Source of the DNA: Candidatus Hadarchaeales archaeon
GTDB taxonomy: Archaea; Hadarchaeota; Hadarchaeia; Hadarchaeales; WYZ-LMO6
Length of the DNA stretch: 64,000 nucleotides
Assembly (NCBI GenBank): GCA_038736355.1
Contig: JAVYML010000003.1
Location: 248,001 to 312,000, forward strand
Direction: 5' to 3'
The notes under the pieces were generated by a model, which saw only the letters and a program-made list of their open reading frames with translations, made no database searches and had not been told where the DNA came from. Shown piece after piece: positions 1 through 64,000 of the stretch. Position 1 is the first letter of the stretch; the number at the start of each line of letters is the position of its first letter. The position numbers and the translations under genes are program-made.

Positions 1-110
1 GAGAGCTTGAGCCTTCCAAGCTAGAAGCCGCCATCATCCCCCTCAAAACCAGGAAATTCCAAAAGCTCACCAATGAAGAGATTGCCGAATATCTCTCCAA
101 GTTGAAGTAG
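1..110 (+). CDS. psmA: Proteasome subunit alpha, C-terminal end (partial)
   Basis: Only the last 35 codons are present; the gene enters from the left edge and stops at TAG 108-110. The tail contains an EAAIIPLKTRKFQKL stretch followed by a Glu/Lys-rich helix, which matches the typical C-terminus of archaeal 20S proteasome alpha subunits. The alpha ring gates substrate entry to the proteolytic chamber. In many archaea psmA directly precedes the SBDS-exosome genes, and the next start is only 10 bp away, which supports the call. The identification rests on a short tail plus gene order. Confidence 0.75.
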   Translation, partial: ELEPSKLEAAIIPLKTRKFQKLTNEEIAEYLSKLK

Positions 111-120
111 TGGGGAGAAA

Positions 121-813
121 ATGGTAAAGCTGGAAGAAGCCGTCGTGGCCAGACTTTCCATTCAAGGGATGAATTTTGAGATACTAGTGGATCCAAGGTT
201 GGTGGAGGTCTTCAAGGAGGGTAAACCCGTGGAAATGAGTGAGCTTTTGGCCGTGGAAAAGGTCTTTAAAGATGCCAGTAAAGGGGAAACGGCTTCGAGA
301 GAGGCTCTGCTGAAGGCTTTCGGAACCGACGATGTGAGAAAAATAACTGAACAAATCCTCCAGAAGGGAAAGATCCAGCTCACCACCGAACAAAGGAAGA
401 AAATGAGGGAGGAAAAATTGAAGCAAATAGCTTCCATCATCGCCAAGAGGGCCATCAATCCACAAACGGGTCTCCCCCATCCACCTACAAGGGTAGAAGA
501 GGCCATAAGGCAAGCTAAGGTGGGGATAGACGAGTTCAAAAAAGCTGAGGATCAACTTCCCGCCGTGTTGAAAGCCATTCAATCCATTCTTCCCCTTAAG
601 TTCGAGACGAGAAGAATAGCTATCAAAATCCCACCAGCCTATGCGGGTAAGTCTTTACATGCCATCAGAAACATGGCTGAGGTGAAGAAGGAGGAATGGC
701 TCTCCGATGGTTCTTTGGTACTACTGGTGGAAATTCCAGCAGGTTTCCAACCAGAGTTTTTCGACAGACTGAACGATCTCACCAGGGGAGAAGCCCAGAC
801 TAAGGTGTTGTGA
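121..813 (+). CDS. sdo1: Ribosome maturation protein SBDS (Sdo1 homologue)
   Basis: This 230-residue protein matches archaeal SBDS in length and three-domain layout: an N-terminal FYSH-like domain (about 1-90), a central helical domain (about 95-165, with the family-typical NPQTGLPHPPTRVEEA stretch) and a C-terminal ferredoxin-like domain (165-230). In eukaryotes SBDS works with EFL1 to release the anti-association factor eIF6 from 60S subunits; the archaeal protein is thought to act in 50S maturation. The gene sits between psmA and the exosome genes as in many archaea, and its end overlaps the rrp4 start by 4 bp, indicating translational coupling. Confidence 0.93.
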   Translation: MVKLEEAVVARLSIQGMNFEILVDPRLVEVFKEGKPVEMSELLAVEKVFKDASKGETASREALLKAFGTDDVRKITEQILQKGKIQLTTEQRKKMREEKLKQIASIIAKRAINPQTGLPHPPTRVEEAIRQAKVGIDEFKKAEDQLPAVLKAIQSILPLKFETRRIAIKIPPAYAGKSLHAIRNMAEVKKEEWLSDGSLVLLVEIPAGFQPEFFDRLNDLTRGEAQTKVL

Positions 814-1493
814 TGCTCTTTGTAAGTAACCGTGAATTGGTAGTTCCAGGCAAGCTACTGGCCGACGAGGAATACCAAGCTGGGGAAGGTACCTTCATAG
901 AAAATGGGAAGATTTTCTCTGCCGTGGTGGGGTTAGCAGAAGTGAGGGATAAAAGCGTTGGTGTGATCTCCCTCCAAGGTAGGTACATACCCAGACAGGG
1001 TGATAAGGTGATTGGTATTGTCATAGACACCCATCCCTTTGGGTGGATTGTGGACCTGAACTCCCCTTATACGGGCAACCTCATGGTATCCGACTTGGTG
1101 GGAAGGAAAGTGGATGTCTTCAAAGAAGACCTGGGGAAGTTCTTGAAGATTGGTGATGCCGTAATAGCTGAGGTGAGAAAAGTGGACGAAAGATGGAGGG
1201 TACAGCTAATTGCCTCAGAAAGAGGACTGGGAAAAATAAGGGGGGGAAGACTGGTAGAAATAAGCCCTGCTAAGGTCCCAAGGGTAATAGGAAGGAGAGG
1301 TTCTATGCTCAAGGTATTGGAAGAAACCACGGGTTGCAAGTTGGAGGTGGGGCTCAACGGGAGGATATTGGTTAGGGGAAAGGATCCCAAAAAAATCAAC
1401 TCGGTGGTGGAAGCTATATTGTTAATAGAAAGAGAAGCACATTTATCTGGACTTACGGATAGAATAAAAGCCAAACTGGAGAAGGAAAGATGA
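810..1493 (+). CDS. rrp4: Exosome RNA-binding cap subunit Rrp4
   Basis: At 227 residues this is the S1/KH-domain cap protein of the archaeal exosome. The N-terminal domain (1-60) is followed by an S1 fold (about 62-130, from [13 protein letters not shown]) and a C-terminal KH domain carrying the GRRG loop near residue 163. Rrp4 sits on the Rrp41-Rrp42 hexamer and feeds RNA into the phosphorolytic channel. The ATG lies in a GTGATG overlap with the SBDS stop, and the stop overlaps the rrp41 start, so the whole set is read as one operon. Confidence 0.95.
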
Positions 1494-2221
1494 TGACGGG
1501 AAAACCCGAAAGGCTAATAGTGGATGGAAGGAGGCTAGACGGGAGGTTACCCGACGAGCTTAGACCACTACGCATTAAAGCAGGGATTTTGAAGCGTGCC
1601 GATGGCTCAGCGTACATAGAACTGGGAAAAAACAAGATCTTAGCCGCCGTTTATGGTCCCAAAGAAATGCATCCAAGACACCTTCAACAGGCTGACGTGG
1701 CCGTACTCCGTTGCAGGTATAACATGGCACCTTTCTCCGTAGAGGAGAGGAAAAGGCCAGGACCTGATAGGAGGTCCATGGAAATCTCCAAAGTGATAAG
1801 GGAGGCCCTAGAGCCAGTACTCTTCCTTCACCTCTATCCCAGGGCGGTGATAGACGTCTTTATCGAAATCCTCCAGGCAGATGCTGGAACCAGAACGGCA
1901 GGGATCACTGCTGCCTCGGTTGCCCTTGCCGATGCGGGTATTCCCATGAGGGATTTAGTAGCGGGGATTTCAGCCGGAAAGGTGGATGGCGTGGTGGTTT
2001 TGGATTTGATGAAAGAGGAGGACCAATGGGGAGAGGCCGATATGCCTATAGCGGTAATGCCCAGGAGAAAGCAGATCACTCTCCTTCAAATGGATGGAAA
2101 CTTGACCCCAGAAGAATTCAGGCAGGCACTGGATCTTGCCTTCAAAGGAATAGAAAAGATTTACGAGGTGCAAAAGGAGGCCTTGAAGGAAAAATACCTG
2201 CCCATGGAGGAAGAAAGATGA
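1490..2221 (+). CDS. rrp41: Exosome catalytic subunit Rrp41 (RNase PH-like)
   Basis: This 243-residue RNase PH-family protein is the catalytic subunit of the archaeal exosome, which degrades RNA 3' to 5' with phosphate and can also add A-rich tails. The phosphate-binding [13 protein letters not shown] motif and the [13 protein letters not shown]-binding loop are present, and acidic residues around [10 protein letters not shown] fit the catalytic site. It pairs with Rrp42 in the hexameric ring. Starts MM at 1490 (ATGATG overlapping the rrp4 TGA); the stop at 2219-2221 overlaps the rrp42 ATG. Confidence 0.95.
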
Positions 2222-2979
2222 AGGAACTTATAGCGAGTGTGAAGAGGGAATATCTGGCGGAGCTCGCCAGTCAAGGGAAGAGAATAGATGGAAGGGCCCT
2301 AGACCAATACAGGGAAATCAAGATAGAGAGGGGAGTGATAGGAACCGCACAAGGTTCAGCACTGGTCAAGCTGGGTAATACCCAAGTGATGGTGGGAGTA
2401 AAATTGGAAAAGGGGGAACCCTTCCCGGACACTCCCAATGCCGGCATTCTGGTAGTAAATGCTGAACTACTCCCGTTGGCCTCGCCTACCTTTGAACCCG
2501 GTCCACCCAACGAGAATGCCATAGAACTAGCCAGGGTAGTGGATAGAACGATAAGGGAATCCCAGATGATAGACCTGGAAAAGCTCTGTATCAAGGAGGG
2601 TGAGGAAGTCTGGGCGGTCTTCGTGGATATCTACGTTCTCGATCATGATGGAAATCTCATAGATGCCTCCGTGCTTGCGAGTGTGGCGGCCCTTTACGAC
2701 GTTAAACCTCCAACCTCAGAAGAATGGACCCTCCCCGCCTTCCCCGTAAGGGGCAAACCCGTTGCGGTAACTGTGGTAAAACTCAATGGAGTAATGATGG
2801 TAGATGCCGGACTTGAGGAAGAAAACACGGCAGATGCCCGTCTGACCATTTCAACCCTAGAGAACGGAAACATTTGTGCCATGCAAAAGGGGGGGAGTGG
2901 ATTCTTCAGCAGGGAAGAGGTAGAAAGGGCCTATGAGCTTGCAAGAAAATGTGGAGAAGAACTGAGGAGGAAGCTGTGA
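2218..2979 (+). CDS. rrp42: Exosome non-catalytic ring subunit Rrp42
   Basis: A 253-residue RNase PH-like protein that alternates with Rrp41 in the exosome ring and helps bind RNA but lacks the full phosphate-binding catalytic signature. The ATG at 2218 overlaps the rrp41 TGA (ATGA), and the protein begins [13 protein letters not shown] as usual for the family. The frame stays open upstream to 2026, but that extension lies inside rrp41 and reads as non-family sequence, so the internal start is correct. Family-typical [17 protein letters not shown] is visible around residue 80. Confidence 0.95.
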
Positions 2980-2983
2980 GAGG

Positions 2984-3220
2984 ATGGGAAGGACGAAAAA
3001 GGTGGGAGCGGCCGGGAAATACGGTCCCAGGTATGGGTTGAAGGACAGAAGGCTTGTGGCGAAGATAGAGGCTGAAAAAGCTGGAAGGAAGGTCTGTCCC
3101 TCATGTGGAGCCAAAAAGCTTAAGAGAACCAGTACTGGTATTTGGGAATGTTTTAAATGCGGGAGTAAATTTGCCGGTCAAGCCTATCGCCCACCCTCAA
3201 CGGGGGGCACCGGAGGATGA
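2984..3220 (+). CDS. rpl37ae: Large ribosomal subunit protein L37Ae (eL43)
   Basis: A 78-residue zinc-ribbon ribosomal protein. Cysteines 38, 41, 56 and 59 form a C-X2-C-X14-C-X2-C site, and the N-terminal GRTKKVGAAGKYGPRYG segment is characteristic of L37Ae/L43e. It belongs to the 50S subunit. Only 4 bp separate it from rrp42 and rpoP begins 4 bp after it; the AGGATGAGGAG across the stop codon doubles as the rpoP ribosome-binding site. Confidence 0.95.
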   Translation: MGRTKKVGAAGKYGPRYGLKDRRLVAKIEAEKAGRKVCPSCGAKKLKRTSTGIWECFKCGSKFAGQAYRPPSTGGTGG

Positions 3221-3224
3221 GGAG

Positions 3225-3356
3225 ATGTACAAGTGCTATAGGTGTGGCGAAATCATAGAAATACAAAAACTTGAAAGGATAGTTTGTCCGCACTGCGGTT
3301 TCAGGATTTTCTATAAGGTACGTCAACCCGTAGTGCGTAGGGTAAAGGCTAGGTGA
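3225..3356 (+). CDS. rpoP: DNA-directed RNA polymerase subunit P (Rpo12)
   Basis: A 43-residue zinc-binding subunit of archaeal RNA polymerase, homologous to eukaryotic Rpb12. Cysteines 4, 7, 21 and 24 make the CXXC...CXXC site and the tail (RQPVVRRVKAR) is basic as expected. The ATG at 3225 is preceded by GGAGG at 3211-3223. A longer open frame begins at 3105 but lies inside rpl37ae. The position after L37Ae is conserved in many archaea. Confidence 0.92.
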   Translation: MYKCYRCGEIIEIQKLERIVCPHCGFRIFYKVRQPVVRRVKAR

Positions 3357-3360
3357 AGAA

Positions 3361-3642
3361 ATGACGGTTTATTCCAAAGCAGAGGTGGAAATGTTGTTTT
3401 CCTCCCCAAGCTTAGCAGAGAAGGCTTATGTAGCCCTGAAACCTGAAGAAGCTTTACCTGGAAAGGAAAGGAGCATAGTCAAGTTCCTGAGGAGGGGGAG
3501 GATTCTAAAACTGGAAATTAGGGCAAGGGATACACCCTCCTTGCGTGCAGCCCTGAACTCCCTCCTCAGATTGGTGGCGGTAGTGCGTGATATGATAGAA
3601 CTAAAGGAGGAAGAAAGATGGAGGAACTCCCCCCGCAATTGA
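3361..3642 (+). CDS. pcc1: KEOPS complex subunit Pcc1
   Basis: This 93-residue protein fits Pcc1, the dimerising subunit of KEOPS, which makes N6-threonylcarbamoyladenosine (t6A) at position 37 of ANN-decoding tRNAs with Kae1, Bud32 and Cgi121. The family signature is the C-terminal segment SLRAALNSLLRLVAVVRDM (about 60-78) after an alternating strand region. The last 25 bp overlap the prefoldin beta start in another frame. In archaea pcc1 is often found in exactly this rpoP-pcc1-prefoldin arrangement. The other KEOPS subunits are not in the window. Confidence 0.88.
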   Translation: MTVYSKAEVEMLFSSPSLAEKAYVALKPEEALPGKERSIVKFLRRGRILKLEIRARDTPSLRAALNSLLRLVAVVRDMIELKEEERWRNSPRN

Positions 3643-3974
3643 AACACATGGTAGCACAATACCAGCAGGCCCAGCAACATGCGCAAGCATTGGCTGCACA
3701 GAGACAGCAGTTGGAATTGCTATTGCTGGAGACCAAAAAGGCGGTAGAAGAATTGGAAAAGAGTCCCCAAGACGCGGCTGTTTATAAAGGTGTGGGACCC
3801 CTTCTGATTAGGGCCAACAAGGAAGAACTCAAAAAGGAACTCGAAGAGCAACGGGAAACCTTGGAGTTGAGGGTAAAAACTCTGGAACGACAAGAAGAAA
3901 GGGTAACGGAAAGACTGAGAGAGTTACAACAGAAATTGGAGGAGGCTCTTAAAACCAGAAGGACTGAAGCTTGA
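3618..3974 (+). CDS. pfdB: Prefoldin subunit beta
   Basis: A 118-residue all-helical protein: an N-terminal coiled coil (to about 50), a short beta-hairpin region around VYKGVGPLLIRANKEEL, and a second long coiled coil to residue 115. This is the layout of archaeal prefoldin beta, four copies of which join two alpha subunits into a jellyfish-shaped chaperone that delivers unfolded proteins to the thermosome. The ATG at 3618 has GGAGGAAGAAAG just upstream and overlaps pcc1; the stop overlaps the next start (TTGA). Confidence 0.93.
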   Translation: MEELPPQLKHMVAQYQQAQQHAQALAAQRQQLELLLLETKKAVEELEKSPQDAAVYKGVGPLLIRANKEELKKELEEQRETLELRVKTLERQEERVTERLRELQQKLEEALKTRRTEA

Positions 3975-4951
3975 CTCCTCAGAGAAAGGTCGCAGAACTC
4001 CTGCTGGCCCAGGCAAAGAAAGGTGGGAGAATCCTCTTTCTCTCCCACCAACAGGCAGATCCGGATGGGGTAGCAAGCGCCATCGTTCTTTCAGAGGTTT
4101 TGGAATCCCTGGGAGCAAAGACGGAAGTGGTGATCCCTGAAGGTATGAACAAGCTTGCCCAGCTCTTGCTAGAAAAATATGGTAGGGAGGTGAGTACTTC
4201 AACCTCCCTCGAAGCTGACTTGGTGGTGATAGTCGATGCCTCCAGCTTCCAGCACGTTGGGAAAATGGGGGAGGAAATAAGGGGAAAACCTATCCTTCTA
4301 ATAGACCACCATTCCGAGGTTGAGGGCATGAAGGAGGAAGTAGAATGCTCTTGGGTGGAGGAGAAAATCACCTCCTCTGCGGAGATGGTCCTGCTCCTCC
4401 TCAAGGAAATGGGAAAACCCCCTTCCGCTGATCAGGCCAATCTCCTCTTAGCGGGAATCCTCACCGACACTGCTGGACTGAAGTTGGCCTGTAACTCCAC
4501 GCTGGAAACCGTTTGTGAGCTGATAAAACATGGTGCCGATTATAGGAAGCTGCTGGAGCTCCTGAAGTTACCGGAAGATAGATCCAAACGCATAGCCATG
4601 CTCAAAGCCGCACAAAGGATGGAACTCAAGGCCTTCAACGATTATTTGGTGGTTTTTTCTGAACTCAGCGCTTTCGAGGCAGATGCGGCCTCCGCCCTCC
4701 TCAGACTGGGAGCAGATCTCAGCTTCGTGGGTTCGGAGGAAAAGGGGGAATTCAGAATTTCTGGGAGGGCTACGCCAGAGATCTGCGAGACCAAGGGACT
4801 TCATTTGGGTATGCTCATGCAAGAGGTGGCAAAAACTTTTGAGGGTTCTGGAGGGGGACATGCAGGAGCTGCCAGCGCTACGGGAAAAGGAAATCTTGGG
4901 GAAGTCAAGAAATTCATTCTGAAACGTTTGCAGGAAATCTTGGGATCTTAG
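3971..4951 (+). CDS. DHH/DHHA1 family phosphoesterase (NrnA/RecJ-like)
   Basis: A 326-residue DHH-family protein. Motif I appears as QADPDGVASA near residue 28, motif II as VIVDASS, motif III as LLIDHHSEV near residue 110, and the DHHA1 substrate-binding motif as GGGHAGAASA near 300. Such two-domain proteins bind two metal ions and hydrolyse nano-RNA, pAp or cyclic-di-nucleotide breakdown products; the substrate here is not known. It starts at TTG 3971 in a TTGA overlap with prefoldin beta, the only in-frame start that keeps motif I. It closes the superoperon and converges with ilvE, overlapping by 4 bp. Confidence 0.88.
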   Translation: MTPQRKVAELLLAQAKKGGRILFLSHQQADPDGVASAIVLSEVLESLGAKTEVVIPEGMNKLAQLLLEKYGREVSTSTSLEADLVVIVDASSFQHVGKMGEEIRGKPILLIDHHSEVEGMKEEVECSWVEEKITSSAEMVLLLLKEMGKPPSADQANLLLAGILTDTAGLKLACNSTLETVCELIKHGADYRKLLELLKLPEDRSKRIAMLKAAQRMELKAFNDYLVVFSELSAFEADAASALLRLGADLSFVGSEEKGEFRISGRATPEICETKGLHLGMLMQEVAKTFEGSGGGHAGAASATGKGNLGEVKKFILKRLQEILGS

Positions 4952-5868
4952 ACCCAATCCAACCAATGCTCAAAACCCTTTTCCTCTCCCCTCACCACCC
5001 TGAAATACAACTCCTGTAGCCTGGCCGTTATTTCCCCCCTTATTCCCTTGCCTATGGGATGACCCTCTACTTCCCTTATGGGTGTGACTTCAGCTGCCGT
5101 ACCCGTGAAAAAGGCTTCATCTGCTTTGTACAGCCTTTCCAGGGAGATGGGTTCTTCCTTGGCGGGTATACCCTCCCTCATCGCCAGTTGGAGGACGGAG
5201 TCCCTAGTGATGCCAGGTAAAGCACATTCCGAAATTGGAGGGGTAATCAACACCCCCCTTTCCACTATGAAGATGTTCTCGCCAGGCCCCTCCGAGATAT
5301 TGCCGGAAAGATTGAGCATGAGGGCCTCATCATATCCATTATCCAACGCATCCAGCTTGGCCAGGATGGAGTTGGCATAGTTTGCCACCAGCTTGGCGTG
5401 GGGGGGAAGGATGGAGGGGTGAATCCTGCGGTAGGGGGAAATCTTCACCCTCACCCCGTTCTTGAGTCCTTCTTCACCCAGGTAGGTTCCCCATCGCCAA
5501 GCCGCTATCGCCACCCTCACCGGGGCTCCTCTAGGACTCAAACCCATGACCCCGTATCCGCAATAGGCGATGGGTCTTATGTAACACTCCTCCAGCCCGT
5601 TCTCCCTAACCACGAGTTTGGCAGCTTCTATCAGCTCTTCCACCGAATAAGGAAGCTTCATTCCCACTATTTCTGCAGAGCGTCTAAGTCTTTCCATGTG
5701 ATCCTTGAGTCTGAAGATGGCCGGACCTCTAGAAGTCCTGTAACATCTTATTCCCTCAAAAACCCCATAACCGTAGTGGAGGGTATGGGTGAGGAGATGT
5801 ACTTTAGCTTCTTCCCAGGGCACCAGCTCTCCATCCATCCAAATGAACTTGGTTGGATTGATACTCAT
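4948..5868 (-). CDS. ilvE: Branched-chain amino acid aminotransferase
   Basis: A 306-residue fold-type IV PLP aminotransferase. The substrate and PLP elements are in order: YGYGVFEGIRCY near 32, the PLP lysine in PPHAKLVANYANS near 155, and NISEGPGENIF near 190. IlvE transfers the amino group between glutamate and the keto acids of leucine, isoleucine and valine. Length is standard. It stands alone, convergent with the DHH gene. Upstream (5869-5957) an A/T-rich segment, TTTTCCTAAAAAATTTT, could hold its promoter. Confidence 0.93.
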   Translation of the reverse strand: MSINPTKFIWMDGELVPWEEAKVHLLTHTLHYGYGVFEGIRCYRTSRGPAIFRLKDHMERLRRSAEIVGMKLPYSVEELIEAAKLVVRENGLEECYIRPIAYCGYGVMGLSPRGAPVRVAIAAWRWGTYLGEEGLKNGVRVKISPYRRIHPSILPPHAKLVANYANSILAKLDALDNGYDEALMLNLSGNISEGPGENIFIVERGVLITPPISECALPGITRDSVLQLAMREGIPAKEEPISLERLYKADEAFFTGTAAEVTPIREVEGHPIGKGIRGEITARLQELYFRVVRGEEKGFEHWLDWV

Positions 5869-5957
5869 TCAATTTTCCTAAAAAATTTTGGCTAAAAGAG
5901 GTTTTTGGGAAAGCCTACACCTCTATAAGGACTCACCCTCCAAATTATAAGACGGGC

Positions 5958-6638
5958 ATGAAACAGGCGAGAATCTTAGCATTGGGCTCTATAGGAATTA
6001 CTGCTCTAGCGGTTTTCCTCTTCACTTTTTTTCCTTCCTCCCCAGAGATAGCCTTTATCTTCGCGGTGGGTGTAGCTTTTGTTATACTCCTCTTGGTGGC
6101 CCTTCCCCTTTTAGGAAGGGGAGAGGAATCTCCTTTCCCAGAAGAAGAGAGGAAGGAAATAGCTTCCAAGCTCAAAGAGGCCTTGGAAGAAGAAAAGGAG
6201 ACCAAGCCTCAAGAAGCTGTAGAAGAAAAACCTCAGCCCAACCTCCTCTCCTGCCTCAGGGAGATTTCCCTTGAAGGATGGAAAATGGTGAGCGAAGGGG
6301 GAGTAAAAGAGGAAACCTTGTTGGGAACGCCAGGGAAAGGGGAAGGATTTTTTAGGATTTGGGAAGGCGAAAAAGGGAGGAGGCTTGCCCTTTACACCCT
6401 TCTCTTTCCCTCACCGGAAGAAGCCAAAAATTGTTTGCAGGAAATCTTGGCTAGGCTCGGTGATTGGCTCTACGAAAGCTATCCGGGAAGGGGTCACTTC
6501 TACTTGGAAAGGGAAAACATGGATGGAGCCGTGTGGAAGAAAGAAGAGGTATTGGTCCTCCTCTTACTCGGAGAAGCCAAGAGGGGAGAAGCTTCCGCCT
6601 TTTTGACCCTTCTTCCAGAAGCCCTTAAACCGCTCTGA
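5958..6638 (+). CDS. Membrane-anchored protein of unknown function
   Basis: I do not recognise this 226-residue protein. Two hydrophobic segments (about 7-25 and 30-52) form a hairpin anchor, followed by a charged Glu/Lys-rich linker (55-90) and a soluble C-terminal domain (about 92-226) with LREISLEGWKMVSEGGV and a likely alpha/beta fold. The C-terminal domain would probably face the cytoplasm if both helices span the membrane. A TATA-like CTATAAGG at 5921-5928 lies about 30 bp before the ATG, suggesting a nearly leaderless transcript. It converges with the following nucleotidyltransferase, overlapping by 14 bp. Confidence 0.6.
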   Translation: MKQARILALGSIGITALAVFLFTFFPSSPEIAFIFAVGVAFVILLLVALPLLGRGEESPFPEEERKEIASKLKEALEEEKETKPQEAVEEKPQPNLLSCLREISLEGWKMVSEGGVKEETLLGTPGKGEGFFRIWEGEKGRRLALYTLLFPSPEEAKNCLQEILARLGDWLYESYPGRGHFYLERENMDGAVWKKEEVLVLLLLGEAKRGEASAFLTLLPEALKPL

Positions 6639-7323
6639 GTTCTTCCAGTTTTTTCCTAGCTTCTTCCAAATCCTTGAAGGTATCCACTGGAATCCAAAGG
6701 GGGAGCTCTGCCTTATAGCATCTCAACTTTCCTTCCCTGGCCAGTTCAGGAAAAAGAGTTTGTTCCACGTTTCCCTTTTTGAATTTCTCCATCTTGGGAA
6801 GGAGGAGAGGACTGAGACAATAAACTCCTCCATTGACATAGTGGGGAAGTAGGGGTTTCTCCACGAAAGAAACAATTTTCTTCCCCCTCAGGCGCAGGAT
6901 CCCGTAAGGACTTCTCATCCTTACCGCCAAAAGGGAAGCTAGGGCCCCAGATTTCTTGAAGTCTTCCCACATCCCCTTAAAGTCCATCTCCATTACCACG
7001 TCCCCATTGCTCACTACCGCTTCCTTTCTGGCCTTCCTCATCCCAAGTCTAAGGGCGTTGAGGGTTCCAAGGGGCTTTCTTTCCACAACGTATTCCAGCT
7101 CCATTCCCTCCCAACTCCTTCCATATCTTTTCTCGATCTCCTCGGCCTTGTACCCAGCCAAAAGGTATACCTTCCTTATGCCAGCCTTGCGGTAGAGGGA
7201 GAGCTGGTGGTCGAGGATGGTATATCCCCTTTTCAGTTCCAGCAAGACCTTAGGTATGGCTTGGGTGAGGGGAAAGAGCCTCTTACCGTAACCTCCACAA
7301 AGGATCATCCCTACCGCTTCCAT
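6625..7323 (-). CDS. NDP-sugar nucleotidyltransferase (sugar-phosphate nucleotidylyltransferase family)
   Basis: A 232-residue Rossmann-like nucleotidyltransferase. The nucleotide-binding signature near the N-terminus is GMILCGGYGKRLFPLTQAIPK, truncated here to the family's G-GxG-RLxPLT-xxPK pattern, followed by VVSNGDVVMEMDF (metal-binding Asp near 108) and GGVYCLSP near 165. Enzymes of this class make UDP-, GDP- or dTDP-sugars from NTP and sugar-1-phosphate. It lacks the left-handed beta-helix acetyltransferase domain of longer homologues, so it is a single-domain form; the exact sugar cannot be read from sequence. Confidence 0.85.
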   Translation of the reverse strand: MEAVGMILCGGYGKRLFPLTQAIPKVLLELKRGYTILDHQLSLYRKAGIRKVYLLAGYKAEEIEKRYGRSWEGMELEYVVERKPLGTLNALRLGMRKARKEAVVSNGDVVMEMDFKGMWEDFKKSGALASLLAVRMRSPYGILRLRGKKIVSFVEKPLLPHYVNGGVYCLSPLLLPKMEKFKKGNVEQTLFPELAREGKLRCYKAELPLWIPVDTFKDLEEARKKLEELRAV

Positions 7324-7370
7324 CCCTCTCCTTTACCCACTCATTTTTAAAACTCCCCCGAGGAAAAAAA

Positions 7371-7937
7371 ATGATGAAGGCCCTCGTCTTCCTAGCTCCG
7401 GGTTTCGAGGAAATAGAGGCCATGACCATAGTGGATCTCCTCAGGCGGGGTGGAGTGGAAGTGGTAACAGCTGGCTTGGAAACACCCGTAGAGGGATCCC
7501 ATGGGGTAAAGGTACTACCAGACAAAAAACTGGAAGAGGTCAGGGTCGAGGACTTCGATGCCGTGATTTGTCCTGGTGGCTATCCGGGATACGAGAACCT
7601 GAAGAAAAACCAAAGGGTACTGGAAATGGTTAAAGAAGCCGCCCAAAAGAACAAGATAGTGGCCGCCATTTGCGGTGCTCCTTCCGTCCTCGCAGAGGCC
7701 GGAGTGTTGAAGGGTAAGAAAAGCACCATTTATCCAGGAATGGAGGCCGAACTGAAGAAAGCGGGAGGAAAACCTTCCAAGGGATTGGTGGTAGTGGATG
7801 GAAAGGTGATTACCAGCATGGGTCCTGCCACTGCTTTTGCCTTTGCACTGGAACTCCTGAAGCGCTTGGCGGGAAGAAAAAAGGCTGAGGAGGTAAAAAA
7901 GGCCACCCTCGCCCACTTGGGGGCAAAACTCAGATAA
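7371..7937 (+). CDS. DJ-1/PfpI family protein
   Basis: A 188-residue DJ-1/PfpI superfamily protein. The nucleophile-elbow cysteine is C101 in AAICGAPSVLAEAG, with the conserved acidic residue in PGFEEIEAMTI near 13 and the CPGGYPGYENL loop near 67. It resembles the DJ-1/YajL branch in which an oxidation-sensitive cysteine is linked to glyoxalase or chaperone-like roles, rather than the PfpI protease with its nearby catalytic His. The start is MM at 7371; 7374 is equally possible. It is a single gene convergent with the BKACE gene. Confidence 0.87.
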   Translation: MMKALVFLAPGFEEIEAMTIVDLLRRGGVEVVTAGLETPVEGSHGVKVLPDKKLEEVRVEDFDAVICPGGYPGYENLKKNQRVLEMVKEAAQKNKIVAAICGAPSVLAEAGVLKGKKSTIYPGMEAELKKAGGKPSKGLVVVDGKVITSMGPATAFAFALELLKRLAGRKKAEEVKKATLAHLGAKLR

Positions 7938-7940
7938 ACG

Positions 7941-8873
7941 TCAAGCTCTAGGTCTAAGACCAAGGATCCTTCTGGCCTCATCGGGGGAGGCTACTTCCCT
8001 TCCCAGCTCCCTTGCCAGCCTAACCACCTTTTCCACCAGTTCCGCATTGCTCTTGGCCAAGACCCCCCTTTCCAAATAGATGTTGTCCTCCATTCCCACC
8101 CTCACGTGTCCTCCCAGAATGATGGCCAAAGCCGCCATGGGCATCTCATACCTTCCCGGAGCGCATACCGACCAAGTCCAACTCTCCGGTATGGCCTTAA
8201 CACAATACAGAAGGGTCTCTGGAGCGGGGGACATACAGGAAAGCCCACCCATCATCACGAATTGAACGTGCAGTGGCTCTTTCAGTTTTCCCTCCCTCAC
8301 GAGAACCTTCGCAGTGTTGATCTGACCCGTGTCATAGATTTCCAGTTCAGGTTTCACACCATTCTTGTACATGTACTCCGCCCACCTCTCGATCCTGGCC
8401 ACAGGATTTTCGAAAATTTCCTCCCTCAGGGAGGGAATACCCATGTCCTCCCACAAGTTGATGGAACCCATGTTTAGAGAACTCATTTCCTGTCCAAAGG
8501 TCATCCTCTCTTCCATTACCTTATCCAGGGTCCTTCGGTATTCTTCCTGGGTCATCTCCACTTTCCTTCCAAGCATTTCAGCGAGAGGACCAGGCAAAGG
8601 CCTTCCCCCTCCAGTCGTGAGATTGATGATGATATCCGAGGCCTCGCTTTCCCTTATCCTTCTGATGTATTCAGGAAAAATGGAGTTGGGATTGGGATGG
8701 GGAAGTCCCGTTTCAGGATCCTTGGCATGGAGATGCACTACGGATGCACCAGCCTTTCTGCACCTAACCACTTCTTCCACGATTTCTTCCACCGTACATG
8801 GGACGTAGGGAGTCTGCATCTTGGAAACGTATTCCCCTCCGGTAGGTGCTACCGTGATGATCAGTTTCTCCAT
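7941..8873 (-). CDS. Beta-keto acid cleavage enzyme (BKACE, DUF849)
   Basis: A 310-residue TIM-barrel enzyme of the BKACE family, whose founding member Kce cleaves 3-keto-5-aminohexanoate with acetyl-CoA to give acetoacetate and a CoA ester. The zinc-binding VVHLHAKDP motif (near 47) and the INLTTGGG loop (near 84) are clear. Substrate range in the family is wide (beta-keto acids), so only the reaction class can be given. It is divergent from a crotonase across 49 bp, suggesting co-regulation in an acyl-CoA degradation route. Confidence 0.9.
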   Translation of the reverse strand: MEKLIITVAPTGGEYVSKMQTPYVPCTVEEIVEEVVRCRKAGASVVHLHAKDPETGLPHPNPNSIFPEYIRRIRESEASDIIINLTTGGGRPLPGPLAEMLGRKVEMTQEEYRRTLDKVMEERMTFGQEMSSLNMGSINLWEDMGIPSLREEIFENPVARIERWAEYMYKNGVKPELEIYDTGQINTAKVLVREGKLKEPLHVQFVMMGGLSCMSPAPETLLYCVKAIPESWTWSVCAPGRYEMPMAALAIILGGHVRVGMEDNIYLERGVLAKSNAELVEKVVRLARELGREVASPDEARRILGLRPRA

Positions 8874-8922
8874 CTTTCTTCTTCGTTTTCAAACCTTTTT
8901 ATTCCTAAGGAAAAGGAAAAAG

Positions 8923-9642
8923 ATGCCTGAAAAAGTAGAAGTGGTGCTCGGAGAGATTTCTAGGATAAACTTGAATCGACCGGAAAGGAAGAACGCGCTC
9001 GATTTACAAATGTTGGAGGAACTGGACGAGGTTCTAGAGGAAGTAAAGGAGTATAAACCAAGGGTACTGGTTCTGGGGGGGAAGGGGGACACCTTTTGCT
9101 CAGGTCTGGATACCTCGGTGCTAGCAGAACTGGCTGGTTGGGAAGAAGAGAGACTCCTCCCCATCATAGACCTTGCCCAAAGGGTAATAGCAAAACTCAG
9201 GAGAATGGACTGTCCTGTGATAGCGGCTTGTCAGAGGTATGCCATAGGAGGGGGGATGCAGCTCGCCCTAGCGGCCGATTTGAGACTTGCCACTCCAGGA
9301 ACCACCTTCTACTTAAGGGAACCGGAATTCGGTATCCTTCCAGACATGGGAGCCCTTTATCTCTTACCCAGGATAGTGGGGGAAGGCCTGGCTAGGGATC
9401 TCATCTTGACCGGAAGAAGGATGACGGCGGAGGAAGGTGAGAAAGTGGGATTGGTGAATGGGATTTTCCCCTCTCTAGAGGAAGGAATAAAACTGTATGT
9501 GGAGAGAATTCTCTCCCTACATCACACCCCACTCCGCGAGTCCAAGAGAATACTGGAGGCCTGTTGGGAAGAGGGATTTGACTCAAACATGGCAAAGGCC
9601 AAAGAAGCGCAACTCAGATGTTTGAGGGAACTTAAGACCTAA
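8923..9642 (+). CDS. Enoyl-CoA hydratase/isomerase (crotonase) family protein
   Basis: A 239-residue crotonase. Oxyanion-hole segments are visible as FCSGLDTSV (near 58) and AIGGGMQLALAADLR (near 104). The position of the first catalytic Glu of enoyl-CoA hydratase (rat E144) is Gln here (GGGMQLA), while an acidic residue is kept in the second segment REPEFGILPDMG. One Glu rather than two is more typical of enoyl-CoA isomerases or other crotonases than of classic hydratases. The ATG at 8923 follows AAGGAAAAAG; an in-frame extension to 8821 overlaps the divergent BKACE gene and is rejected. Confidence 0.85.
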   Translation: MPEKVEVVLGEISRINLNRPERKNALDLQMLEELDEVLEEVKEYKPRVLVLGGKGDTFCSGLDTSVLAELAGWEEERLLPIIDLAQRVIAKLRRMDCPVIAACQRYAIGGGMQLALAADLRLATPGTTFYLREPEFGILPDMGALYLLPRIVGEGLARDLILTGRRMTAEEGEKVGLVNGIFPSLEEGIKLYVERILSLHHTPLRESKRILEACWEEGFDSNMAKAKEAQLRCLRELKT

Positions 9643-11017
9643 GGGCCCTCATGTGCTCAATGCTCCTTTTCACATGCTCCCTGAGGGCTATGTCTTCCCT
9701 ATGTCTGAGCGGACCATCCACTCTCCTTATGGCCTCGAGTGCTATCTCCCTAGCCCTTTCCAAATCATCCCCTATCCCCACGGCAGCCACGGTCCTGGAA
9801 CTTAGGGCCCAAAGTTCTCCATTTTCCCTGACTTCCAGAGAACCGGGATAAAGCCTCAGGTCCTCCCCGTATTTTGCCTTCAGGGCTTCCGCTTCCTCCA
9901 GCTTCACTCTCCTGGGCCCCGAGTACTTCCTGTAACCCCCGTATTCCAAAGGAACGGCATAGATCACCACGCTGGCCCTCCTTTTAAACCTCATTCCCCT
10001 CAGCTCACCATCCAAACAGCGAAAACAGATTTCCACGAAGTCGTCCTCCAACAAAGGCATCAGGTTCATTACCTCTGGATCCCCCCACCTGCTATTCACT
10101 TCCAGCACCTTAACCCCCTCCCGTGTGAGAATGTATCCCATGTACATTACTCCCATCAACTTCGGATTCCTTCCCTCTCCCTTGAGTCTCCGGTGGAGAC
10201 GTTCGGCTATTTCTATCGCCTGCTCCCAATCCCTTCTCTCCATGAAGGGAAGGAGCTCATCCACATCCTTATAGGATCCCATCCCTCCCGTGTTGGGCCC
10301 CTGATCCCAGTCAAAGGCCCTCTTGTAATCCCTTACGCATGGAGTAGGGATCAAATGTTCTCCATCCGAAAGGAACTGGAGAGAAAATTCCTCCCCCTCC
10401 AGCTTTTCTTCCACGATTACAGGCCCCTTAGAAAAAGAAGGAAGGAAGTACTCGTAAAACATTTCCTCTCTCGTCCTGAAATGATCCCCCCACACCCCTA
10501 CTCCCTTTCCTGTGGCCGGGGCATCCGGTTTTACGGCCACCTTCTCGCCCACTTCATCCAACCAGCGATAGACCTCTTCCTTCACCTTCTCCTTGGGTAT
10601 CTCGGCGGGATCGAAAACCTTAAACCTGGGATTGGCTTCGGGAGCCACTTCTTCCAGCAACTTCCTCTGCTTCACCTTACTCTTCTCTATGAAGTACTCC
10701 AAACTGGGACAAATCATCTTTATTCCCGTTTCCTTCTCCAACACATCCCTTATCCCCTGAATACCCGGTCCTTCCGGTCCCAAGATCCCAAAGGAGATTT
10801 CCTTCGCATGTTTCTTCGCAAACTTCACGATATCCCTCACGTTCAAATCGGGAATTACCACATGTTCTCCTCCCGTCTCTTGGGCCTTCTTCAGGTTGAA
10901 GGGATTCCTTTGTCTATCGGCTATGAACAACTTGACCATATGCCAGCTTCGACAAAGGGTATCGGCCAAACAGGCAAACCTGCTTCCGTAACTCACCCCG
11001 AGCACACCTACTGGCAT
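9632..11017 (-). CDS. purD: Phosphoribosylamine--glycine ligase (GAR synthetase)
   Basis: A 461-residue ATP-grasp ligase for step two of purine synthesis, joining phosphoribosylamine and glycine. Typical elements are SFGILGPEGPGIQGI near 95, AVKPDAPATGKGVGV near 183 (ATP-grasp), GPNTGGMGSY near 264 and the metal-binding EVNSRWGDPE near 333. The N-terminal domain starts PVGVLGVSYGSR, somewhat divergent from bacterial PurD. It is longer than bacterial PurD (about 430). purN ends 1 bp away upstream on the same strand, so the two consecutive purine genes are likely co-transcribed. Confidence 0.9.
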   Translation of the reverse strand: MPVGVLGVSYGSRFACLADTLCRSWHMVKLFIADRQRNPFNLKKAQETGGEHVVIPDLNVRDIVKFAKKHAKEISFGILGPEGPGIQGIRDVLEKETGIKMICPSLEYFIEKSKVKQRKLLEEVAPEANPRFKVFDPAEIPKEKVKEEVYRWLDEVGEKVAVKPDAPATGKGVGVWGDHFRTREEMFYEYFLPSFSKGPVIVEEKLEGEEFSLQFLSDGEHLIPTPCVRDYKRAFDWDQGPNTGGMGSYKDVDELLPFMERRDWEQAIEIAERLHRRLKGEGRNPKLMGVMYMGYILTREGVKVLEVNSRWGDPEVMNLMPLLEDDFVEICFRCLDGELRGMRFKRRASVVIYAVPLEYGGYRKYSGPRRVKLEEAEALKAKYGEDLRLYPGSLEVRENGELWALSSRTVAAVGIGDDLERAREIALEAIRRVDGPLRHREDIALREHVKRSIEHMRALRS

Positions 11018-11018
11018 T

Positions 11019-11705
11019 CTATTCCTCCATCCTCACGTAACCTTCTTTCCATTCACCATTCGTCCTAACGTAAACTTTTCCCCTCTCGTCCAAGGCGAAT
11101 TTTCCTTGCGAAAGGAGCCTGAGGGCCTCTCTATAAGCAGGACCATCGCATTTCACCTTCATGAGCTCCTGCTGTTCTTCTGGGCTTCTACCCTCCACGG
11201 GGAGAGGGGGAGAAATAACTAGGATGGGGCCCTGATCCGCCTCTTCGATCATGATGTGAACCGTAGACCTCGTCACCTTTTCCCCCGCTTCCAACTGGGC
11301 CCTGACGGCACCCAATCCCGTATATTTCCTTCTTCCCCCTTCCTCTATGGAAAGATCAGCGGGATGAACGTTCAGAACACGGTAAGGAAACCTGCTTAGG
11401 AAGAGGGGTGTGAGGATATACATGTAACCTGAACAAGCCACTATGTCCGGCTCCCATCCCCTTCTCTCTATTACTGAGAGAAGCTCCTTTTCGTATTCCT
11501 CCCTCACCTTCATGTCCCTGATGGGTCTGCCCGCGTAGAAGTCGTAGATATCCACTACCTCCACCGGTATCCCAAAGGTCTGGAACTTGGCAATTCCAGG
11601 AGCTTTCTTATTGGAAGAAATTCCTCCTATGACCTCGTAGCCTTCTCCTCCCACCATAAAGGGAAGGGCACTTGCCCCGCCTGAAAAGAGAACCAAGACT
11701 TTCAT
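11019..11705 (-). CDS. purN: Phosphoribosylglycinamide formyltransferase-like protein
   Basis: This protein (228 residues from ATG 11705) is a formyltransferase-fold enzyme of the GART type, using 10-formyl-THF-type cofactors. It begins MKVLVLFSGGASALPFM; the catalytic region shows YRVLNVHPADLSI near 120 (Asn and His) and EEADQGPILVI near 158 (Asp). The sequence is divergent from E. coli PurN, but its place before purD supports GAR formylation. I chose 11705 because AAGGAAGGAAGGAAG directly precedes it; an ATG at 11741 adds 12 residues. The frame remains open to 12158 but that part overlaps the presenilin-like gene. Confidence 0.8.
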   Translation of the reverse strand: MKVLVLFSGGASALPFMVGGEGYEVIGGISSNKKAPGIAKFQTFGIPVEVVDIYDFYAGRPIRDMKVREEYEKELLSVIERRGWEPDIVACSGYMYILTPLFLSRFPYRVLNVHPADLSIEEGGRRKYTGLGAVRAQLEAGEKVTRSTVHIMIEEADQGPILVISPPLPVEGRSPEEQQELMKVKCDGPAYREALRLLSQGKFALDERGKVYVRTNGEWKEGYVRMEE

Positions 11706-11784
11706 CTTCCTTCCTTCCTTGGGCTCGTAGATGGGCTTCATGCTAAAAAAATGCGCGGGCCTTCCCTTATCTATTTCGGTGGAC

Positions 11785-12624
11785 TCAGAGCAACTCGGAG
11801 AGCAAGAATCCCAATAGGCAACCAGCGGAGAGGAAGGGAAGACCGGGAAAGATCCTTCCAGGCTTCCTATGAAGGAGGAGCAAAAGGAAGAGGAGGAAAA
11901 GGGCGGAGGAGAAGGAGACGAGAAGGAAGGAAAGAAGGCCTTCACAGGCAAAAACGGAGGACGAGAAAAGGAGGGGCAGGATGAGATCCCCTCCTCCCAG
12001 ATAGAAAATTTTTCCCTTTCCTCTTCCGACGGGTTTTCCTTCTTCAAGGAATTCTCCAAGATTCTTCGGAACCGACAGAAGAAGGGAGCTGGAAGAAGGG
12101 ACGAGCCTTTCGGCCATGAAAACCATGTGCTTGCTGACGAATACGGAAAAATAATCATAAACGGAGAAAAGGGCCAGGAGTAGGATACCGGGAAGGGGAC
12201 TCAGAGAGACCCCCAGCACCGCTCCCACCCCTGCTGAAGAGAGGATTAGAACAAGGTCCCTGTTGAGATGACTGGGTCTAATCATTCTCCATCCCACTAG
12301 CAGAAGGGAGAGGAAAAATCCCAGAGGAAACCAGCCAAACTTTGCCCCAATCAGTAAATCCAGCGTAAGCCAACAACAGAAAAAGATCACCATGACTTCG
12401 AAAATCCTGAACCATCTGGCCTTGAACTTCAGTAAAAAAAGAACGAAAAGGGTAAGGGGAAGGAGGACGGCGAAGAGGTAGAGAGAATTCCAAACACTTT
12501 GTGGATTGGAAAAAAGGAGTTCCGCTTCCTTTTTTTCCACTAACTCGAGATATCTGTCACTCACCATCAAACCCAAGAACTGCACCGTCAGAAAGAAAAG
12601 GAGCAAAACTATCGCTGCCTTCAT
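11785..12624 (-). CDS. Presenilin/signal-peptide-peptidase-type membrane aspartyl protease (A22)
   Basis: A 279-residue integral membrane protein with about nine hydrophobic segments. The two intramembrane aspartates of the presenilin/SPP family are visible: LFSVYDYFSVFVSKH near 150 (YD motif) and YLGGGDLILPL near 208 (GxGD motif, here GGGD), and the C-terminal PAL-like motif appears as FPGLPFLSAG near 257. This fits archaeal presenilin homologues, which cut transmembrane helices within the bilayer. The first two helices flank a polar segment outside the membrane. It sits alone between purN and a divergent gene; its substrate is unknown. Confidence 0.85.
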   Translation of the reverse strand: MKAAIVLLLFFLTVQFLGLMVSDRYLELVEKKEAELLFSNPQSVWNSLYLFAVLLPLTLFVLFLLKFKARWFRIFEVMVIFFCCWLTLDLLIGAKFGWFPLGFFLSLLLVGWRMIRPSHLNRDLVLILSSAGVGAVLGVSLSPLPGILLLALFSVYDYFSVFVSKHMVFMAERLVPSSSSLLLSVPKNLGEFLEEGKPVGRGKGKIFYLGGGDLILPLLFSSSVFACEGLLSFLLVSFSSALFLLFLLLLLHRKPGRIFPGLPFLSAGCLLGFLLSELL

Positions 12625-12683
12625 CCTCTATCCTTGGCCTAGAAGAAAAAAACTGTTTTTTACCTCCTTTCCCACAACAAAAG

Positions 12684-13205
12684 ATGGAAGAAAAAGAAGG
12701 ATTGCTGGAAGTGGCCAGACTCATGGCCCTTTCAGCTAGAACCGCTCCAAAGGCAAGGGGTAGGGATCACCTCAGGATAAGGATCCTGACTATTCCCGAA
12801 AAAGAAAAACTGGCGGAGAAGATGGAGGAGATGGCGAATCAATACGAGTTCTTCCGCAGGGATGCCAAAAACATCAGAACTGCCAATACCGTTTTGCTCA
12901 TAGGACTGGTGGGAGAACCCATGGACCTAAATTGCGGGGCCTGCGGCAGGAGCTGCGAGGAAATCAGAAAGGAGGGTAAGAAAGAGGGGAGGGGATGCGC
13001 TGGACCCATATGTGTAGTGGATGCCCTCAATTTGGGTATAGCCCTGGGTTCTGCCGCCAAAACGGCCTCGCTACTCAATGTGGATAACAGAATGATGTTT
13101 TCTGCCGGGGTGGCCGCCAGGAAAGCCGGACTAATGGAAGCCGATGTGGTGATTGCCCTCCCCCTCTCTGCCACGGGAAAGAACCCCTTCTTCGATAGGG
13201 GATAA
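12684..13205 (+). CDS. DUF2148 ferredoxin-domain protein
   Basis: A 173-residue protein of the DUF2148 family. It starts with a nitroreductase-like helix (LMALSARTAPKARGRDHLRI, residues 14-33) and has a cysteine cluster LNCGACGRSCEEI near 84 plus GRGCAGPICVVDALNLGIALGSAA near 106, which likely bind an iron-sulfur cluster. The family is common in anaerobic bacteria and archaea; its reaction is not established. The ATG at 12684 is chosen because the longer frame (from 12501) runs through the divergent presenilin-like gene. The C-terminus KNPFFDRG is typical. Confidence 0.8.
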   Translation: MEEKEGLLEVARLMALSARTAPKARGRDHLRIRILTIPEKEKLAEKMEEMANQYEFFRRDAKNIRTANTVLLIGLVGEPMDLNCGACGRSCEEIRKEGKKEGRGCAGPICVVDALNLGIALGSAAKTASLLNVDNRMMFSAGVAARKAGLMEADVVIALPLSATGKNPFFDRG

Positions 13206-13243
13206 CCTCTTATGGAGGAAAGGGAGAAGAAAAAGGTGGTCCA

Positions 13244-13366
13244 ATGGCGTGTGGAGGGGCTGAGGTAAGCGCCACCGTGGAGGAAGAAAAGCTCTTGAAG
13301 AAAAAGGCTGAGGCCCTAAAGGAGTGGGAAGAGTTCAAAAAGATGAGCAAGAAAAAAATCAAGTAA
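13244..13366 (+). CDS. Small charged protein (40 residues), putative
   Basis: A short open frame fills the gap between the DUF2148 gene and the end of nikR. It starts MACGGAEVSATVEEE and continues as a Lys/Glu-rich helix ending KKIK. GGTGGT at 13236-13241 could be a ribosome-binding site. An 18-codon frame beginning at 13212 overlaps its start in another frame. No family was recognised with certainty; the coding bias (AAG/GAG/GAA) resembles real genes here. It could also be untranslated leader or intergenic sequence. Confidence 0.4.
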   Translation: MACGGAEVSATVEEEKLLKKKAEALKEWEEFKKMSKKKIK

Positions 13367-13367
13367 G

Positions 13368-13778
13368 TCAAGTGCCTGCCACTACAAGCTTAACCTGTTT
13401 CACTCCCCTGAGGGCTCCTAGCCTATCCACCAATTTTTTTATTTCTCCCGCCGTTCCTCTGACCAAAAGGGTTTCCATGCAATTCTTCTCATCTAAGTGA
13501 AGATGTTGGGAAGAACGGATGATCCCTTCACTTCTATGCTGTATTTCTAGGATCTCTTCCGTCAAACCTCTAACCTCATGATCGTAAACCATCACCACCA
13601 CCCCCAAGAGCTCCCCCTCCAATTCGCTGCGCCATTTGTAATTGGTGAGGAAATCCCTGATGGCATCTCTAATGGCCTCAGAGCGACTTACATAGTTCTG
13701 CGATTTAAGAGAACGATCTAGTTCATGCAAAAGATCCTCGGGAAGGGTAATGCTTATCCTAGTTATTTTCTCTCCCAT
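13368..13778 (-). CDS. nikR: Nickel-responsive regulator NikR
   Basis: A 136-residue ribbon-helix-helix repressor with a C-terminal ACT-like nickel-binding domain. The RHH part is RISITLPEDLLHELDR to about residue 50; the nickel ligands are in MVYDHEVRGL (His near 75) and SSQHLHLDEKNCMETLLVRG (two His and Cys, about 89-97). NikR binds DNA when nickel is sufficient and shuts off nickel uptake. ATG 13778 is preferred over TTG 13784 because it is followed directly by the usual MGEKITRISI. It is divergent from the nickel-dependent maturation gene cooC, a sensible regulatory pairing. Confidence 0.93.
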   Translation of the reverse strand: MGEKITRISITLPEDLLHELDRSLKSQNYVSRSEAIRDAIRDFLTNYKWRSELEGELLGVVVMVYDHEVRGLTEEILEIQHRSEGIIRSSQHLHLDEKNCMETLLVRGTAGEIKKLVDRLGALRGVKQVKLVVAGT

Positions 13779-13832
13779 CTTCAACCTTAAGCCTCAGGTT
13801 CTTTAATCCTACCGGAGACCCAAATTAGAAAT

Positions 13833-13840
13833 GTTTAAAT
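13833..13840 (+). promoter_or_regulatory. Candidate TATA box between nikR and cooC
   Basis: GTTTAAAT within the 147-bp divergent gap is the only good archaeal TATA-like element for the plus strand. It would start transcription near 13862, giving cooC a leader of about 60 nt. No clear NikR palindrome could be picked out by eye. Confidence 0.35.
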
Positions 13841-13925
13841 TGTTTCCTCCAGGGTGTAGGATACGTGAAAGATGGGCTGGTAACGGCTCAAGAGATAACC
13901 TTTTACAACTCCCAAAACCCGAAAC

Positions 13926-14723
13926 TTGGGTGAGAACCTGAAGATAGCGATAACAGGGAAGGGAGGGGTGGGAAAAACCACCATAGCAGCTGGACTGGCT
14001 AGGGCCTTTGGCAGGAGGGGAAAGAAAGTGGTGGCCCTAGACTTGGATCCTTCCCCCAACCTCCTCTTCACGTTGGGAACGGAGGGAGAAGTGGCGAAAG
14101 AAAAGCTGATACCCCTGATGGAGAGGTCTTCTCTCATCCAAGAGAGAACTGGAGCACCACCGGAGGGATATGGTCTGGTCTTCAAACTCAACCCCAAGGT
14201 AGACGACCTTCTCGATAGATTCGGTATAAAATGCAGGGATGGAGTGAAGTTACTGGTAGTGGGGAAAATCAGGAAGGGTGGACAGGGTTGTTTCTGTCCC
14301 GCCAATGCCCTTGCCAGGAGACTCATTGAGTATCTTTCTAGAGTGGCCGAAGTCCTCGTCCTAGACATGGAAGCGGGAGTGGAACATCTGGGGAGGGGAA
14401 CCACGCAGGCTACGGAGGTAATGATCGTGGTGGTAGAACCAAGTCTAAAATCCCTCGAAACCGCCAAACAGATCAAAAAGCTTGGAGAAGATTTGGGGAT
14501 AAACAAGATTTTCTCCGTGCTCAACAAGTTCAGGGAGGGAAGTGAGGGATTGATGAGAAAATTGGAAGAGGAAGGCATGCCCGTTCTGGCCGTTATTCCC
14601 TATACGGAAGCGGTGGCAAGAGCGGAGTTACTCGGAGAATCCGTTTTCGATTCTGAGGAAGGAAAGAATCTTTTTTCCAAATTCATGGAGCTCAGCTTGG
14701 AGCTGGAGGAAAGGATCAGATGA
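13926..14723 (+). CDS. cooC: CO dehydrogenase nickel-insertion ATPase CooC
   Basis: A 265-residue MinD/SIMIBI-class ATPase. It has the deviant Walker A motif GKGGVGKTT (11-19), LDLDPSPNL switch I near 39, and the diagnostic CxC motif in GQGCFCPANALARR near 119, which binds nickel between two protomers in CooC. CooC loads nickel into the C-cluster of CO dehydrogenase, and this window carries the cdh operon. The only start keeping the first strand is TTG at 13926. The stop overlaps the next gene by 4 bp, and NikR is divergent upstream. Confidence 0.88.
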   Translation: MGENLKIAITGKGGVGKTTIAAGLARAFGRRGKKVVALDLDPSPNLLFTLGTEGEVAKEKLIPLMERSSLIQERTGAPPEGYGLVFKLNPKVDDLLDRFGIKCRDGVKLLVVGKIRKGGQGCFCPANALARRLIEYLSRVAEVLVLDMEAGVEHLGRGTTQATEVMIVVVEPSLKSLETAKQIKKLGEDLGINKIFSVLNKFREGSEGLMRKLEEEGMPVLAVIPYTEAVARAELLGESVFDSEEGKNLFSKFMELSLELEERIR

Positions 14724-15142
14724 AGAAGGTCTTTCCGAGACTGGGCGCCTCCGTACTGGTGGAAAGGGGAGATAAGATCTTGCTGGTAAAGAGGGGTTCT
14801 GAGCCTGGAAAGGGAAGATGGGCGTTACCTGGAGGACTGGTGGAAGTTGGTGAAGGAATAAGAAAAGCTGCAGTGAGAGAAGTGAAGGAAGAGACGGGAA
14901 TAAAGATAAGACTCAAGGGGTTGGTGGGTGTCTACGATATCTTGGAAAAGAATGGAAAGGGAGTGCTCCAATACCATTACGTTACCGTCTGCTTTTTGGG
15001 AGAAGCCCTCTCCACCGAAGTGAGGAAGGGGGGTGAAGTGCTGGATGCGGGATGGTTCGGGAGGGAAGAACTGGGGAAGAAAAAACTCACTAAAACCACC
15101 CGGAGGATTTTAAAGGAAAGGGGTTGGCTGGTGAAAGGTTGA
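14720..15142 (+). CDS. NUDIX hydrolase
   Basis: A 140-residue NUDIX protein. The Nudix box (G-x5-E-x7-REVxEETG) runs from GGLVEVGEG near 44 to REVKEETG near 61, preceded by KGRWALPGG. Length and layout resemble archaeal ADP-ribose pyrophosphatases, but substrate cannot be fixed from the motif. It overlaps cooC by 4 bp upstream and the MBL gene downstream, so the three are one transcription unit. Confidence 0.88.
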   Translation: MKKVFPRLGASVLVERGDKILLVKRGSEPGKGRWALPGGLVEVGEGIRKAAVREVKEETGIKIRLKGLVGVYDILEKNGKGVLQYHYVTVCFLGEALSTEVRKGGEVLDAGWFGREELGKKKLTKTTRRILKERGWLVKG

Positions 15143-15786
15143 GACTGGTAAAAAACGTATATTGGTATCCCGAGAAGGGATTGGGGGATTGTAACGTTTA
15201 TGTGGTGGAAGGAAACCCCACCATCCTCATAGATCCAGGCAATCCTAGGTATCTGGAGAGACGTTTGAAGGAAATGAGGGAAGATGGGCTGGAACCGGAG
15301 GAAATAGAAATAATTGTAAACACACACAGTCATCCCGACCATTGTGGTGCCAACCGTCCCCTTCAAGAACTTTCTGGAGCCAAAATCATGATCCACAGGG
15401 AGGAAGAAGAACATCTCAAGTTCAGCATAGAATTCGGGAGATACTTCGGGATGGAAGTACCGAGGTTCGAAGTGGACTCTTACTTGGGAAACAAAATAGG
15501 AGAGGAGGAAACAGAACTCTTGGTCCTCCATACACCCGGTCATTCTCCTGGAAGTGTGAGCCTATATCACCCCAAATTGAAACTCCTTCTTTGCGGGGAC
15601 CTGGTGTTCGAAGGTGGGGTGGGAAGGACCGATTTTCCTGGTGGAAGTTCGAAAGAACTTGCAACTTCTATAGAAAAGGTTTCCGTTCTCAACCTACAGT
15701 ATCTTCTTCCTGGCCATGGAGGGATCCTGAAAGGTGAAGAAAGGATAAGGAGAAACTTCGAGTTCGTTAAGGAATACTTCCTTTAG
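15139..15786 (+). CDS. Metallo-beta-lactamase-fold hydrolase (glyoxalase II-like)
   Basis: About 215 residues. The metal-binding HxHxDH motif is NTHSHPDHCGAN near 62-70, followed by a third His in HTPGHSPGSVSL, the bridging Asp in LCGDLVFEG, and a last His in LLPGHGG near 195. This is the glyoxalase II/flavoprotein-MBL-type hydrolase pattern; the substrate is unknown. TTG 15139 overlaps the NUDIX TGA (TTGA) and is preferred; TTG 15124 adds five residues. Its end overlaps the convergent glycosyltransferase by 4 bp. Confidence 0.85.
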   Translation: MRLVKNVYWYPEKGLGDCNVYVVEGNPTILIDPGNPRYLERRLKEMREDGLEPEEIEIIVNTHSHPDHCGANRPLQELSGAKIMIHREEEEHLKFSIEFGRYFGMEVPRFEVDSYLGNKIGEEETELLVLHTPGHSPGSVSLYHPKLKLLLCGDLVFEGGVGRTDFPGGSSKELATSIEKVSVLNLQYLLPGHGGILKGEERIRRNFEFVKEYFL

Positions 15787-16943
15787 CCCAAGGTCTTCTT
15801 GTAAACTTCCAGCAGCTTGTCCGCGGATTTCTTCCAACTGAAATTCCTCACTTTCTCCCTTGCATTCTTCACCATCCTTTCCCTCTCAGAAGGCGAGTCC
15901 AATAGATAGTTGATTCCCCAAGCTATGGCCTCTGGCTGGGGTTGAACCTTTATTCCTTCCACCAGGTTTTCCATGTTTTCATCCAGTCCTCCCACACCCG
16001 CGGCCACCACAGGTTTTCCGGCGGCCCAAGCCTCGAGCAAGACGATGCCAAAGGGTTCGTTGCGACTGGGGATACAGACGATGTCACTGGCTCTGAGGAT
16101 TTCGATATACTTCCTCAAGGGCAAGAATCCCAAGAACTTAACAACGTGTCCTACCCCGAGTTCCCTCGCCCTACGCTCCAGTTCCTCCCTCATGCTTCCC
16201 GTACCAGTAAACACGAACCTCACCCTTTGCCCCTTCTCCAAAACTTTGGGGATGGCTTCTATCAAGAGATCGGGTCCCTTTTGGTACTCCAAGCGACCAG
16301 GAAAGAGTACTACAGGGTCCGAAGACAGACCATACTCCCTCTTTATCTCCTCCGGATTCACCTCTACTCCGAAATCCTCCGCATCTACGGCATTGGGTAC
16401 CACCTCCACTTTTTCTTCTGGAAGATGGTATAGCCAGCAAACCTCCCTTTTCATGTAATTGGAAACGGTGGTAACCATGTCCGCCAAATAACCTCCATAC
16501 CACTCCTTTCCTGAAATCTCCCTGAACTCCCACCAATCTCCAAACTTGTTTCCGTTCCTTCCGTATTCGGTGGAATGATAGGTAAAAACCAAGCGCCTCC
16601 CTTCCTGTTTCAGGAGATGTAAGGCTTCAACCACATGCCAGTCATGGCCGTGCACCAGGTCAAATCTCCCTTCCCTCCTTTCTACCCACTTCAGGGCGGA
16701 CACCATCGCATGGGACATGTTCCTAGTGAGGGAAAAGAGATCAAAACCTGGATCGAACTTACACCTGTGGTAGTAAACCCCCTCCAGTCTCTCGTGCTCC
16801 TCTTGACCCTCCACCCATCTGGTAAAGAGGTGAACTTCATGGCCCCTCTTGGAAAGCTCGGCGGAAAGCTTGCTCACCACTACTCCCAATCCCCCTATCC
16901 AGATGGAATGCAGGGATTCCCAAGCAAGCATCGCCACCCTCAT
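15783..16943 (-). CDS. Glycosyltransferase family 4 (glycogen synthase-like)
   Basis: A 386-residue GT-B retaining glycosyltransferase. The N-terminal half carries WIGGLGVVVSKLSAELSKRGH (donor loop, residues 14-34) and DLVHGHDWHVVEAL near 95; the C-terminal nucleotide-sugar domain has LFPGRLEYQKGPDLL near 213 and the E-x7-E pair in PSRNEPFGIVLLEAWAAGKP near 290. The GGLG loop near the N-terminus is typical of glycogen/starch synthase-like GT4 enzymes. It is followed upstream by a second related GT4 gene 40 bp away, suggesting a joint role in glycogen or surface glycan synthesis. Confidence 0.85.
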   Translation of the reverse strand: MRVAMLAWESLHSIWIGGLGVVVSKLSAELSKRGHEVHLFTRWVEGQEEHERLEGVYYHRCKFDPGFDLFSLTRNMSHAMVSALKWVERREGRFDLVHGHDWHVVEALHLLKQEGRRLVFTYHSTEYGRNGNKFGDWWEFREISGKEWYGGYLADMVTTVSNYMKREVCWLYHLPEEKVEVVPNAVDAEDFGVEVNPEEIKREYGLSSDPVVLFPGRLEYQKGPDLLIEAIPKVLEKGQRVRFVFTGTGSMREELERRARELGVGHVVKFLGFLPLRKYIEILRASDIVCIPSRNEPFGIVLLEAWAAGKPVVAAGVGGLDENMENLVEGIKVQPQPEAIAWGINYLLDSPSERERMVKNAREKVRNFSWKKSADKLLEVYKKTLG

Positions 16944-16983
16944 CCATACTACCTCCTAAAGTCTTCGCTAAAATAGGCAAAGG

Positions 16984-18234
16984 TTAGGGAAGATGGTTTT
17001 GCAACACTGCTTCGTATAGCTTGAGGGTGTTATCCGCTGCTTGATCGAAGGTAAACTTCTCCAGCACGCGCTTCCTAGCATTCTTGCCCAGTTCCTTCCT
17101 CAGCTTTTCATCCTTGAGGAGTTCTATCGTAAATTTGGCTACATCATAGGGATCATCGGGATTCACATGGCTCCCGCACCTTTCGGGACCCTGATGGATC
17201 ACCTGTTCTCTAAAACCAGAAACCCCTTTAGCACCCACCACCACCGGCTTACCCATACTCATGGCTTCTGTGGCCACTATTCCAAAGGGCTCGTACTTGG
17301 AGGGGAAGACTGCCACGTCCGCAGCTGCATAGTGTAAAATTCTCTCCCTTTCATTCACGTACTGGAACTCCGTGATCACGCTCTTCTCCACCCCGAGTTG
17401 CCTTATCAGATCCCTCAGCATTTTCTCCTGCTCTCCTTTTCCTAAGATGACTAACTTGGCATTCGGCACCTCCGCTAGGATGAGGGGCATGGCCCTCACG
17501 AGCGTGTCTGCCCCCTTCACCCAGGACAACCTTCCTATGAAGAGGATCATGGGGTCTGTGCCCACCCCTAGCTTCTCCCTGAATTCAAGTATTTCCTCCT
17601 CTTTTACCGTCGAGGGATCGTATTTTTTTTCGTCCACACCGTTGTAGATCACCCGAATTTTCCTCTCCTCGTATCCCAAGGAAATGAGATGATCCCTCAT
17701 GGCATAACTTACCGTCACTACCACTTCGGCCGTTCTTGCAGCCAACCTCTCCAGGTTCTTTATGGTGGGGGAACCATCGCCCACCCTTCCCTCTTCCACG
17801 GAATGAAGATGGAAAACGAAGGGTTTTTTCAGGTCCTTTTTACAGGTAATTCCGGCTATCCCAGAAATCCAATCATGGGCCACGATCAAGTCGAACTGTC
17901 TCTGATCGGCCCTCACCAACTGGTTGCAAACTTTAGTGGAAGAGAGGATGTTGTAAATGAAGGCATCGGCAAAGTATTGCTGGGCATGAAGGGGCCAATG
18001 CTTCACATCTTCCGGGACGATGAGAGGGAGGAGATCCGTTGCATCCACCGTCATAGGTCTATGGATCTCCACTCCTTCCTCCAGATCGGAAGTGGGTAAG
18101 TTTCCAGGATTCTTGGCAAAAACCGTTACGCTGTGCCCCCTCCTGGCAAAACGTCTAGTCATCTCATAGGCGTACGTACCCAAGCCCCCGACGAAGAAAG
18201 GGGGATACTCAAAAGAGAAGTACAGGATCCTCAC
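16984..18234 (-). CDS. Glycosyltransferase family 4 (archaeal glycogen synthase-like)
   Basis: A 416-residue GT4 enzyme paralogous to its downstream neighbour. It begins MRILYFSFEYPPFFVGGLGTY with the GGLG donor loop, has DLIVAHDWISGIAG near 117, LFIGRLSWVKGADTLV near 232 and the E-x7-E motif PSKYEPFGIVATEAMSMGKP near 315. Length and motifs fit archaeal glycogen synthases, which use ADP- or UDP-glucose, but a role in glycolipid synthesis is also possible. The upstream 96-bp gap separates it from the divergent dtxR gene. Confidence 0.86.
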   Translation of the reverse strand: MRILYFSFEYPPFFVGGLGTYAYEMTRRFARRGHSVTVFAKNPGNLPTSDLEEGVEIHRPMTVDATDLLPLIVPEDVKHWPLHAQQYFADAFIYNILSSTKVCNQLVRADQRQFDLIVAHDWISGIAGITCKKDLKKPFVFHLHSVEEGRVGDGSPTIKNLERLAARTAEVVVTVSYAMRDHLISLGYEERKIRVIYNGVDEKKYDPSTVKEEEILEFREKLGVGTDPMILFIGRLSWVKGADTLVRAMPLILAEVPNAKLVILGKGEQEKMLRDLIRQLGVEKSVITEFQYVNERERILHYAAADVAVFPSKYEPFGIVATEAMSMGKPVVVGAKGVSGFREQVIHQGPERCGSHVNPDDPYDVAKFTIELLKDEKLRKELGKNARKRVLEKFTFDQAADNTLKLYEAVLQNHLP

Positions 18235-18301
18235 CCTTCCACCGCTGATAACTTACTCTAAGGGGTATTAAGCGTTACTAAAATTAAAACACGCCGCTTC
18301 A

Positions 18302-18308
18302 TTTAAAT
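18302..18308 (+). promoter_or_regulatory. TATA box of the dtxR-feoB operon
   Basis: TTTAAAT centred about 26 bp before the ATG at 18331 implies that transcription starts at or beside the start codon, so the mRNA is leaderless. Confidence 0.6.
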
Positions 18309-18324
18309 TTTAGGTGAGCCTAAA
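18309..18324 (+). promoter_or_regulatory. DtxR-type operator (inverted repeat TTTAGG-N4-CCTAAA)
   Basis: The perfect 6-bp inverted repeat TTTAGGTGAGCCTAAA has a 4-bp centre. Its inner 14 bp, TTAGGTGAGCCTAA, differ at one base from the first 14 bp of the DtxR/IdeR consensus (TTAGGTTAGCCTAA). It sits between the TATA box and the start codon, where a bound repressor would block RNA polymerase. Autoregulation by the encoded metal-dependent repressor, together with feoB, is the natural reading. Confidence 0.72.
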
Positions 18325-18330
18325 TTTTAG

Positions 18331-18951
18331 ATGGTCACCGAGAGTTCCGAGGAATATCTGGAGGCCCTCTACCGCCTAAAGGAGAGGGGGGAGAAAACCA
18401 CCACCACGAAAGTGGCAAAGGAGTTGGGGGTGGCTCCCTCCAGTGCAACCCTCATGCTCAAAAAACTAGCTAAGGAAGGATATTTGCAACACCATCCCTA
18501 CAGGGGGGTAATCCTCACCCAAAAAGGGGAAGAAACGGGAAGGGGCATCCTGAGAAAACACAGGATAATGGAGAGGTTCCTGAGCAGCCTGGGCCTTTCC
18601 CCCTCCAAGGCCCATGAAAAAGCCTGCGAACTCGAACATCATATACCCGAAGAGGTGGAGACCGCCATCCATCGAAAAATGGAGACGGAACGCCTCCTCC
18701 CCAAAGGGGTACCACCAGGTTCCCTCCCCCTCACGGGCTTACTGGAGGGACAGAAAGGGATAGTCTCCCATCTTTCTGGTGGAACTTCCGCCTGCCGTCG
18801 CCTGGCCGATATGGGCATTACTCCCGGAGTGGAAGTAGAGGTCCTGAAGTCCGCTCTCTTTCGCGGACCCTTGTTGGTGAAGGTAAGGGGAACCACGTTG
18901 GCGGTGGGTAGGGGTTTGGCCTCGAGGGTCTTCGTAAAACCCCTCGGGTGA
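18331..18951 (+). CDS. DtxR/MntR-family metal-dependent regulator with C-terminal FeoA (SH3-like) domain
   Basis: A 206-residue protein. The N-terminal winged helix (1-65) contains TTTKVAKELGVAPSSATLMLKKL; the dimerisation and metal-binding domain (66-125) has HRIMERFLSSLGLS and ACELEHHIPEEVETAI, where DtxR-family metal ligands lie; residues about 140-206 form an FeoA/SH3-like domain (RRLADMGITPGVEVEVL). It should repress iron-uptake genes when Fe2+ is plentiful. It is 4 bp upstream of feoB, and a DtxR-type operator lies immediately before its start. Confidence 0.9.
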   Translation: MVTESSEEYLEALYRLKERGEKTTTTKVAKELGVAPSSATLMLKKLAKEGYLQHHPYRGVILTQKGEETGRGILRKHRIMERFLSSLGLSPSKAHEKACELEHHIPEEVETAIHRKMETERLLPKGVPPGSLPLTGLLEGQKGIVSHLSGGTSACRRLADMGITPGVEVEVLKSALFRGPLLVKVRGTTLAVGRGLASRVFVKPLG

Positions 18952-18955
18952 AGGA

Positions 18956-20866
18956 ATGGAGAAGATCAGGATAGCCCTAGCCGGCAACGCCAACGTTGGA
19001 AAGTCGGTGATTTTCAATTACTTCACCGGTCTCCACCAACACATTGGAAATTGGCCGGGGAAAACCGTGGAAAAGGCCGAAGGTACCCTATACTTCAAAG
19101 GAAAGCTCATCGACATGATAGATTTACCGGGCATTTACTCCCTCACCACTTTTTCCCTGGAAGAGAGAATTTCCAGAGAATACATTGCCAAGGAAAAACC
19201 AGATGTCGTAATAAACGTGGTGGATGCTTCCGCCCTCGAGAGAAACCTCTTCTTCACCCTTCAGCTGTTGGAGCTTGAACCCAAGATAGTGATAGCCCTT
19301 AACCAAATGGATGTGGCGGCGAGGAAAGGAATAAAGGTGGATCCCAGGCGGCTGGAAAGACAGCTGGGAGTCCCGGTGGTACCCACCGTGGCTGTGAGGG
19401 GAAAGGGGATGCATTCCCTCCTGGAAAAAGCCGTGGGGATGGCGGAAGGAAGGATCAAGCTCAAGCCCTTCAAGCCTTCCTATGGAAGGGAGATCGAAAG
19501 GAGAATCCATCTCCTTCTCCCCCTCTTGGAAAAGGAGAATTTCGGTTACCCCCCACGATGGTTGGCCCTAAAACTTCTGGAAGGGGATGAAGAGATCAGA
19601 AAGCTGGTGGGTAGGATTTCTCCACGCGCGGTTGAAGTGGCGGAAAAGTATTCCAAGGAACTCGAAGAACTCTACGGGGAAGAGGCTTCAACCCTTCTCA
19701 CCTCCCTCAGATACAGTTTAGCCCACAGGATAGCCAGCAAGAGCCAGAAGATCTCTCCCAAACCCTTCCCAGCCGAAAGACTCGATGCACTCACCACCCA
19801 TCCCATCCTGGGCTATTTCTTTTTGATCGGGATTCTCCTCTCCCTTTTCCTCACGGTTTTTTGGGTAGGGAGCATGCTGGAAGGGGGCCTGGAAAGGATC
19901 GCCAGGCCGATGGTGAAATGGACCTCGGAGAGGTTTGGAAGCTTGGTCGGGGAGGGAGTGGTGGAGGGAATGGTGGCGGGCTTGACCATCGTCCTCCCCT
20001 TCGTGCTACCCTTCTACATCCTCCTTACCCTGCTCGAAGACTCTGGATACCTCGCCAGAGGTGCCTTCTTGATGGACGGTTTGATGCACAGGCTGGGAAT
20101 ACATGGAAAGGCCTTCATTCCCATCCTGTTGGGATATGGCTGCAACGTCCCGGCTTGCTTGGGATGCAGAATCATGGAAACGGAGAGGGAAAAACTGCTC
20201 TCCGTTTTCCTCTCCACCTTGGTGCCCTGTGCAGCCAGGACGGTGGTGATTCTTGGGCTGGTGGGAAAATTCGTGGGAATAGGCTGGGCCATCGGGCTCT
20301 ACCTGCTGGATCTGGCGGTGCTTTTCCTCTTGGGTAGGCTGGCCTTCAAGATCCTGCCCGGTGAGCCCATGGGACTGATCATGGAAATACCGCCCTACCG
20401 CAAACCCCATCTATCAACCGTACTCCGTCAGAGCTGGAACCGGACCAAGGATTTCATCTATGTGGCCTTTCCCTTCATCGTGGGGGGTAGTTTAATCCTA
20501 ACGGCCCTGAGGATGGGTGGCCTCTTGAATCCCCTTTCGGATTTCCTAAAGCCACTCACGGTAGGCTGGTTGGGTCTTCCAGCAGTGGCAGGGGTAGCCC
20601 TCTTCTTCGGCATCCTGAGGAAGGAGCTCACCCTCATCATGCTCACCATGCTGCTCGGACAAGATCTCTCCCTCCATCTTACCCATGTCCAGATGATCGT
20701 CTTCGCCACCGTGACCATGTTTTACTTCCCGTGTGTGGCTACCCTGGCGGCCCTAATCAGAGAGGCGGGATGGAGGAGAGCCCTGTACATTGCAACAGCG
20801 GAAATCCTCTTCGCGCTCTGGCTGGGGGGAATAATGTATAGGCTTCTCCTGCTAGGGGGTATTTAG
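18956..20866 (+). CDS. feoB: Ferrous iron transporter FeoB
   Basis: A 636-residue Fe2+ uptake protein. The N-terminal G domain has G1 GNANVGKSV (10-18), G2-like [12 protein letters not shown]3 DLPG near 59 and G4 NQMD near 120, followed by a helical spacer. The membrane part (about 280-636) shows repeated Gate motifs, including [17 protein letters not shown] and [16 protein letters not shown] with metal-path cysteines. It follows the DtxR-FeoA regulator by 4 bp with AAGGA before the ATG. No separate feoA gene is seen; that fold is fused to the regulator. Confidence 0.95.
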
Positions 20867-20886
20867 CTCTCCACCCTCGGATAAAG

Positions 20887-20894
20887 TTTAAATA
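20887..20894 (+). promoter_or_regulatory. TATA box for the ferredoxin gene
   Basis: TTTAAATA lies 22-29 bp before the ATG at 20916, the spacing expected for a leaderless archaeal transcript. It lies between the feoB stop and the ferredoxin start, so the ferredoxin probably has its own promoter. Confidence 0.6.
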
Positions 20895-20915
20895 CAACAG
20901 GAATTACGAAAAAGG

Positions 20916-21095
20916 ATGCCGCCCAAGATAGACACCGAAAAGTGCACTGGTTGCGGGGAATGCGTCAACGCCTGCCCCGTGAACGTGTTGGAAGTGAATA
21001 ACAAGAAAGCCAAGGTAGCGAAACCCGAGGACTGCGTGGATTGCCGGGCTTGTGAGGCCGTCTGCACCACAGGCGCCATCACCTTCCCAGAATGA
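20916..21095 (+). CDS. 2[4Fe-4S] ferredoxin
   Basis: This 59-residue gene lies in a gap between larger genes. Two CX2CX2CX3C clusters are visible: CTGCGECVNACP (10-21) and CVDCRACEAVCT (40-51). It is a small soluble electron carrier of the kind that serves CODH/ACS, hydrogenases and oxidoreductases in anaerobic archaea. AAAGG precedes the ATG and a TATA box lies 22 bp upstream. It converges with the radical SAM gene, with only 2 bp between stops. Confidence 0.93.
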   Translation: MPPKIDTEKCTGCGECVNACPVNVLEVNNKKAKVAKPEDCVDCRACEAVCTTGAITFPE

Positions 21096-21097
21096 AG

Positions 21098-22144
21098 TCA
21101 GAGGGTCTCCAACGCTGACAAACTTGCCGAGCTAACGTAGAGAGCTTCCTCCCTCTCCAATCCTTCTTCTATCTTTTTCAGCACCTCGTCCTTCTCTCCA
21201 GGAAAGCGATAGCCCTCATAGCTCTGGTCAAAGATCCAACGGGGGCCGGCGGAAGTTAGATAAAAGGGATTGGCAAAGTGGTCAAAACAAAGTCTACCAG
21301 TAAACTCCAGCTCTTCCACCAGGAGTTTCAGTTCCCTTAACTCCCCATGGGGGGTTTGAAGCCTGAAGTCTCCTCTCCTCCATTCCTCGAAGAGGGGGGT
21401 ACCCTTGAGGGGGACTAGTCTCCTTACCCTCACGAATTCGGGATTCACCTCGTTGAGAACCCTCGCCGTGTTCCTAGCGTGTTCTTTCCATCCGTCCTGT
21501 CCTCCCAATCCCAGGATGTAGTAGAGGGAAAGCTCCAGTCCAGCCTCTTTCGCCTTCCTCCCACCTTCCACCATTTCCTGGGGGGTCAATCCTTTGTTCA
21601 TCCTCCTGAGCACCTCTTCATCCCCGCTCTCCAGTCCCACATGAAGCCTGGAGAGTCCCGCCTCCCTGAGGGTCCTCAACTCTTCCACCTTCTTCTTGAA
21701 GAGGGTTCTCCCCCTCGTGTAACAAGTGATCCTTTCCATCTCCCCCAACCTTTTCCTCACTTCCTCCAGGATTTCCACCAGCTTTGGGGTAGGCATGAAT
21801 AGAACGTCTGCATCCTGGAGGAAAACCGTCCTACTCCCCGAGAAAAACCACATAAGGAAGTTGTGCAGACCATCTCCGTTCTCTAAAGAAAACCCCTCCC
21901 ATATCTTCCCCCTCTCCAGCATCTCCACCATTTTCTCCATGCTAAGTATTTCCTCCTTCACCTCCTCCACCGTCCTCAAAGAAAATTTCCCCCTGCCATA
22001 GGGTTTACCATAACAAAACTTGCAAAGGGACCAAGGACAATTCCTCACCACCCTCAAAAGGAGAGAACAACTTCCCCCTTCTGAAGGCGGACGGATGGGG
22101 CCAAGCTCATGGCGAAAACCCTTGGGTTCTTTCCATTGCTTCAT
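21098..22144 (-). CDS. Radical SAM protein with CX4CX2C cluster motif
   Basis: A 348-residue radical SAM protein. The cluster-binding cysteines are in RNCPWSLCKFCYG near 38-46, spaced CX4CX2C rather than the usual CX3CX2C. A family of archaeal and bacterial proteins with an NCPWNxCxFC signature has the same spacing. SAM-binding regions continue with LHVGLESGDEEVLRRMNKG near 175. The product is unknown. I start it at ATG 22144, which overlaps the end of the deacetylase-like gene by 4 bp; the frame stays open to 22234 inside that gene. Confidence 0.78.
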   Translation of the reverse strand: MKQWKEPKGFRHELGPIRPPSEGGSCSLLLRVVRNCPWSLCKFCYGKPYGRGKFSLRTVEEVKEEILSMEKMVEMLERGKIWEGFSLENGDGLHNFLMWFFSGSRTVFLQDADVLFMPTPKLVEILEEVRKRLGEMERITCYTRGRTLFKKKVEELRTLREAGLSRLHVGLESGDEEVLRRMNKGLTPQEMVEGGRKAKEAGLELSLYYILGLGGQDGWKEHARNTARVLNEVNPEFVRVRRLVPLKGTPLFEEWRRGDFRLQTPHGELRELKLLVEELEFTGRLCFDHFANPFYLTSAGPRWIFDQSYEGYRFPGEKDEVLKKIEEGLEREEALYVSSASLSALETL

Positions 22145-22884
22145 TTGAAACCCTCCAGGAAAGCCCTGACGTTCTTCCCCAACACCGAATGGTTGTACCC
22201 TCCCTCCAGCACCCCGTACCTTTTTCCCCCGCACTTTTCTTCGGCCGCTTCCCTTATCATCCTACCGATTTCTCGGTAGTCTGAGGTGGTGAGGGTTCCG
22301 CCCCAATCTTCTTCATGATTGTCGAAGCCCGCGGAAACCCCTACCAAATCGTAATCCCTTTTGGCTAGAAAAGAGGCTATGCCGTGCAAAATGTCTTCCC
22401 TACTTCCCTCAGCGTGATGGTAGAAGACCTTCTTGGAACCGGAAAAGATGGCGGCCGTACCGTCCCCATAATGAAGATCGAAGTCTACGATCACGGCTTT
22501 TTCTATTTTGCCTGTCACCAGTAACTTTTGAAGGGAAAGGGCCAAGTTGTTGAAATAACAGAAACCCCAAAAACTGTTTGGTCCAGCATGATGACCCGGA
22601 GGTCTGATGAGGGCAAAGGAGGGTTCACCCTGAAAAGCCAAAGCAGAGGCTTTCAAGGCCCCTCCGGCTGCCAAAAGGGCCAAGGAATAAACTGAAGGTA
22701 TGGCCTTCACCCTTTCAAGATGAGAGGGTGTGTGAACGAGGAGGATATCCTCCTCCCTAGCTCGCTCGGGCTCCAAGAACTCAAAGTCCTTCAGCTCTTT
22801 TAGAATGGCCTCCATCCTACCAGGGGCAGAGGCAGGATCGGAGGAATAAACTGTCTTGAAGTCTTCACTGTAGACAATTTTCAT
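22141..22884 (-). CDS. Histone deacetylase/acetylpolyamine amidohydrolase superfamily protein
   Basis: A 247-residue HDAC-superfamily zinc hydrolase. Conserved elements are RPPGHHAGPNSFWGFCYFNN (near 92, active-site His pair), VIVDFDLHYGDGTAAIF (near 127, zinc ligands Asp and His), and VSAGFDNHEEDWGG (near 178, third zinc ligand Asp). It is shorter than most (300-350), lacking part of the C-terminus but not the active site. Substrates could be acetylated proteins or polyamines. The ATG at 22884 begins MKIVYSEDF; the frame extends to 23166 through the divergent peptidase and is rejected there. Confidence 0.85.
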   Translation of the reverse strand: MKIVYSEDFKTVYSSDPASAPGRMEAILKELKDFEFLEPERAREEDILLVHTPSHLERVKAIPSVYSLALLAAGGALKASALAFQGEPSFALIRPPGHHAGPNSFWGFCYFNNLALSLQKLLVTGKIEKAVIVDFDLHYGDGTAAIFSGSKKVFYHHAEGSREDILHGIASFLAKRDYDLVGVSAGFDNHEEDWGGTLTTSDYREIGRMIREAAEEKCGGKRYGVLEGGYNHSVLGKNVRAFLEGFK

Positions 22885-22945
22885 TCCATATAATTCATCG
22901 CCAAAAGGAAAAAGTTTTTTGAGGTTGTGGAAAAAAGAAAAAGAT

Positions 22946-23992
22946 ATGTCCGGAATAGGGGAGCTTTTGGAAAGACTGTCCAACGCCGTGGGTGTTTCGG
23001 GTAGGGAGGAAGAAGTGGCCGAACTCGTAAAAGCCGAGCTCCAACCCTTCGTGGATGAGATAAGGAGAGATACCATGGGTAACCTGATAGGGATAAAAAG
23101 GGGCTCCGAACCTTCCTGCATGCTGGCCGCCCACATGGATGAAATAGGCCTGATGGTCAAACACATCGATGAAAGGGGGTTTATAAGGTTCGTCCCCTTG
23201 GGTGGTTGGTTCGATCAAAGCCTTCTCAACGAGAGGGTGGTCTTCAAAACGAAGAAAGGTCCCGTCTATGGTGTAATAGGGTCCAAACCCCCCCATCTGT
23301 TGGAAGAGGAGGAGAGGAAGAAACCCGTGAAGATAGAAAACATGTTCATAGACATAGGAGCCAAGAGTGAAGCGGAAGTGAAGGAGGCGGGTATAAGGAT
23401 AGGCTCCGTGGCCGCCTTAGACCGGCAAGTAAGGATTCTCCTCAACGGAAGGGTTACGGGCAAAGCCTTCGACAACAGGGCTGGACTGGCGGTGATGATC
23501 GAGGCCCTGAAGAACACCAAAACCACCTCCACAGTTTACGCCGTGGGGACCGTACAGGAGGAGGTGGGGCTGAAGGGAGCCAGGACCTCCGCTTTTGGTC
23601 TAGAACCAACCGTGGCCATAGCCCTAGATGTATCCCTGCCGGGAGATTATCCAGGAATGGAAAAAAAGGACTCCGCGTTGGAAATGGGCAAGGGACCCTC
23701 CATTACGGTTACAGACGCCAGCGGACGTGGAATCATCGTTTCGGAGAAGGTCCTCCACTGGCTTACAGAAACTGCTGAGAAATACGGAATTCCCTATCAG
23801 CTGGATGTGGCCAAGGGAGGAACCACCGATGCCACCGCCATTTCCCTCACGAAGGCTGGCATACCCACCGGTGTGATAAGTGTTCCTACCCGTTATCTCC
23901 ACTCCGGGGTGGAAACTCTGGATCTCTCGGATCTCAAATACGCAAGTGAACTCGTGGCTAGAGCCTTGGAAACGGCCAAGGACTACTTTTAG
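22946..23992 (+). CDS. M42-family metallo-aminopeptidase
   Basis: A 348-residue M42 peptidase of the TET/endoglucanase-like group. Metal and catalytic residues are visible in LAAHMDEIGL (His near 65), KAFDNRAGLAV (bridging Asp near 180), TVQEEVGLKGA (Glu pair near 211), ALDVSLPGDYPG (Asp) and TRYLHSGVE (final His near 317). Such dodecameric enzymes trim peptides released by the proteasome; exact specificity is not clear. ATG 22946 is preceded by AAAAAGAT. It is divergent from the deacetylase-like gene across 61 bp. Confidence 0.92.
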   Translation: MSGIGELLERLSNAVGVSGREEEVAELVKAELQPFVDEIRRDTMGNLIGIKRGSEPSCMLAAHMDEIGLMVKHIDERGFIRFVPLGGWFDQSLLNERVVFKTKKGPVYGVIGSKPPHLLEEEERKKPVKIENMFIDIGAKSEAEVKEAGIRIGSVAALDRQVRILLNGRVTGKAFDNRAGLAVMIEALKNTKTTSTVYAVGTVQEEVGLKGARTSAFGLEPTVAIALDVSLPGDYPGMEKKDSALEMGKGPSITVTDASGRGIIVSEKVLHWLTETAEKYGIPYQLDVAKGGTTDATAISLTKAGIPTGVISVPTRYLHSGVETLDLSDLKYASELVARALETAKDYF

Positions 23993-24537
23993 AGCTTGAT
24001 CTTGACGTTGTCGGAAACTAAGCTGAGCTTAAGTTCCTCAGCCACAATATAGGTATTCCGCATCTGGACCAACCAAGTTAAGGGTGGGTACATGTGCGAG
24101 TTGACCCTCTCACCCGTTTGGAGGCCCACCAATCCTCCCAGGAGGGGTATTCCCTGCTCTACGTAGGCTCCATTTATTATGATTTGGCTCAAGGGTAGCA
24201 AGTTCAAGACTAGGATATCCGTTTTCATGTACTTTGCTTTGAGATAGAAGTTCTCTGCATCAACCTCTTTCAATTCCATCCACATACCGTTCACATATAT
24301 CCTTACGTTTTCAAAGCGAATGGAAGGGGAAGTGATTACCGTAACATTTTCGTTTTCATAGCCTACCATATGGAGTTCGCTGTAAGTATAGGAATAGAGA
24401 GCCCAGATCTCGAAGGTTTTGGGGGAATTGCCTGAAAGGGGGAGAGCTAGGGAAAGAGAAAGCAAGAGCAATACACTTACCACTATCCCAAGCTTGAAAA
24501 AAGAGAAAGGCTGGCGTCTGTTTTTAGGACGTCTCAA
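23989..24537 (-). CDS. Exported or membrane-anchored protein, last gene of a four-gene membrane cassette
   Basis: I do not recognise this 182-residue protein with certainty. A basic N-terminus (MRRPKNRRQ) precedes one hydrophobic segment (14-33, FKLGIVVSVLLLLSLSLAL), consistent with a signal anchor. The rest is beta-rich, with VTVITSPSIRFENVRIYV and AENFYLKAKYMKTDILVL repeats of alternating hydrophobic residues, resembling the neighbouring DUF6230-like protein. TTG 24537 is the start, with GGTGAGG about 8 bp upstream; it overlaps the preceding gene by 14 bp, so translation is coupled. Confidence 0.6.
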   Translation of the reverse strand: MRRPKNRRQPFSFFKLGIVVSVLLLLSLSLALPLSGNSPKTFEIWALYSYTYSELHMVGYENENVTVITSPSIRFENVRIYVNGMWMELKEVDAENFYLKAKYMKTDILVLNLLPLSQIIINGAYVEQGIPLLGGLVGLQTGERVNSHMYPPLTWLVQMRNTYIVAEELKLSLVSDNVKIKL

Positions 24538-25018
24538 GCCTCACCACCATGTTGCCGAGGTCTAGGGAGCCCACTACCATCTCCGTTACCCAAGCACTAA
24601 CGTCATTCACCTTGATGGTGTCGGCAGTCACTGCGAAGCTCCTGCCACCATAGGGACCCACTCTCTGGTTGGTGGCCTTCATGCTTCCGGCTGAGAAGGT
24701 ATCACACTTCATCAGTACTCCTGTCGAAACAGCCTGTGGACTTTCTATAATAGCTCTGATCTTCAAGCCGCCCAGGCTCATCTCCTTTACTATTTGGAGA
24801 TTGGAGATCGTGGCACTACCCAATTCCTGGAAGATCTTTCCTCCATAGTTGTCCATAGTGCCCACGTACATGTTGAGATTGCTCCCGTCGATACTGCCTG
24901 CTTTGAGTTCAAAGTCGTCCATGGGCAAAGCCAAACCCACTCCAGTCACCGCAGAGAAAACTACGACGCCCACCACAGACGCCAGCCCAGCCGCCGCCAT
25001 TTTCCCGAACCCTTCCAT
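24524..25018 (-). CDS. DUF6230-like secreted or anchored beta-rich protein
   Basis: A 164-residue protein with an N-terminal hydrophobic segment (MAAAGLASVVGVVVFSAVTG, within 7-30) and a beta-rich exterior with many Ser, Thr, Gly and Asn residues: AGSIDGSNLNMYVGTM, GSATISNLQIVKEM and GSMKATNQRVGPYGG. From memory, this matches the pattern of actinobacterial DUF6230 proteins (a signal anchor, an AxxLxGxG segment, then SATISNL). The gene lies 38 bp after a protein whose C-terminus resembles DUF6114, the usual partner of DUF6230. GGAGGGAAG precedes the ATG. Function is unknown. Confidence 0.6.
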   Translation of the reverse strand: MEGFGKMAAAGLASVVGVVVFSAVTGVGLALPMDDFELKAGSIDGSNLNMYVGTMDNYGGKIFQELGSATISNLQIVKEMSLGGLKIRAIIESPQAVSTGVLMKCDTFSAGSMKATNQRVGPYGGRSFAVTADTIKVNDVSAWVTEMVVGSLDLGNMVVRLETS

Positions 25019-25056
25019 TTCTCTTCCCTCCTTTTCATTTTGTCATAGGAATTTTC

Positions 25057-26067
25057 CTATGACCCTGAAAGAGGCCTCCATGCATATGCATGACCCCCAG
25101 CTGCTACACATAGGAGGGAGCCCAGAAAGGCTCCTCCCAACGTTCCTACCCAGGAAAGGGCAGCCATGATTACTAGGAAAAGACCCACTATTTTACAGGA
25201 CTCCCTCCTTGGAAACATGAGCATGATGGCAGCCATAGCCAAGCACGAGCTCCCCAAAAACATTCCCCAGAAAACAAGAGAGGTATACATGTATATGGGG
25301 AAGAACTTTAGAGGCACATACAGAATGGCCAGACCTCCCAACACTGCACAATAAATGGCCCAGAAGGGATACCTTTCCCTTAAGGAATCCCAACGTGGTT
25401 TGAGCTTGGGTAAATGACCCAACAGGGGAGGAAGGAAAAGGGCCAGAACTACATATGGGAGGAGGGGGATGGCCCACATGATAGACAACAAGATAATGAG
25501 GGGAGGAGCGGGCAAGAATCCCCCTATCGAGAAATCCAGATAGAAGAGGAAGGCTAAGAGGAGGGAAATACCTATGAGGGTTTGAGTTACCACCCTACCG
25601 GTGGAAGCCAAGTCCTTTTGGATATAATCCATCACCACCAAGCCGATGAAAGCCAAGAGAAGGGTGGTCAGAAGAAAAGTCACGGCAAGGGTGAAGGAAA
25701 GGAGGGAATGGGTAATGTTATGATACCAAACGGTTATCGCACAACCGGCCAGGAGGATGGGAAAGATCAAATGCTTTTTGTTCCAGAAATTGAGGAAGCC
25801 CATACCTATTGTAATGGCCACGGAATTCCATTTCTCCTTCAGGTCTAGATGTGGGAGATGAAGATGGGGAAGGGAGGGAAGGCGGAGACGCCTTCCCCCA
25901 GCGTGCTCAGGGGTTGGGAGGCCCTCTGGGGAGGAGGGAGAAGCCTCTACGGTGGAACTTTCTATTCCCGGTTCGGATGTTTTCTCCACACTGGGGATTC
26001 CGCCGTCGCGATCGGTTCCACCACTCAACAGGGTTTTGAGAGATTCCGTTGCTTCCAGGATTCCCAC
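25057..26067 (-). CDS. Polytopic membrane protein with DUF6114-like C-terminus
   Basis: A 336-residue protein. Residues 1-75 are polar, rich in Ser, Pro and Glu (disordered), with an LPSLPHLHLPHLD repeat. About seven hydrophobic segments follow between 85 and 330. The last part (about 230-333), from RERYPFWAIYCAVLGGL through LGGAFLGSLLCVAAGGHAYAW to RP, strongly recalls actinobacterial DUF6114 proteins (R-x-PFW...GG-FLG-LLG...WxP). The upstream helices are not part of that family, so this is a fusion or an extended form. GTG 26067 is the start with a GGGGGG box upstream. It is co-directional with its neighbours. Confidence 0.62.
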   Translation of the reverse strand: MGILEATESLKTLLSGGTDRDGGIPSVEKTSEPGIESSTVEASPSSPEGLPTPEHAGGRRLRLPSLPHLHLPHLDLKEKWNSVAITIGMGFLNFWNKKHLIFPILLAGCAITVWYHNITHSLLSFTLAVTFLLTTLLLAFIGLVVMDYIQKDLASTGRVVTQTLIGISLLLAFLFYLDFSIGGFLPAPPLIILLSIMWAIPLLPYVVLALFLPPLLGHLPKLKPRWDSLRERYPFWAIYCAVLGGLAILYVPLKFFPIYMYTSLVFWGMFLGSSCLAMAAIMLMFPRRESCKIVGLFLVIMAALSWVGTLGGAFLGSLLCVAAGGHAYAWRPLSGS

Positions 26068-26081
26068 CCGGATCCCCCCCT

Positions 26082-26411
26082 TTATTTGGAGGCTCCTTCC
26101 AACAACTTCTTTATCTCTTCCACGCTCCTGTCAAGTGCCGAGAGGAGTGCCCCACTGACGTCTTGGGGAGTCGTTTTTTCAAGGGTTTCCTCTATCATTT
26201 TCTCCAATTTCTCTTCCATCCTCTTCTTCGTCCTCTGGACTACCGAGGCCTTCAGTTCACCCATCTTGAGTTTGTCCAGTCCCTCCAAGATCGATTGCCT
26301 CAAAGTGGGCTCTATCAGCCCCTTCAGTTCTTCGGAAAGGCTTTGTTGTAGCTCCTTCCTTATTAATTCCGAGAGTTCGTCTTTCTCCATTTTCGTTCTA
26401 AGCTCTTCCAC
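26082..26411 (-). CDS. Helical protein of unknown function, first gene of the membrane cassette
   Basis: A 109-residue, highly charged, all-helical protein without a membrane segment. Heptad-like leucines run through KDELSELIRKELQQSLSEEL (10-29) and RMEEKLEKMIEETLEK (63-78), suggesting a coiled coil. It starts at GTG 26411 after GGGGGGGAA; an in-frame ATG at 26390 is possible. The DUF6114-like gene follows 14 bp downstream, so both are likely on one mRNA. No family recognised. Confidence 0.55.
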   Translation of the reverse strand: MEELRTKMEKDELSELIRKELQQSLSEELKGLIEPTLRQSILEGLDKLKMGELKASVVQRTKKRMEEKLEKMIEETLEKTTPQDVSGALLSALDRSVEEIKKLLEGASK

Positions 26412-26573
26412 TTCCCCCCCATTTTTTTCTTTTTCAGGATACCCTAATATAAAGTTATGGTTTCAGGAAGAAAAAAAGGATACACAGTGTAACGATTTCG
26501 TAACACAGTGGAATTTTTAAAAACAGTCCATTTGGAGGGAAAATTAATACTCCATGCATCTCAAAGAAAATGG

Positions 26574-27335
26574 ATGAAGCTAAACATTCCTACCGAAAAC
26601 GAGAGACTCAAAAAGCTCATTCAGAGAGTGGAAGAGGACAAAGAACTGGAAGAACTTTGGAGATGCTCTAACGTAAATGCCATAGACCGCCTAGGTTTCA
26701 CCGATCACGGTCCCGTCCACGTAAAAATCGTTGCAAATGCAGCCCTCCGCCTCTCCCATTTATTGGAAGGGGTGGAAAAACCTGGAATAGTAAAGGATCA
26801 CCATCTCCCGCAGGAGTATTCTGAAATCGTGGTTTTCCTAGCGGCTGTCCTACACGATTTGGGGATGGTGGTCCAAAGGGAAGAACACGAAAAATATAGT
26901 GTGGTGCTAGCTTATCATTTCCTTCAAAAACTTCTTTACGACTATCCTCCAGAAGAGAGAGCCATTATCTCCTCCGAGGTCCTCCATGCCATCACCTCCC
27001 ATTATTCTGGGGTCTGCCTCACCAAAGAAGCGGGAATCCTCTGCATAGCCGATGCACTGGATATGGAAAAAGGGAGGGCTAGAATCCCCTTCGATGCCGG
27101 AAAGGTCGACATCCACTCAGTTTCGGCCTTGGCCATAGAAAACGTGGAAGTCCTGAGGGGTGAGAAGAAACCTGTGGTCATAAGGATAAAGATGTCCAAC
27201 TCGGCCGGCATCTTCCAAGTGGATCAACTTCTGAGGGAAAGGATAAGGAAATCTGGATTGCAGGACTACATCGAGGTGATAGCGGAGATTTCCGAAACGG
27301 AGAAAAAAATTCTCCACCGCTTTGAGCTGAGGTGA
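26574..27335 (+). CDS. HD-domain phosphohydrolase
   Basis: A 253-residue protein of the HD superfamily. The first ligand is in FTDHGPVHVKIVANAAL (His near 45) and the HD doublet in VFLAAVLHDLGMVVQREEHEKYS (near 95). The C-terminal region (about 185-253) forms an alpha/beta domain. Related archaeal proteins share the RLGxxDHGPVH signature, but their substrate is not established. GTG 26508 would add 22 residues; ATG 26574 gives the length usual for the family. It is 3 bp upstream of the next MBL gene, suggesting an operon. Confidence 0.8.
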   Translation: MKLNIPTENERLKKLIQRVEEDKELEELWRCSNVNAIDRLGFTDHGPVHVKIVANAALRLSHLLEGVEKPGIVKDHHLPQEYSEIVVFLAAVLHDLGMVVQREEHEKYSVVLAYHFLQKLLYDYPPEERAIISSEVLHAITSHYSGVCLTKEAGILCIADALDMEKGRARIPFDAGKVDIHSVSALAIENVEVLRGEKKPVVIRIKMSNSAGIFQVDQLLRERIRKSGLQDYIEVIAEISETEKKILHRFELR

Positions 27336-27338
27336 GGG

Positions 27339-28076
27339 ATGTACATCTTGGTTCCTCTCAAGCAAGCGGAAATTGTTGCCCCCATGGGAATAGGCATGCT
27401 AATGGGGGATATGACTCAGCGAGTGACGGCACCGGTCTATATCTGGTACGTGGAAGGTAGCGAGAGAAAAATTATAGTGGACGCGGGAGTAGGTACCTCA
27501 AAGCATGAAGACCTAGAGGTGAGAGGGGGAGGAGAAAAAGGTCTGAGAAAGGCTCTGGAGGAAGTGAGAATTTCTCCCAAAGAAGTGGAGATACTCATCC
27601 TCACCCATCTCCACTTCGATCATGTGGCCTGTGTCAGGCTTTTCGAAAACGCAAGGATTTACGTCCAGAAGAAGGAATGGGAGACCGCCCTTTCCCCTCT
27701 TCCCCCCCTCCGTCCCTTCTACGACCAAAAACTCCTAGAACCTCTCGAAAGGATGGATTTGGTACTGGTGGAGGGGGATCATGAGATAGAAAAGGGATTG
27801 ACCCTCCTTCACCTACCGGGTCACACAGAAGGGATGCAAGGACTGGCCTTTCACACGAGGAAAGGGACGGCGGTCTTGGCCTCCGACCTCCTCTATACCT
27901 ATCTCAATCTCCACTCTCCCTTTTCTTATACTCCATTCTATCCGCCAGCTATTATCGTGGACCTGCGGGAGTGGTTTTGGAGCGTGGGAAAAGCTCTGAG
28001 AACCGCTTCAAGCAGGGAGTTGGTATACCCCGGTCATGAGCCCTCCCTAGAGGGAAAGAGACTTCCAGAGGTGTGA
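27339..28076 (+). CDS. MBL-fold hydrolase (lactonase-like)
   Basis: A 245-residue metallo-beta-lactamase-fold protein. The metal site is visible as LTHLHFDHVACV (near 87-92), LPGHTEGMQGL (near 158), LASDLLYTYL (bridging Asp) and YPGHEPS (final His near 233). The long N-terminal strand region before HxHxDH and the position of VDAGVGTS recall N-acyl-homoserine-lactonase-like proteins. The cellular substrate is unknown. It is 1 bp before a 3-hydroxyacyl-CoA dehydrogenase gene, so a role in acyl-CoA or lactone metabolism is possible. Confidence 0.82.
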   Translation: MYILVPLKQAEIVAPMGIGMLMGDMTQRVTAPVYIWYVEGSERKIIVDAGVGTSKHEDLEVRGGGEKGLRKALEEVRISPKEVEILILTHLHFDHVACVRLFENARIYVQKKEWETALSPLPPLRPFYDQKLLEPLERMDLVLVEGDHEIEKGLTLLHLPGHTEGMQGLAFHTRKGTAVLASDLLYTYLNLHSPFSYTPFYPPAIIVDLREWFWSVGKALRTASSRELVYPGHEPSLEGKRLPEV

Positions 28077-28077
28077 A

Positions 28078-29247
28078 ATGGGAAAGGAAGGCTTCGAAAG
28101 GGTAGCGGTAATAGGGGCGGGGTCGATGGGACATGGAATAGCCGAACTTTTTGCCATGCACGGATATGAAGTGAACCTCGTGGACCTGAAGGAAGAAATT
28201 CTGCGGGAGGCCCTCAGGAAGATCGAAAAGAGTCTCGGGATGATAGGGGGATTGGAAGAGGATACTGGGGAAATCTTGGAAAGAATTCATCCAACCACCG
28301 ACTTGGGAAAAGCCCTAGAAAAAGTGGATTTCGCCCTTGAAGCCGCTACGGAAAAGTTGGAATTAAAAAGGGAACTTTTCAGAAAAATGGACAGATTTCT
28401 CCCCCACGAAGCCATTCTCTCCACCAACACTTCCTCCATAAGGATTTCCAGCCTAGCCGAAGTCACCTCCCGACCGGAGAGAGTGATTGGAACCCATTTC
28501 GTTCACGCTCCCCAAAGAGTGGACGGTTTCATGCCCCCCCACTTTTCCATCCTCTTACCTCTGGTGGAGGTGGTCAAAACGGAATTCGTGCTTGGGGAAG
28601 TACTGGAACTAACGGTGGAACTGATGAAAGGGATAGGAAAGGTGCCGGAGGTGGTAAAGGATTCGCCCGCCTTCGTAGCCAACAGATTGCTGGTGAGGGG
28701 TGGTCTGGAGGCCTACCATGCTCTGGAAGAAGCCGATCCTTACGAGATAGACGCCTCCGCCATCTACGGTCTCGGCATGCCCCTGGGAATCTTCCAGCTC
28801 ATAGATGTGATAGGTCTGGATGTGGCCCTCTATATCCTAGAATACCTACAGGTAGAGCTAGGAAGGGAGTATTCCCCACCCGAGGATCTCAAAGCACTGG
28901 TAGAGGAAGGATACTTGGGACAGAAAAGTGGAAGAGGTTTCTATGACTATTCCCAGGGAATACCGGAAGTGAAAAGAGAGGATTGGAAAACCTTTGATCC
29001 ACTACGCTTGCTGGCACCCATGGTAAACGAGGTATGCGGGATGATTCAGGCGGGAATAACGAATGCCGACCAAGTGGAAAGGGTCTCCAGTCTCTCCTTC
29101 GTACCCAAGGGAATCTTCTCGCTCGCGGAAGAGTTTGGGGTGGAAAAAATCGTGAAAAAACTGGAAGAACTCAGACCGAAGGGAGAATGGTATGAACCTT
29201 CCTCCCTTTTGCGGAAAATAGGGAGCTTCTCCGAACTTCAAACCTAA
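28078..29247 (+). CDS. 3-hydroxyacyl-CoA dehydrogenase (S-specific, NAD-dependent)
   Basis: A 389-residue HADH-type enzyme oxidising (S)-3-hydroxyacyl-CoA to 3-ketoacyl-CoA. The Rossmann motif is VAVIGAGSMGHGIAELF (9-25); STNTSSIRISSLAEVT is near 119; the catalytic His lies in IGTHFVHAP near 141. After it comes an insertion (QRVDGFMPPHFSILLP) before LVEVVKTE, where most HADHs have a short FNP-VP-MLVE segment. The C-terminal domain has PAFVANRLLV and YGLGMPLG. It lacks a fused crotonase. It ends in a 4-bp overlap with the convergent SPASM gene. Confidence 0.88.
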   Translation: MGKEGFERVAVIGAGSMGHGIAELFAMHGYEVNLVDLKEEILREALRKIEKSLGMIGGLEEDTGEILERIHPTTDLGKALEKVDFALEAATEKLELKRELFRKMDRFLPHEAILSTNTSSIRISSLAEVTSRPERVIGTHFVHAPQRVDGFMPPHFSILLPLVEVVKTEFVLGEVLELTVELMKGIGKVPEVVKDSPAFVANRLLVRGGLEAYHALEEADPYEIDASAIYGLGMPLGIFQLIDVIGLDVALYILEYLQVELGREYSPPEDLKALVEEGYLGQKSGRGFYDYSQGIPEVKREDWKTFDPLRLLAPMVNEVCGMIQAGITNADQVERVSSLSFVPKGIFSLAEEFGVEKIVKKLEELRPKGEWYEPSSLLRKIGSFSELQT

Positions 29248-30689
29248 GTAACAGCGGAAGCCCTCAATTTCTCCCAGTATCTCCTATTATAAGGACAACC
29301 TGGATCTGGAGCCTGTACATCCCCGAAGTATCCATATGCCCTAGCCCTACATCCCCCACACACATATCTATACTCACAACCTCCACATCCTTCCAAGGCA
29401 TCCCTATCCCTTAGCTTCCATAGCACCTCTGAAGTCTCCCAAATCTCCTTCAACCTCCTTTCCTTCAGGTTTCCCAAAGGGATGGGCATGAACACACATG
29501 GTACCACCTCTCCATCGGGTTGGAGACCACAATAGAGCCTACCCGCACCACATCCTCCCAAGAAATCCGCCAAGCTCCTCGTCTTACCCTGCAGGGCCCT
29601 GAGGGTTTCTTGACTGGCGAAGTGTGTGGGAACAGGCCCCAACCCTCCTTTTCCTTCAGCCATTTGAAGGGAAACCACGGAGAGTTGGGGGGCCGTGCTC
29701 AAACAGAAGAAACCCGTGCTCACCATCCTCTCGTAGAGGTGGCAGAGGAGTTCCCACCTCTCCTCTGGGGCAAGGTCCTCCTCCATTATTTCTTTCCCCC
29801 TCCCTACGGGAACATAGTTGAAAACCATCACCCTCTGGACCCCCAGCTCTTCCTTCACAAAGTCTATGAGGGAGGGAATCTCTTTGAGGTTCCAGCGGGT
29901 GGCGGTAATAGCCACGCAAGTATCCAAACCCTCTTCCACCGCGTTCCTTATTCCCTCACAAGTCTTTTTCCAAATTCCAGGTATCCCCCTGAAGCGATCG
30001 TGTGTCTCCTCAAAGCCATCCAGAGAAACCTCCACGTAATCCAAGATTTCCTTCATCTCTTTGCATTTCTCTCTCGTGAGGAGGGTCCCGTTGGTAGCTA
30101 TGGAGAGGAAAAGCCCTCCTTCCTTTCCCCTCGCGGCCACCTCCAGCAAATCCTTCCTCAACAGGGGTTCCCCTCCTGAAAAGGCCACAGCCACCACTCC
30201 AGAAGTTATTAGCTCATCCATCACCTCCTTGGCCTCCTCACTGGTGAGCTCATTGCTCGAAGTCCCAGCATTCTGGTAGCAGTGGAGACACTTCAAGTTA
30301 CAAGCGTTGGTATAGTTCCAAACCACCAAAAAGGGTGAGACCGTGACGAATGGTCTCCTTACCCCGTACTTGGCTATTCCCTCCAAGACGTTTACCATCC
30401 CCCTCCTTATCACAGGCTTCCTTAGGAGTTCCTTGAGCTTCTCCTCTGGATAGCCAAAAAGATGACTGCCCCTACTCAGCACTGCTCCCACGAGCAAAAA
30501 GGAAAAAAAGTCCCTCACATCCCCCTTTACCTCTTCCCCCATGTATCTGCGAATGGCCAAGTCCAACCTGCTCCCTCCTCCCCTTTTTTCTCCAGCCACG
30601 AACCTGAGGAGGAAACGGGTTAAGGGATTACCCAACCACCTCTGTACCGAGTTCACGATGAAGGCTTCCTTTCCCTCCTCCAAGGTCAC
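29244..30689 (-). CDS. Radical SAM/SPASM domain protein
   Basis: A 481-residue radical SAM protein. Residues 1-110 form an alpha-helical N-terminal part; the CX3CX2C cluster is NACNLKCLHCYQN near 133-140, with the SAM motif AFSGGEPLLRKD near 168. The C-terminal SPASM region has cysteines in GGCGAGRLYCGLQPDGEVVPCVF and CGGCEYRYVCGGCRARAYG, ending DPGCPYN, which bind auxiliary clusters. This layout is found in enzymes that modify peptides or heme-like cofactors; no precursor peptide gene is seen next to it. GTG 30689 has a GGGAGGAAAG box upstream. Confidence 0.85.
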   Translation of the reverse strand: MTLEEGKEAFIVNSVQRWLGNPLTRFLLRFVAGEKRGGGSRLDLAIRRYMGEEVKGDVRDFFSFLLVGAVLSRGSHLFGYPEEKLKELLRKPVIRRGMVNVLEGIAKYGVRRPFVTVSPFLVVWNYTNACNLKCLHCYQNAGTSSNELTSEEAKEVMDELITSGVVAVAFSGGEPLLRKDLLEVAARGKEGGLFLSIATNGTLLTREKCKEMKEILDYVEVSLDGFEETHDRFRGIPGIWKKTCEGIRNAVEEGLDTCVAITATRWNLKEIPSLIDFVKEELGVQRVMVFNYVPVGRGKEIMEEDLAPEERWELLCHLYERMVSTGFFCLSTAPQLSVVSLQMAEGKGGLGPVPTHFASQETLRALQGKTRSLADFLGGCGAGRLYCGLQPDGEVVPCVFMPIPLGNLKERRLKEIWETSEVLWKLRDRDALEGCGGCEYRYVCGGCRARAYGYFGDVQAPDPGCPYNRRYWEKLRASAVT

Positions 30690-30740
30690 CTTTCCTCCCT
30701 CTCCTTTTCCTCTAAATAGTTTAATTGGTGATAAAAGAAG

Positions 30741-30815
30741 GGGCCCGTGGCCAAGCCAGGATAAGGCGGCAGCCTTCTAAGCTGCAAATCGTGGGTTCGA
30801 ATCCCACCGGGCCCG
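30741..30815 (+). tRNA. tRNA-Arg (TCT anticodon)
   Basis: A 75-nt tRNA without intron. Acceptor GGGCCCG pairs with CGGGCCC; the D stem is GCC/GGC; the anticodon stem GCAGC/GCTGC encloses the loop CTTCTAA, giving anticodon TCT; the T arm is GTGGG-TTCGAAT-CCCAC. Discriminator G; no encoded CCA (the next bases are CCT). It reads AGA codons, abundant in these genes. Confidence 0.95.
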
Positions 30816-30853
30816 CCTACCCTCAAATCCTTAAAAGGACGGGAAAAACTGGA

Positions 30854-30919
30854 AAGGGCGATGATGAGAGAAAGGGTTCGGAGGAAACGATGAGGGAACC
30901 CCAAGCTCCTGAGCCCTTT
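30854..30919 (+). ncRNA. Box C/D sRNA (candidate rRNA/tRNA 2'-O-methylation guide)
   Basis: A C box ATGATGA (30861-30867), a C' box ACGATGA (30887-30893), a D' box variant CGGA (30879-30882) and a D box CTGA (30909-30912) are correctly ordered and spaced for an archaeal C/D sRNA. The ends pair through AAAGGGC and GCCCTTT. Guide regions are GAGAAAGGGTT before D' and GGGAACCCCAAGCTC before D, so the predicted targets read AACCCTTTCTC and GAGCTTGGGGTTCCC. It lies between two tRNA genes with no protein gene. The RNA should assemble with L7Ae, Nop5 and fibrillarin. The D' box deviates from CTGA. Confidence 0.68.
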
Positions 30920-30960
30920 TTCCGGAAAGAAGAAAAGAAGGGTAGAAGAGTATTGTGGGT

Positions 30961-31063
30961 GCCCCGGTGGTGTAGCCCGGCCAATCATAGTGGCCTCATG
31001 GGCGGCGAAGAGTCGTCCAGGCCAATCGAGCCACAGACGCGGGTTCAAATCCCGCCCGGGGCA
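30961..31063 (+). tRNA. tRNA-Glu (CTC anticodon) with a 28-nt intron inside the anticodon
   Basis: Acceptor GCCCCGG/CCGGGGC, D arm GTG...CAT, anticodon stem GTGGC/GCCAC and T arm GCGGG-TTCAAAT-CCCGC fold cleanly once 30998-31025 is removed. The spliced loop is CTCTCGA, anticodon CTC, and the body matches archaeal tRNA-Glu. The mature tRNA is 75 nt; no CCA is encoded. The intron splits positions 34 and 35, not the usual 37/38. Confidence 0.88.
30998..31025 (+). other. tRNA-Glu intron (position 34/35), bulge-helix-bulge type
   Basis: In the precursor, GGCC (30992-30995) can pair with GGCC (31020-31023) as the 4-bp central helix. The 3-nt bulges TCA and AAT flank it, and an 8-bp hairpin (TGGGCGGC with GTCGTCCA, loop GAAGA) follows. 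Cutting each bulge after its second nucleotide releases exactly 28 nt and leaves a 7-nt anticodon loop. Confidence 0.8.
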
Positions 31064-31080
31064 CCTATTGGAGGGAGAGG

Positions 31081-32487
31081 ATGGAAAAACTCCTGATAAG
31101 GGATGGTTACCTCGTGACCATGGATGCCAAGAGGAGGGTTCTGAAGAGGGGTTCCGTGTTGGTGGAGGGGAATAGGATAGTGGAAGTAAAGGAGGAGATA
31201 AAGGAAAGCGCCGATGTGGTGATAGATGCCAAGGGAATGGCTGTACTACCGGGCTTGGTAAATGCCCATACCCATTCCCCCATGACCCTTTTCAGGGGCG
31301 TGGCCGATGACATGGAACTCGACAGGTGGCTTAAGGAGAAGATTTGGCCCGTGGAAGCCAGGTTGAGGGCGGAGGACTGCTATGTGGGAGCCCTCCTCGC
31401 CTGTGCCGAAATGATCAAATCGGGAACCACCTGCTTTGCTGACATGTATTTCTTTATGGAAAAGGTGGCAGAGGCCGTGGGGAAAAGCGGACTCAGGGCC
31501 TCCCTTTCCTATGGAATGATAGAATTGGGCATTCCCGGAAGATGCGAGGAAGAACTGAAAAAGGGAGAAAAACTGGTGAAGGAATATCACGGATCCTTCG
31601 GGGGGAGGGTCCAAACCATGTTCGGTCCCCATGCCCCCTACACCTGCTCTCCAGAGTGTCTTAGAAAGGTCAAAGAGAAGGCCGAAAAGTACGGGGTGGG
31701 AATCCACATCCACCTATCGGAAACCGAAAGGGAGGTGAGGGAGACTAAAGAGAAGTATGGGAAAACTCCCGTGGAGCTCCTCCATTCCATAGGCTTGTTG
31801 GCCCCCAACCTGCTGGCCGCCCACTGCGTGTGGGTTGACGAGAAGGAAATGGAACTCATGGCGAAAAGCGGAATGAAACCCGTCCACAACCCCACCAGCA
31901 ACCTAAAGCTAGCTTCTGGGATTTCTCCCGTACCCAACATGTTGGAAAGGGGGATTCCCGTGGCACTGGGAACGGATGGGGCCGCCTCCAACAACAGTCT
32001 GGACATGTTTCAAGAGATGAAGGTCGCTGCCCTCATCCACAAGGGATGGAAAAGAGACCCCACCCTCCTTTCGGCTCAAACCGTGCTTGAAATGGCAACC
32101 CTCCACGGAGCAGAAGCACTGGGAAGGGAGAAAGAAATAGGCTCCATAGAGAAGGGAAAAAAAGCGGACCTCATCCTTGTGGATCTCAGGAATCTAAGGT
32201 TTTCTCCCCTCCACCACGTACTTTCCCATTTGGTTTACGCCTCGACCGGGGAACTGGTGGACACGGTAATCGTGGACGGGAAGGTACTCATGCGAAAGCG
32301 CAAGCTTTTAACTCTGGATGAAGAAGAAGTTTTGAAAATGGCGGAAGAAACCGCTTCCGAGCTTTTTGAGGAGGGTGACTTCAAAAATAAATCCTACGAG
32401 GAACTGGCAGAACTGGAGGACGAACTGGAAAAGAAAAAAAGAAAAAAGGGAAAATACAGGGCAGTTTACCGCAAGGCTCATCGCTAA
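31081..32487 (+). CDS. S-adenosylhomocysteine/5'-methylthioadenosine deaminase (amidohydrolase)
   Basis: A 468-residue metal-dependent amidohydrolase, slightly longer than bacterial MtaD (about 430). Zinc ligands are in NAHTHSPMTLFRG (near 62), GIHIHLSETEREV (near 211), LAAHCVWVDE (near 245) and ALGTDGAASNNSLD (near 297). Family members deaminate SAH, MTA or 5'-deoxyadenosine to the inosine forms, the first step of SAH recycling in many archaea. The C-terminal Glu/Lys-rich tail after residue 430 is an extension. It starts 17 bp after tRNA-Glu with GGAGGGAGAGG before the ATG. Confidence 0.87.
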   Translation: MEKLLIRDGYLVTMDAKRRVLKRGSVLVEGNRIVEVKEEIKESADVVIDAKGMAVLPGLVNAHTHSPMTLFRGVADDMELDRWLKEKIWPVEARLRAEDCYVGALLACAEMIKSGTTCFADMYFFMEKVAEAVGKSGLRASLSYGMIELGIPGRCEEELKKGEKLVKEYHGSFGGRVQTMFGPHAPYTCSPECLRKVKEKAEKYGVGIHIHLSETEREVRETKEKYGKTPVELLHSIGLLAPNLLAAHCVWVDEKEMELMAKSGMKPVHNPTSNLKLASGISPVPNMLERGIPVALGTDGAASNNSLDMFQEMKVAALIHKGWKRDPTLLSAQTVLEMATLHGAEALGREKEIGSIEKGKKADLILVDLRNLRFSPLHHVLSHLVYASTGELVDTVIVDGKVLMRKRKLLTLDEEEVLKMAEETASELFEEGDFKNKSYEELAELEDELEKKKRKKGKYRAVYRKAHR

Positions 32488-32507
32488 GGAACCTTCAGAG
32501 AACTGCG

Positions 32508-33110
32508 TCAGTACTCCTCACACTTGAGCTGGTAGAAGCTTCTTTCATGATTACAGGAAGGACACCTCTCCGGTGGTTCCTTCCCGAAATGCACGTAGCC
32601 GCACTCCCTGCAGACCCACCACGCTTCCTTTTCTTTCTTGAAAACCGTTCCCCTCTCCACTTCTCTGAGGAGTTTGGAGTACCTCTCCTCATGGTGCCTC
32701 TCTGCTACTGCTATGGCCCTCAACCTTTCCGCTATTTCGGGTAGACCTTCCTCTTCAGCCACCTTAGCGAAGTCGGGATACATTTTGGTCCACTCGTAGT
32801 TTTCCCCTGCTATGGCAGCCTTCAGGTTCTCAGCGGTTGTTCCCAGAGTGGTGGGAACTGATGCCTCCACCTTTATCTCCTGGGGCAAATTCCCGCTCTT
32901 CTTTCCCAGTTCGTTGATCAGTTTGAAGAGCCAACTGGCGTGTTCCCTTTCGTTCTCCGCCGTGATGGCAAAAATTTCCGCAATTTGCTCGAATCCCTCC
33001 TTCTTTGCCACTTTGGAATAGAAGGTGTACCTGTTCCTAGCCTGACTTTCCCCCACGAAGGCCTTTGCCAAGTTTTCTATCGTCCTTTTCATCAGGAAAG
33101 AGTCTGCCAT
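32508..33110 (-). CDS. Rubrerythrin
   Basis: A 200-residue rubrerythrin. The four-helix diiron domain (1-150) has the ExxR/ExxH-type ligands in [14 protein letters not shown] (near 18), [12 protein letters not shown] (near 52) and [11 protein letters not shown] (near 131). The C-terminal rubredoxin-like site is [31 protein letters not shown] with CX2C pairs near 165 and 181. It reduces hydrogen peroxide to water in anaerobes. It is divergent from a thiolase gene across a promoter region that includes a GGGGAA inverted repeat. Confidence 0.93.
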
Positions 33111-33129
33111 CTACTATATATTGTATATG

Positions 33130-33144
33130 GGGGAAAGCTTCCCC
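33130..33144. promoter_or_regulatory. Inverted repeat GGGGAA-AGC-TTCCCC in a divergent promoter region
   Basis: GGGGAAAGCTTCCCC is a perfect 6-bp inverted repeat with a 3-bp centre, in the gap between rubrerythrin (-) and thiolase (+). It sits about 20 bp before the rubrerythrin start, where a repressor could act. No regulator is known for it; chance is possible. Confidence 0.35.
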
Positions 33145-33161
33145 GAAATACCACCCAAAAC

Positions 33162-33170
33162 TTATTTAAA
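33162..33170 (+). promoter_or_regulatory. TATA box for the thiolase gene
   Basis: TTATTTAAA is centred about 34 bp before ATG 33200, which makes a near-leaderless mRNA. An in-frame ATG at 33170 overlaps this box and so is unlikely to be the real start. Confidence 0.55.
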
Positions 33171-33199
33171 TGAAGAAAGGAGAAAAAAACGGTTCTAAA

Positions 33200-34405
33200 A
33201 TGAAGAACGAAGTCGTAATAGTGGACTACCTACGGTCTCCCTTCTCTAGGTCCAGACCTAGGGAGCCAGATAGAGACGCTTTCAACAGGTTGAGGATGGA
33301 TGTGGTGCTGGGGATGCTGTACAGAAAGCTCGTAGAAAGAACTGGAGTGAAACCGGAGGAAATAGACGAAGTTATCTCAGGTTGTGCCTTGCCTGTCAAG
33401 GAGAATTGGAGCTACGGAGGCAGGTTTCCAGTTTTCCTAGCGGAGTTACCCGAGACGGTGCCAGCTATTTTCGTAGAAAAACAGTGCGCTTCCTCCATGG
33501 TGGCCATCAGGGTGGGAGCCTTGGAAATCATGGCTGGGTTCTCCGACATCGTATTGGTAGGGGGATACGAGCACATGACGCACGTTCCCATGCAGGCGGA
33601 GTACATGCTGGAGTTTGTAGATCCCTGTCCGGACCTCATGACGGATCCCAGATACGAGAAATACGATCTGGTAACCGGTATGAACATGGGATTGACGGCG
33701 GAGAAGTTGGCCGAGATGAGAAAAGATGTGATCACCAAAGAGGACATGGACAAATGGTCCGTAGAAAGTCACATGAAAGCTGCCAAGGCTTTGGAGGAGG
33801 GATACTTCAAGGGTGAGATAATGCCCGTAGAGGCACCTCAGGCCGATGGGACCATCATGAAGGTGGACAGGGACCTTTCGATAAGACCTGATACCACACT
33901 GGAGAAGATAGCCTCCTTGCCCCCCGCTTTCAAGGAAGGCGGAGTAATCACGGCGGGTAACTCTTCTCCCCTGAACGCTGGTGCCACCGCCATGATGCTG
34001 ATGTCCCGCAAAAAGGCCGAAGAATACGGACTAAAACCCATGGCTTCCATCGTTTCCCTAGGCTGGGGAGCGGTGAACCCAGGAGTGATGGGAAGGGGTC
34101 CCGTGCCCGCGAGCAGGATGGCCCTCAAGAAGGCCGGACTAAAAGTGGAGGACATCGACTACTGGGAAATTAATGAAGCCTTTGCCATCGTCACCCTGAA
34201 CGCCATCTACGAGTTACAGATTGACCCGAAAAGGGTAAACATAAAGGGCGGAGCCATAGCCATAGGACATCCGCTGGGTGCCAGTGGATGCAGACTGGTA
34301 GGTACCCTTGCTAGAATCTTACAGGAGAAAAGGGCAACCTACGGTCTGGCCACGCCCTGTGTGGGTGGTGGACAGGGGGAGGCCGTAATTATAAAGAGGG
34401 AATAA
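33200..34405 (+). CDS. Thiolase (acetyl-CoA acetyltransferase family)
   Basis: A 401-residue thiolase with the nucleophile Cys in IFVEKQCASSMVAI near 90, the catalytic His in AIGHPLGASGCR near 353, and the second Cys in TPCVGGGQGEAVI near 384. It can condense two acetyl-CoA or cleave 3-ketoacyl-CoA. The His and GGGQG motifs are of the degradative/biosynthetic thiolase type, not the zinc-linked archaeal type. Upstream MKKGEKNGSK (33170) lies over the TATA box, so I chose ATG 33200. A T-rich terminator follows. It is distant from the second thiolase at 47007. Confidence 0.9.
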   Translation: MKNEVVIVDYLRSPFSRSRPREPDRDAFNRLRMDVVLGMLYRKLVERTGVKPEEIDEVISGCALPVKENWSYGGRFPVFLAELPETVPAIFVEKQCASSMVAIRVGALEIMAGFSDIVLVGGYEHMTHVPMQAEYMLEFVDPCPDLMTDPRYEKYDLVTGMNMGLTAEKLAEMRKDVITKEDMDKWSVESHMKAAKALEEGYFKGEIMPVEAPQADGTIMKVDRDLSIRPDTTLEKIASLPPAFKEGGVITAGNSSPLNAGATAMMLMSRKKAEEYGLKPMASIVSLGWGAVNPGVMGRGPVPASRMALKKAGLKVEDIDYWEINEAFAIVTLNAIYELQIDPKRVNIKGGAIAIGHPLGASGCRLVGTLARILQEKRATYGLATPCVGGGQGEAVIIKRE

Positions 34406-34415
34406 AAGCTTCCCT

Positions 34416-34435
34416 AATTTTATTTTTTTTCCTTT
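34416..34435 (+). terminator. T-rich archaeal terminator after the thiolase
   Basis: A run rich in T (TAATTTTATTTTTTTTCCTT) starts 10 bp after the thiolase stop and before tRNA-Leu. Archaeal RNA polymerase stops at such oligo-T stretches without a hairpin. Confidence 0.6.
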
Positions 34436-34449
34436 ACCAAAAGAGACAG

Positions 34450-34536
34450 GCGGGGGTGCCCGAGCCTGGTCAAAGGGGCAGGACTTAAGATCCTGTGACC
34501 TTAGGGTCGTCGAGAGTTCAAATCTCTCCCCCCGCA
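34450..34536 (+). tRNA. tRNA-Leu (TAA anticodon)
   Basis: An 87-nt class II tRNA with a long variable arm (TGACCTTAGGGTCGTC). Acceptor GCGGGGG/CCCCCGC, anticodon stem CAGGA/TCCTG with loop CTTAAGA gives anticodon TAA. The T arm is GAGAG-TTCAAAT-CTCTC. CCA is encoded (34537-34539). No intron. It reads TTA codons. Confidence 0.95.
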
Positions 34537-34539
34537 CCA

Positions 34540-34727
34540 ACAAATTTAGATCGTGATCGACAGCTAATATCCAGAAACCAATTCAACATGGTGAAATCCT
34601 ATTTTGTCCTGCCATATAGAGGTCGGCCTCGATCAAAAACTGCCGGTGGTTTGGCAGAGATACATTCTTCAAACCGACATCACGCTAGTTCAAAGGGGTC
34701 TCAACTTCGTTCTTGAACACGTTCTAC
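34540..34727. other. Intergenic stretch, no gene recognised
   Basis: About 190 bp between tRNA-Leu and the end of a minus-strand gene. Short open frames cross it on the plus strand, but none has family features or continuous coding bias. I see no repeat, no RNA element and no transposon end. It could hold the remains of an older gene inserted by the tRNA. Confidence 0.4.
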
Positions 34728-35195
34728 CTATAACTTCCCCAGTTCTTCCAAGAGCTCTGCTACTTTCTCAGCCGTCTTTCCCACCCTTTCCACACATTTC
34801 TCCAGTTTTTCGGGGGACCTCAGGAAGAGCATTACTTGATTGACATCGAACCAATCCGTTCCTGTAAGTTCTTTGCAAGAGGTGGTACCATATTCCTCCA
34901 AAAACCACTTCACCAGTCGTTGAGCTGGATCAAAAGCTTCCAGAAGTCCCTCGATTCCTTCTTCCATCCGAATCCTCCCCGTCTTTAAACCAAGAACCAA
35001 CAGACCCCCAGTAAGGGCTCCACAAGTTAGTCCCGAGTACATGCCTCCTACCAAAGAACCCGAAGCCTTGAAAAGGGTGTCATCCCCCAATTGCAGCGTC
35101 TCCTGGAAGGCGCGTATCACCGCTTGGGAACACCCATGAAATTCTCTTTCATATTTAGAAGCCAGTTCCCCCACCTTCCTCTTAATCGGCTCCAC
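34728..35195 (-). CDS. C_GCAxxG_C_C family protein (cysteine-rich redox family)
   Basis: A 155-residue helical protein. It shows the family's cysteine pattern: HGCSQAVIRAF near 21, YSGLTCGALTGGLLVLG near 57 (the GCA/CGAL part), then YGTTSCKELTG and LEKCVERVG. Proteins of this family are widespread in anaerobes and often sit near selenium or metal genes; their function is not established. TTCATGGGTG sequences upstream do not show a clear ribosome site. It stands alone. Confidence 0.75.
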   Translation of the reverse strand: MEPIKRKVGELASKYEREFHGCSQAVIRAFQETLQLGDDTLFKASGSLVGGMYSGLTCGALTGGLLVLGLKTGRIRMEEGIEGLLEAFDPAQRLVKWFLEEYGTTSCKELTGTDWFDVNQVMLFLRSPEKLEKCVERVGKTAEKVAELLEELGKL

Positions 35196-35225
35196 AAACG
35201 TGTTTCAACGTTCCACATTAAAGGG

Positions 35226-36020
35226 TTAGGGCACGGAGAGAGGACACATCCTTTCCAAGAGAACCCTATCCCAAGCCTCCAACACCGTGAGCGTGAGGTT
35301 CCTGGTGCCCGGAAGGCTGTAAAAAGGACTGGTTTCCCATTCCCACTCCTTTCTTCCAGGAAGCAACCATTCCGCCACGTGCTTTCCCCCAACGGAAGTA
35401 TTCTCCAGTTTCCACGTTACAGCCAACACGTAGGCGGGGAGGTCCCCGCGGTTGAAAAGCTCGACCTTTACGGACCTCAGCTCGTAAAAGTTGAAACAGT
35501 TATTCTCCAGCATCTTCCCCTTATCCGCCCAGGGATAGTTCTCCAGCAAGCTTTCAATGAACTCTTCCAGTTTCCTCTCCGGATCCTCCCCCGGATACAT
35601 CCTTTGCACTTCCTTCAACAGGTTTTCCAAAGGCCAGCTCTCTCCCCTCCATTCAAAGGATACCTTCCCAATTTCCAGGCTGGGCCCTGAGAAGGGGAGA
35701 AGATTTTCCGCTATTTTCTTTCCTCGGTATTCGAAAAGGAGTCGATAGGTCCCACCTTGGGGGGAAACCCCCTTCGGAGAGAAGAGGAGGGAAGCCTTCG
35801 AAACATTTTCCAACAAAAAAGCGTTATCGATTTTCCTTCCTTCGGGACTGAAGAGGATGACCTGAACCCCTTTTTGGGTGGAGTAGGAGAGCTCCAGCTC
35901 CAAGTTCTCTCCAGGAACCAACGAATAGCCTAGAAACTTAAACTTGGGGCCTTCTTCCCGCAAAAAATACCAACTCCCCAGCAAGAAGAAAACTAAAAGG
36001 AAAAGGAGTACTTTTCTCAT
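35226..36020 (-). CDS. Membrane-anchored protein of unknown function
   Basis: I do not recognise this 264-residue protein. An N-terminal hydrophobic helix (MRKVLLFLLVFFLLGSWYF, 1-19) is a signal anchor; there is no lipobox cysteine. The outer part has two beta-rich regions (30-120 and 170-264) resembling immunoglobulin-like strands, for example LEVELFNRGDLPAYVLAVTWKL. A short helical segment with PLENLLKEVQRMYPGEDPERK lies between. It likely faces the outside of the cell. It is divergent from an MBL gene with a 59-bp gap. Confidence 0.55.
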   Translation of the reverse strand: MRKVLLFLLVFFLLGSWYFLREEGPKFKFLGYSLVPGENLELELSYSTQKGVQVILFSPEGRKIDNAFLLENVSKASLLFSPKGVSPQGGTYRLLFEYRGKKIAENLLPFSGPSLEIGKVSFEWRGESWPLENLLKEVQRMYPGEDPERKLEEFIESLLENYPWADKGKMLENNCFNFYELRSVKVELFNRGDLPAYVLAVTWKLENTSVGGKHVAEWLLPGRKEWEWETSPFYSLPGTRNLTLTVLEAWDRVLLERMCPLSVP

Positions 36021-36079
36021 TCTCTCTTCTCTCGAGAAAAATGGAATAAAGCTTTATCGAACTTTCCTGATGGTATCTG

Positions 36080-37000
36080 ATGGTCTGGGTGGAAGAACCC
36101 AAAACGATAGAGCTCTCTCCGGGAGTTTATGCTTACCTTCAGCCAAAGGGGGAGTGGTTCGTAAACAACACGGGTTTCTTGGTGGGAAAAAGGGAAGTAG
36201 TGGTGATCGACTCCGTGGCAAGTGTTAAAAGGGCGGAAAGGTTCCTAGCGGAAATCAGAAGGATCACTGACCTTCCCATCAAATACCTCATCAACACCCA
36301 TGCCCACCCCGATCATCTTTGGACCAACCATCTCTTCCATCCTTCCCTCACCATCTGTCATTCCAGGTGCAGGGAGGAGACTCTCAGGGAAAGAGAGGTG
36401 GATCCCTCCCTTTACTTGGCCCTCTTTCCGGAATTGGAGGTGGGAGGGGTCAAGGTCTGTCCCCAAGACCTGACTTTCGAACAAAGCCTCACCCTGTACC
36501 AAGAAACGGAAGAGGGGGAGAGGGAAATCAGGATGATACATCCAGGTCCCGCCCATACCCGGGGAGATCTTTTCCTCCACTTGCCAGAAGAAGGGGTGGT
36601 CTTTTGTGGCGATCTTCTCTTTTCTCCCCCCTGTACTCCCTTCGTCCTCATGGGATCCGTGAGGGGATCCATCAAAACCCTTGAGCTCCTCCGGAACCTC
36701 CAGGCCAGAGTTTACGTGCCCGGACATGGTCCACTCAGTTGGGGTGGGAAAGCGCTGGAAGAGGCCAGGGAATATCTGGAAATGATCTGGAGGGAGGCAG
36801 AAAGGGGGTTGAAAGAAGGAAAATCCGTGGAAGAGGTGATAGGGGGCCTAGAACTGGGGAAGTATGCAAGCTGGAGGGAAAGGGAGAGGCTACTGGGAAA
36901 CTTGGAAAGGGCCTATCGGGAACTGAGGGGTGAACCGCACATGGAGAGGGAAGAGGTCCTACAGGTAATGGTGAGGATGTGGGAGCTAAGAAAGGAATGA
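36080..37000 (+). CDS. MBL-fold hydrolase
   Basis: A 306-residue metallo-beta-lactamase-fold protein with the HxHxDH motif in INTHAHPDHLWTNHLF (near 74-79), HPGPAHTRGDLFLHLP near 155 (His), FCGDLLFSP (bridging Asp near 178) and YVPGHGPLSWGG (last His near 216). A C-terminal helical region (230-306) is rich in Glu and Arg. The active-site order is that of the cyclase/quinohemoprotein-type MBL proteins. Substrate unknown. It starts a long plus-strand operon: its stop overlaps the truA ATG by 4 bp. Confidence 0.82.
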   Translation: MVWVEEPKTIELSPGVYAYLQPKGEWFVNNTGFLVGKREVVVIDSVASVKRAERFLAEIRRITDLPIKYLINTHAHPDHLWTNHLFHPSLTICHSRCREETLREREVDPSLYLALFPELEVGGVKVCPQDLTFEQSLTLYQETEEGEREIRMIHPGPAHTRGDLFLHLPEEGVVFCGDLLFSPPCTPFVLMGSVRGSIKTLELLRNLQARVYVPGHGPLSWGGKALEEAREYLEMIWREAERGLKEGKSVEEVIGGLELGKYASWRERERLLGNLERAYRELRGEPHMEREEVLQVMVRMWELRKE

Positions 37001-37797
37001 GGATCGCCCTGAGAATCGCGTATGAAGGCTCCTCTTGGTTCGGATTTGCCCGCCAACCTGGAAAACGCACGGTGGAGGGAGTACTCCTCCAAGCCCTTTC
37101 GAAGGCGGGTTTGATGGAGACTCCCGAAGGGGCTGGATACGAAGCTGCCGCTAGGACCGACAGGGGGGTAAGTGCCATAGGACAAGTGGTGGCCCTCACT
37201 TCCAGATACCTTCCTACTCCGGAAGAACTGAATTCCTTTCTTCCCCCAGACCTCACCATCCTCTCGGTAAAGGAGGTCCCCCCCACCTTTCGACCCAGAA
37301 GGGAAGCCCTTTTCAGACATTACAGATACGTCCTCCCTCTTCCTCACCCCTTCGACCTCCACGAAGCGAGAAGGGGGGCCAAGTTTTTGGAAACTACCCA
37401 CACCTTCGCCCCTTTTTGTAAACCAGAACCAGGTCGCCCTCTTTCCTCCAAACTCTTCCTGGTGGGGATAAGGGCGGAAGGGGGGATACTGAAGGCGGAC
37501 TTCATAGCCACCAACTTCCTCTACCACCAGGTGAGGAGGATGATGGGAGCCCTGCTCTTGGTGGGAAAAGGAGAAAGGAAGGTGGAGGACCTTTGGAAAC
37601 TCAGTAGAGAAGGGGGAAGGGGATGGGAACCCGCACCCTGTGAGGGTCTTTTCCTTATGAAGGTGGGATACAAGGATCTCCTCCTACCACCCAACCCATC
37701 TGCCGTGAAGAGGTTCGAGGATTATCTCTCCCAAGTCCCCAGCTTAGGAAATGCTGAAATGCGCAGGATCTTGAGGGAAGAACTGGGGTTTAAATAG
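36997..37797 (+). CDS. truA: tRNA pseudouridine synthase A (TruA)
   Basis: A 266-residue TruA-family enzyme making pseudouridine at tRNA positions 38-40. The catalytic Asp is in AAARTDRGVSAIGQVV near 46, with YRYVLP (near 106) and FIATNFLYHQVRRMMGALL (near 170) as the second and third motifs. ATG 36997 overlaps the MBL stop (ATGA); a GTG at 36979 adds six residues. The last 30 residues are an extension. It begins the truA-proBAC-coaD-coaBC-pok operon. Confidence 0.92.
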   Translation: MRIALRIAYEGSSWFGFARQPGKRTVEGVLLQALSKAGLMETPEGAGYEAAARTDRGVSAIGQVVALTSRYLPTPEELNSFLPPDLTILSVKEVPPTFRPRREALFRHYRYVLPLPHPFDLHEARRGAKFLETTHTFAPFCKPEPGRPLSSKLFLVGIRAEGGILKADFIATNFLYHQVRRMMGALLLVGKGERKVEDLWKLSREGGRGWEPAPCEGLFLMKVGYKDLLLPPNPSAVKRFEDYLSQVPSLGNAEMRRILREELGFK

Positions 37798-37821
37798 GGT
37801 AAAAGGGGGGAATTTTCAGGT

Positions 37822-38607
37822 ATGGGGAGAGATTTCTCGAAGGTGAAGAGGATCGTGGTAAAAGTTGGTACTAGCAGCCTCACGGACAAGTATTCTCGGC
37901 TGGATTATCAAAAGGTGAGAAAGATCGTGAGAGAAGTCATGGACCTCAGAAAAAAGGGAAAGGAAGTGCTGCTGGTAACTTCTGGAGCCATAGGCGCTGG
38001 AGTGGGTAGGTTGGGGATGAGGAAGAGACCCAAGGAATTGCCCATGTTACAGGCCGCGGCCGCGGTAGGTCAGGGAATTCTGATGAGGGTTTATGAAAAG
38101 TACTTTGGAAAATATGGGCAACCCATAGCCCAGCTCCTCCTCACCAAGGAAGATTTTTTCGACAAGGAAAGGAGTAAGAACCTGAGAAACACCCTTAGGG
38201 TTCTTCGCCAATGGGGAGTGATACCCGTGGTCAACGAAAATGACAGTGTGGCAGTGGAGGAGATAAAGTTCGGGGATAACGACCTTCTCTCAGCCCATTT
38301 GGCCATCCTCTCTGAAGCCGATCTCTTGGTCCTCCTTTCGGACGTGAACGGCCTCTACACAGGAGATCCTAAACATGATAGGAAAGCAAAACTCCTCCAC
38401 GAAGTGAGGGAATTCACCCCCCAACTGGAGAGGCTGGCAAAGGGCAAAAGTTTTGGAGGGATGAGAACCAAACTACAAGCAGCCAAAATGGCCTGCTCCG
38501 CAGGCATACCCGTGGTGGTAGCCAGAGCTGGAGAAAGGAAGGTGCTGGAGCGTTTGCTTTCGGGGGAAAAGGTGGGTACCCTCTTCCTGCCGGAGGAGAA
38601 AAAATGA
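37822..38607 (+). CDS. proB: Glutamate 5-kinase
   Basis: A 261-residue amino-acid kinase, first step of proline synthesis. VVKVGTSSLTD (near 12), LLVTSGAIGAGVGRLG (near 49), NENDSVAVEEIKFGDNDLLSA (near 137) and LSDVNGLYTGDP (near 173) are all typical. The C-terminal PUA domain of E. coli ProB (367 residues) is missing; the short form is common in archaea and some bacteria. The stop overlaps the proA ATG (ATGA). Confidence 0.95.
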   Translation: MGRDFSKVKRIVVKVGTSSLTDKYSRLDYQKVRKIVREVMDLRKKGKEVLLVTSGAIGAGVGRLGMRKRPKELPMLQAAAAVGQGILMRVYEKYFGKYGQPIAQLLLTKEDFFDKERSKNLRNTLRVLRQWGVIPVVNENDSVAVEEIKFGDNDLLSAHLAILSEADLLVLLSDVNGLYTGDPKHDRKAKLLHEVREFTPQLERLAKGKSFGGMRTKLQAAKMACSAGIPVVVARAGERKVLERLLSGEKVGTLFLPEEKK

Positions 38608-39920
38608 AACTACTGGAAAGCGTTAGGAAGGCTAGAGAGGCCTCCCTCCAAATGGCCACCCTACGTACGGAGGTAAAAGATGCCGCTCTCAGGGAGGCGG
38701 CCAAGGCCGTGAGGGAACATCGGACCGAACTCTTGGAAGCCAATACTAGGGATTTGAAGATCGCTGAGAGGAGGAGACTCTCCAAGCCCCTCTTGGAAAG
38801 ACTGAAGCTGAACGAATCCAAACTGGAAGCCATTTCCAAGATGATAGAGAGTGTAGCCCAGCTGGAAGATCCTGTGGGAAAGACCCTTTACGCCTGTGAA
38901 CTGGACGAAGGATTGGAACTTTACCGGGTGTCCTGTCCGATAGGAGTAGTGGGAGCCATCTTCGAGTCCAGACCAGATGTCCTTCCCCAAATCTCCTCCC
39001 TTTGCCTGAAGTCCGGAAACGCCGTGATCCTCAAGGGTGGGAGGGAGGCCACCCACTCCAATCGGGCCTTCTTTAAGCTCATGAAGGAGGCGACGGAAGG
39101 AAAGGGGGTACCGGAGGGATGGATACAGCTGGTGGAAGGAAGGGAGGAGGTGAGGAAACTCCTGAAGCTGGAAGAATATGTGGACCTGCTAGTTCCTCGG
39201 GGAAGCAAAGAATTCATTAAGTTCATTCAAAGGAATACCAGGATTCCCGTCCTCGGGCATGCGGAAGGTGTTTGTCATGTGTATGTGGACGAATATGCAG
39301 ATTTCGAGAAGGCCTTGGAGATATGCTACGATTCCAAGGTCCAATATCCAGCTGTCTGCAACGCTGCGGAGAAAGTATTGGTACATGCAAAAATAGCGGA
39401 AGAGTTCCTGCCCAGACTGGTGGAGATGTACTCCAAAGCCGGAGTGGAAGTGAGGGGATGCGAACGTACGAGGAAGATCGTGAAGGTGAAAAGGGCCAAG
39501 GAAGAGGACTGGTATGCCGAATACCTCGATCTCATCATAGCCGTGAAGGTGGTAGACAGCGTGGAAGAGGCCATTTCCCACATCAACCACTACGGCTCCA
39601 AACACACCGACGCCATCGTCACGGAGGACAGAGAAACCGCTGTGAAGTTCATGGAGAGGGTGGATTCTTCCTCCGTGATGTGGAATGCTTCCACCAGGTT
39701 CAGCGACGGCTACAGGTATGGACTTGGAGCAGAAGTGGGAATAAGTACGGGAAAGCTCCATGCGAGGGGTCCCGTGGGGCTGGAAGGGCTCACCACGTAT
39801 AAATACTATTTGGTGGGGAAAGGGCACACGGTGGCTCCTTACCTATCCTCCCCTCCCAGACCTTTCCTCCACCGTCGACTGGAAAGAACTTGGGAAGAGG
39901 TGAGGGAGGGAAGGGTCTGA
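38604..39920 (+). CDS. proA: Glutamate-5-semialdehyde dehydrogenase (gamma-glutamyl phosphate reductase)
   Basis: A 438-residue aldehyde dehydrogenase-family enzyme of proline synthesis. The NADPH domain shows IGVVGAIFESRPDVLPQIS near 112 and LKSGNAVILKGGREA near 134; the catalytic Cys is in QYPAVCNAAEKVLVH near 256; the C-terminus has EVGISTGKLHARGPVGLEGL near 376. After residue 415 it has a short extension rich in Pro and Arg. Overlaps proB (ATGA) and, by about 30 bp, the start of proC. Confidence 0.95.
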   Translation: MKLLESVRKAREASLQMATLRTEVKDAALREAAKAVREHRTELLEANTRDLKIAERRRLSKPLLERLKLNESKLEAISKMIESVAQLEDPVGKTLYACELDEGLELYRVSCPIGVVGAIFESRPDVLPQISSLCLKSGNAVILKGGREATHSNRAFFKLMKEATEGKGVPEGWIQLVEGREEVRKLLKLEEYVDLLVPRGSKEFIKFIQRNTRIPVLGHAEGVCHVYVDEYADFEKALEICYDSKVQYPAVCNAAEKVLVHAKIAEEFLPRLVEMYSKAGVEVRGCERTRKIVKVKRAKEEDWYAEYLDLIIAVKVVDSVEEAISHINHYGSKHTDAIVTEDRETAVKFMERVDSSSVMWNASTRFSDGYRYGLGAEVGISTGKLHARGPVGLEGLTTYKYYLVGKGHTVAPYLSSPPRPFLHRRLERTWEEVREGRV

Positions 39921-40702
39921 AGGTGGGAATCGTGGGGGGAGGGAGGCTCGGATCCTCCCTCTTGAGGGGCCTGCTGAGGGCGGGATTCTCCCAAAGTGAA
40001 CTCATGGTTTGCGAAAAGGATGAAGAAAAGGCCAAGAACCTCTCCCTCCAGTTCGGCGTGAGGGTGGTGAAGGAATGCGGTCCCCTCCTAGAAGATTCGG
40101 AAGTGATCTTCATAGCCGTAAAACCCAAGGAGCTCGAGGAGGTGCTGGAGGAGATGGAAGGGAAAGTGGAGGGTAAAATCGTTCTTTCCTGCGTGGCTGG
40201 CGTTCCCCTCGAAAGGATGGAGGGGAAATTGAAGGGAGCGAGGGCCTTCAGACTCATGCCCAATTTAGCCTGCTCGGTGGGGGAAGGGGCGATGGTCTAT
40301 TCCTCTAGAACGGGGGGGGAGGAAGAGAGGAGAAAGGTGGAGGAGCTTTTGGAAAAATTGGGAACACCCCTGGAAGTCCCAGAGGAGAAAATGAATGTCA
40401 TAACCGCCCTCAGCGGGAGTGGTCCGGCTTATTTCTCCCTGGTAATCCAAGCGCTCGCTGAGGCGGCGGAAGAACTCGGGGTGCCCAGGAAGGAAGCTCT
40501 GAAGCTGGCCTCCCAAACGGCCAAGGGAACTGGAAAGATGTTGCTGGAACTGGAACTCGAGCCAGAGGAACTCATAAGGATGGTTGCCTCACCAGGAGGG
40601 ACCACGGAGGCTGCCCTCGGGGAACTGGAAAAGGGAAAGGTTTTTGAGGCCTTCAAGCGAGCCTTAAAGGTCGCTTGGAAAAGGGCTGGAGAGCTGGGAT
40701 GA
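39890..40702 (+). CDS. proC: Pyrroline-5-carboxylate reductase
   Basis: About 270 residues, final step of proline synthesis. It has the Rossmann motif GIVGGGRLGSSLLRG, IFIAVKPKELEEVL near 94, RLMPNLACSVGEG near 140 and the C-terminal SGSGPAYFSLVIQALAEAA (near 180). The start is uncertain: TTG 39890 overlaps proA by 31 bp; CTG 39917 and GTG 39923 are alternatives closer to the expected N-terminus KVGIVGGG. I kept TTG as the conventional choice. The stop overlaps the coaD ATG. Confidence 0.9.
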   Translation: MGRGEGGKGLKVGIVGGGRLGSSLLRGLLRAGFSQSELMVCEKDEEKAKNLSLQFGVRVVKECGPLLEDSEVIFIAVKPKELEEVLEEMEGKVEGKIVLSCVAGVPLERMEGKLKGARAFRLMPNLACSVGEGAMVYSSRTGGEEERRKVEELLEKLGTPLEVPEEKMNVITALSGSGPAYFSLVIQALAEAAEELGVPRKEALKLASQTAKGTGKMLLELELEPEELIRMVASPGGTTEAALGELEKGKVFEAFKRALKVAWKRAGELG

Positions 40703-41166
40703 AGTTCAAAAAAGTGGCTGCCGGCGGAACCTTTGACCATCTCCACGCAGGTCATTTAGCCCTCCTGAGAAAGGCTTTCGAGGTGGGTGAGAAGGTATAT
40801 TTGGGAGTTTGTTCGGATGAAATGGCCAGGAGCAAGGGATGCGAAATACAACCTTTGGGGCAAAGGCTGGGAAGGCTGTTGGAAACCGTTTTCACGGAAT
40901 TTGGAGAGGAGAGGGTAGAGGTGGTGGTGATCAGGGACCCCTATGGTCCTGCGGTTTCAGACCCGGAGCTGGAGGCCATCGTGGTGAGTCCCGAAACGAG
41001 GGAAAGGGCGGAGGAGATCAATAGAATAAGAAGGGAGAGGGGTCTGAGGGAACTCCAAATTCTGGAAATCCCCTTCGTTCTAGCAGAGGATGGAAAGCCC
41101 ATCTCCTCGACGCGGATAAGGAGGGGAGAAATAGACGAACATGGCAAACTAATTAAGAAGGAATAG
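40699..41166 (+). CDS. coaD: Phosphopantetheine adenylyltransferase (archaeal CoaD)
   Basis: A 155-residue nucleotidyltransferase of CoA synthesis, transferring AMP to 4'-phosphopantetheine. The T-x-GHxH-type motif is AGGTFDHLHAGHLALL (residues 8-23) and the ISSTRIR motif is near 140. This is the archaeal/eukaryotic-type enzyme rather than bacterial CoaD. ATG 40699 overlaps the proC stop (ATGA). It precedes coaBC and pantoate kinase, making a compact CoA-synthesis block. Confidence 0.92.
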   Translation: MKFKKVAAGGTFDHLHAGHLALLRKAFEVGEKVYLGVCSDEMARSKGCEIQPLGQRLGRLLETVFTEFGEERVEVVVIRDPYGPAVSDPELEAIVVSPETRERAEEINRIRRERGLRELQILEIPFVLAEDGKPISSTRIRRGEIDEHGKLIKKE

Positions 41167-41176
41167 GAAAATCCTC

Positions 41177-42346
41177 TTGGTGAAGAGGATCCTCCTCTGC
41201 CTCACGGGCAGTGCTGCCATCATGAGGGGACCGGAACTGGCCAGGGAATTCATCAGGGAAGGGGCAGAGGTAAGGGTGGTGATGAGCCCCAGTGCCTCCC
41301 AACTCCTTTCCCCCATCCTCATGCACTGGGCCACAGGCAGGGAAGTGGTGACCTCCCTCACGGGTGAAATCGAACACATCAAGCTCTCGGAGTGGGCGGA
41401 TGCAGTAGTAGTGGCTCCCGCCACTGCAAGCACGATCGGGAAGCTCGCCTGGGGAATAGCCGATACCCCCGTTACGGCCACGGTCCTTTCTTCGCTGGGA
41501 CTGGGCAAACCCGTTTTCTTGGCACCCGCCATGCATGCCTCCCTGTTCTTCAACGGTCCGGTGCAGGAGAGCCTGAAGAGGTTGGAGGAAAAGGGCATCA
41601 CCGTGATAGGACCCGTTCTGTTGGAGGGAAGGGCAAAGATGGCCGAAACGAGGGAAATCGTTCTAAGGGTCATGTTTTACCGTCCCCCCGACATGAAGGG
41701 GTTGAGGGTAGCCGTCACGGCCGGTCCCACGCTGGAACCCATAGACAAGGTGAAGATGATCACCAACCTCAGCTCTGGGAAGATGGGGATAGCCCTAGCT
41801 AGGATGGCCTCCCTGCGTGGGGCTGAGGTAACCCTCATCTACGGTCCAGGCACGGAAAGCCCGCCGGAGGGGATAAGGGTGGTGAGGGTGAGGACTACCC
41901 AAGAGATGAAGGAAGCCTTGGAGAAGGAGGTGGAAAAGGGGGTGGACGTGGTGATAGCGGCGGCGGCCGCTCAAGATCTCATGGTCGAAAGACCTTTTGA
42001 GAGGAAACTCAGGAGCGTGGAAACCGTGGAACTCAGGTTGGTTCCTGCACCGAGGGTGGCGGATGGTGTGAAGCGTCTCCGTCCCCACCTCTTACTGGTA
42101 GGGTTCAAGGCGGAACATGGGGTCTCTGAAGAAGAGCTGATTTCCAGAGCGAAGGAGAAACTGGAGGCCGGTTTTGACTTAGTAGTAGCCAACGATCTCT
42201 CCCGCCCGGGAGCTGGTTTCGGTGAAGATACCAATGAGGTGATACTGATACACCGATCGGGGATGGAAAGGCTGAAGGGCAGGAAGGAAGAAGTTGCCCA
42301 TCGGATCCTCGATTTGGTTCTCCAGCTGAAGAAAAGCCGGGGTTAG
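41177..42346 (+). CDS. coaBC: Phosphopantothenoylcysteine decarboxylase/phosphopantothenate-cysteine ligase
   Basis: A 389-residue bifunctional CoA-synthesis enzyme. The FMN-dependent CoaC half (1-180) has LCLTGSAAIMRGPELAREF, VVVAPATASTIGKLAWGIAD and LAPAMHASLFFN; the CoaB half (185-389) has VAVTAGPTLEPIDKVKMITN-type segment near 180, then SSGKMGIALARMA and VVANDLSRPGAGFGEDTNEV. It starts at TTG 41177 or GTG 41180, 10 bp after coaD. Gene order agrees with CoA synthesis. Confidence 0.93.
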   Translation: MVKRILLCLTGSAAIMRGPELAREFIREGAEVRVVMSPSASQLLSPILMHWATGREVVTSLTGEIEHIKLSEWADAVVVAPATASTIGKLAWGIADTPVTATVLSSLGLGKPVFLAPAMHASLFFNGPVQESLKRLEEKGITVIGPVLLEGRAKMAETREIVLRVMFYRPPDMKGLRVAVTAGPTLEPIDKVKMITNLSSGKMGIALARMASLRGAEVTLIYGPGTESPPEGIRVVRVRTTQEMKEALEKEVEKGVDVVIAAAAAQDLMVERPFERKLRSVETVELRLVPAPRVADGVKRLRPHLLLVGFKAEHGVSEEELISRAKEKLEAGFDLVVANDLSRPGAGFGEDTNEVILIHRSGMERLKGRKEEVAHRILDLVLQLKKSRG

Positions 42347-42356
42347 GAGAATTCGA

Positions 42357-43256
42357 ATGGAAGGGGAACTCAGGGCCTTCGTTCCCGCCCACCTCTCCGG
42401 GTTTTTCGAGGTGTGCCCTTCTCCCAGACCGGAAAGAATGGGCTCTAGGAACGGGGGACCCTGCCTGGAGGTGGGTGTTCTAACGAAGGTGAGATTGGAA
42501 GAGGGGAAGGGAGTAGAAATCTTTATTGACGGGAAGAAAACGGAAGCCAAAACGAGCTCGTACGTAGCCAGGTCTTTCTTGGGAGATACGGAGGAGGAGT
42601 TCCATTTGAGGGTCGAACATCATCTACAGGTCCCCATGGGGGCGGGTTATGGAGCCAGCGGGGCGGGGGCTTTGGGTATGGCACTAGCCCTTTCCAAATG
42701 GCTGAGAATAAGGGCATGGAAAAGGGAGGCCATAAGAATGGCCCACGTGGCCGAAATCAGGAATCTCACTGGCCTTGGGGATGTAGGTGCCCAGGCAAAA
42801 GGCGGGCTGGTGATAGGGGTAAGACCAGGGGCCCCTCCATATGGCTCTTGGAGGAAGATCGCCGTACCAAAGGGAATGTGGGTGGTTTCCTGCACCCTAG
42901 GAGGAATAAGCACCAAGGAAATACTCTCCAATCCAGAGATGAAGGACCGGGCGCGTTCTCTGGGAAAAAAAGCCGTGGAAAGGGTTCTAGCCCATCCAAG
43001 CGTGAGAACTTTTCTTGAAGCCTCTCTGGAATTCGCCGAAGGTTTGGGTCTCATGGATGGAGAGCTGAGGGAGATGGTGGAACTCTTCAAGAAATTTGGA
43101 GCGATAGGGGCAAGCCAAACGATGCTGGGAAGGGGGGTTTTCGGCTTCTTTCCCGAAGAAAGCCTGGAAAAGGGGGTGGAGGAGCTTTCGGCCTCTTTGG
43201 GAAAGGGAATGCTGATCAAGAGTAGGGTTAGTGCGCGGGGTGCTCACCTTCTCTAA
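42357..43256 (+). CDS. pok: Pantoate kinase (archaeal CoA pathway)
   Basis: A 299-residue GHMP-family kinase. It has FVPAHLSGFFEV near 8, and the phosphate-binding loop VPMGAGYGASGAGALGMALAL near 92 (GxGxxxSxA), then EIRNLTGLGDVGAQAKGG near 132. In archaea, pantoate kinase and phosphopantothenate synthetase replace bacterial PanC and CoaA; the synthetase is not in the window. It ends the long plus-strand operon, overlapping the nitroreductase (-) by 4 bp. Confidence 0.9.
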   Translation: MEGELRAFVPAHLSGFFEVCPSPRPERMGSRNGGPCLEVGVLTKVRLEEGKGVEIFIDGKKTEAKTSSYVARSFLGDTEEEFHLRVEHHLQVPMGAGYGASGAGALGMALALSKWLRIRAWKREAIRMAHVAEIRNLTGLGDVGAQAKGGLVIGVRPGAPPYGSWRKIAVPKGMWVVSCTLGGISTKEILSNPEMKDRARSLGKKAVERVLAHPSVRTFLEASLEFAEGLGLMDGELREMVELFKKFGAIGASQTMLGRGVFGFFPEESLEKGVEELSASLGKGMLIKSRVSARGAHLL

Positions 43257-43771
43257 TACCTTTCCCTATGCACGATTTCTTCCAGGGGTCTGCGGGGGGG
43301 TGCTTCAGGTTTCTCGGCACTCCTTCCGATGGGAACGATGGCTAAGGGGCGTATGCCTGGGGGGAGGTGGAGAACCCTGGCCACCTCATCCTCGGAGAAG
43401 GCTCCCACCCAGCAGGTCCCATATCCCAAGCTAGTGGCCGCCAAGAGGAGGTTTTGGGTAGCAGCGGCCGTATCCTGCACGTAAAAGAGTTCACCCCTCC
43501 TTCCGTACCTCCCTACCGTTCTCTCCACATCCGCACATATCACCACTACCACCGGTGCTTCCCCTATGAAGGGTTGACCAAAGGCAGCCTCCATCACTTC
43601 CTCCTTTATCCTCTGATCCTTCACCACCACCAGTTCAAGCGGCTGACAGTTGCCGGCGGAAGGGGCCCAGGCGGCTGCCTCCAGCATCTTTCTCAAATCC
43701 TCTTCCGGAATGGGGTCGGGCTTGAAACTCCTTATACTCCTCCTCTTCCTTATGGCCTCGAGTGTATCCAT
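43253..43771 (-). CDS. Nitroreductase family protein
   Basis: A 172-residue FMN-dependent nitroreductase-fold protein. Typical parts are AIRKRRSIRSFKPDPIPEEDL (5-25), EAAAWAPSAGNCQPLELVVV (31-50), and TAAATQNLLLAATSLGYGTCWVGAF (near 108-132). Its natural substrate is unknown; the family reduces quinones, nitro compounds or flavin partners. ATG 43771 has GGAG beside it; TTG 43777 would add two residues. The end converges with pok. Confidence 0.9.
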   Translation of the reverse strand: MDTLEAIRKRRSIRSFKPDPIPEEDLRKMLEAAAWAPSAGNCQPLELVVVKDQRIKEEVMEAAFGQPFIGEAPVVVVICADVERTVGRYGRRGELFYVQDTAAATQNLLLAATSLGYGTCWVGAFSEDEVARVLHLPPGIRPLAIVPIGRSAEKPEAPPRRPLEEIVHRERY

Positions 43772-43809
43772 CTCCAATTTTAAGTCTTCTGTAGAAAAAA
43801 GGATTGGGT

Positions 43810-44055
43810 ATGGCAGAAAACGAAGTGGATTGGATAGCCTCCAAAGCTCTAGAATTTCTCATGGACAAAATCAGGGATGGCCCCCTCTCGAAGCAAGATA
43901 TAGAAATGGCCTTCGACATCTTTGCCAGACCCAGACTGCAAAGGTTGAGGTTATCGGATTTTGAAAGGAGACAGGTGGAAGATCAGATCATGGCCAGGCT
44001 AGAAGAGAGGGTCAAACAGATGAACCTGGAACACTGGGGAAGGAGCGAGCTCTAG
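43810..44055 (+). CDS. Small helical protein of unknown function
   Basis: An 81-residue acidic helical protein, not recognised: WIASKALEFLMDKIRDGPLSKQ continues into a region rich in Arg and Glu (RLRLSDFERRQVEDQIMARLEERV). There are no cysteines and no membrane segment. ATG 43810 is preceded by AAAGGATTGGG; TTG 43804 adds two residues. Its stop shares the CTAG palindrome with the stop of a small membrane gene on the other strand. Confidence 0.5.
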   Translation: MAENEVDWIASKALEFLMDKIRDGPLSKQDIEMAFDIFARPRLQRLRLSDFERRQVEDQIMARLEERVKQMNLEHWGRSEL

Positions 44056-44231
44056 AGCCGGACCAGGCCGTAGAGGGCTAAGAGGCAGAGGAAAGTGATG
44101 AGGAACATTCCAACCGCCCATTTTTTTGCCTCGGCCCTCACGCAAATATAACCGAAGAAGCCCGAACCCACTGCTGTCAGTACTAAGATGATTCCCAGCA
44201 GGATTTTCCCCACTGTTATTAGAGCCGACAT
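44052..44231 (-). CDS. Small two-helix membrane protein, 59 residues
   Basis: An open frame of 60 codons on the minus strand between two plus-strand genes. It starts MSALITVGKILLGIILVLTA, continues with a short turn (GYICVRAEAKKW) and a second hydrophobic helix (VGMFLITFLCLLALYGLV). The two evenly spaced membrane helices with a positive loop make it more likely to be real than chance. The stop (TAG, plus-strand CTA 44052-44054) shares CTAG with the neighbouring gene. No family recognised. Confidence 0.6.
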   Translation of the reverse strand: MSALITVGKILLGIILVLTAVGSGFFGYICVRAEAKKWAVGMFLITFLCLLALYGLVRL

Positions 44232-44307
44232 CGGCTTATTTTATGAACCCAACTTTTAATCCTATCGTCTCGATAAGGTTAAACGACCTTCCTTCAGAGG
44301 GAAAAGG

Positions 44308-44580
44308 ATGATAGAAAAAGCCGTGGAATGGCTGGTAGAGGATGAGGAAGCCAGGAGGATCTTCCTGGCCCTCAGGGACACAGAGGGGGAAATATCGGCC
44401 TTAGAGCTCTTCAAGCTCCTTTCCAAACCCGAAAGCTGGATATTGAGATGTATCCTGGAAAGGATGATGGATTATGGCATCCTGGGCAGAAATCCTAACG
44501 GCAAGTTCTATCTTACAGAAAATGGAAAAAAGCTGGTGGAATTGGAGAAATCCCTAGGAGAGGTGAAGAAGATAGGTTGA
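44308..44580 (+). CDS. Winged-helix DNA-binding domain protein
   Basis: A 90-residue wHTH protein. Helices span SALELFKLLSKPESWILRCILERMMD (about 31-56), and the wing is in GRNPNGKFYLTENGKKLVELE. The pattern is that of archaeal one-domain MarR/ArsR-like regulators or B-block-like domains; no ligand pocket is evident. GGGAAAAGG precedes ATG 44308. It is co-directional with the hypothetical gene at 43810 and convergent with the LSm gene, with no gap. Confidence 0.7.
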   Translation: MIEKAVEWLVEDEEARRIFLALRDTEGEISALELFKLLSKPESWILRCILERMMDYGILGRNPNGKFYLTENGKKLVELEKSLGEVKKIG

Positions 44581-44793
44581 CTAAACCTCCACTATCCTGA
44601 TGTTTCCCCCCTTCAGGAAAAGGAACTTGTGTTTTCTCACGAGCTTCTGATCCCAATACTCCTCCGCTTCTTCCAGCACCAAGTTCTGGTGCTCATCGCA
44701 CGTCCTCAAGACTCCTTTTATTTCCCTCCCATCCCGGGCAAAAACCCGGATGGTAGATCCTATCCTTTTTCCCAGCTCCAAAACCTCAGCCAT
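44581..44793 (-). CDS. Sm-like RNA-binding protein (LSm/SmAP)
   Basis: A 70-residue archaeal LSm protein. Sm1 motif strands are in GSTIRVFARDGREIKGVLRTCDEHQNLVLEEAEEYW, and Sm2 is KFLFLKGGNIRIVEV (residues 56-70). The RNA-binding loop usually has KGG-N-V, and here KGGNIR is seen. SmAPs form a heptamer or hexamer ring on U-rich RNA. Divergent from ku across 37 bp, so both promoters share that space. Confidence 0.92.
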   Translation of the reverse strand: MAEVLELGKRIGSTIRVFARDGREIKGVLRTCDEHQNLVLEEAEEYWDQKLVRKHKFLFLKGGNIRIVEV

Positions 44794-44830
44794 CTGTTCC
44801 TATAAGTTGCTAGGACTTAAAGGATAATGG

Positions 44831-45622
44831 ATGCCCAAGGCCATCTTCGCGGGGAGTCTTTCCTTCGGCCTCGTAAACCTTCCCATCAAGCTTTATCCCG
44901 CCACGAAAGCCAGGGGGACGGCTCTCCGTACCCTCCACTCCTCCTGTCACACACCCCTCCAACACAAGAGGTGGTGCCCACGCTGCGAAAAGGAGGTGCC
45001 CCTGGAAGAGGTGGAGTATGGCTTCGAACTCTCCAAAACTAGGATTGTTCCCCTCAAGGAGGAGGAACTCCTCGGTATCCAGCCCAAGAAGGCCAAAACC
45101 ATAGAAATCTTCACCTTCGTCGATCCCGCTTCCATCGATCCCCTCTATCCAGAGGCCCACTATCACGTAGTACCCCAAGAAGGAGGAGAAAGGGCCTTCG
45201 CCCTCCTCAGGGAGATCCTCTCCCTCACAAACAAAGTGGGGGTGGGAAAGATGACCATGAGGGCCAGGGAATACGTGGTGGTCCTCAGACCCTACAGGCA
45301 GGGTCTGCTCCTCTCCACCCTCCACTACCAGAGCGAACTCGTGGACCCCTCGGAGCTGAAGGAACTCCAGCACCTTCCCCTTCCCACCGAAAAGGAAAGG
45401 GAGCTGGCCAGGATGTTGGTGGAGCACCTGAGCGGTGATTTCAAGCCCGAGGAATACAAGGACACCTACAAGGAGGCCCTCATGGAGTTGGTGAAGAGGA
45501 AAATGGAAGGTGAACCCCTTCCCGTGATGAGGGAGGAGAAGAAGGAGGCTCCAATGGACCTCATGAAGGCCTTGGAAGCCAGCTTGGCTGCGGCCAGGGA
45601 AAGGAAGAAGGCGAGTGGCTGA
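44831..45622 (+). CDS. ku: Ku homodimer protein (bacterial-type NHEJ)
   Basis: A 263-residue Ku-family protein beginning PKAIFAGSLSFGLVNLPIKLY, the canonical bacterial Ku N-terminus. A C-x(2)-C pair appears in RWCPRCEKEV near 50, and the core follows with VGVGKMTMRAREYVVVLRPY near 135. The C-terminus has EHLSGDFKPEEYKDTYKEALMEL. Ku binds DNA ends and recruits a ligase; here the adjacent gene encodes an ATP-dependent ligase 2 bp downstream. NHEJ genes are rare in archaea, so transfer from bacteria is likely, although codon use looks like that of the neighbours. Confidence 0.93.
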   Translation: MPKAIFAGSLSFGLVNLPIKLYPATKARGTALRTLHSSCHTPLQHKRWCPRCEKEVPLEEVEYGFELSKTRIVPLKEEELLGIQPKKAKTIEIFTFVDPASIDPLYPEAHYHVVPQEGGERAFALLREILSLTNKVGVGKMTMRAREYVVVLRPYRQGLLLSTLHYQSELVDPSELKELQHLPLPTEKERELARMLVEHLSGDFKPEEYKDTYKEALMELVKRKMEGEPLPVMREEKKEAPMDLMKALEASLAAARERKKASG

Positions 45623-45624
45623 CC

Positions 45625-46584
45625 ATGGGTCTGCCCATCCTGAAACCCATGCTTGCCAAAATGGGTTCCCCCTCAGACCTCAAGAGGAAAAACTTCATTT
45701 GGGAACCCAAGCTTGACGGAACGAGGGCCCTGGTCTATCGGGAAGGGGAAAAGGTGGGCTTTTTGAACAGGAGGGGCAAGTGGATAGAATATAGGTATCC
45801 GGAGCTTTCCTCCCTATCCTCCCATCTCCTATCCGATCCCTGTCTGCTGGATGGGGAAATAGTGGTTTTCGGGGAAAACGGTCTTCCGAATTTCCCCCTC
45901 CTCCAAGAAAGGGAACACCAGGAAAATCCCTTCAGGATAGAATTCCTCTCCCGTCTTCATCCTGCCACGCTGGTAGTCTTCGATCTCCTCATCAAGGGAA
46001 GGGAAGAGCTCTTTTCCTTACCCCTTCTGGAAAGGAAGAAATTGCTCTCCGAAACCGTTCAAGAGGGGGAGAGGATCAAGCTCTGCCTCTACACCAAGCA
46101 GGGGGAGGACCTTTGGGAAAGTGTGAAGAAGATGGGGCTGGAGGGGGTAATGGGAAAGAGGGAAGATTCCCCCTATCGACCGGGCGTGAGGAGTCCGGAT
46201 TGGCTCAAGTTAAAAACCACGAAGACCCTGGACGCCATCATCTTAGGATATACCCCGGGGGAGGGACAGAGGGCCCCTTACTTTGGGGCTTTGGCCCTGG
46301 GTGCCTATCATGGGGGTAAGCTCGTTTTCCTTGGAAAGGTGGGAACGGGCTTCGACACCAGGCTCATGGAGGAACTCACCCCCCTCCTCAAACAGCTGGA
46401 GAGGAGGGAGAGACCCGTCGAGGAAGAGCCTCCTTACGAGGTAAAGTGGGTGGAACCCAAGCTCGTTTGTGAGGTGAAGTATCTTGAAATCACCGAAGAC
46501 CTCAAGCTCAGGGCGCCTTCCTTCGTCAGGATGAAGGAAAAGGACCCACAGGAATGTGAACTGGAACTCGAGGTAAAAACTTAA
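45625..46584 (+). CDS. ATP-dependent DNA ligase, LigD-like (NHEJ)
   Basis: A 319-residue ligase with the adenylation lysine in FIWEPKLDGTRALVYREG near 30 (K in KLDG), LLDGEIVVFGENGLPNF near 76, LVVFDLLIKGRE near 117 and GVMGKREDSPYRPGVRSPDWLKLKT near 174. The C-terminal OB domain ends at residue 319. It matches the ligase domain of LigD or stand-alone bacterial NHEJ ligases and lacks the polymerase (PolDom) and phosphoesterase domains. Gene order ku-lig with 2-bp spacing fits a two-gene NHEJ operon. Confidence 0.92.
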   Translation: MGLPILKPMLAKMGSPSDLKRKNFIWEPKLDGTRALVYREGEKVGFLNRRGKWIEYRYPELSSLSSHLLSDPCLLDGEIVVFGENGLPNFPLLQEREHQENPFRIEFLSRLHPATLVVFDLLIKGREELFSLPLLERKKLLSETVQEGERIKLCLYTKQGEDLWESVKKMGLEGVMGKREDSPYRPGVRSPDWLKLKTTKTLDAIILGYTPGEGQRAPYFGALALGAYHGGKLVFLGKVGTGFDTRLMEELTPLLKQLERRERPVEEEPPYEVKWVEPKLVCEVKYLEITEDLKLRAPSFVRMKEKDPQECELELEVKT

Positions 46585-46606
46585 GGTAAAGCTTCCATTT
46601 TTATTC

Positions 46607-46678
46607 GGGCCCATAGCTCAGCGGTAGAGCGCCCGCTTCGCAGGCGGGAGGTCGCGGGTTCGAATCCCGCTGGGTCCA
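46607..46678 (+). tRNA. tRNA-Ala (CGC anticodon)
   Basis: A 72-nt tRNA. Acceptor GGGCCCA pairs with TGGGTCC, including one G-T pair; D stem GCTC/GAGC; anticodon stem CCCGC/GCGGG with loop TTCGCAG gives anticodon CGC; T arm GCGGG-TTCGAAT-CCCGC. CCA is encoded (46679-46681). It lies just after the ligase gene and before a decayed PIN gene. Confidence 0.93.
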
Positions 46679-46688
46679 CCACCTTAAC

Positions 46689-46990
46689 TCACACAAGTTC
46701 GTCCAGCACCCTCCAGCTAACGAACCCGCTGCTCTGTTCCTTCCTCCTTACTCCCAGATAATCCCCGAACTTCAGAGGTGGCTATGATATCAGGTAGTCC
46801 ACTCTCCCCATATGGCGCAGTTGAGGAGCTTGTTGTCATCTAGATCCTCCATGAGCAATGGAAGTTCCTCCCACACTCCTCCTCCGCCTCCCTAGGAGCC
46901 TCTTCACCTTCGACCAGAACTCCACTCGCAATCCACCCTCCGAAGCATTCTTCTCTAGATACCTCGGGTTCCCCTTAAATTCTGGCTCGA
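46689..46990 (-). pseudogene. Decayed PIN-domain nuclease/toxin gene
   Basis: Reading the minus strand from about 46990, fragments in changing frames match a PIN domain of the putative-toxin type: EPEFKGNPRYLEKN, then (after a frame shift) DLDDNKLLNCAIWG, then (second shift) RVDYLIS, an in-frame stop, and LKFGDYLGVR...SWRVLDEL before TGA 46689-46691. The DDNKLLNCA block is the acidic core of the domain, and the YLIS-x-LKFGDYLGV part fits its end. The N-terminal half is absent, replaced by the thiolase start at 47007. No antitoxin is visible. Confidence 0.65.
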
Positions 46991-47006
46991 AGAGAAAACT
47001 GGGGGA

Positions 47007-48245
47007 ATGACAGGACTCAGGGAAGTCGTGGTGGTGGAAGCCGTCCGCACCCCCACAGGAAAGTCGGGATGGGCAGGAATGGGGAAAAGAGGGATTTTCT
47101 CGGAGGTTTCTTCCCAGTATCTGCTTGCCGTGGTCCTGCGCGGTTTGGTGGAGAAGGTGAAAAAGAGGTGTTCTGCCTTCGACGAAAGGGAAATAGAGGA
47201 TGTGGCCGTAGGGTGTCTCAGCCAAATAGGAGAGCAAGGATTGAACCTCGGCAGACTGGGGGTAATAGCCGCGGACCTCCCGCTGGAAACGGCGGGTTGG
47301 ACGGTGAATCGGTATTGCAACGCCGGTCTACAGGCCATCAATTCTCAGGCCCAGGCCCTCATGGCGGGCTGTGGGGAAATAGCCATAGCCGCTGGAGTGG
47401 AACTCATGAGTCGCTATCCCATAGGATCCGATCTGGAGGCTGCCCTGAAGGCCGATTTCCCCGTTTCTTTCCATCCAAGAGTGGAGGAAAGGGGTGCTCT
47501 ACAAGTAATGGGGGTCTGCGCGGAGCTGGTAGCTGAAAAGTACGGGCTAACAAGGGAGGACCAAGATCTCTTCGCCCTGTGGAGTCATCAAAAAGCGGTG
47601 AAGGCGATGAGGGAAAGGGAATGGTATGAGAAGAGAGTAATCCCGGTAGAGGTGGAGAGGGGGGAAGAAAAGATAAGGGTTGAGAAGGACGAACCGCCTA
47701 GGACCATTTCTTTGGATGATCCAGCCACGGCTTACGAACGCCTTAAGGCCCTTCCTCCCAGGTTCAAGGAGAACGGCACGGTTACCGCCGGAAACTCCTC
47801 CGCCATAGCGGATGGGGCGGCAGCGGTGATGCTGATGACCTTGGAAAAAGCGGATGAACTGGGGCTCAAACCCCTCGCCAAAATAAAGTCCATGGCCGTA
47901 GCAGGCGACGATCCCGTTAGTATGCTATTGGGACCCATTCCCGCTATGCGTAAGGCGCTGGCCCGGGCCGGCCTGAGGATGGAGGAGGTGGAAGTGTGGG
48001 AGCCCAACGAGGCCTTTGCCTCCCCCGTGTTGGCCTTCTGCAGGGAGTTCGGAGTACCCTTCGATGACCCCCGCATCAATCCCACAGGAGGAGCCATAGC
48101 CATAGGGCATCCCATAGGATGCAGCGGGGTTCTCTACTTTACGGAAATGGTTCACTGGATGGCCCGTCATCGTCTCAGGTATGGATTACAAACCATGTGC
48201 GGGGGAGGAGGGGTGGGAATAGCAACGGTAGTGGAGGGGATGTAG
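47007..48245 (+). CDS. Acetyl-CoA C-acyltransferase (thiolase)
   Basis: A 412-residue thiolase, of the degradative FadA-like group. Cys nucleophile: TVNRYCNAGLQAINSQAQAL near 98; catalytic His: AIAIGHPIGCSGVLYF near 365; second Cys: TMCGGGGVGIATV near 399. It begins MTGLREVVVVEAVRTPTGKS. Such enzymes cleave 3-ketoacyl-CoA into acetyl-CoA and a shorter acyl-CoA. It lies next to hydrogenase genes, but converges with them (2-bp gap), so it is a separate unit. Confidence 0.92.
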   Translation: MTGLREVVVVEAVRTPTGKSGWAGMGKRGIFSEVSSQYLLAVVLRGLVEKVKKRCSAFDEREIEDVAVGCLSQIGEQGLNLGRLGVIAADLPLETAGWTVNRYCNAGLQAINSQAQALMAGCGEIAIAAGVELMSRYPIGSDLEAALKADFPVSFHPRVEERGALQVMGVCAELVAEKYGLTREDQDLFALWSHQKAVKAMREREWYEKRVIPVEVERGEEKIRVEKDEPPRTISLDDPATAYERLKALPPRFKENGTVTAGNSSAIADGAAAVMLMTLEKADELGLKPLAKIKSMAVAGDDPVSMLLGPIPAMRKALARAGLRMEEVEVWEPNEAFASPVLAFCREFGVPFDDPRINPTGGAIAIGHPIGCSGVLYFTEMVHWMARHRLRYGLQTMCGGGGVGIATVVEGM

Positions 48246-48246
48246 T

Positions 48247-49527
48247 TCAGATCCTCTTTATCCTCACCAGGTGGGTAGCACAGGAAATACAAGGATCGTA
48301 TGCCCTGGCGATCATCTCCAGAGTCCTTTCGAGCTCCTTCGGGTTCTTCACGAGCTTGGGGGCTGCCACCCTGAAGTCCTTATCGACGTTGGCGGCGTTC
48401 ATGGCGGTTGGTGTGATCACATCCGCCCATACGACCCTTCCCTTGGCATCGAACTTGTAAGAGTGTATCAGGATGCCCCTAGGAGCCTCCACGGAAGCCG
48501 TTCCCGTCCCCGCCTTTGGCTTTACCTCCACCGGTTCCTCTTTCTTCAGTCCAAGGCTGAGGAGCTCCTCCACATCGGAGATGCAGCGGTCCACGCTGTG
48601 GACCAACTCTAGGGCCTGGGCCAAGTTGTTGGAAAGGGAGTTTTGATAATCCAGCTTGTCCTTGTGTTGCTTGAAAAGCTCCTTTGCCTCTCCCTCCAGC
48701 CTTTCTCCGAAGAGTCTAATCCTGGCCAAAGCCCCCACCATAAAGGGCTTACCCTTGTAGGAGGAATGCTTGGCCCTGGAATGCTTCACCGTGGTCTCCT
48801 TGATGTACTTTCGATAGTCATGCACATCCCAGCTCTCCCCATCCGAAGCCACATGCCTCTCTCCGAAGTATCCGAACCTTTTACCGGGATCCAAAGCGAT
48901 GAAAGTATTCTCCGATCTCGGTGCCTCTGGAAGCTCGAAGGAGGAAAAGAGCTTCACGGAAAGAAGGGCGAACTCCCTTGTGAGCTGCATGGCTTCTTTG
49001 ATCCTCTCCAGGTCCTTCTCCGAGGGAATGGTGGCGAAACCTCCCACCCTTTCGTTCATTCCATGAACTTCCCTCCCGGTGAGGATGTTGTGGACCAAGT
49101 TTCCTGCCTTCTTAAGTTGTAAAGCCCCTTTCACCTCCCTCGGATACTTCTGTGCCATGTGCACCACGCTGGGGAAACCGAGGAAGTCGGGGAGGGCCAA
49201 GGCAAACACGTGAAGGGCGTGGCTTTCCACCATTTCTCCGTGGATGAGCAGGTCCCTCAGGAGCTCGGTTTGCCTCGAAACCTTCACCCCTAAGGCATCC
49301 TCCACCGCCTTGATGGAAGCCATGCTGTGGGCGCAGGTACAGATGGCACAGATCCTCCTCATCACGTCAGGGACCTTCTCGTAGTGCATTCCCCTGATGA
49401 AGGACTCGAAGAACCTTGGACCCTCGAAGAGGTTGAACTTCACTTCCCTTACCTGGTCCCCTTCGATTTCGACCTCGATTCCACCTTCCCCTTCCACCCT
49501 AGCTAGTGGTTCCACTTCTATCTTCAT
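48247..49527 (-). CDS. hydA: [NiFe]-hydrogenase large subunit (alpha, group 3b-like)
   Basis: A 426-residue catalytic subunit. The nickel-iron ligands are in RRICAICTCAHSMAS (C60 and C63) and near the C-terminus in DPCISCATH (C413 and C416). After His419 only a short tail (LVRIKRI) remains, the peptide usually removed by a maturation protease. Group 3b enzymes (sulfhydrogenases) use NAD(P)H or act bidirectionally. The gene is the last of hydBGDA (minus strand, 4-bp overlap with hydD), the order in Pyrococcus. Confidence 0.92.
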   Translation of the reverse strand: MKIEVEPLARVEGEGGIEVEIEGDQVREVKFNLFEGPRFFESFIRGMHYEKVPDVMRRICAICTCAHSMASIKAVEDALGVKVSRQTELLRDLLIHGEMVESHALHVFALALPDFLGFPSVVHMAQKYPREVKGALQLKKAGNLVHNILTGREVHGMNERVGGFATIPSEKDLERIKEAMQLTREFALLSVKLFSSFELPEAPRSENTFIALDPGKRFGYFGERHVASDGESWDVHDYRKYIKETTVKHSRAKHSSYKGKPFMVGALARIRLFGERLEGEAKELFKQHKDKLDYQNSLSNNLAQALELVHSVDRCISDVEELLSLGLKKEEPVEVKPKAGTGTASVEAPRGILIHSYKFDAKGRVVWADVITPTAMNAANVDKDFRVAAPKLVKNPKELERTLEMIARAYDPCISCATHLVRIKRI

Positions 49528-50279
49528 CCCTTCACCTCCAAGATTTCGGGATAGTTGGCCGCAAACATGCGCAGCCTAGCCCTAACATAGTCCAATTTGA
49601 AGCCCGCCTCCTTGAAAACCTGTAGGGCACTCTTCACCCTGGCCTCCCCCTCTATCACTCCCCTGCATCCTATGCAATCCACTCCCAGCGAGGGGCATCT
49701 GGCCTTGCATCCTCCCACGGTGAGGGGTCCCAGGCAGAGCTTGCCCTCCAGCATCAGGCATCCATTTTCCCTGAGCTTACATTCCACACACACGGGATAA
49801 TCCACCGCCTCGGGCAGATCCCCTCTGAGCAAGGAGGCAGCGGCCCTCAAGAATTCCTCCTTCTCTATGGGACAGCCGGGAAGGACGAAATCCACCTTAA
49901 CATAGGCTGAGAGGGGCTTGGATTCGTAGATTTCCCACACATCCGGAGCTCCGTAAACCTCCCTCATCTTCTCCTCCACCTTCAAGATCCCATTACAACT
50001 CGCCTGTACTCCTCCCCAGGCAGCACAATCCCCTATAGCAACCAGCAGTTTGGCCTTTTTCCTTATCTCTTCCAATTTTTGCTTCTGCTTGGGAGTGGTG
50101 ATGGACCCCTCTACGAAAGCCACATCGTACTCACTATCCTCCACGGCACTGCTTGCCATCGTGAAGGACTTTAGGTCCAAGGCTCCCACCAACTCCAGCA
50201 GCTCATCCTCCAGGTTGAGGATCATGAGCTGATCCCCAGCACATCCCGTGAACCCAAAGATCCCGACCTTCGGCTTCAT
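49524..50279 (-). CDS. hydD: [NiFe]-hydrogenase small subunit (delta)
   Basis: A 251-residue Fe-S subunit. Proximal-cluster residues are seen in GFTGCAGDQLMIL (C13, then D16 where many hydrogenases have the second Cys), AIGDCAAWGG (C85) and VLPGCPIEKE (C136). A ferredoxin-like cysteine-rich part follows (CVECKLRENGC...CKARCPSLGVDCIGCRG, about 163-210). It passes electrons between the NiFe site and the other subunits. The missing CxxC second Cys is unusual. Overlaps hydA and hydG. Confidence 0.9.
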   Translation of the reverse strand: MKPKVGIFGFTGCAGDQLMILNLEDELLELVGALDLKSFTMASSAVEDSEYDVAFVEGSITTPKQKQKLEEIRKKAKLLVAIGDCAAWGGVQASCNGILKVEEKMREVYGAPDVWEIYESKPLSAYVKVDFVLPGCPIEKEEFLRAAASLLRGDLPEAVDYPVCVECKLRENGCLMLEGKLCLGPLTVGGCKARCPSLGVDCIGCRGVIEGEARVKSALQVFKEAGFKLDYVRARLRMFAANYPEILEVKG

Positions 50280-51115
50280 CCTATCAACCCCTTTATCTGG
50301 AGGGCATCCACGCCCGTGAAGACGGGTCCATCCTTACATACGTACCTCATGGAGGTACCTGCCCCCACCACACAATGCCTGCATTTCCCAATTCCGCACT
50401 TCATCCTCCTTTCCATCGTCATGTAGATCCTCTCTGGAGGGAAGTTCCTGTCCATGAACTCCTTGAAGACGAATCTGTACATTACCGGTGGACCACAAAC
50501 CACCGCATAGGCATCCGGGTTCAAGTCCACCATTCCGAAGAGCTTCGTGACCACTCCCTCACAAACCCTCTCCGGACACTTTTTCCTCAAGTTCTTGCAT
50601 ACTTCATCCTCCTTTTCATAGGAAAGGTAGACCCTACAGTCCTTGGAATCCATGAGTTTCATGATCTCATCCTTGAAGAGCATCAAACTGTAGTCCCTTA
50701 TTCCGTAAAGGAGGAGGATTTCCTTATAATCCTTCCTGTGATCCAAGGCGTATTGGAGAACCCCCCTCAGGGGAGCCATTCCCAAACCTCCCGACACCAG
50801 GATGAGATCATGGCCCTTCATCTTCTCCATTGGAAAACCGTTTCCATATGGACCCCTTATCCCCACCTTGTCTCCAGGGGAAAGCCGATGAAGGGCGGAA
50901 GTAACCCTTCCCACCTTCCTCACGCAAATCTCCATGGGTTTTCTGGTCGGGGAGGAACAAATGGAGATGGGAGCCTCACCCACTCCCGCCACGCTCACCT
51001 CTATGAACTGGCCTGGTTGATGGTTCAGAGAAGCATCCAATTGGATGAGTTTCTCTATGGGAGTTTGTTCCTCCACCTTCAGCACCTTGGCCTGCCTGGG
51101 AAGGAGCTCGTTCAT
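50276..51115 (-). CDS. hydG: Hydrogenase gamma subunit, FAD/NAD(P)-binding ferredoxin reductase-like
   Basis: A 279-residue flavoprotein. FAD-binding PGQFIEVSVAGVGEAPISICSS near 33-54, NAD(P) site LILVSGGLGMAPLRGVL near 105, and VVCGPPVMYRFV near 205; C-terminal cysteines CGIGKCRHCVVGAG...YVC (near 242-262) bind a [2Fe-2S] cluster. It transfers electrons between the hydrogenase core and NAD(P)H. Overlaps hydB and hydD by 4 bp. Confidence 0.92.
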   Translation of the reverse strand: MNELLPRQAKVLKVEEQTPIEKLIQLDASLNHQPGQFIEVSVAGVGEAPISICSSPTRKPMEICVRKVGRVTSALHRLSPGDKVGIRGPYGNGFPMEKMKGHDLILVSGGLGMAPLRGVLQYALDHRKDYKEILLLYGIRDYSLMLFKDEIMKLMDSKDCRVYLSYEKEDEVCKNLRKKCPERVCEGVVTKLFGMVDLNPDAYAVVCGPPVMYRFVFKEFMDRNFPPERIYMTMERRMKCGIGKCRHCVVGAGTSMRYVCKDGPVFTGVDALQIKGLIG

Positions 51116-52098
51116 TTAGCCACACCCCTTATCGTGGAGAGCATTTCCACGAAGTCTATTCCTGCCGGACAGTAAACCGTGCATCTTCCGCATCCCACGC
51201 ACCTCACTTCTTCCCCTACCTTGCAACTGAGCCTGTTAAGCGTCCTCTCCACCACCGTTGGCCTGAAGTTCAAACCTCCTGCCACCAGTGCATGCCTCTT
51301 CAGCATACAGGAATCCCATCTCCTCACCCTGCTCCCCTTCCTGATGTCGAGGGTCAAAAGATCTGAAACATCATAGCACTGGCAGGTAGGACAGACAAGA
51401 TTACAGGTGCCGCAAGCCAAACACTTCCTCGTGAGCTCTTCCCATCCTTCCTTCCCTTCCGTCTCTATCAAGTCACCCATTCCCGCCAAGTTGATTTTCC
51501 TTTTAATTCTACCCTTCCTTCTCTCCTCCAGCTTCGCTGCAAGCTTCATCTCCGCTTCCCCTGCCTCCTTGAAGTACTCAGCCTTCGAAAGCCTGTATCC
51601 TTCCCCGCTTCCTATCCTCACCAAGTATTCCTTTCCAAGGTCGTGGAGGAAGAGATCGAACCCGCTGGAAGCATATCCACTTCCCACAGAGGTACAGAAG
51701 CAGTATTTGTCCGGAACGCAGGTTAATCCTATCACTAGGGTGTTTTCCCTCCTCCTAGCGTAGTATTCATCCCTCGGGGCATCGAGGAAAACCCTGTCTA
51801 GCTTGAGGATACCGTTGATGTCACATGCATGAACTCCCAAGAGAACGGCCTTTTTACCATCGAGCTTTTCCGTGTACGTTTCTCCCTCAAAAGACAGGAT
51901 TTCCTCTTCGGGAGGTAGGAAGAGTTTCTTGGGAGGAAGGAGGGTACGAGTATATTCCAGCTTTGCTTCCTTCAGGTTCTCCACCCTTCTAAAGACCACC
52001 TTCCCCTTTTCCTCTACTGGAGCGAACACTTCTCCGTATCCTTTTAGGGCTTCGAAGAGTTTGGGAAAATCCGCTTTAGAGAGCTTGGCGTATCTCAT
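51112..52098 (-). CDS. hydB: Hydrogenase beta subunit (4Fe-4S protein)
   Basis: A 328-residue iron-sulfur subunit. Cysteines lie in TCVPDKYCFCTSVGSGYASSG near 128, then CLACGTCNLVCPTCQCYDV near 225 and CVGCGRCTVYCPAG near 300, matching the two 4Fe-4S sites of anaerobic sulfite reductase A/HydB-type proteins. It starts the hydBGDA operon. A TATA element (CTTTTTAAATTG, plus strand 52122-52135) lies about 26 bp before the ATG at 52098, implying a leaderless transcript. Confidence 0.9.
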   Translation of the reverse strand: MRYAKLSKADFPKLFEALKGYGEVFAPVEEKGKVVFRRVENLKEAKLEYTRTLLPPKKLFLPPEEEILSFEGETYTEKLDGKKAVLLGVHACDINGILKLDRVFLDAPRDEYYARRRENTLVIGLTCVPDKYCFCTSVGSGYASSGFDLFLHDLGKEYLVRIGSGEGYRLSKAEYFKEAGEAEMKLAAKLEERRKGRIKRKINLAGMGDLIETEGKEGWEELTRKCLACGTCNLVCPTCQCYDVSDLLTLDIRKGSRVRRWDSCMLKRHALVAGGLNFRPTVVERTLNRLSCKVGEEVRCVGCGRCTVYCPAGIDFVEMLSTIRGVAK

Positions 52099-52121
52099 TG
52101 AATCTTTTCCATTTCAAGCCC

Positions 52122-52135
52122 AATTTAAAAAGCTT
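52122..52135 (-). promoter_or_regulatory. hydB: TATA box of the hydBGDA operon
   Basis: The minus strand reads GCTTTTTAAATTG here, ending about 26 bp before ATG 52098. This spacing places the transcription start at or next to the initiation codon. Confidence 0.55.
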
Positions 52136-52159
52136 TTCTTTTCACCCTCCTTGGGGGAC

Positions 52160-52978
52160 CTATTTCGAGCGGAAGGAACCGGAAAGGGCCACCCCCCTTT
52201 CAGTGGAAACTCTGAGGAGGTATCCATCCTCCCTTCTCCACCCTTCTATCCTTAGCCTATCGCCCGGAAAAACCACTCCAGAGAATCTGGCCTTCAATGA
52301 GACGAATCTTTCAGGATCGTTATTACACAGCTTCTTGAGGAGGGTTCTACCCACCACACCGAATGTACATAGGCCATGGAGGATAGGTCTTTCAAACCCC
52401 GCCAGTCTTGCAAATTCTGGATCGATATGTAAAGGGTTCAAATCTCCCGAAAGTCTGTAAATGAGATTGAGGTTTTCTCCTATCCTCGCCTCTTCCTCAA
52501 CTTCGGGTGGGCCGAGAGGGAACTCCTCCCTGTAACTTGGTCCCCTTTCTCCCCCGAAACCTCCTTCCCCCACGAAAAGAAGGGAGGCGGTATTGTCGAA
52601 GAGAGGTCTTCCCTTTTCGTCCTTGCTCTTCATCTCCACGATAGCCAGGGCATGTTTTCCCTTGTCGTACAGGGAAACTATTTTTCCAGTGGTGTAAACC
52701 TTGCCTTCTGGGGGCAGAGTACTGTGGAGGACCAACTCATGCCCAGCGTGTAGGAGCTTCGTTAGGTCTCCCTCGAGAGTTTCCAATGCCCAGAGGAGAA
52801 TGGGGTAGGAAGGGAGCACGGCAAAGGTGGGATAAACCTTGAGCTTCCCCTCGTAGACGAACTCTAAATCCTCGTTTCCAGCTCCTATCCCGAGGGCATA
52901 AAGGATCACTTCCCTCCACGAATAGGAGAACTCCACGGGGCCCGTTTCCCTTCCCACTGCCTTTAGATTGAGTGGCAT
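52160..52978 (-). CDS. 3-hydroxyacyl-CoA dehydratase, hydratase-2 type (MaoC, double hotdog)
   Basis: A 272-residue two-domain hotdog protein. The C-terminal half has the hydratase-2 signature YRLSGDLNPLHIDPEFARLAGF near 172, with catalytic Asp and His, and ILHGLCTFGVVGR. The N-terminal half (1-140) is the non-catalytic hotdog that covers the acyl tunnel. In eukaryotic peroxisomes this domain hydrates trans-2-enoyl-CoA to the (R)-3-hydroxyacyl-CoA. It directly follows an SDR of the matching multifunctional enzyme type, 3 bp away, so the two behave like a split MFE-2. Confidence 0.9.
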   Translation of the reverse strand: MPLNLKAVGRETGPVEFSYSWREVILYALGIGAGNEDLEFVYEGKLKVYPTFAVLPSYPILLWALETLEGDLTKLLHAGHELVLHSTLPPEGKVYTTGKIVSLYDKGKHALAIVEMKSKDEKGRPLFDNTASLLFVGEGGFGGERGPSYREEFPLGPPEVEEEARIGENLNLIYRLSGDLNPLHIDPEFARLAGFERPILHGLCTFGVVGRTLLKKLCNNDPERFVSLKARFSGVVFPGDRLRIEGWRREDGYLLRVSTERGVALSGSFRSK

Positions 52979-52981
52979 GTC

Positions 52982-53932
52982 TCAGAAAAGACCCAGTTCT
53001 TCCACCAGAAGGGAGCGGAGATCCTGGGGTGGGGGCATTTTTTCCAGTAGGGAAGGTAGGACCTCCGCCAGCTCCTCGACCAACCATTTGCCCTTCTTCG
53101 AAGCCTTCTGTAGGGACCTCCAACCATCTAAAACCCACACAGTGCCGCCCACGATTCTTATCACCCTTCCCGTAATCCCCGCTGCAAGATCCGAAGCCAA
53201 ATAGGCCACCAAGGGGGCTGCGTTCGCGGGTGAAAGGATATCGAAGCCGAAGCGTTTTTCCATTTCTTCAGGAGTACTCATGAGCGGAGCCATCGAAGGA
53301 GTGGCCTCCGTAGTAAGCCTAGTCCTAGCCAAAGGAACTATCACGTTGGCCATCACACCATACTTTTCCATTTCTTTGGCCACGATGAGGGTAAAGGCCA
53401 CGATTCCTGCCTTAGCTGCCCCGTAGTTGCTCTGACCGGGATTGTAAAGAAGACCTGCATCGGAAGCCGTGTTGATGATCCTTCCCGAAACGGGTTTTCC
53501 TGCTTTATGTTGCTCCCTCCAATAGGCACATGCATGTCTGGTACAGTTGAAGGTCCCCTTTAAATGGACGTTGATCACATCATCCCATTCCTCTTCGGTC
53601 ATATTGAAAATCATCCTGTCCCTCAGAATTCCTGCATTGTTCACTAGAATATCCAATTTCCCGAAGTTTTCCAAGGCAGTTTCTACGATCTTCTTTGCCC
53701 CTTCGAAGCTCGAAACGCTTTCGTAACTGGGAACCGCTTCTCCCCCCATCTTCCTTATTTCCTCCACCACCTCATCTGCTGGACCATGATGCTCTCCCTT
53801 CCCGTCGAATCCTCCACCCACATCGTTGACCACCACCTTGGCCCCGTGACGAGCCAGCTCCAAAGCTTCTTCCTTCCCCAAACCCCTACCTGCCCCCGTG
53901 ACAATGGCAACTTTTCCTTCCAAAAGTTTCAT
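52982..53932 (-). CDS. Short-chain dehydrogenase, MFE-2-type 3-hydroxyacyl-CoA dehydrogenase
   Basis: A 316-residue SDR. The cofactor site is VTGAGRGLGKEEALELARHGA (12-32) with VNDVGGGFDGKGEHHGPADE (43-62), a stretch typical of MFE-2 enzymes. The active site has NTASDAGLLYNPGQSNYGAAKAG (Ser, Tyr and Lys near 147-164). A tail of about 65 residues (from DGWRSL) follows. MFE-2 type enzymes oxidise (R)-3-hydroxyacyl-CoA. ATG 53932 has AGGAGG upstream; an ATG at 53998 would extend it by 22 residues, but the TATA box lies between. Confidence 0.88.
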   Translation of the reverse strand: MKLLEGKVAIVTGAGRGLGKEEALELARHGAKVVVNDVGGGFDGKGEHHGPADEVVEEIRKMGGEAVPSYESVSSFEGAKKIVETALENFGKLDILVNNAGILRDRMIFNMTEEEWDDVINVHLKGTFNCTRHACAYWREQHKAGKPVSGRIINTASDAGLLYNPGQSNYGAAKAGIVAFTLIVAKEMEKYGVMANVIVPLARTRLTTEATPSMAPLMSTPEEMEKRFGFDILSPANAAPLVAYLASDLAAGITGRVIRIVGGTVWVLDGWRSLQKASKKGKWLVEELAEVLPSLLEKMPPPQDLRSLLVEELGLF

Positions 53933-53952
53933 CACTTTTCCTCCTCTCTTCA

Positions 53953-53963
53953 CTATATATAAG
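53953..53963 (-). promoter_or_regulatory. TATA box for the SDR-hydratase operon
   Basis: On the minus strand CTTATATATAG ends about 21 bp before ATG 53932. It lies inside the longer frame (53998), an argument that the shorter start is right and that the mRNA is nearly leaderless. Confidence 0.6.
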
Positions 53964-54137
53964 GTGAGTTTCAAATTTTTGGACCCCAGAAATCGCAAAA
54001 CGCCTCCTTCCCCTGTGAACAGTAAATAACACAGAACATGTCCAAACCTCCCAAGACTTCAAAAATCTGCCTCAATTCGCGTTTTAAACAGCTGAAAATG
54101 GCGGGCCCGGTGGGATTTGAACCCACGACCGTCCGGT

Positions 54138-54149
54138 TTCCCCACACGT
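54138..54149 (-). other. tRNA-Lys intron 3, position 37/38, 12 nt
   Basis: ACGTGTGGGGAA is only 12 nt. A weak central helix CTCT/GGGG with two G-U pairs, bulge TAA and loop CGTGT is possible, so the structure is less certain than for the other two. The cut could shift by one or two nucleotides without changing the product because of repeated A residues. Confidence 0.65.
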
Positions 54150-54156
54150 TAAGAGC

Positions 54157-54180
54157 TTCATCCGGTCCTCTTCGGACCGA
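54157..54180 (-). other. tRNA-Lys intron 2, position 30/31, 24 nt
   Basis: CATC pairs with GATG as the central helix, with bulges CGT (5') and AAG (3') and a hairpin CGGTCC-GAAGA-GGACCG. Cutting after the second bulge nucleotide joins TCCG to GCTCTTA and completes the anticodon stem. Confidence 0.8.
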
Positions 54181-54202
54181 CGGATGCTCCACCAGACTGA
54201 GC

Positions 54203-54223
54203 TTCCCGGTAGCTTGCGCTACT
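54203..54223 (-). other. tRNA-Lys intron 1, position 9/10, 21 nt
   Basis: CCCG of the acceptor strand pairs with CGGG at the intron 3' end as the 4-bp central helix. Bulges are TAA (5') and AAG (3'). A GTAGC-GCAA-GCTAC hairpin fills the intron. Cutting after the second bulge nucleotide on both sides restores T8-A9-G10. Confidence 0.82.
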
Positions 54224-54269
54224 TACGGGCCCGGGCCCCATAAAGCTCCCTCCTCTCTTTCTTAAAAAC

Positions 54270-54833
54270 TTACTCTTTCGATTTGGAAGTTATCAGGTTC
54301 AAAAGAATACCCTCCAACTTTTCCCCACATTCCCTACAAAAATCCTTCCTTTTGAGATCCACCTCTAGGACGGAGTTGGAAAAACTCATCACGCATTCCC
54401 TCCGCCTGCAATGTCCCAGACCGAAGGTATGACCCAGTTCGTGAACGGCTTCCTTTACCAGTCTCTCGAGGAAAAGATCTTCCCTCCCCTCCTCCCCGTA
54501 AAAACTGGGACTCAACCTACGGAGGGAAACCAAGGCCCCCCGACCTGGACACTGGGCCAACCCGAAGACGAAGTTAAGACCTGGCGTATACAAATCGACT
54601 TCCGTTATGGCCAGAATTCTTCCTTGGCATTGCCTCAGTACCTCCTTCAACACGATGGAAGCCTCGTATTGCCCCCTCTCCTTGCGGTAAGCCATTCTCG
54701 GCACCTCCACTCGGGAAGAGGGAAGAAGCCTGAGCCTACCCCGGAAGGATTCCGATAGGGTGGGGCCCAATCCCAAAAGAATTCGGGGGGAAAGATCACC
54801 CACCGGAACCATTTTGACCTCCAGGGTTTTCAA
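54270..54833 (-). CDS. amzA: Archaemetzincin
   Basis: A 187-residue zinc peptidase of the archaemetzincin family. The active site is HELGHTFGLGHC (HExxHxxGxxH, near 128) followed by the family's cysteines: C139, ECVM with C144, and CRECG near 163-166, which bind a second zinc. A start at MKTLEVKMVPVGD is used; a later ATG at 54812 is possible. Natural substrates are unknown, but human members cut peptides. It is divergent from the next gene over 58 bp. Confidence 0.93.
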   Translation of the reverse strand: MKTLEVKMVPVGDLSPRILLGLGPTLSESFRGRLRLLPSSRVEVPRMAYRKERGQYEASIVLKEVLRQCQGRILAITEVDLYTPGLNFVFGLAQCPGRGALVSLRRLSPSFYGEEGREDLFLERLVKEAVHELGHTFGLGHCRRRECVMSFSNSVLEVDLKRKDFCRECGEKLEGILLNLITSKSKE

Positions 54834-54891
54834 AGTACCCCCACCTCACTTTAGTCATCTTTTTAAAAGGTGCTTCCCCTCTCCCTTCGGA

Positions 54892-55464
54892 ATGGGACTG
54901 GAAGTCCTCATCCTCCTTCGCGGGCGGTGGGAACCGGAAGAGCTTGAGCTCCCAGAAACCATGGTCTGCAACGTGATGGAGGAAAACACCCTCCTCGTCC
55001 CCCTTCCCCTGAGGGGGCCGAGATATTATCCCTGCGAGAACCCTCCACTGGAATATGCCGTTCCGGGCAAGGTTCCCCAGCTGGAGTTCGAGGTAATCCT
55101 GAGTGACTGGGAAAGTGGGGGTTTGGAAAAGGGAAGAGCAACCATCCTGTGTGGATGGAGGGGAGAGAGGCTTAAACCAGAATACGTGAGAAGAGTTCCC
55201 CTTCCCTGTCAAGAAAACGCCCTTTTCTACTCCAAAGGACACGTAAGAATCACCGCCTATGCTTCTGGGGAGGTTCTCCTGGAAAAGTTCACCCCCCTCC
55301 TCGATGAGGAGAAAAGAAGGATAGAGGTGAAGAGGGAAGTCCTCTGGAAGGGCTTTCCTCCCCTTCCCCCTCAACTCAAGGGGTTTGAAGAGGCGGTGAA
55401 AGCGGCCATGGAGAAGGCCAGATGTCAAGGTTGCAGGGAAATTCATTACGCCGACTTCGGATAA
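54892..55464 (+). CDS. Conserved hypothetical protein, 190 residues
   Basis: I do not recognise the family. The protein starts MGLEVLILLRGRWEPEEL and seems mainly beta-stranded, with LLVPLPLRGPRYYPCE near 40 and LEFEVILSDWESGGLEKG near 68. A CxxC pair (ARCQGCREI) lies near the C-terminus (about 180). No membrane segments. ATG 54892 is preceded by a TTTTTAAAAG TATA box (54861-54870), which suggests its own promoter. It precedes a corrinoid protein gene by 31 bp and may be in the same unit. Confidence 0.5.
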   Translation: MGLEVLILLRGRWEPEELELPETMVCNVMEENTLLVPLPLRGPRYYPCENPPLEYAVPGKVPQLEFEVILSDWESGGLEKGRATILCGWRGERLKPEYVRRVPLPCQENALFYSKGHVRITAYASGEVLLEKFTPLLDEEKRRIEVKREVLWKGFPPLPPQLKGFEEAVKAAMEKARCQGCREIHYADFG

Positions 55465-55495
55465 AGTAAATAACTGCACTTCCCCCAATTTTTGG

Positions 55496-56146
55496 ATGCC
55501 CGAGAAAAAGGAAGTACTTGAAGCCCTCCTCGACTTCAAAGGAAGGAAAATCAGGGATTTTTGCCTGAAGAGGCTGGAAGAGGGAAAAAAGGCCTACGAA
55601 ATTTTGGAGGAACTCAACCAAGGATTGGAGGAAATAGGAAAGGGATACGAGAGCAAGGAGTTCAAGAGGTACTTCGAATCCGATCTCATCGTTTCTGGAG
55701 CCAACATGAAAAGGGCGATAGAATTGTTGAGGCCCTATCTCTCGGGAGGGGTTACTAAGGAAAGGAGAGGAAAAATCCTGCTCGGAACGGTTAAGGGGGA
55801 CGTGCACGACATAGGAAAAACCGTGCTCTCCATCCTCCTCCAATCCAGCGGTTTTGAGGTGGTGGATTTGGGGGTAAATGTGGACAAGGAAACCTTCGTG
55901 AAGGGGGTGAAGGAGCATTTACCCCAGATAGTGGGGATGTCCGCCCTTCTCACCTCCACTGCCCCATACATGGAGGAAGTGGTGAAGGAGCTGGAAAGGG
56001 AAGGAATAAGGGAAAGGGTAAAGGTGATCGTTGGGGGAAGAGCAGTCACCGAAGAATTTGCCAGGAAAATAGGGGCGGACGCCTATGGGAAAGACGCCGT
56101 GGAGGGTGTGAGGAGATGCCTGGAGTTGGTAGGGAAAAGGGAATGA
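55496..56146 (+). CDS. Corrinoid (B12-binding) protein of methyltransferase system
   Basis: A 216-residue protein of the MtaC/MtbC/MttC-like group. The N-terminal helical cap (1-85, ILEELNQGLEEIGKGYESKEF near 30-50 and YFESDLIVSGANMKRAIELL) precedes the B12 domain with the GDVHDIGKTVLSILLQSSGF motif near 103 (the His replaces the lower ligand of cobalt), then VGMSALLTSTAPYM near 142 and VIVGGRAVTEEFA near 177. It should carry a methyl group between a substrate-specific methyltransferase and a pterin. A substrate-specific partner such as MtbB or MttB is not seen nearby. Confidence 0.9.
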   Translation: MPEKKEVLEALLDFKGRKIRDFCLKRLEEGKKAYEILEELNQGLEEIGKGYESKEFKRYFESDLIVSGANMKRAIELLRPYLSGGVTKERRGKILLGTVKGDVHDIGKTVLSILLQSSGFEVVDLGVNVDKETFVKGVKEHLPQIVGMSALLTSTAPYMEEVVKELEREGIRERVKVIVGGRAVTEEFARKIGADAYGKDAVEGVRRCLELVGKRE

Positions 56147-57015
56147 GGATCTTCATACTTTACCGGGGACCCTTTGGGGAACAGATGGTAAACAACTTGG
56201 TGTTGGGAGGGTTGGGTAGCTCTACCGTGGGGACCTTCGAACTCACACCGGAACTCTTGGAGGAAGAACACCCGGAGGAGAAGGACCTATGGAACAGGCT
56301 CTGGGAGGAGCCTCACCGCTACCTTCCCAAAAGCCTTCCCCACGTTAAGTGCGATTTGCTCTTGGTATTGGGGATCCATTCAAAACTCGGAGACCTGGTC
56401 CCACCCATCGCAGAGAAGATGGGGGCGAAAAGCATCCTTTACCCCATCGACGACCGTCAGCATCTCCCGGAGGGAAGGAAGACCATGGAAGAGGAACTGG
56501 AGAAGAAGGGAATTCACATAGAATTCCCGGAGCCCTTCTGTGCCCTCGAAAGGAGCGAGGACCCCTTCGTCCAGGAGTTCTGCGAACGCTTCGGCAAGCC
56601 AAGGTTCAAGGTGAAGAGGGAAGGGGATAGGATAAAGGAGGTGAGGGTTCTGAGGGATACCCCATGTGGTTCCGCTCATGCTGTGGCGAAAAAAATGCCC
56701 GGCTTTTCCTGCGGAGATCCCAGGGCCCTGAAGGAAAAACTCTTCTTCGAACACCACAACGAAGAAAACGAAAACTATTGCCTGGCGGAGATGGATCCCC
56801 TCGCCCCCTACATGCAGGAGGCAGGGGATATCCTCGTGGATTCCTTCTTCGAAGCCTGCGGCCTCCCCACCACCAAGGACCTCATCCTCCAGGAGCTCAA
56901 GAAAGGAAGGGTAGATTTCCAGGAACTGAAAAGGAAGCTAGTGGAGGAGGAGAAGAGGTGTGAAACGGATAGGACCATAAGGAGAATCCTCAAAGAGCTT
57001 GGTTGGAACATCTAG
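56143..57015 (+). CDS. DUF166 family protein
   Basis: A 290-residue protein of the DUF166 family, found in methanogens and other anaerobes. It starts MRIFILYRGPFGEQMVNNLVLGG and has a DTPCGSAHAVAKK motif near 170 with a probable metal or substrate cysteine, and a further pair of cysteines (FSCGDP, NYCLAEMDP). Some databases label the family thymidylate synthase-like, without proof. The ATG at 56143 overlaps the corrinoid protein stop by 4 bp, so the two are translationally coupled and may act together. Convergent with the corrinoid activator, overlapping by 4 bp at a CTAG palindrome. Confidence 0.8.
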   Translation: MRIFILYRGPFGEQMVNNLVLGGLGSSTVGTFELTPELLEEEHPEEKDLWNRLWEEPHRYLPKSLPHVKCDLLLVLGIHSKLGDLVPPIAEKMGAKSILYPIDDRQHLPEGRKTMEEELEKKGIHIEFPEPFCALERSEDPFVQEFCERFGKPRFKVKREGDRIKEVRVLRDTPCGSAHAVAKKMPGFSCGDPRALKEKLFFEHHNEENENYCLAEMDPLAPYMQEAGDILVDSFFEACGLPTTKDLILQELKKGRVDFQELKRKLVEEEKRCETDRTIRRILKELGWNI

Positions 57016-58613
57016 ACACAGGGTGAGAAGGAAAGTTCCCCAACCAACCTGTACATCAGGTCGCTTTCGCTCTCCAAATTCAGGTACTCCACCCTCCTCG
57101 CCACTTCCTCCCCCTCCCTCCTCCTCCCTTTGGAAACGAGGGCCTGCCTAGCCCCCTCCAAGGCGGAGTTTCCAACCTTCTCCACCTTGTCGAGAGGGAC
57201 GGAGGGAAGAAGACCTATGGCGTAGGCGTTTTCCACCCTTATATAGGTACCAAAGGCTCCTGCCAAGTAAACCTTCTCCACCTCCTCCACCCCAATTCCA
57301 TATTTTTCCAGCAGAACCTTTGTTCCCACACAAATGGCGGCCTTTGCCAGCTTCAGCTTGTCCACATCTTCCTCATCGATCTTGATCTCCCTTTCCCCTT
57401 TCGCTATCACCACTTCCTTTCTCCCTCCGGTGAACTTTCCGGTTTCATCCATGAAACCTTTGTTGAGCATTTCCGCCAGCACATCTATCAGGGCCGAACC
57501 GCAGAGCCCCACGGGTGGGAGATCGTCTATCGTTTCGTAAGCCACCCTCCCGCTCCCATCCATCTCCACCCTGCTTATCGCTCCCGAAATTGCACCCACC
57601 CCGCATTTTATGCCACTTCCCTCGAAGGCTGGGCCGGAAGCGCAGGAAGTGGAAATCATTCTTTCCCTGTTCCCCACGACTATTTCGGTGTTTGTTCCTA
57701 TGTCCACGAGCAAACCTATTTCCTCCTTCCGGTGAAGGTCCGTGGCCAAAATACCCGCTACGGTATCGGCCCCTACAAAACCTCCTATCAAGGGCAGGGC
57801 ATAGACATTGCCCATAGGGTTCATCTTGAGACCGAGCTCGGTCGGTTTCCTGTTCTGGGCCTCCAGGGTGAAGGGCTGGAAGGGAAAGACCCCCAGAGAA
57901 GCCACAGGATGGCCCAAGAAGAGATCCCTCATGGTGGAATTACCCACCACCACCATCTCGTATACATGTTCCGGCTTCACTCCCAGTCTCTCCACCATAC
58001 CGTTTACGGCCCTTCTCACCGCTTCCTCCAGCTCCCTCTGTCCCTCCTTCCTGGCATAGGCAATCCTGCTTATCACATCCCCCCCGTAAACCTCCTGAGG
58101 ATTTTTCATGGAGGTTACTCCCAAAATCCTCCCCGTCTCCAAATCCACTGCATAGGCCACCAACGTGGTGGTGCCCACATCCAAGGCCAAGCCTACTATC
58201 TCCCCCTCATATTCCCCCATTTTCCTCCTTTCTTCTTTCCATTCCCAAACCACCTCCCTTCCCTCCCTCCTCACTGCGGGTTCCAGCTTTACCGGCAGGA
58301 TCTTTCCCTTCTCCAGGATTTTGTATCTCCTTTCCGGCACTTCCACGATGATCCTGCCTTCCTCTTCCTCCACCCTTGCCTGACAGGCAAGTCTCTCACC
58401 GGGTTTTACGAACTTGAGCTCGGCTTCGGTGAGGGGATTGAGACCCTCCCCCTCCACCTTCAAAAGGCATTGCCCGCAAACCCCTATTCCCCCACAGAGG
58501 GAAGGGAGTTCTATTCCAAGCTCCTGGCAGTAGGAGAGAAGACTCCTCCCCCTTTCCAACTTGACCTTTTTACCGTAATTCCTGAAGAAGAGCTCTCCCC
58601 TCTCCATGACCAC
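57012..58613 (-). CDS. ATP-dependent reductive activator of corrinoid proteins (RACE/RamA-like, ASKHA fold)
   Basis: A 533-residue protein. Residues 1-90 form a [2Fe-2S] ferredoxin domain with CGGIGVCGQC (near 40-49) and LACQ near 74. The central and C-terminal ASKHA/DUF4445 part has LALDVGTTTLVAYAVDL near 145, VVGNSTMRDLFLG, DIGTNTEIVVGN, SCASGPAFEGSGI and GLCGSALIDVLAEML. Such proteins use ATP to reduce inactive Co(II) corrinoid to Co(I), for example on the corrinoid iron-sulfur protein. It lies 39 bp downstream of cdhE, so it likely serves CdhDE, though the corrinoid protein across the boundary is another candidate. Confidence 0.88.
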   Translation of the reverse strand: MVMERGELFFRNYGKKVKLERGRSLLSYCQELGIELPSLCGGIGVCGQCLLKVEGEGLNPLTEAELKFVKPGERLACQARVEEEEGRIIVEVPERRYKILEKGKILPVKLEPAVRREGREVVWEWKEERRKMGEYEGEIVGLALDVGTTTLVAYAVDLETGRILGVTSMKNPQEVYGGDVISRIAYARKEGQRELEEAVRRAVNGMVERLGVKPEHVYEMVVVGNSTMRDLFLGHPVASLGVFPFQPFTLEAQNRKPTELGLKMNPMGNVYALPLIGGFVGADTVAGILATDLHRKEEIGLLVDIGTNTEIVVGNRERMISTSCASGPAFEGSGIKCGVGAISGAISRVEMDGSGRVAYETIDDLPPVGLCGSALIDVLAEMLNKGFMDETGKFTGGRKEVVIAKGEREIKIDEEDVDKLKLAKAAICVGTKVLLEKYGIGVEEVEKVYLAGAFGTYIRVENAYAIGLLPSVPLDKVEKVGNSALEGARQALVSKGRRREGEEVARRVEYLNLESESDLMYRLVGELSFSPCV

Positions 58614-58652
58614 CTTTTCTCCTCCTTCTTCCCTAATAAGAAGCGAAGGGGA

Positions 58653-60047
58653 TTACTTCCAGTGCTCGGCCAAGAACTTGGGGATGCCCGAGGAATCCCT
58701 GGGCCCTATCATGACCTCCCACTCGAATCCCAACAGCTCCTCCAGTTCCCCCTTGTACCTGGCCGCCATTCCAGGTAGGATGACCTTCCTGTGCTTGACC
58801 TTTTCTTTCACGTTGGAGGCTTTGATGGCATCGGCTATGGTCTGGGCCGTCATCTTCCTTCCGGCGATGGAGGACTCCACGCTGAGACCACCCGTATCCA
58901 CCACGATGAGATAGGAGGGAACCTTCGAGTTTTCTATGTCACTTGCCACGGTGAAATAGGTGAGGGCAAAATTGGAGGTGACCATGACGGGAGAATTCTC
59001 GTTCACTTCCCCGATGGCCCTCATCCCTGGCTCCACGCTGACGGGCTTCCTCGGATCCGTATAGATGTTCTCCCTCAGGATGATGAGGGGAAGCCAGGTC
59101 CAGATTTCTTCAGATTTCAGGATAATGAGGTCCGCATATCTGACCATCAAGATGGTGGCTAGGGCCGTTTCTTCCCAAGCCAATTCCTCGGGCTTCCTTC
59201 CCCCGTCCTCCCAGACCCTGGCGACGGAAGCTATCAAGGGAAAGCCCACTTCCGGATCTTCCCCCCTGATGGCAGTGTTCCTCAGAACGGTGAAACAGTT
59301 CACCGTCTCCTTCAGCATCTCGCCGAAACCCGCCCCAGGATCCAAGAGGAGATCCTGGAGACCCCAGTTCATCATGGTCTTGGCCATCGACTTCAGGGTC
59401 TTCAGATCGAAGGGAGAATAGAGGGCAAGAGGACACTGGTACTTCAAAGCCAGTTCTCCCATTTCCTTCCAGTTCTCCTTGGTGGCGGCGTAAAGGAGTG
59501 GTCTTCTATCCTTCACGAGGGAAACTGCCTTTTCCATCACTCCTGGGTCGGTACACCAGAGCACCAGCGGAAATTTGGTGAGGGAAGCCTTTCTGACGGT
59601 GGCCTCGAACTTGGAGGGGTCTCCCGAGACATACCTTGGAGCCAGCATGTCCAGCCTCAGGGTCTTCCCTATGTAGGAGTATCCGTATTCCTCCACCTTC
59701 TTGATCCTCTTGAGCAGATCTACCTCGGAAAGGGTGTCCTCCAAGGTTAGGGCCAAAGGAACGGGGTTGAAATACCTGTATTCGTGCCTTCTCACCACCA
59801 GCTGCCCACCCACCTTGATATCTCCTATTTTTACTTCCTTCACGGGAGGTTTCAGCATTTCCTGCAGTTTTTTAAGGTTGGCCTCCTGTCCCTTTTCCCA
59901 CAGAGGAGGACATTCTTCAAGTGAAATGGTCCTCTCCGCCAACCTGGCGGCAAAAGCCATACAAACACCCGGTTCACACTTACCACAGTTGGTTTTGGGG
60001 AGGAGGGCATAGATGTCCAAAGGTCCAATCTTCTTTTTGGCTGCCAT
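58653..60047 (-). CDS. cdhE: CODH/ACS gamma subunit, corrinoid iron-sulfur protein large subunit
   Basis: A 464-residue subunit carrying the corrinoid and a [4Fe-4S] cluster. The cluster motif is PKTNCGKCEPGVCMAFAARL near 17-36 with C-x2-C-x4-C, and a later Cys in EECPPLW. The TIM-barrel domain (about 100-300) and C-terminal B12-binding domain follow (VGPRDSSGIPKF). With CdhD it carries the methyl group from tetrahydropterin to the A-cluster of CdhC. It is the last cdh gene, with 0-1 bp spacing to cdhD. Confidence 0.95.
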   Translation of the reverse strand: MAAKKKIGPLDIYALLPKTNCGKCEPGVCMAFAARLAERTISLEECPPLWEKGQEANLKKLQEMLKPPVKEVKIGDIKVGGQLVVRRHEYRYFNPVPLALTLEDTLSEVDLLKRIKKVEEYGYSYIGKTLRLDMLAPRYVSGDPSKFEATVRKASLTKFPLVLWCTDPGVMEKAVSLVKDRRPLLYAATKENWKEMGELALKYQCPLALYSPFDLKTLKSMAKTMMNWGLQDLLLDPGAGFGEMLKETVNCFTVLRNTAIRGEDPEVGFPLIASVARVWEDGGRKPEELAWEETALATILMVRYADLIILKSEEIWTWLPLIILRENIYTDPRKPVSVEPGMRAIGEVNENSPVMVTSNFALTYFTVASDIENSKVPSYLIVVDTGGLSVESSIAGRKMTAQTIADAIKASNVKEKVKHRKVILPGMAARYKGELEELLGFEWEVMIGPRDSSGIPKFLAEHWK

Positions 60048-61214
60048 TCACTTCACCCCTATCCAGGGCATGAAGGTAGGCTCACCCTTTTCTCCCATGA
60101 GCCACTTTATCACATCCTTCATCGTCCTGATGGCTGCGGGATGCAGGGTGATGTAGAGATCGTTTCCAGCCATGAGCATGGCGAGGGCCATCGCCGTTTC
60201 CCACATGGGACCCCTGTACTCCCTGGGACCCATTTCCGGATTGTGTAACCAGGCCTCCCTCGCCCCCCAAGCATTGGCGGTGGCCGAACCCATGGGACAT
60301 TGGAGTTCTGCATCTCCCATGAGGGCTGCCAGCCTAATTCTTTCCATAATGGAGAAGGCATATTCTATCCCATACCCAAGGGGGGCAGAGGTGGGATCGA
60401 TCACTATCTGTTCCTTGGGTAGATACTCGTACAACCTACGGTTCAGTTCCTTCGCCTGGGCCATGTCTATGGAAGTCCAGGCCAAAACCACGTGACCGTA
60501 TTGCTTGGCAGCCTTCGCCACGGGTTCCCACATGTCCAAGTTGGCCGAGCTCAAAAGTACCCTCTCCCCCTCGCAGACCTCTGCTATTTTGGGAAGGAGC
60601 TTTGCATCCTTCTCGGGGTTCCCCGATCCTCCCACGATCAGTGGAACATCCACGGCCTGCAAGATGTTCTCCACCAGCTTGCAGGATTCTTCTATGGGAG
60701 TGTTCTTGGAATAGGGATCGCTGCTGACGAGCTCTATGTCCACCAGATCCGCACCGAACTTCTCCACCGCCAGCTTTGCCCACTTGATGGGATCTTCTAT
60801 GGCATCCCCCAGTACCGCCCTAACGGGTCCTGGCAAGGGAACAGGCATGTCAAAGACATCACCTGCAATGGCTGGAGGATTGGGAAACTTTCCTTCCAGG
60901 AAGTGCCAAGGTGGAGCCGTTTCTCCCCCTATTTTCACAACCTTCCTCCTCGTTCCTCCATCGGCACTGGTCGCTCCCAGTGTAACCTCCGCTATGGAGC
61001 CTGGATATTCTTGCACGAAGGGAGAGAACTCGGCCTCCAACAGGGAAAGGGGCTTGGCTGGGACAGCCTCTTTGACCGGTGGTGGGACCACGGTCATCAA
61101 AGGCCTGAAAATGAACCTTAGTTCTTCTAGAGTGAGATCCACCTTCTCCAGCTCGAGTTCATTCATTTCCCCCAACAGCCTCAGGATCTCATCAAGTGGG
61201 GAACCTTCCGTCAC
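60048..61214 (-). CDS. cdhD: CODH/ACS delta subunit, corrinoid iron-sulfur protein small subunit
   Basis: A 388-residue TIM-barrel subunit. It begins MTEGSPLDEIL and has VTLGATSADGGTRRKVVKIGGE near 77, VIDPTSAPLGYGIEYAFSIMERIR near 272 and MAGNDLYITLHPAAIRTMK near 350, all typical. It forms the corrinoid iron-sulfur protein with CdhE. It starts ten bases after the cdhC stop; both are translated as part of the cdh operon. Confidence 0.95.
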   Translation of the reverse strand: MTEGSPLDEILRLLGEMNELELEKVDLTLEELRFIFRPLMTVVPPPVKEAVPAKPLSLLEAEFSPFVQEYPGSIAEVTLGATSADGGTRRKVVKIGGETAPPWHFLEGKFPNPPAIAGDVFDMPVPLPGPVRAVLGDAIEDPIKWAKLAVEKFGADLVDIELVSSDPYSKNTPIEESCKLVENILQAVDVPLIVGGSGNPEKDAKLLPKIAEVCEGERVLLSSANLDMWEPVAKAAKQYGHVVLAWTSIDMAQAKELNRRLYEYLPKEQIVIDPTSAPLGYGIEYAFSIMERIRLAALMGDAELQCPMGSATANAWGAREAWLHNPEMGPREYRGPMWETAMALAMLMAGNDLYITLHPAAIRTMKDVIKWLMGEKGEPTFMPWIGVK

Positions 61215-61226
61215 CCTCTTCCTCCT

Positions 61227-62672
61227 TTATCCCTTTTTCTTCTCCACCCTTCTGATGATCATCTTCTCGGCGAAGATCTTGGCATTCTTCAGCACGATTT
61301 CGAACTCCATCCCACCAGCACCCGGCACTCCCACGGTAAGGGTGGGGGCCAACATGGGCGCACCTTCCGCAGGCGCTTCGGGAGCAGGTGCGGCGGCGGC
61401 TTCCTCGGCCTCCACCCCTTTCAATCCCTTTACACCCAATTTCTTCAGCTCCTCACTGGGCTCGACGATGGGATGATTATGGGCTTTTAAAAAGGCCTTG
61501 AGCTCTTCAATGTTCTTCACCTCTTCTTCGGTGGGTATCTTGTCCACCACATCCTTTGGTATGAAGTCCTTCACCCTTTCTTTGGCCTCCTTGGGAATCC
61601 AAACCACCCTCTTCCATCCACCATCTGCCTGGAGGAACTTCGGAGATCTCATGTATTCGAACGAGATACCATGAAAGCCATCCACCTGCCTCCCTCCTGC
61701 CGTGGAATCCGCCATGGTAGAGAAAGGAACCCCGTTAACGGCGGGGCCCTTAAAGTCCCTGTGCACGATTCCCAATCCATCCACTTCTGGAATGTAGAAG
61801 GCGATAGCCTCAAAACACCCACAGGAAGTGTGCGGATAACCGAAGGCCGTGTAAAGCTGTACCCTTTGCACTGCCCCCAGGCTCTTGGCTTTAACAGATT
61901 CATTGGCCCCCTCCCACTCCCCCTTGAAGGGATCTATAACTTTCCCTATCTTGACTTCGTAGATGGGGCCCTTAGGATCTATCTTGGAGGCCGCCCTCCC
62001 ATCGAACCAACTTATAGCACCGCAATTGGCATACCTTTGGGGTGTGATCACGCACACATGGGTAGGGGCGAAGGATTGACAGAGGGTACATCCATAGAAA
62101 ACATCCACTTCTTCGTCCTTTAGGCCCCTTGCCCTCGCATCCCTAGCCTCATAAACTTTGAGGGCCTCAGGATAGAGCTTAGCCACTTCGGCCGGATCCG
62201 TATAGAAAGTAACTTGAACTCTCTCGATGATGGGACACTCGCTGTGGTAGAGCCTGATGATCACCGCTCCCAGATGCTTCAGGGTGAAACCTTTCTGCAC
62301 CGTCTTTTTGCTCACTCTGCACCAGATCGTGTTCCTTTGGTTGAGGTGCATGAAGCCCTCCACCCAGTTGGTGAAGTAGTGGATTCTCCTCTCGAAAACA
62401 CCCTCCATCTCTTCCTCTAGGTCCTTTCCACCCACCTCCACCAAGATGGCAAAAGGAGTCTTGGTTCCTTCTGGCATGTCCTTGAAGTCTGGACCCACTA
62501 CCGTTACCTTTCCATCCTCCACCTGCTCTAGAGGTCTCACCCTCAAAAGTTCAAACTTGTGGGGAACATCCGGTCCACCCAGCTCCGCATGCATGTCCCC
62601 CTTCCTTATTCTCTCTCCCTCGTACACCACCCCTACGTCCACGGGGATGTCCGCGAACATTCCCGACTTCAT
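61227..62672 (-). CDS. cdhC: CODH/ACS beta subunit, acetyl-CoA synthase
   Basis: A 481-residue archaeal-length acetyl-CoA synthase. A-cluster cysteines are in YGCTLCQSFAPTHVCVITPQRYANCGAIS (about 194-223) and HTSCGCFEAIAFY near 282. It joins a methyl group, CO and CoA to acetyl-CoA, or the reverse. A Glu/Ala/Pro-rich linker (about 413-435, EAEEAAAAPAPEAPAEG) precedes a final beta-rich segment, as is usual for archaeal CdhC. Overlaps cdhB by 4 bp. Confidence 0.96.
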   Translation of the reverse strand: MKSGMFADIPVDVGVVYEGERIRKGDMHAELGGPDVPHKFELLRVRPLEQVEDGKVTVVGPDFKDMPEGTKTPFAILVEVGGKDLEEEMEGVFERRIHYFTNWVEGFMHLNQRNTIWCRVSKKTVQKGFTLKHLGAVIIRLYHSECPIIERVQVTFYTDPAEVAKLYPEALKVYEARDARARGLKDEEVDVFYGCTLCQSFAPTHVCVITPQRYANCGAISWFDGRAASKIDPKGPIYEVKIGKVIDPFKGEWEGANESVKAKSLGAVQRVQLYTAFGYPHTSCGCFEAIAFYIPEVDGLGIVHRDFKGPAVNGVPFSTMADSTAGGRQVDGFHGISFEYMRSPKFLQADGGWKRVVWIPKEAKERVKDFIPKDVVDKIPTEEEVKNIEELKAFLKAHNHPIVEPSEELKKLGVKGLKGVEAEEAAAAPAPEAPAEGAPMLAPTLTVGVPGAGGMEFEIVLKNAKIFAEKMIIRRVEKKKG

Positions 62673-63196
62673 TTTTCCAGCTCCTCCGCTATTTTTTCCA
62701 GGTTTTTATACCATTCCTCCGCGGAGAGGTTGGGGAAGGACCAACTACAATGAGGCTGATAAAATCTATTTAAAGATATCGTTCGCAGGTGGGGTGCAAA
62801 GGACTTCAAACCTGAACCCATCAGCCACTCCATGTAATAGGGACCCAAGCCCAGCATCAGCACTAGATCGTGGGGCTGCCCGTCCCCATGCAGGCTCCAC
62901 TTGGGATCCGTGAGTCTCGAGCATATCTCCACCATGGCCATTCTAGCGGCCGGTTGTAATCCCCTCTTCTTGAGCTCCATGGCCATTTGTGCCGTCGCCA
63001 CCACCGGCACCTTTCCTGCCTTGGCTATCCTCACGGCGTAATCCAACGGTTTTCCTCCCTCTTCCTTCAGCGCCTCCGTCCCTACCACGAAGAGGGGCCG
63101 CTTGGCCCTTTTGATGAGAACTGCTACTACCTCAGGCCTGGTGATGAGCACCGCCTTCACGGGTCCTGGAATCTCAGCCTTCTGCCACGGCTCCAC
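62669..63196 (-). CDS. cdhB: CODH/ACS epsilon subunit
   Basis: A 175-residue subunit, specific to archaeal CODH. It has a Rossmann-like fold with RPLFVVGTEALKEEGGKPL near 33 and VPVVATAQMAMELKKRG near 64. It binds the CdhA dimer and may help electron transfer, though the role is unclear. It ends with LEKIAEELEK. It lies between cdhA (1 bp) and cdhC (4-bp overlap). Confidence 0.95.
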   Translation of the reverse strand: MEPWQKAEIPGPVKAVLITRPEVVAVLIKRAKRPLFVVGTEALKEEGGKPLDYAVRIAKAGKVPVVATAQMAMELKKRGLQPAARMAMVEICSRLTDPKWSLHGDGQPHDLVLMLGLGPYYMEWLMGSGLKSFAPHLRTISLNRFYQPHCSWSFPNLSAEEWYKNLEKIAEELEK

Positions 63197-63197
63197 T

Positions 63198-64000
63198 TCA
63201 TCCCTCCTTTACCCTGATGAGCCTGGGAACTAGGGTGGGATCGGGATTGGGATTTTCAAATTCCTTCCACCCTTTCTCTTTGAGGAAGGCCATTACCTCC
63301 TCCTTCATGGTCACTGGGATGTCGGCCACCGTCCTCACGAAAAGATGGAGATCATCCGGAAGGTCTCCGAAAAGCCTGCGGTGCAGGTCTATGTAATGGT
63401 TCAGCTTAATGGACCTGCCCTTGGTGGTATCGCTGGCCCTCATACAAAGCTTGGGAATGGCCACCATGGCCTCTTCCACCGTTTCCGCCATGAAGAAGAG
63501 GTGCTCGGGAACGGGACCCACATAGGCCTCCTTTCCCGTTCTAGCATCTATCACCTTCCAAACCTCTCGATCTTCCTTCCTACCCAGCAAGGCCCTCCTG
63601 TATTTCGAGCCATGAGGTCCTACGATTACAGGGATTCCCAGTCTCCAGAATCCGCTGGCTATGGAGGAGGCCTTCTGGGAGTAAGCTCCCCAGGCCACGC
63701 CCACCGCTCCCACCCTGTTATGGATGTAATCCGCTATTTCCTCGTAGTTGGCCCTCAGCCTGCGTTTGGCGAAGATGCTGGCGATTTTGATGGCGGCACC
63801 GGCTATGTGGGAATTGGAGACACAGGAGCCACAGTTCACGATTCCTCCCGCATCAAAGACCCCGGGATAGGTCTCGTAAAGGCTTTGCCCGTTTTCATCC
63901 CTGTACATCCCTATGGCCATCGCCGAGCATCCTGTCGTACAGATGATGTACTTCCTCCTCGCAAACTCCTCCGCCATCCTGGCCACTTCCTTCCAGCTCC
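63198..64000 (-). CDS. cdhA: CODH/ACS alpha subunit, CO dehydrogenase (C-terminal part)
   Basis: The gene runs off the right edge; only about 267 residues of the C-terminal portion are seen. C-cluster ligands are in [16 protein letters not shown] (near 20-32 of the fragment) and [17 protein letters not shown] near 54. CdhA oxidises CO at the NiFe4S4 C-cluster and carries ferredoxin-like clusters in its missing part. It forms the first gene of cdhABCDE. A GTG at 63986 looks like a start but is internal, since the frame stays open and conserved to the edge. Confidence 0.95.

Follow-up and report, generated by a model that had tools for sequence, protein, structure and literature searches.

An archaeal four-gene cassette with homologues of the paired actinobacterial DUF6230 and DUF6114 proteins

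Two protein families, DUF6230 and DUF6114, are encoded side by side in Actinobacteria and have no studied function; the papers searched mention DUF6230 once, in passing. An earlier note on a 64,000-nucleotide stretch of Hadarchaeales DNA (the window) proposed that four of its genes include relatives of both families and could form a cell-surface or membrane organising system shared across domains. Is this archaeal cassette indeed related to the actinobacterial pair, and what might its products do?

The archaeal operon and its distribution

The cassette consists of four open reading frames, all on the minus strand, whose positions, strand and order are confirmed (Table 1). They are separated by 14, 38 and −14 nt, which is an operon-like spacing. 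All genes keep this order in each of the four genomes (G000–G003, two genera) of a single archaeal family, and each gene is under purifying selection (dN/dS 0.04–0.12 between same-genus orthologues). The contig also carries an archaeal-type CODH/ACS and a sulfhydrogenase and is therefore of archaeal origin. Moreover, beta-oxidation genes are present within the window.

Table 1. Features of the cassette and its upstream region, with positions in the window
Feature	Positions	Strand	Remarks
TATA-like element CTTTATATTAGGG	26440..26456	-	Between the first gene and a divergent HD-domain gene, 5' of the former; inferred from sequence
109-aa cytosolic coiled-coil protein, first gene	26082..26411	-	Single-copy orthologue in 4/4 genomes; dN/dS 0.04
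336-aa polytopic protein	25057..26067	-	From the N-terminus: amphipathic motif, P/S-rich linker, additional membrane half; DUF6114 at the C-terminus
Conserved N-terminal motif GILEATESLKTLL of the polytopic protein	26017..26067	-	Visual, no statistics
Archaeal-specific N-terminal membrane half, about residues 86–222	25402..25812	-	No equivalent in actinobacterial DUF6114
DUF6114 domain, residues 228–331	25075..25386	-	Predicted four-span, PFW...GG..LGS...AWRP; PF19609 E 7.5e-11
164-aa DUF6230-like protein	24524..25018	-	N-terminal membrane anchor, then predicted extracytoplasmic all-beta domain
DUF6230-matching region, residues 35–162	24533..24916	-	PF19741 E 4.6e-5; orthologue E 2.7e-10
182-aa signal-anchored beta-rich protein, TTG start	23989..24537	-	14-nt overlap with the DUF6230-like gene

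The two outer genes, a coiled-coil protein upstream and a second signal-anchored beta protein downstream as the earlier note had described them, are present in all four genomes. Pfam assigns neither product to a family: the 109-aa protein gives sub-threshold coiled-coil noise only, the 182-aa protein no match. A 157-aa relative of the latter (hhalign 59%, E 9e-5) is encoded in a second, diverged cassette, which is found in two of the four genomes (G000 and G001) and likewise pairs DUF6114 with a DUF6230-like protein. It is the G000 copy that adds the 182-aa-like protein, and it lies near genes for a SipW-like and a DUF5305 protein; in the G001 copy DUF6114 is fused to a signal peptidase of the archaeal/SipW type (TIGR02228, E 5.2e-19).

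Outside this family the pair was searched for with the DUF6230 profile in 394 archaeal genomes, and the profile exceeded its cut-off solely in the cassette-bearing family. Small four-span proteins that pass the DUF6114 cut-off are encoded by several other archaea (e.g., G128, G047, G307, G366). However, those examined are stand-alone proteins with no DUF6230 profile match, and we discarded them as further homes of the cassette. A custom profile gave DUF6230-like matches in G164 and G232 (E 1.5e-9 and 1.3e-7), which Pfam does not support and which we treat as a lead only, and partial matches in G154, G171 and G240 (E about 0.005) are probably due to chance. Tblastn searches of plasmids with a DUF6114 consensus and with the window protein returned no matches. 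Judged by these profile matches, the DUF6230–DUF6114 pair is, within archaea, restricted to one family.

Homology to the actinobacterial pair

The C-terminus of the polytopic protein had been called DUF6114-like, and it passes the curated Pfam cut-off (43.1 versus 27.9 bits); its orthologues score 46.8–51 bits in the genome search. Hydropathy segments are seen in this region, and four helices are modelled (AF2) for an actinobacterial relative only. Matches of DUF6114 to four-helix bundles such as copper storage proteins (Z 11–12) and p22phox (Z 9) were rejected, since they reflect a common arrangement only. The extra membrane half is shared by the G000 paralogue (34% identity over residues 86–332), and the paralogous DUF6114 proteins carry at their C-terminus GLEKAVENLLRSL, which by eye and without statistics looks like GILEATESLKTLL.

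For the neighbouring protein, the proposal of a DUF6230-like anchored beta protein stands in substance. The window copy itself falls just under the curated PF19741 cut-off (24.2 versus 27.5 bits), whereas its sister-genus orthologue exceeds it with 41.1 bits. Because only the orthologue passes, we call the window protein DUF6230-like, homologous to the family and not a formal member. Profile-profile comparison with actinobacterial DUF6230 gives a probability of 90.4% (E 1.4e-6), rising to 94.5% (E 7.6e-8) for the paralogues, and the proteins align colinearly over their full length at a pairwise identity of about 16–25%. An AF2 model predicts an all-beta domain with strands at residues 36–52, 62–82, 85–109, 128–153 and 158–163. 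Among the matches listed in a fold search with the DUF6230 model none surpassed E 0.014 or Z 3.5, an absence that does not in itself establish a new fold.

That the two families are paired in Actinobacteria is borne out by the annotation of Rhodococcus (e.g., WP_058228187.1 and WP_231917480.1 of Rhodococcus sp. 008) and by two counts. In a random sample of the phylum, with loci collected by Pfam's own model, the genes are adjacent in 27/27 loci; in a further set they are paired in 84 of 86, both exceptions being at contig ends. A DUF6230 consensus, checked against Pfam (205 bits), served only as a search probe, as one row of probe alignment A1 and as part of the seed of the first search profile, which underlies the 84/86 survey. 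Such near-obligate pairing argues for a functional partnership.

The archaeal cassette resembles the actinobacterial pair (PF19741–PF19609) in having both families as adjacent genes on the same strand, in the single N-terminal anchor followed by an extracytoplasmic beta domain, and in a DUF6114 that is predicted to be four-span, starts with PFW and ends with AWxP. It differs in gene order: actinobacterial DUF6230 is followed by DUF6114, whereas DUF6114 precedes the DUF6230-like gene in all four archaeal genomes. Moreover, two cysteines that are invariant in 85/85 actinobacterial DUF6230 sequences, and whose conservation is compatible with an extracytoplasmic disulfide, are absent from the archaeal proteins, that of the window included. 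The archaeal DUF6114 protein is also enlarged by its N-terminal membrane half, and the coiled-coil and 182-aa genes are apparently archaeal additions. A third extracytoplasmic beta domain does occur in 22/86 actinobacterial loci, either as an adjacent gene or fused to the C-terminus of DUF6114 past a further hydrophobic segment, so that DUF6114 repeatedly accompanies outside beta domains. The 182-aa protein has no detectable relation to it (hhalign probability 0.1–1.1%), and a likeness in the motif LLPL...PPLT, noticed by eye, was rejected for want of profile support.

Both profile searches and the occurrence of the pair throughout the family, in two genera, therefore support that the system is shared across domains in the sense that two of its components are homologous, to judge from sequence directly for DUF6114 and through the orthologue and profile-profile comparison for DUF6230.

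What the cassette may do

The reading we favour, with moderate confidence, is that the cassette encodes the archaeal counterpart of an envelope module so far known from Actinobacteria. The multi-span DUF6114 protein would be a platform for at least one DUF6230-type beta-sheet protein, which according to the predicted topology is held outside the cell by its N-terminal anchor. The archaeal platform would be enlarged by its second membrane half, its tail would probably link to the cytosolic coiled-coil protein, and the operon would also supply a second anchored beta protein, the 182-aa one. We infer that the cassette proteins bind one another, forming a complex by which the outer beta proteins are held, matured or presented on the surface of the cell. 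An envelope role, as the earlier note had suggested, fits the predicted topology and the signal peptidase fusion; an organising activity is conjecture. Against the platform model speak the missing cysteine pair, the reversed gene order, the lack of a convincing structural match for DUF6230 and of a relation between the 182-aa protein and the third domain, and the fact that links to signal peptidases are single cases. In G458 a bacterial signal peptidase adjoins a tandem DUF6230–DUF6114 array, and such a link was found in 1/27 sampled actinobacterial loci.

An alternative, which we consider unlikely though the strongest of the rivals, is that fatty acids, isoprenoids or alkanes are ligands of the outer beta proteins, which transfer them to or from the membrane via DUF6114; in the archaeal case this would serve long-chain alkane oxidation. 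Genes of the MCR-alpha (alkyl-CoM reductase) type fit this, since within the order they occur only in the cassette-bearing family, in three of four genomes; a search of further genomes from the order and the phylum (G004–G027) found none. However, the cassette is present in G001, where MCR alpha was not detected, and the co-occurrence is confined to one clade and so counts as one event. The beta-oxidation genes of the window point the same way, as does, in two archaea from a different family, the overlap of a DUF6230-like gene with one for an acyl-CoA synthetase, and as do some actinobacterial loci next to FadB and TetR genes or to squalene/phytoene synthase and MPAB/Lcp oxygenase genes. Yet the immediate neighbours of the actinobacterial pairs show no dominant lipid family. 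Lipid genes lie near 7/27 sampled loci versus 2/33 controls (nominal p 0.04). We claim no enrichment, since a single synteny, common to five of the seven, drives the difference and the gene panel was chosen post hoc. Finally, on the side of lipid handling, the actinobacterial third domain has a weak fold match to LptC (Z 2.6), the only one of Lpt/LolA type. Still more doubtful is the broader proposal of an unrecognised class of envelope machine that alkane-oxidising Hadarchaeota would have in common with Actinobacteria. Its beta-sheet proteins, carried on the outside by a DUF6114 platform, would bind lipids or hydrophobic substrates and convey them across the cell boundary, in the archaeon for long-chain alkane use.

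Equally doubtful is a surface filament or matrix of the TasA or archaeal bundling-pilus type, in which a SipW-like peptidase would mature exported beta subunits and DUF6114 would be an assembly factor. The peptidase fusion in G001 and the SipW-like and DUF5305 proteins near the second G000 cassette resemble such systems. The window cassette, in contrast, has no peptidase gene, its proteins match no SipW-cognate or TasA-type model in NCBIfam or Pfam up to E 10, and a TasA-like jelly roll is absent among the fold matches listed for the DUF6230 model, which is weak evidence. Least probable is convergence or chance, in which case the two lineages would share no more than a four-helix bundle and a small beta protein of a generic kind, and the archaeal operon would be unrelated in function: the low identity of the DUF6230-like proteins and the four-span proteins that lack DUF6230 in other archaea would allow it, but two independent profile matches in neighbouring genes of 4/4 genomes, an orthologue above the curated cut-off with a colinear full-length alignment, and both trees, where a branch sets the archaeal sequences apart, speak against it.

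On the envelope-module reading, an uncharacterised module spans two domains of life, with soil actinobacteria on the bacterial side. The near-obligate actinobacterial pair and its enlarged recurrence in archaea make a functional partnership likely, and comparing the two separates a conserved core from lineage additions. The cassette is carried by a small set of archaea, probably oil-eating members of the Hadarchaeota, whose family encodes alkyl-CoM-reductase-type genes. The passages found on surface and uptake in the paper on Ca. Cerberiarchaeaceae (PMC10811742) mention no such system; if this is the host family, the cassette would be a candidate envelope trait of long-chain-alkane-oxidising archaea.

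The cassette and its family assignment

All four cassette ORFs lie on the minus strand where the earlier note had placed them, with 14, 38 and -14 nt between successive ORFs. Single-copy orthologs of all four genes, in identical order, are found in the window's genome (G000) and three others (G001-G003), covering two genera of one archaeal family; this includes G002, a third same-genus genome with a fragmented assembly. In the one same-genus genome pair compared, the cassette genes show dN/dS values of 0.04-0.12. The contig is archaeal, since it encodes archaeal-type CODH/ACS subunits and a sulfhydrogenase.

The window's polytopic protein clearly matches DUF6114 (PF19609; 43.1 bits, cut-off 27.9), as had been proposed. 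The proposed DUF6230 assignment (PF19741) stood in part: the 164-aa protein scores 24.2 bits (E 4.6e-5), slightly below the cut-off of 27.5, but its ortholog in the sister genus (G003, 50% identity) reaches 41.1 bits. Moreover, in profile-profile comparisons archaeal orthologs (90.4%, E 1.4e-6) and paralogs (94.5%, E 7.6e-8) match actinobacterial DUF6230. Thus, we term the window copy DUF6230-like, judged from its sequence a homolog short of formal family membership. Pfam and NCBIfam profile searches matched the 109-aa and 182-aa proteins to no family.

DUF6230 proteins are predicted to have a short N-terminus followed by one membrane segment and an all-beta domain. The predicted fold of the window protein (AF2) has pLDDT values mostly of 80-93 at residues 31-164 and low values across the anchor. 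Two cysteines are invariant in actinobacterial DUF6230 (85/85 sequences), whereas the window protein lacks both. The DUF6114 domain of an actinobacterial relative is modelled as a four-helix membrane bundle; the archaeal protein and its own paralog share an additional N-terminal membrane half. The archaeal protein also has a tail motif, GILEATESLKTLL; a look-alike, GLEKAVENLLRSL, occurs in the paralogs at the other end of the chain (by eye, without statistics).

Features in the window and in genomic regions (L) around matches
Location	Strand	Source	Feature	Basis
23989-26411	-	window	four-gene cassette	
	 	window	TATA-like element in short gap between cassette's first gene and divergent HD-domain gene	inference
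22141-23166	-	window	histone-deacetylase-domain ORF; longest reading overlaps start of divergent M42 peptidase gene; real start probably further inside	
L050:3228-4390	+	G003	two extra unclassified genes upstream of cassette: anchored beta-rich protein, multi-span protein	
L052:10309-12210	-	G000:C1	633-aa protein, internal archaeal/SipW-type signal peptidase domain, near second DUF6114 cassette; C-terminal part resembles SipW-type tagged surface protein	resemblance by eye
L052:9215-10336	-	G000:C1	DUF5305 protein adjoining 633-aa SipW-like protein	
L171:7119-9773	+		884-aa protein: signal sequence, transglycosylase SLT, peptidase M23; near DUF6230-DUF6114 pair; beta region like DUF6230	likeness by eye
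L171			LPNTG-type repeat protein between 884-aa protein and pair	
L177:5942-7852	+	actinobacterium	squalene/phytoene synthase-undecaprenyl diphosphate synthase domain fusion directly after DUF6114 gene	
L193:3351-5535; L194:3378-5352	-	two archaea, another family	anchored beta protein overlapping end of AMP-binding acyl-CoA synthetase gene	
C4:188-568; C1:55388-55762		G000	MCR-alpha C-terminal domain matches	
		G002, G003	MCR-alpha C-terminal domain matches, two each	

Distribution of the pair

Pairing of the two families in Actinobacteria, claimed in the earlier note, proved near-obligate. DUF6230 occurs in 19/296 sampled Actinomycetota genomes, and DUF6114 immediately adjoins it in 27/27 loci drawn from these and in 84 of the 86 actinobacterial loci of the other searches, both misses being at contig ends. 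Across 394 archaeal genomes, the DUF6230 profile recovers the four members of the window's family and three weak partial matches in one other genus; G003 alone exceeds the cut-off. A5, our own DUF6230-like profile, adds full-length, unverified matches in two genomes of another archaeal family; the L193 and L194 proteins match it (E 1.5e-9 and 1.3e-7) and have no Pfam support. DUF6114-like four-span proteins are spread more broadly in archaea, without a DUF6230 profile match. In the trees of both proteins, which carry long-branch warnings, a single branch separates the archaeal sequences from the rest (support 85/95 and 89/76), compatible with joint inheritance of no given direction or age.

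A third beta domain, probably extracytoplasmic, is present in 22/86 actinobacterial loci, either fused C-terminally to DUF6114 after an extra hydrophobic segment (n=13) or encoded separately nearby (n=9). These domains form one family (95.6%); profile-profile comparison detects no relationship to the archaeal 182-aa protein (0.1-1.1%).

The pair itself is already known from Actinobacteria, as two uncharacterised families. In the part of the literature searched, the archaeal four-gene version, the second cassette with its peptidase fusion and the quantified pairing appear undescribed.

Second cassette and possible roles

G000 and G001 carry a diverged second cassette at separate sites (L052, L051), encoding a three-span, beta-tailed 294-aa protein, a DUF6114 protein (E 2e-7) and a DUF6230-like protein; G000 additionally encodes a 157-aa protein related to the 182-aa one (59%, E 9e-5). 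In G001, DUF6114 is fused to an archaeal/SipW-type signal peptidase (TIGR02228, E 5.2e-19), DUF5305 and SipW-like proteins lie near the G000 second cassette, and one actinobacterium has a bacterial signal peptidase beside a tandem DUF6230-DUF6114 array, each a single case. A SipW/TasA-like surface fibre role is one main rival of the platform reading given below.

The other main rival is lipid or alkane handling. MCR-alpha-type genes are found in G000, G002 and G003 and are absent from the other order and phylum genomes searched (G004-G027); in G001, which has the cassette, MCR alpha was not detected. These genes, CODH/ACS, beta-oxidation genes (present in the window), genome sizes of 1.2-1.3 Mb and about 50-52% GC suggest that the host family is Ca. 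Cerberiarchaeaceae (GTDB WYZ-LMO6), the only family of Hadarchaeota with Acr according to PMC10811742. Cassette and Acr co-occur in one clade, which alone cannot support a functional link. Lipid genes near actinobacterial pairs (7/27 loci vs 2/33 controls) are nominally enriched, but one synteny group and a post-hoc gene panel dominate this test, so we do not rely on it. DUF6230 proteins presumably often bear the old label 'putative cholesterol esterase'. Streptomyces venezuelae Sven_0933, so annotated, is induced 11.7-fold on nitrogen starvation (PMC3087709).

The pairing, homology and conservation are results of the analysis; topology and fold are predicted. As to binding and purpose, the most economical reading, an inferred one, is that DUF6114 would serve as a membrane platform bearing anchored extracytoplasmic beta proteins; in the archaeal version this platform would be larger, with a cytosolic coiled coil attached to it.

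What the first reader, a model, noticed from the sequence alone, without database searches (positions are those of the whole stretch)
54102..54232. tRNA-Lys(CTT) carries three introns, two at unusual positions
The gene only folds into a tRNA if 21, 24 and 12 nt are removed at positions 9/10, 30/31 and 37/38. Introns 1 and 2 share one geometry: a 4-bp central helix, 3-nt bulges cut after their second nucleotide, and a hairpin. The spliced product is a near-perfect archaeal tRNA-Lys(CTT). Multi-intron tRNAs are best known from Thermoproteales; one in a genome with this euryarchaeal-type gene set would be notable. It also implies a splicing endonuclease that accepts relaxed bulge-helix-bulge substrates.
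Basis: partly seen in the sequence, partly recalled or inferred. Interest (0 to 1): 0.85.

Follow-up and report, generated by a model that had tools for sequence, protein, structure and literature searches.

The report
Three-intron tRNA with decoy acceptor leader
A tRNA gene of a subsurface archaeon really is interrupted by three introns, and the first one appears to be removable only because the start of the transcript carries a spare copy of the tRNA's own 5' end that holds the other end out of the way during splicing, an arrangement I found no description of in the papers I could search.

Summary
Window 54232-54102 (minus strand) is the only tRNA-Lys(CTT) found in a 1.27 Mb Hadarchaeota (Hadesarchaea) genome, close to WYZ-LMO6. 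Removing 21, 24 and 12 nt at 9/10, 30/31 and 37/38 gives a clean tRNA-Lys(CTT). The gene is conserved in two relatives. Introns 1 and 2 have strict bulge-helix-bulge (BHB) motifs; intron 3 lacks the inner helix. Three-intron tRNAs are known elsewhere. About 17 of 46 tRNA genes here are interrupted, yet the genome encodes one M. jannaschii-like endonuclease without the crenarchaeal loop.

The new part lies just outside the reported coordinates. Intron 1's BHB consumes acceptor nucleotides 1-7. Directly upstream, at the predicted transcript start, lies a copy of that strand (GGGCCC, 54238-54233). Among Lys, Ile2 and Asn genes of Hadarchaeota plus one distant archaeon, 18 of 19 with an 8/9 or 9/10 intron carry such a copy; 0 of 32 without it do. 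Base variants keep pairing with the 3' acceptor strand. In folding models the copy captures that strand and lets the BHB form; replacing it mostly restores the normal acceptor stem. I propose a leader-encoded decoy acceptor strand that licenses splicing before RNase P. No RNA data exist yet.

The parts
54261..54268 (-). TATA-like box (TTTTTAAG), centre about 26 nt upstream of the leader copy
   Evidence: scan; inference, no mapped transcription start
54233..54238 (-). Leader copy of acceptor 5' strand (GGGCCC), proposed decoy that pairs with the 3' acceptor strand
   Evidence: sequence; conserved in G001, G003, G023; association and folding tests
54224..54232 (-). tRNA-Lys(CTT) exon 1, nt 1-9 (GGGCCCGTA); nt 1-7 are both acceptor strand and part of the intron-1 BHB
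54203..54223 (-). Intron 1, 21 nt, at 9/10; strict BHB (CCCG:CGGG central, GUAGC:GCUAC inner, GGG:CUC outer)
54181..54202 (-). Exon 2, nt 10-30
54157..54180 (-). Intron 2, 24 nt, at 30/31; strict BHB (CAUC:GAUG central, CGGUCC:GGACCG inner, outer helix 4 bp including GAG:CUC)
54150..54156 (-). Exon 3, nt 31-37, anticodon CTT at 54153-54151
54138..54149 (-). Intron 3, 12 nt, at canonical 37/38; relaxed motif without inner helix
54102..54137 (-). Exon 4, nt 38-73; 3' acceptor strand CGGGCCC at 54109-54103
54099..54101 (-). Encoded CCA end

Best explanation
The locus is a functional tRNA-Lys(CTT) gene with three EndA-type introns. Intron 1 (9/10) is special because its BHB is built from acceptor nucleotides 1-7 paired with intron and D-stem sequence, so it competes directly with the normal acceptor stem. 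The 5' leader carries a copy of the acceptor 5' strand at the predicted start of the transcript. The copy pairs with the 3' acceptor strand, acting as a stand-in acceptor stem. That frees the true 5' strand to form the BHB, so EndA can cut intron 1. After ligation the true 5' strand replaces the decoy and RNase P removes it. This implies that intron 1 must leave before 5' maturation. Shown by sequence: the gene, the introns, the BHB geometry, the copy and its association with 8/9-9/10 introns. Computed only: the folding switch. Inferred: transcription start, splicing itself, processing order and strand exchange.
For: Spliced product is a standard tRNA. Gene conserved in G001 and G003. A leader-blind pattern search for 9/10 introns in 394 archaeal genomes found 8 genes with zero control hits, and all 8 have the copy. 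An intron-blind search for the copy found tRNA genes only where a 9/10 intron follows. Lys, Ile2 and Asn orthologues: 18 of 19 with the intron have a full pairable copy and the 19th (Asn G006) a partial one; 0 of 32 without do (23 scored, 9 read by eye; Fisher p 7e-13, ignoring relatedness). Intron and copy come or go together within single genera or families: Asn in g7, g11, g12; Ile2 in f1, g12. Variants GGGUCCG (twice) and GCUGGGG keep pairing to the 3' strand by G-U; spacers vary from 0 to 4 nt. None of 41 other tRNA genes of the genome has a 6/6 copy. Folding of 14 precursors: the copy pairs with the 3' strand at probability 0.67-1.0. For the window gene P(BHB central) is 0.82 against 0.03 with a random leader at 37 C, and 0.48 against 0.01 at 75 C. 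TATA-like boxes lie a median 26 nt upstream of the copy, so it probably begins the transcript. RNase P RNA is present.
Against: No RNA data. The genes compared are related, so the p-value overstates independence. Folding support is weak for some genes: Asn G022, Ile2 G022 and Asn G015 at 75 C, and Asn G000, Asn G002 and Ile2 G003 at 37 C. Two-dimensional energies do not predict that the true acceptor stem wins once intron 1 is gone, so strand exchange must be driven by tertiary structure or RNase P. One gene (Asn G006) has only a 5-bp copy. In Methanopyrus ends are trimmed before introns leave (PMC3695527), the reverse of the order required here. The copy could be a relic of how the intron was gained.
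Confidence: 0.74

Rival explanations
1. The three introns are real, but the leader copy is only a footprint of intron gain (a local duplication of the gene's 5' end when the intron was inserted) with no role in splicing.
For: The copy is an exact or near-exact direct repeat of the acceptor 5' strand and occurs only with the intron. Other work describes tRNA intron transposition in Thermoproteales (cited in PMC4090602).
Against: The copy persists at 6-7 nt across a family, across an order and in a more distant archaeon (G049). Spacers differ (0-4 nt). All three observed base changes preserve pairing with the 3' strand. Promoters are spaced to the copy rather than to the gene. In folding models its replacement nearly always abolishes BHB-1.
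Confidence: 0.17
2. The leader copy serves another step: it keeps an acceptor-like stem in the precursor for 3' trimming by tRNase Z or protects the 5' end, rather than licensing EndA.
For: The decoy stem stacks on the T stem and would mimic an acceptor-T half in the unspliced precursor (structures). In Methanopyrus 3' trimming comes first (PMC3695527).
Against: Without the copy the normal acceptor stem would already serve 3' trimming (P about 0.9-1.0 in most leader-replaced models). The copy is needed only if the BHB is to form at the same time.
Confidence: 0.15
3. The locus is a decaying pseudogene or a chance tRNA-like sequence.
For: Standard detectors miss it.
Against: Spliced body is a standard cloverleaf. 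Exons nearly invariant and introns structurally conserved in two relatives. No other Lys(CTT) gene found.
Confidence: 0.02

Closest known systems
Multi-intron tRNAs of Thermoproteales (e.g. tRNA-Pro(UGG) of Pyrobaculum islandicum with introns at 25/26, 37/38 and 56/57; PMC4090602)
   Same: Three short EndA-type introns in one tRNA, canonical plus non-canonical positions, BHB motifs
   Different: Different phylum; position 9/10 (8/9 in Asn) is not among the positions named in the text of that review; single alpha-type EndA instead of alpha2beta2; leader copy of the acceptor strand
tRNA introns of Asgard archaea (Atabeyarchaeia, Freyarchaeia; PMC11291895) and Caldiarchaeum (PMC3293823)
   Same: Many non-canonical and multiple introns outside Thermoproteales
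   Different: I found no leader element mentioned in their texts; the Asgard intron positions are in a supplement that could not be read here
Split and permuted archaeal tRNAs (Nanoarchaeum, Caldivirga, Staphylothermus tRNA-Lys(CUU) split at 30/31; PMC3218864, PMC4090602)
   Same: Flanking leader or trailer sequences pair to build the splicing substrate; Lys(CUU) 30/31 is the same disruption site as intron 2 here
   Different: There the leaders form the BHB itself and join separate transcripts; here the leader pairs with a mature tRNA strand to free its partner, in one contiguous gene
Alpha4 EndA of Methanocaldococcus jannaschii (1a79)
   Same: Best single-length PDB match (E 1.7e-35), same two-domain layout, no crenarchaeal loop
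   Different: Literature ties alpha-type enzymes to few, mostly canonical introns (PMC4090602, PMC3218864); here it coexists with about ten non-canonical introns

Membership tests
Archaeal BHB (EndA-type) tRNA introns | 4-bp central helix with two 3-nt bulges cut after the second nucleotide | tested here: met
   Introns 1 and 2: 4/4 central pairs, 3-nt bulges; same for intron 1 in all 15 genes scored
Archaeal BHB (EndA-type) tRNA introns | Outer and inner flanking helices (strict hBHBh') | tested here: inconclusive
   Met for introns 1 (5 inner, 3 outer) and 2 (6 inner, 4 outer); intron 3 has no inner helix
Archaeal BHB (EndA-type) tRNA introns | Removal restores a standard tRNA | tested here: met
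   ARAGORN tRNA-Lys(ctt) on the spliced sequence only
Archaeal BHB (EndA-type) tRNA introns | Splicing in the cell | not testable with these tools
   No RNA reads available
Alpha4-type EndA | One gene of about 170-180 aa with N domain and catalytic domain | tested here: met
   177 aa, PF02778 + PF01974, one copy; one copy each in 11 of 12 other genomes, none found in incomplete G022
Alpha4-type EndA | Homotetrameric assembly | not tested
   Inferred from gene architecture and similarity to 1a79 only
Alpha2beta2 EndA with crenarchaeal-specific loop (CSL) | CSL insertion in the N-terminal half and a second subunit gene | tested here: not met
   Alignment to A. pernix 3p1z shows the 9-residue insertion missing; no second PF01974 match
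Split or trans-spliced tRNA | tRNA parts encoded at separate loci | tested here: not met
   All exons lie in order within 131 bp
Leader decoy acceptor strand (proposed here) | Leader copy pairable with the 3' acceptor strand, present only with an 8/9-9/10 intron | tested here: met
   18 of 19 with, 0 of 32 without

The most novel reading that the evidence does not exclude
A general cis-acting RNA device: archaeal pre-tRNAs whose intron sits against the acceptor stem carry, at the transcript's 5' end, a decoy copy of the acceptor strand. It forces the precursor into the spliceable fold and so fixes the order 'splice intron 1, then RNase P'. It arose or was kept in at least three tRNA species and in at least two distantly related archaeal lineages.
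Probability: 0.6. Interest if true: 0.8.

Novelty: new variant of a known kind. Interest (0 to 1): 0.67.

Why it matters
Introns next to the acceptor stem pose a folding conflict: the strand needed for the splice motif is the strand that makes the tRNA's most stable helix. A leader-encoded decoy would be a simple solution, would explain how introns can occupy such positions, and makes a clear prediction about processing order opposite to that measured in Methanopyrus. The phylum also departs from the reported link between non-canonical introns and two-subunit or loop-bearing endonucleases, so its single-gene EndA is a direct test of that rule.

Tried and rejected
Mature tRNA using the leader copy as its real 5' strand: rejected because U8 and position 9 follow only the second copy. 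Relaxed-BHB reading of introns 1 and 2: rejected. Met identity of window 30961-31063 given by ARAGORN: rejected in favour of Glu(CTC) with an intron at 34/35, from the body sequence and a 4/4 BHB. A self-driven switch back to the true acceptor after splicing: not supported by two-dimensional energies. First T-arm pattern was mis-spaced and uninformative. Literature searches for a leader-acceptor decoy found nothing; most subscription papers were not searchable.

Full report
1. The observation. On the minus strand the window reads GGGCCC-GGGCCCGTA-[21]-GCTC...ATCCG-[24]-GCTCTTA-[12]-ACCGGA...CGGGCCCG-CCA. ARAGORN and the Rfam tRNA model at gathering threshold do not detect it as it stands; with the three stretches removed ARAGORN calls tRNA-Lys(ctt). 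Scoring each boundary for a BHB gives one clearly best register for each intron: intron 1 4/5/3 (central/inner/outer bp), intron 2 4/6/4, intron 3 4/0/5. So introns 1 and 2 are strict hBHBh' motifs and only intron 3 is relaxed. The gene is conserved in a congener and a family member, with the 21-nt intron 1 and 12-nt intron 3 kept in size and intron 2 at 22-24 nt. More distant relatives carry intron 2 alone, intron 3 alone, or introns 1 and 3.

2. The host. EndA of this genome is 90, 85 and 76% identical to three MAGs (an uncultured archaeon, Hadesarchaea WYZ-LMO6 and Hadesarchaea S4B3_HD70), so the genome is Hadarchaeota, near WYZ-LMO6. Gathering the tRNA set gives about 46 genes, about 17 of them interrupted: canonical 37/38 introns in Lys(CTT), Ile2, Asn, both Met, Trp, Tyr, Thr(GGT), Arg(TCG) and Pro(CGG); non-canonical ones in Lys (9/10, 30/31), Ile2 (30/31), Asn (8/9), Glu(CTC) (34/35), Ser(GCT) (28/29), Asp (about 21/22), both Gln (about 15/16) and His (T arm), plus an unresolved one in Gly(CCC). 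The positions for Asp and Gln were refined by hand from the sequences after the script's first guess failed, so they are less secure. The only other Lys gene found is Lys(TTT).

3. The endonuclease. The genome has one match to the EndA catalytic domain and one to its N domain, in the same 177-aa gene. The best single-length solved relative is M. jannaschii alpha4 EndA (E 1.7e-35). Aligned to the A. pernix subunit in 3p1z it lacks a 9-residue insertion, in the region of the crenarchaeal-specific loop that the literature links to broad specificity (PMC12397907). Eleven of twelve other genomes tested also have a single copy; the twelfth, incomplete, has none. Reviews link non-canonical introns mainly to two-subunit enzymes (PMC4090602, PMC3218864). 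Hadarchaeota depart from that pattern, although three thermophilic methanogens are already listed as having non-canonical introns (PMC3218864). The oligomeric state is inferred from gene architecture, not measured.

4. The leader copy. Intron 1's BHB uses acceptor nt 4-7 as central helix and nt 1-3 as outer helix (paired with nt 11-13), so it cannot coexist with the normal acceptor stem. Immediately upstream of the gene lies GGGCCC, a copy of acceptor nt 1-6. The same was found in Lys of G001, G003 and G023, in Ile2 of G003, G009, G021, G022 and G049, and in Asn of G000-G003, G013, G015, G017, G018 and G022. G049 shares only the domain with this genome in the tool's kinship list, and its EndA is about 52% identical to the hadarchaeal ones. 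Orthologues without the 8/9-9/10 intron lack the copy: 16 Ile2, 14 Asn and 2 Lys genes. Twenty-three of these were scored by script and nine read from the printed sequences. One intron-bearing gene (Asn G006) has only a 5-bp match. A leader-blind pattern for 9/10 introns over 394 genomes returned 8 genes, none in the reversed control, all with a copy. An intron-blind pattern for the copy hit tRNA genes only where a 9/10 intron follows. Intron and copy co-vary inside single genera or families (Asn in g7, g11 and g12; Ile2 in f1 and g12), so the association is not one inherited event. The three variant copies (GGGUCCG twice, GCUGGGG) keep pairing with the 3' strand by G-U. In the window's genome none of 41 other tRNA leaders pairs at 6 of 6 positions; a random 12-nt leader does so in 1.4% of trials.

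5. Mechanism. Partition-function folding of 14 precursors places the copy on the 3' acceptor strand with probability 0.67-1.0. For the window gene P(BHB-1 central helix) is 0.82 (37 C) and 0.48 (75 C), falling to 0.03 and 0.01 when the copy is replaced by random sequence, because the normal acceptor stem then forms at 0.95. Most other genes behave alike; Asn G022, Ile2 G022 and Asn G015 form little BHB at 75 C, and Asn G000, Asn G002 and Ile2 G003 little at 37 C. TATA-like boxes sit a median 26 nt before the copy and 36 nt before the gene, against 29 nt in genes without the intron, suggesting that the transcript begins at the copy. RNase P RNA is encoded (202.8 bits), so the copy can be trimmed later. 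The energy model does not itself predict return to the true acceptor stem after splicing; tertiary folding or RNase P would have to complete that step. The model predicts splicing of intron 1 before 5' maturation, the reverse of the order reported for Methanopyrus (PMC3695527).

6. Status. A three-intron tRNA outside Thermoproteales is a new member of a known kind (PMC4090602, PMC11291895, PMC3293823). The decoy leader is, as far as the searched literature shows, undescribed. Its association with the intron is strong, its mechanism is computed rather than observed, and no RNA evidence exists yet.

Noticed in passing
window 30961-31063 (+): tRNA that ARAGORN names Met(CAT) is by its body a tRNA-Glu(CTC) with a 28-nt intron at 34/35, inside the anticodon, with a 4/4 BHB and 8-bp inner helix.
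   Followed up: partly
G000 C1:40641-40840 (L077): Two neighbouring tRNA-Gln genes (TTG and CTG) each carry a short D-loop intron of about 16-17 nt near position 15/16.
   Followed up: partly
G000 C3:36050-36140 (L067): tRNA-His with a T-arm insertion of about 20 nt that fits no strict BHB.
   Followed up: no
L228, L229, L230, L231 (Asn of G004, G012, G007, G022): tRNA-Asn genes with a further insertion in the T arm, and D-arm insertions in several order members; T-arm introns may have their own way of avoiding acceptor conflict.
   Followed up: no
L091 (Trp), L208 (Asn), L044 (Met): Long 37/38 introns contain C/D-box-like motifs, as in the known C/D box sRNA of archaeal tRNA-Trp introns.
   Followed up: no
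G003 C12:18654-21061 and G000 C2:278391-281002: tRNA-Asn and tRNA-Ile2 lie about 2.4 kb apart in a conserved neighbourhood; in G003 both carry an 8/9-9/10 intron with leader copy, in G000 only Asn does.
   Followed up: partly
G003 Ile2 (L178) and G000 Lys (window 54238-54190): The leader copy, exon 1 and intron 1 of Ile2 and Lys are about 88-90% alike over 47-50 nt, suggesting intron transfer or gene conversion between tRNA genes.
   Followed up: no
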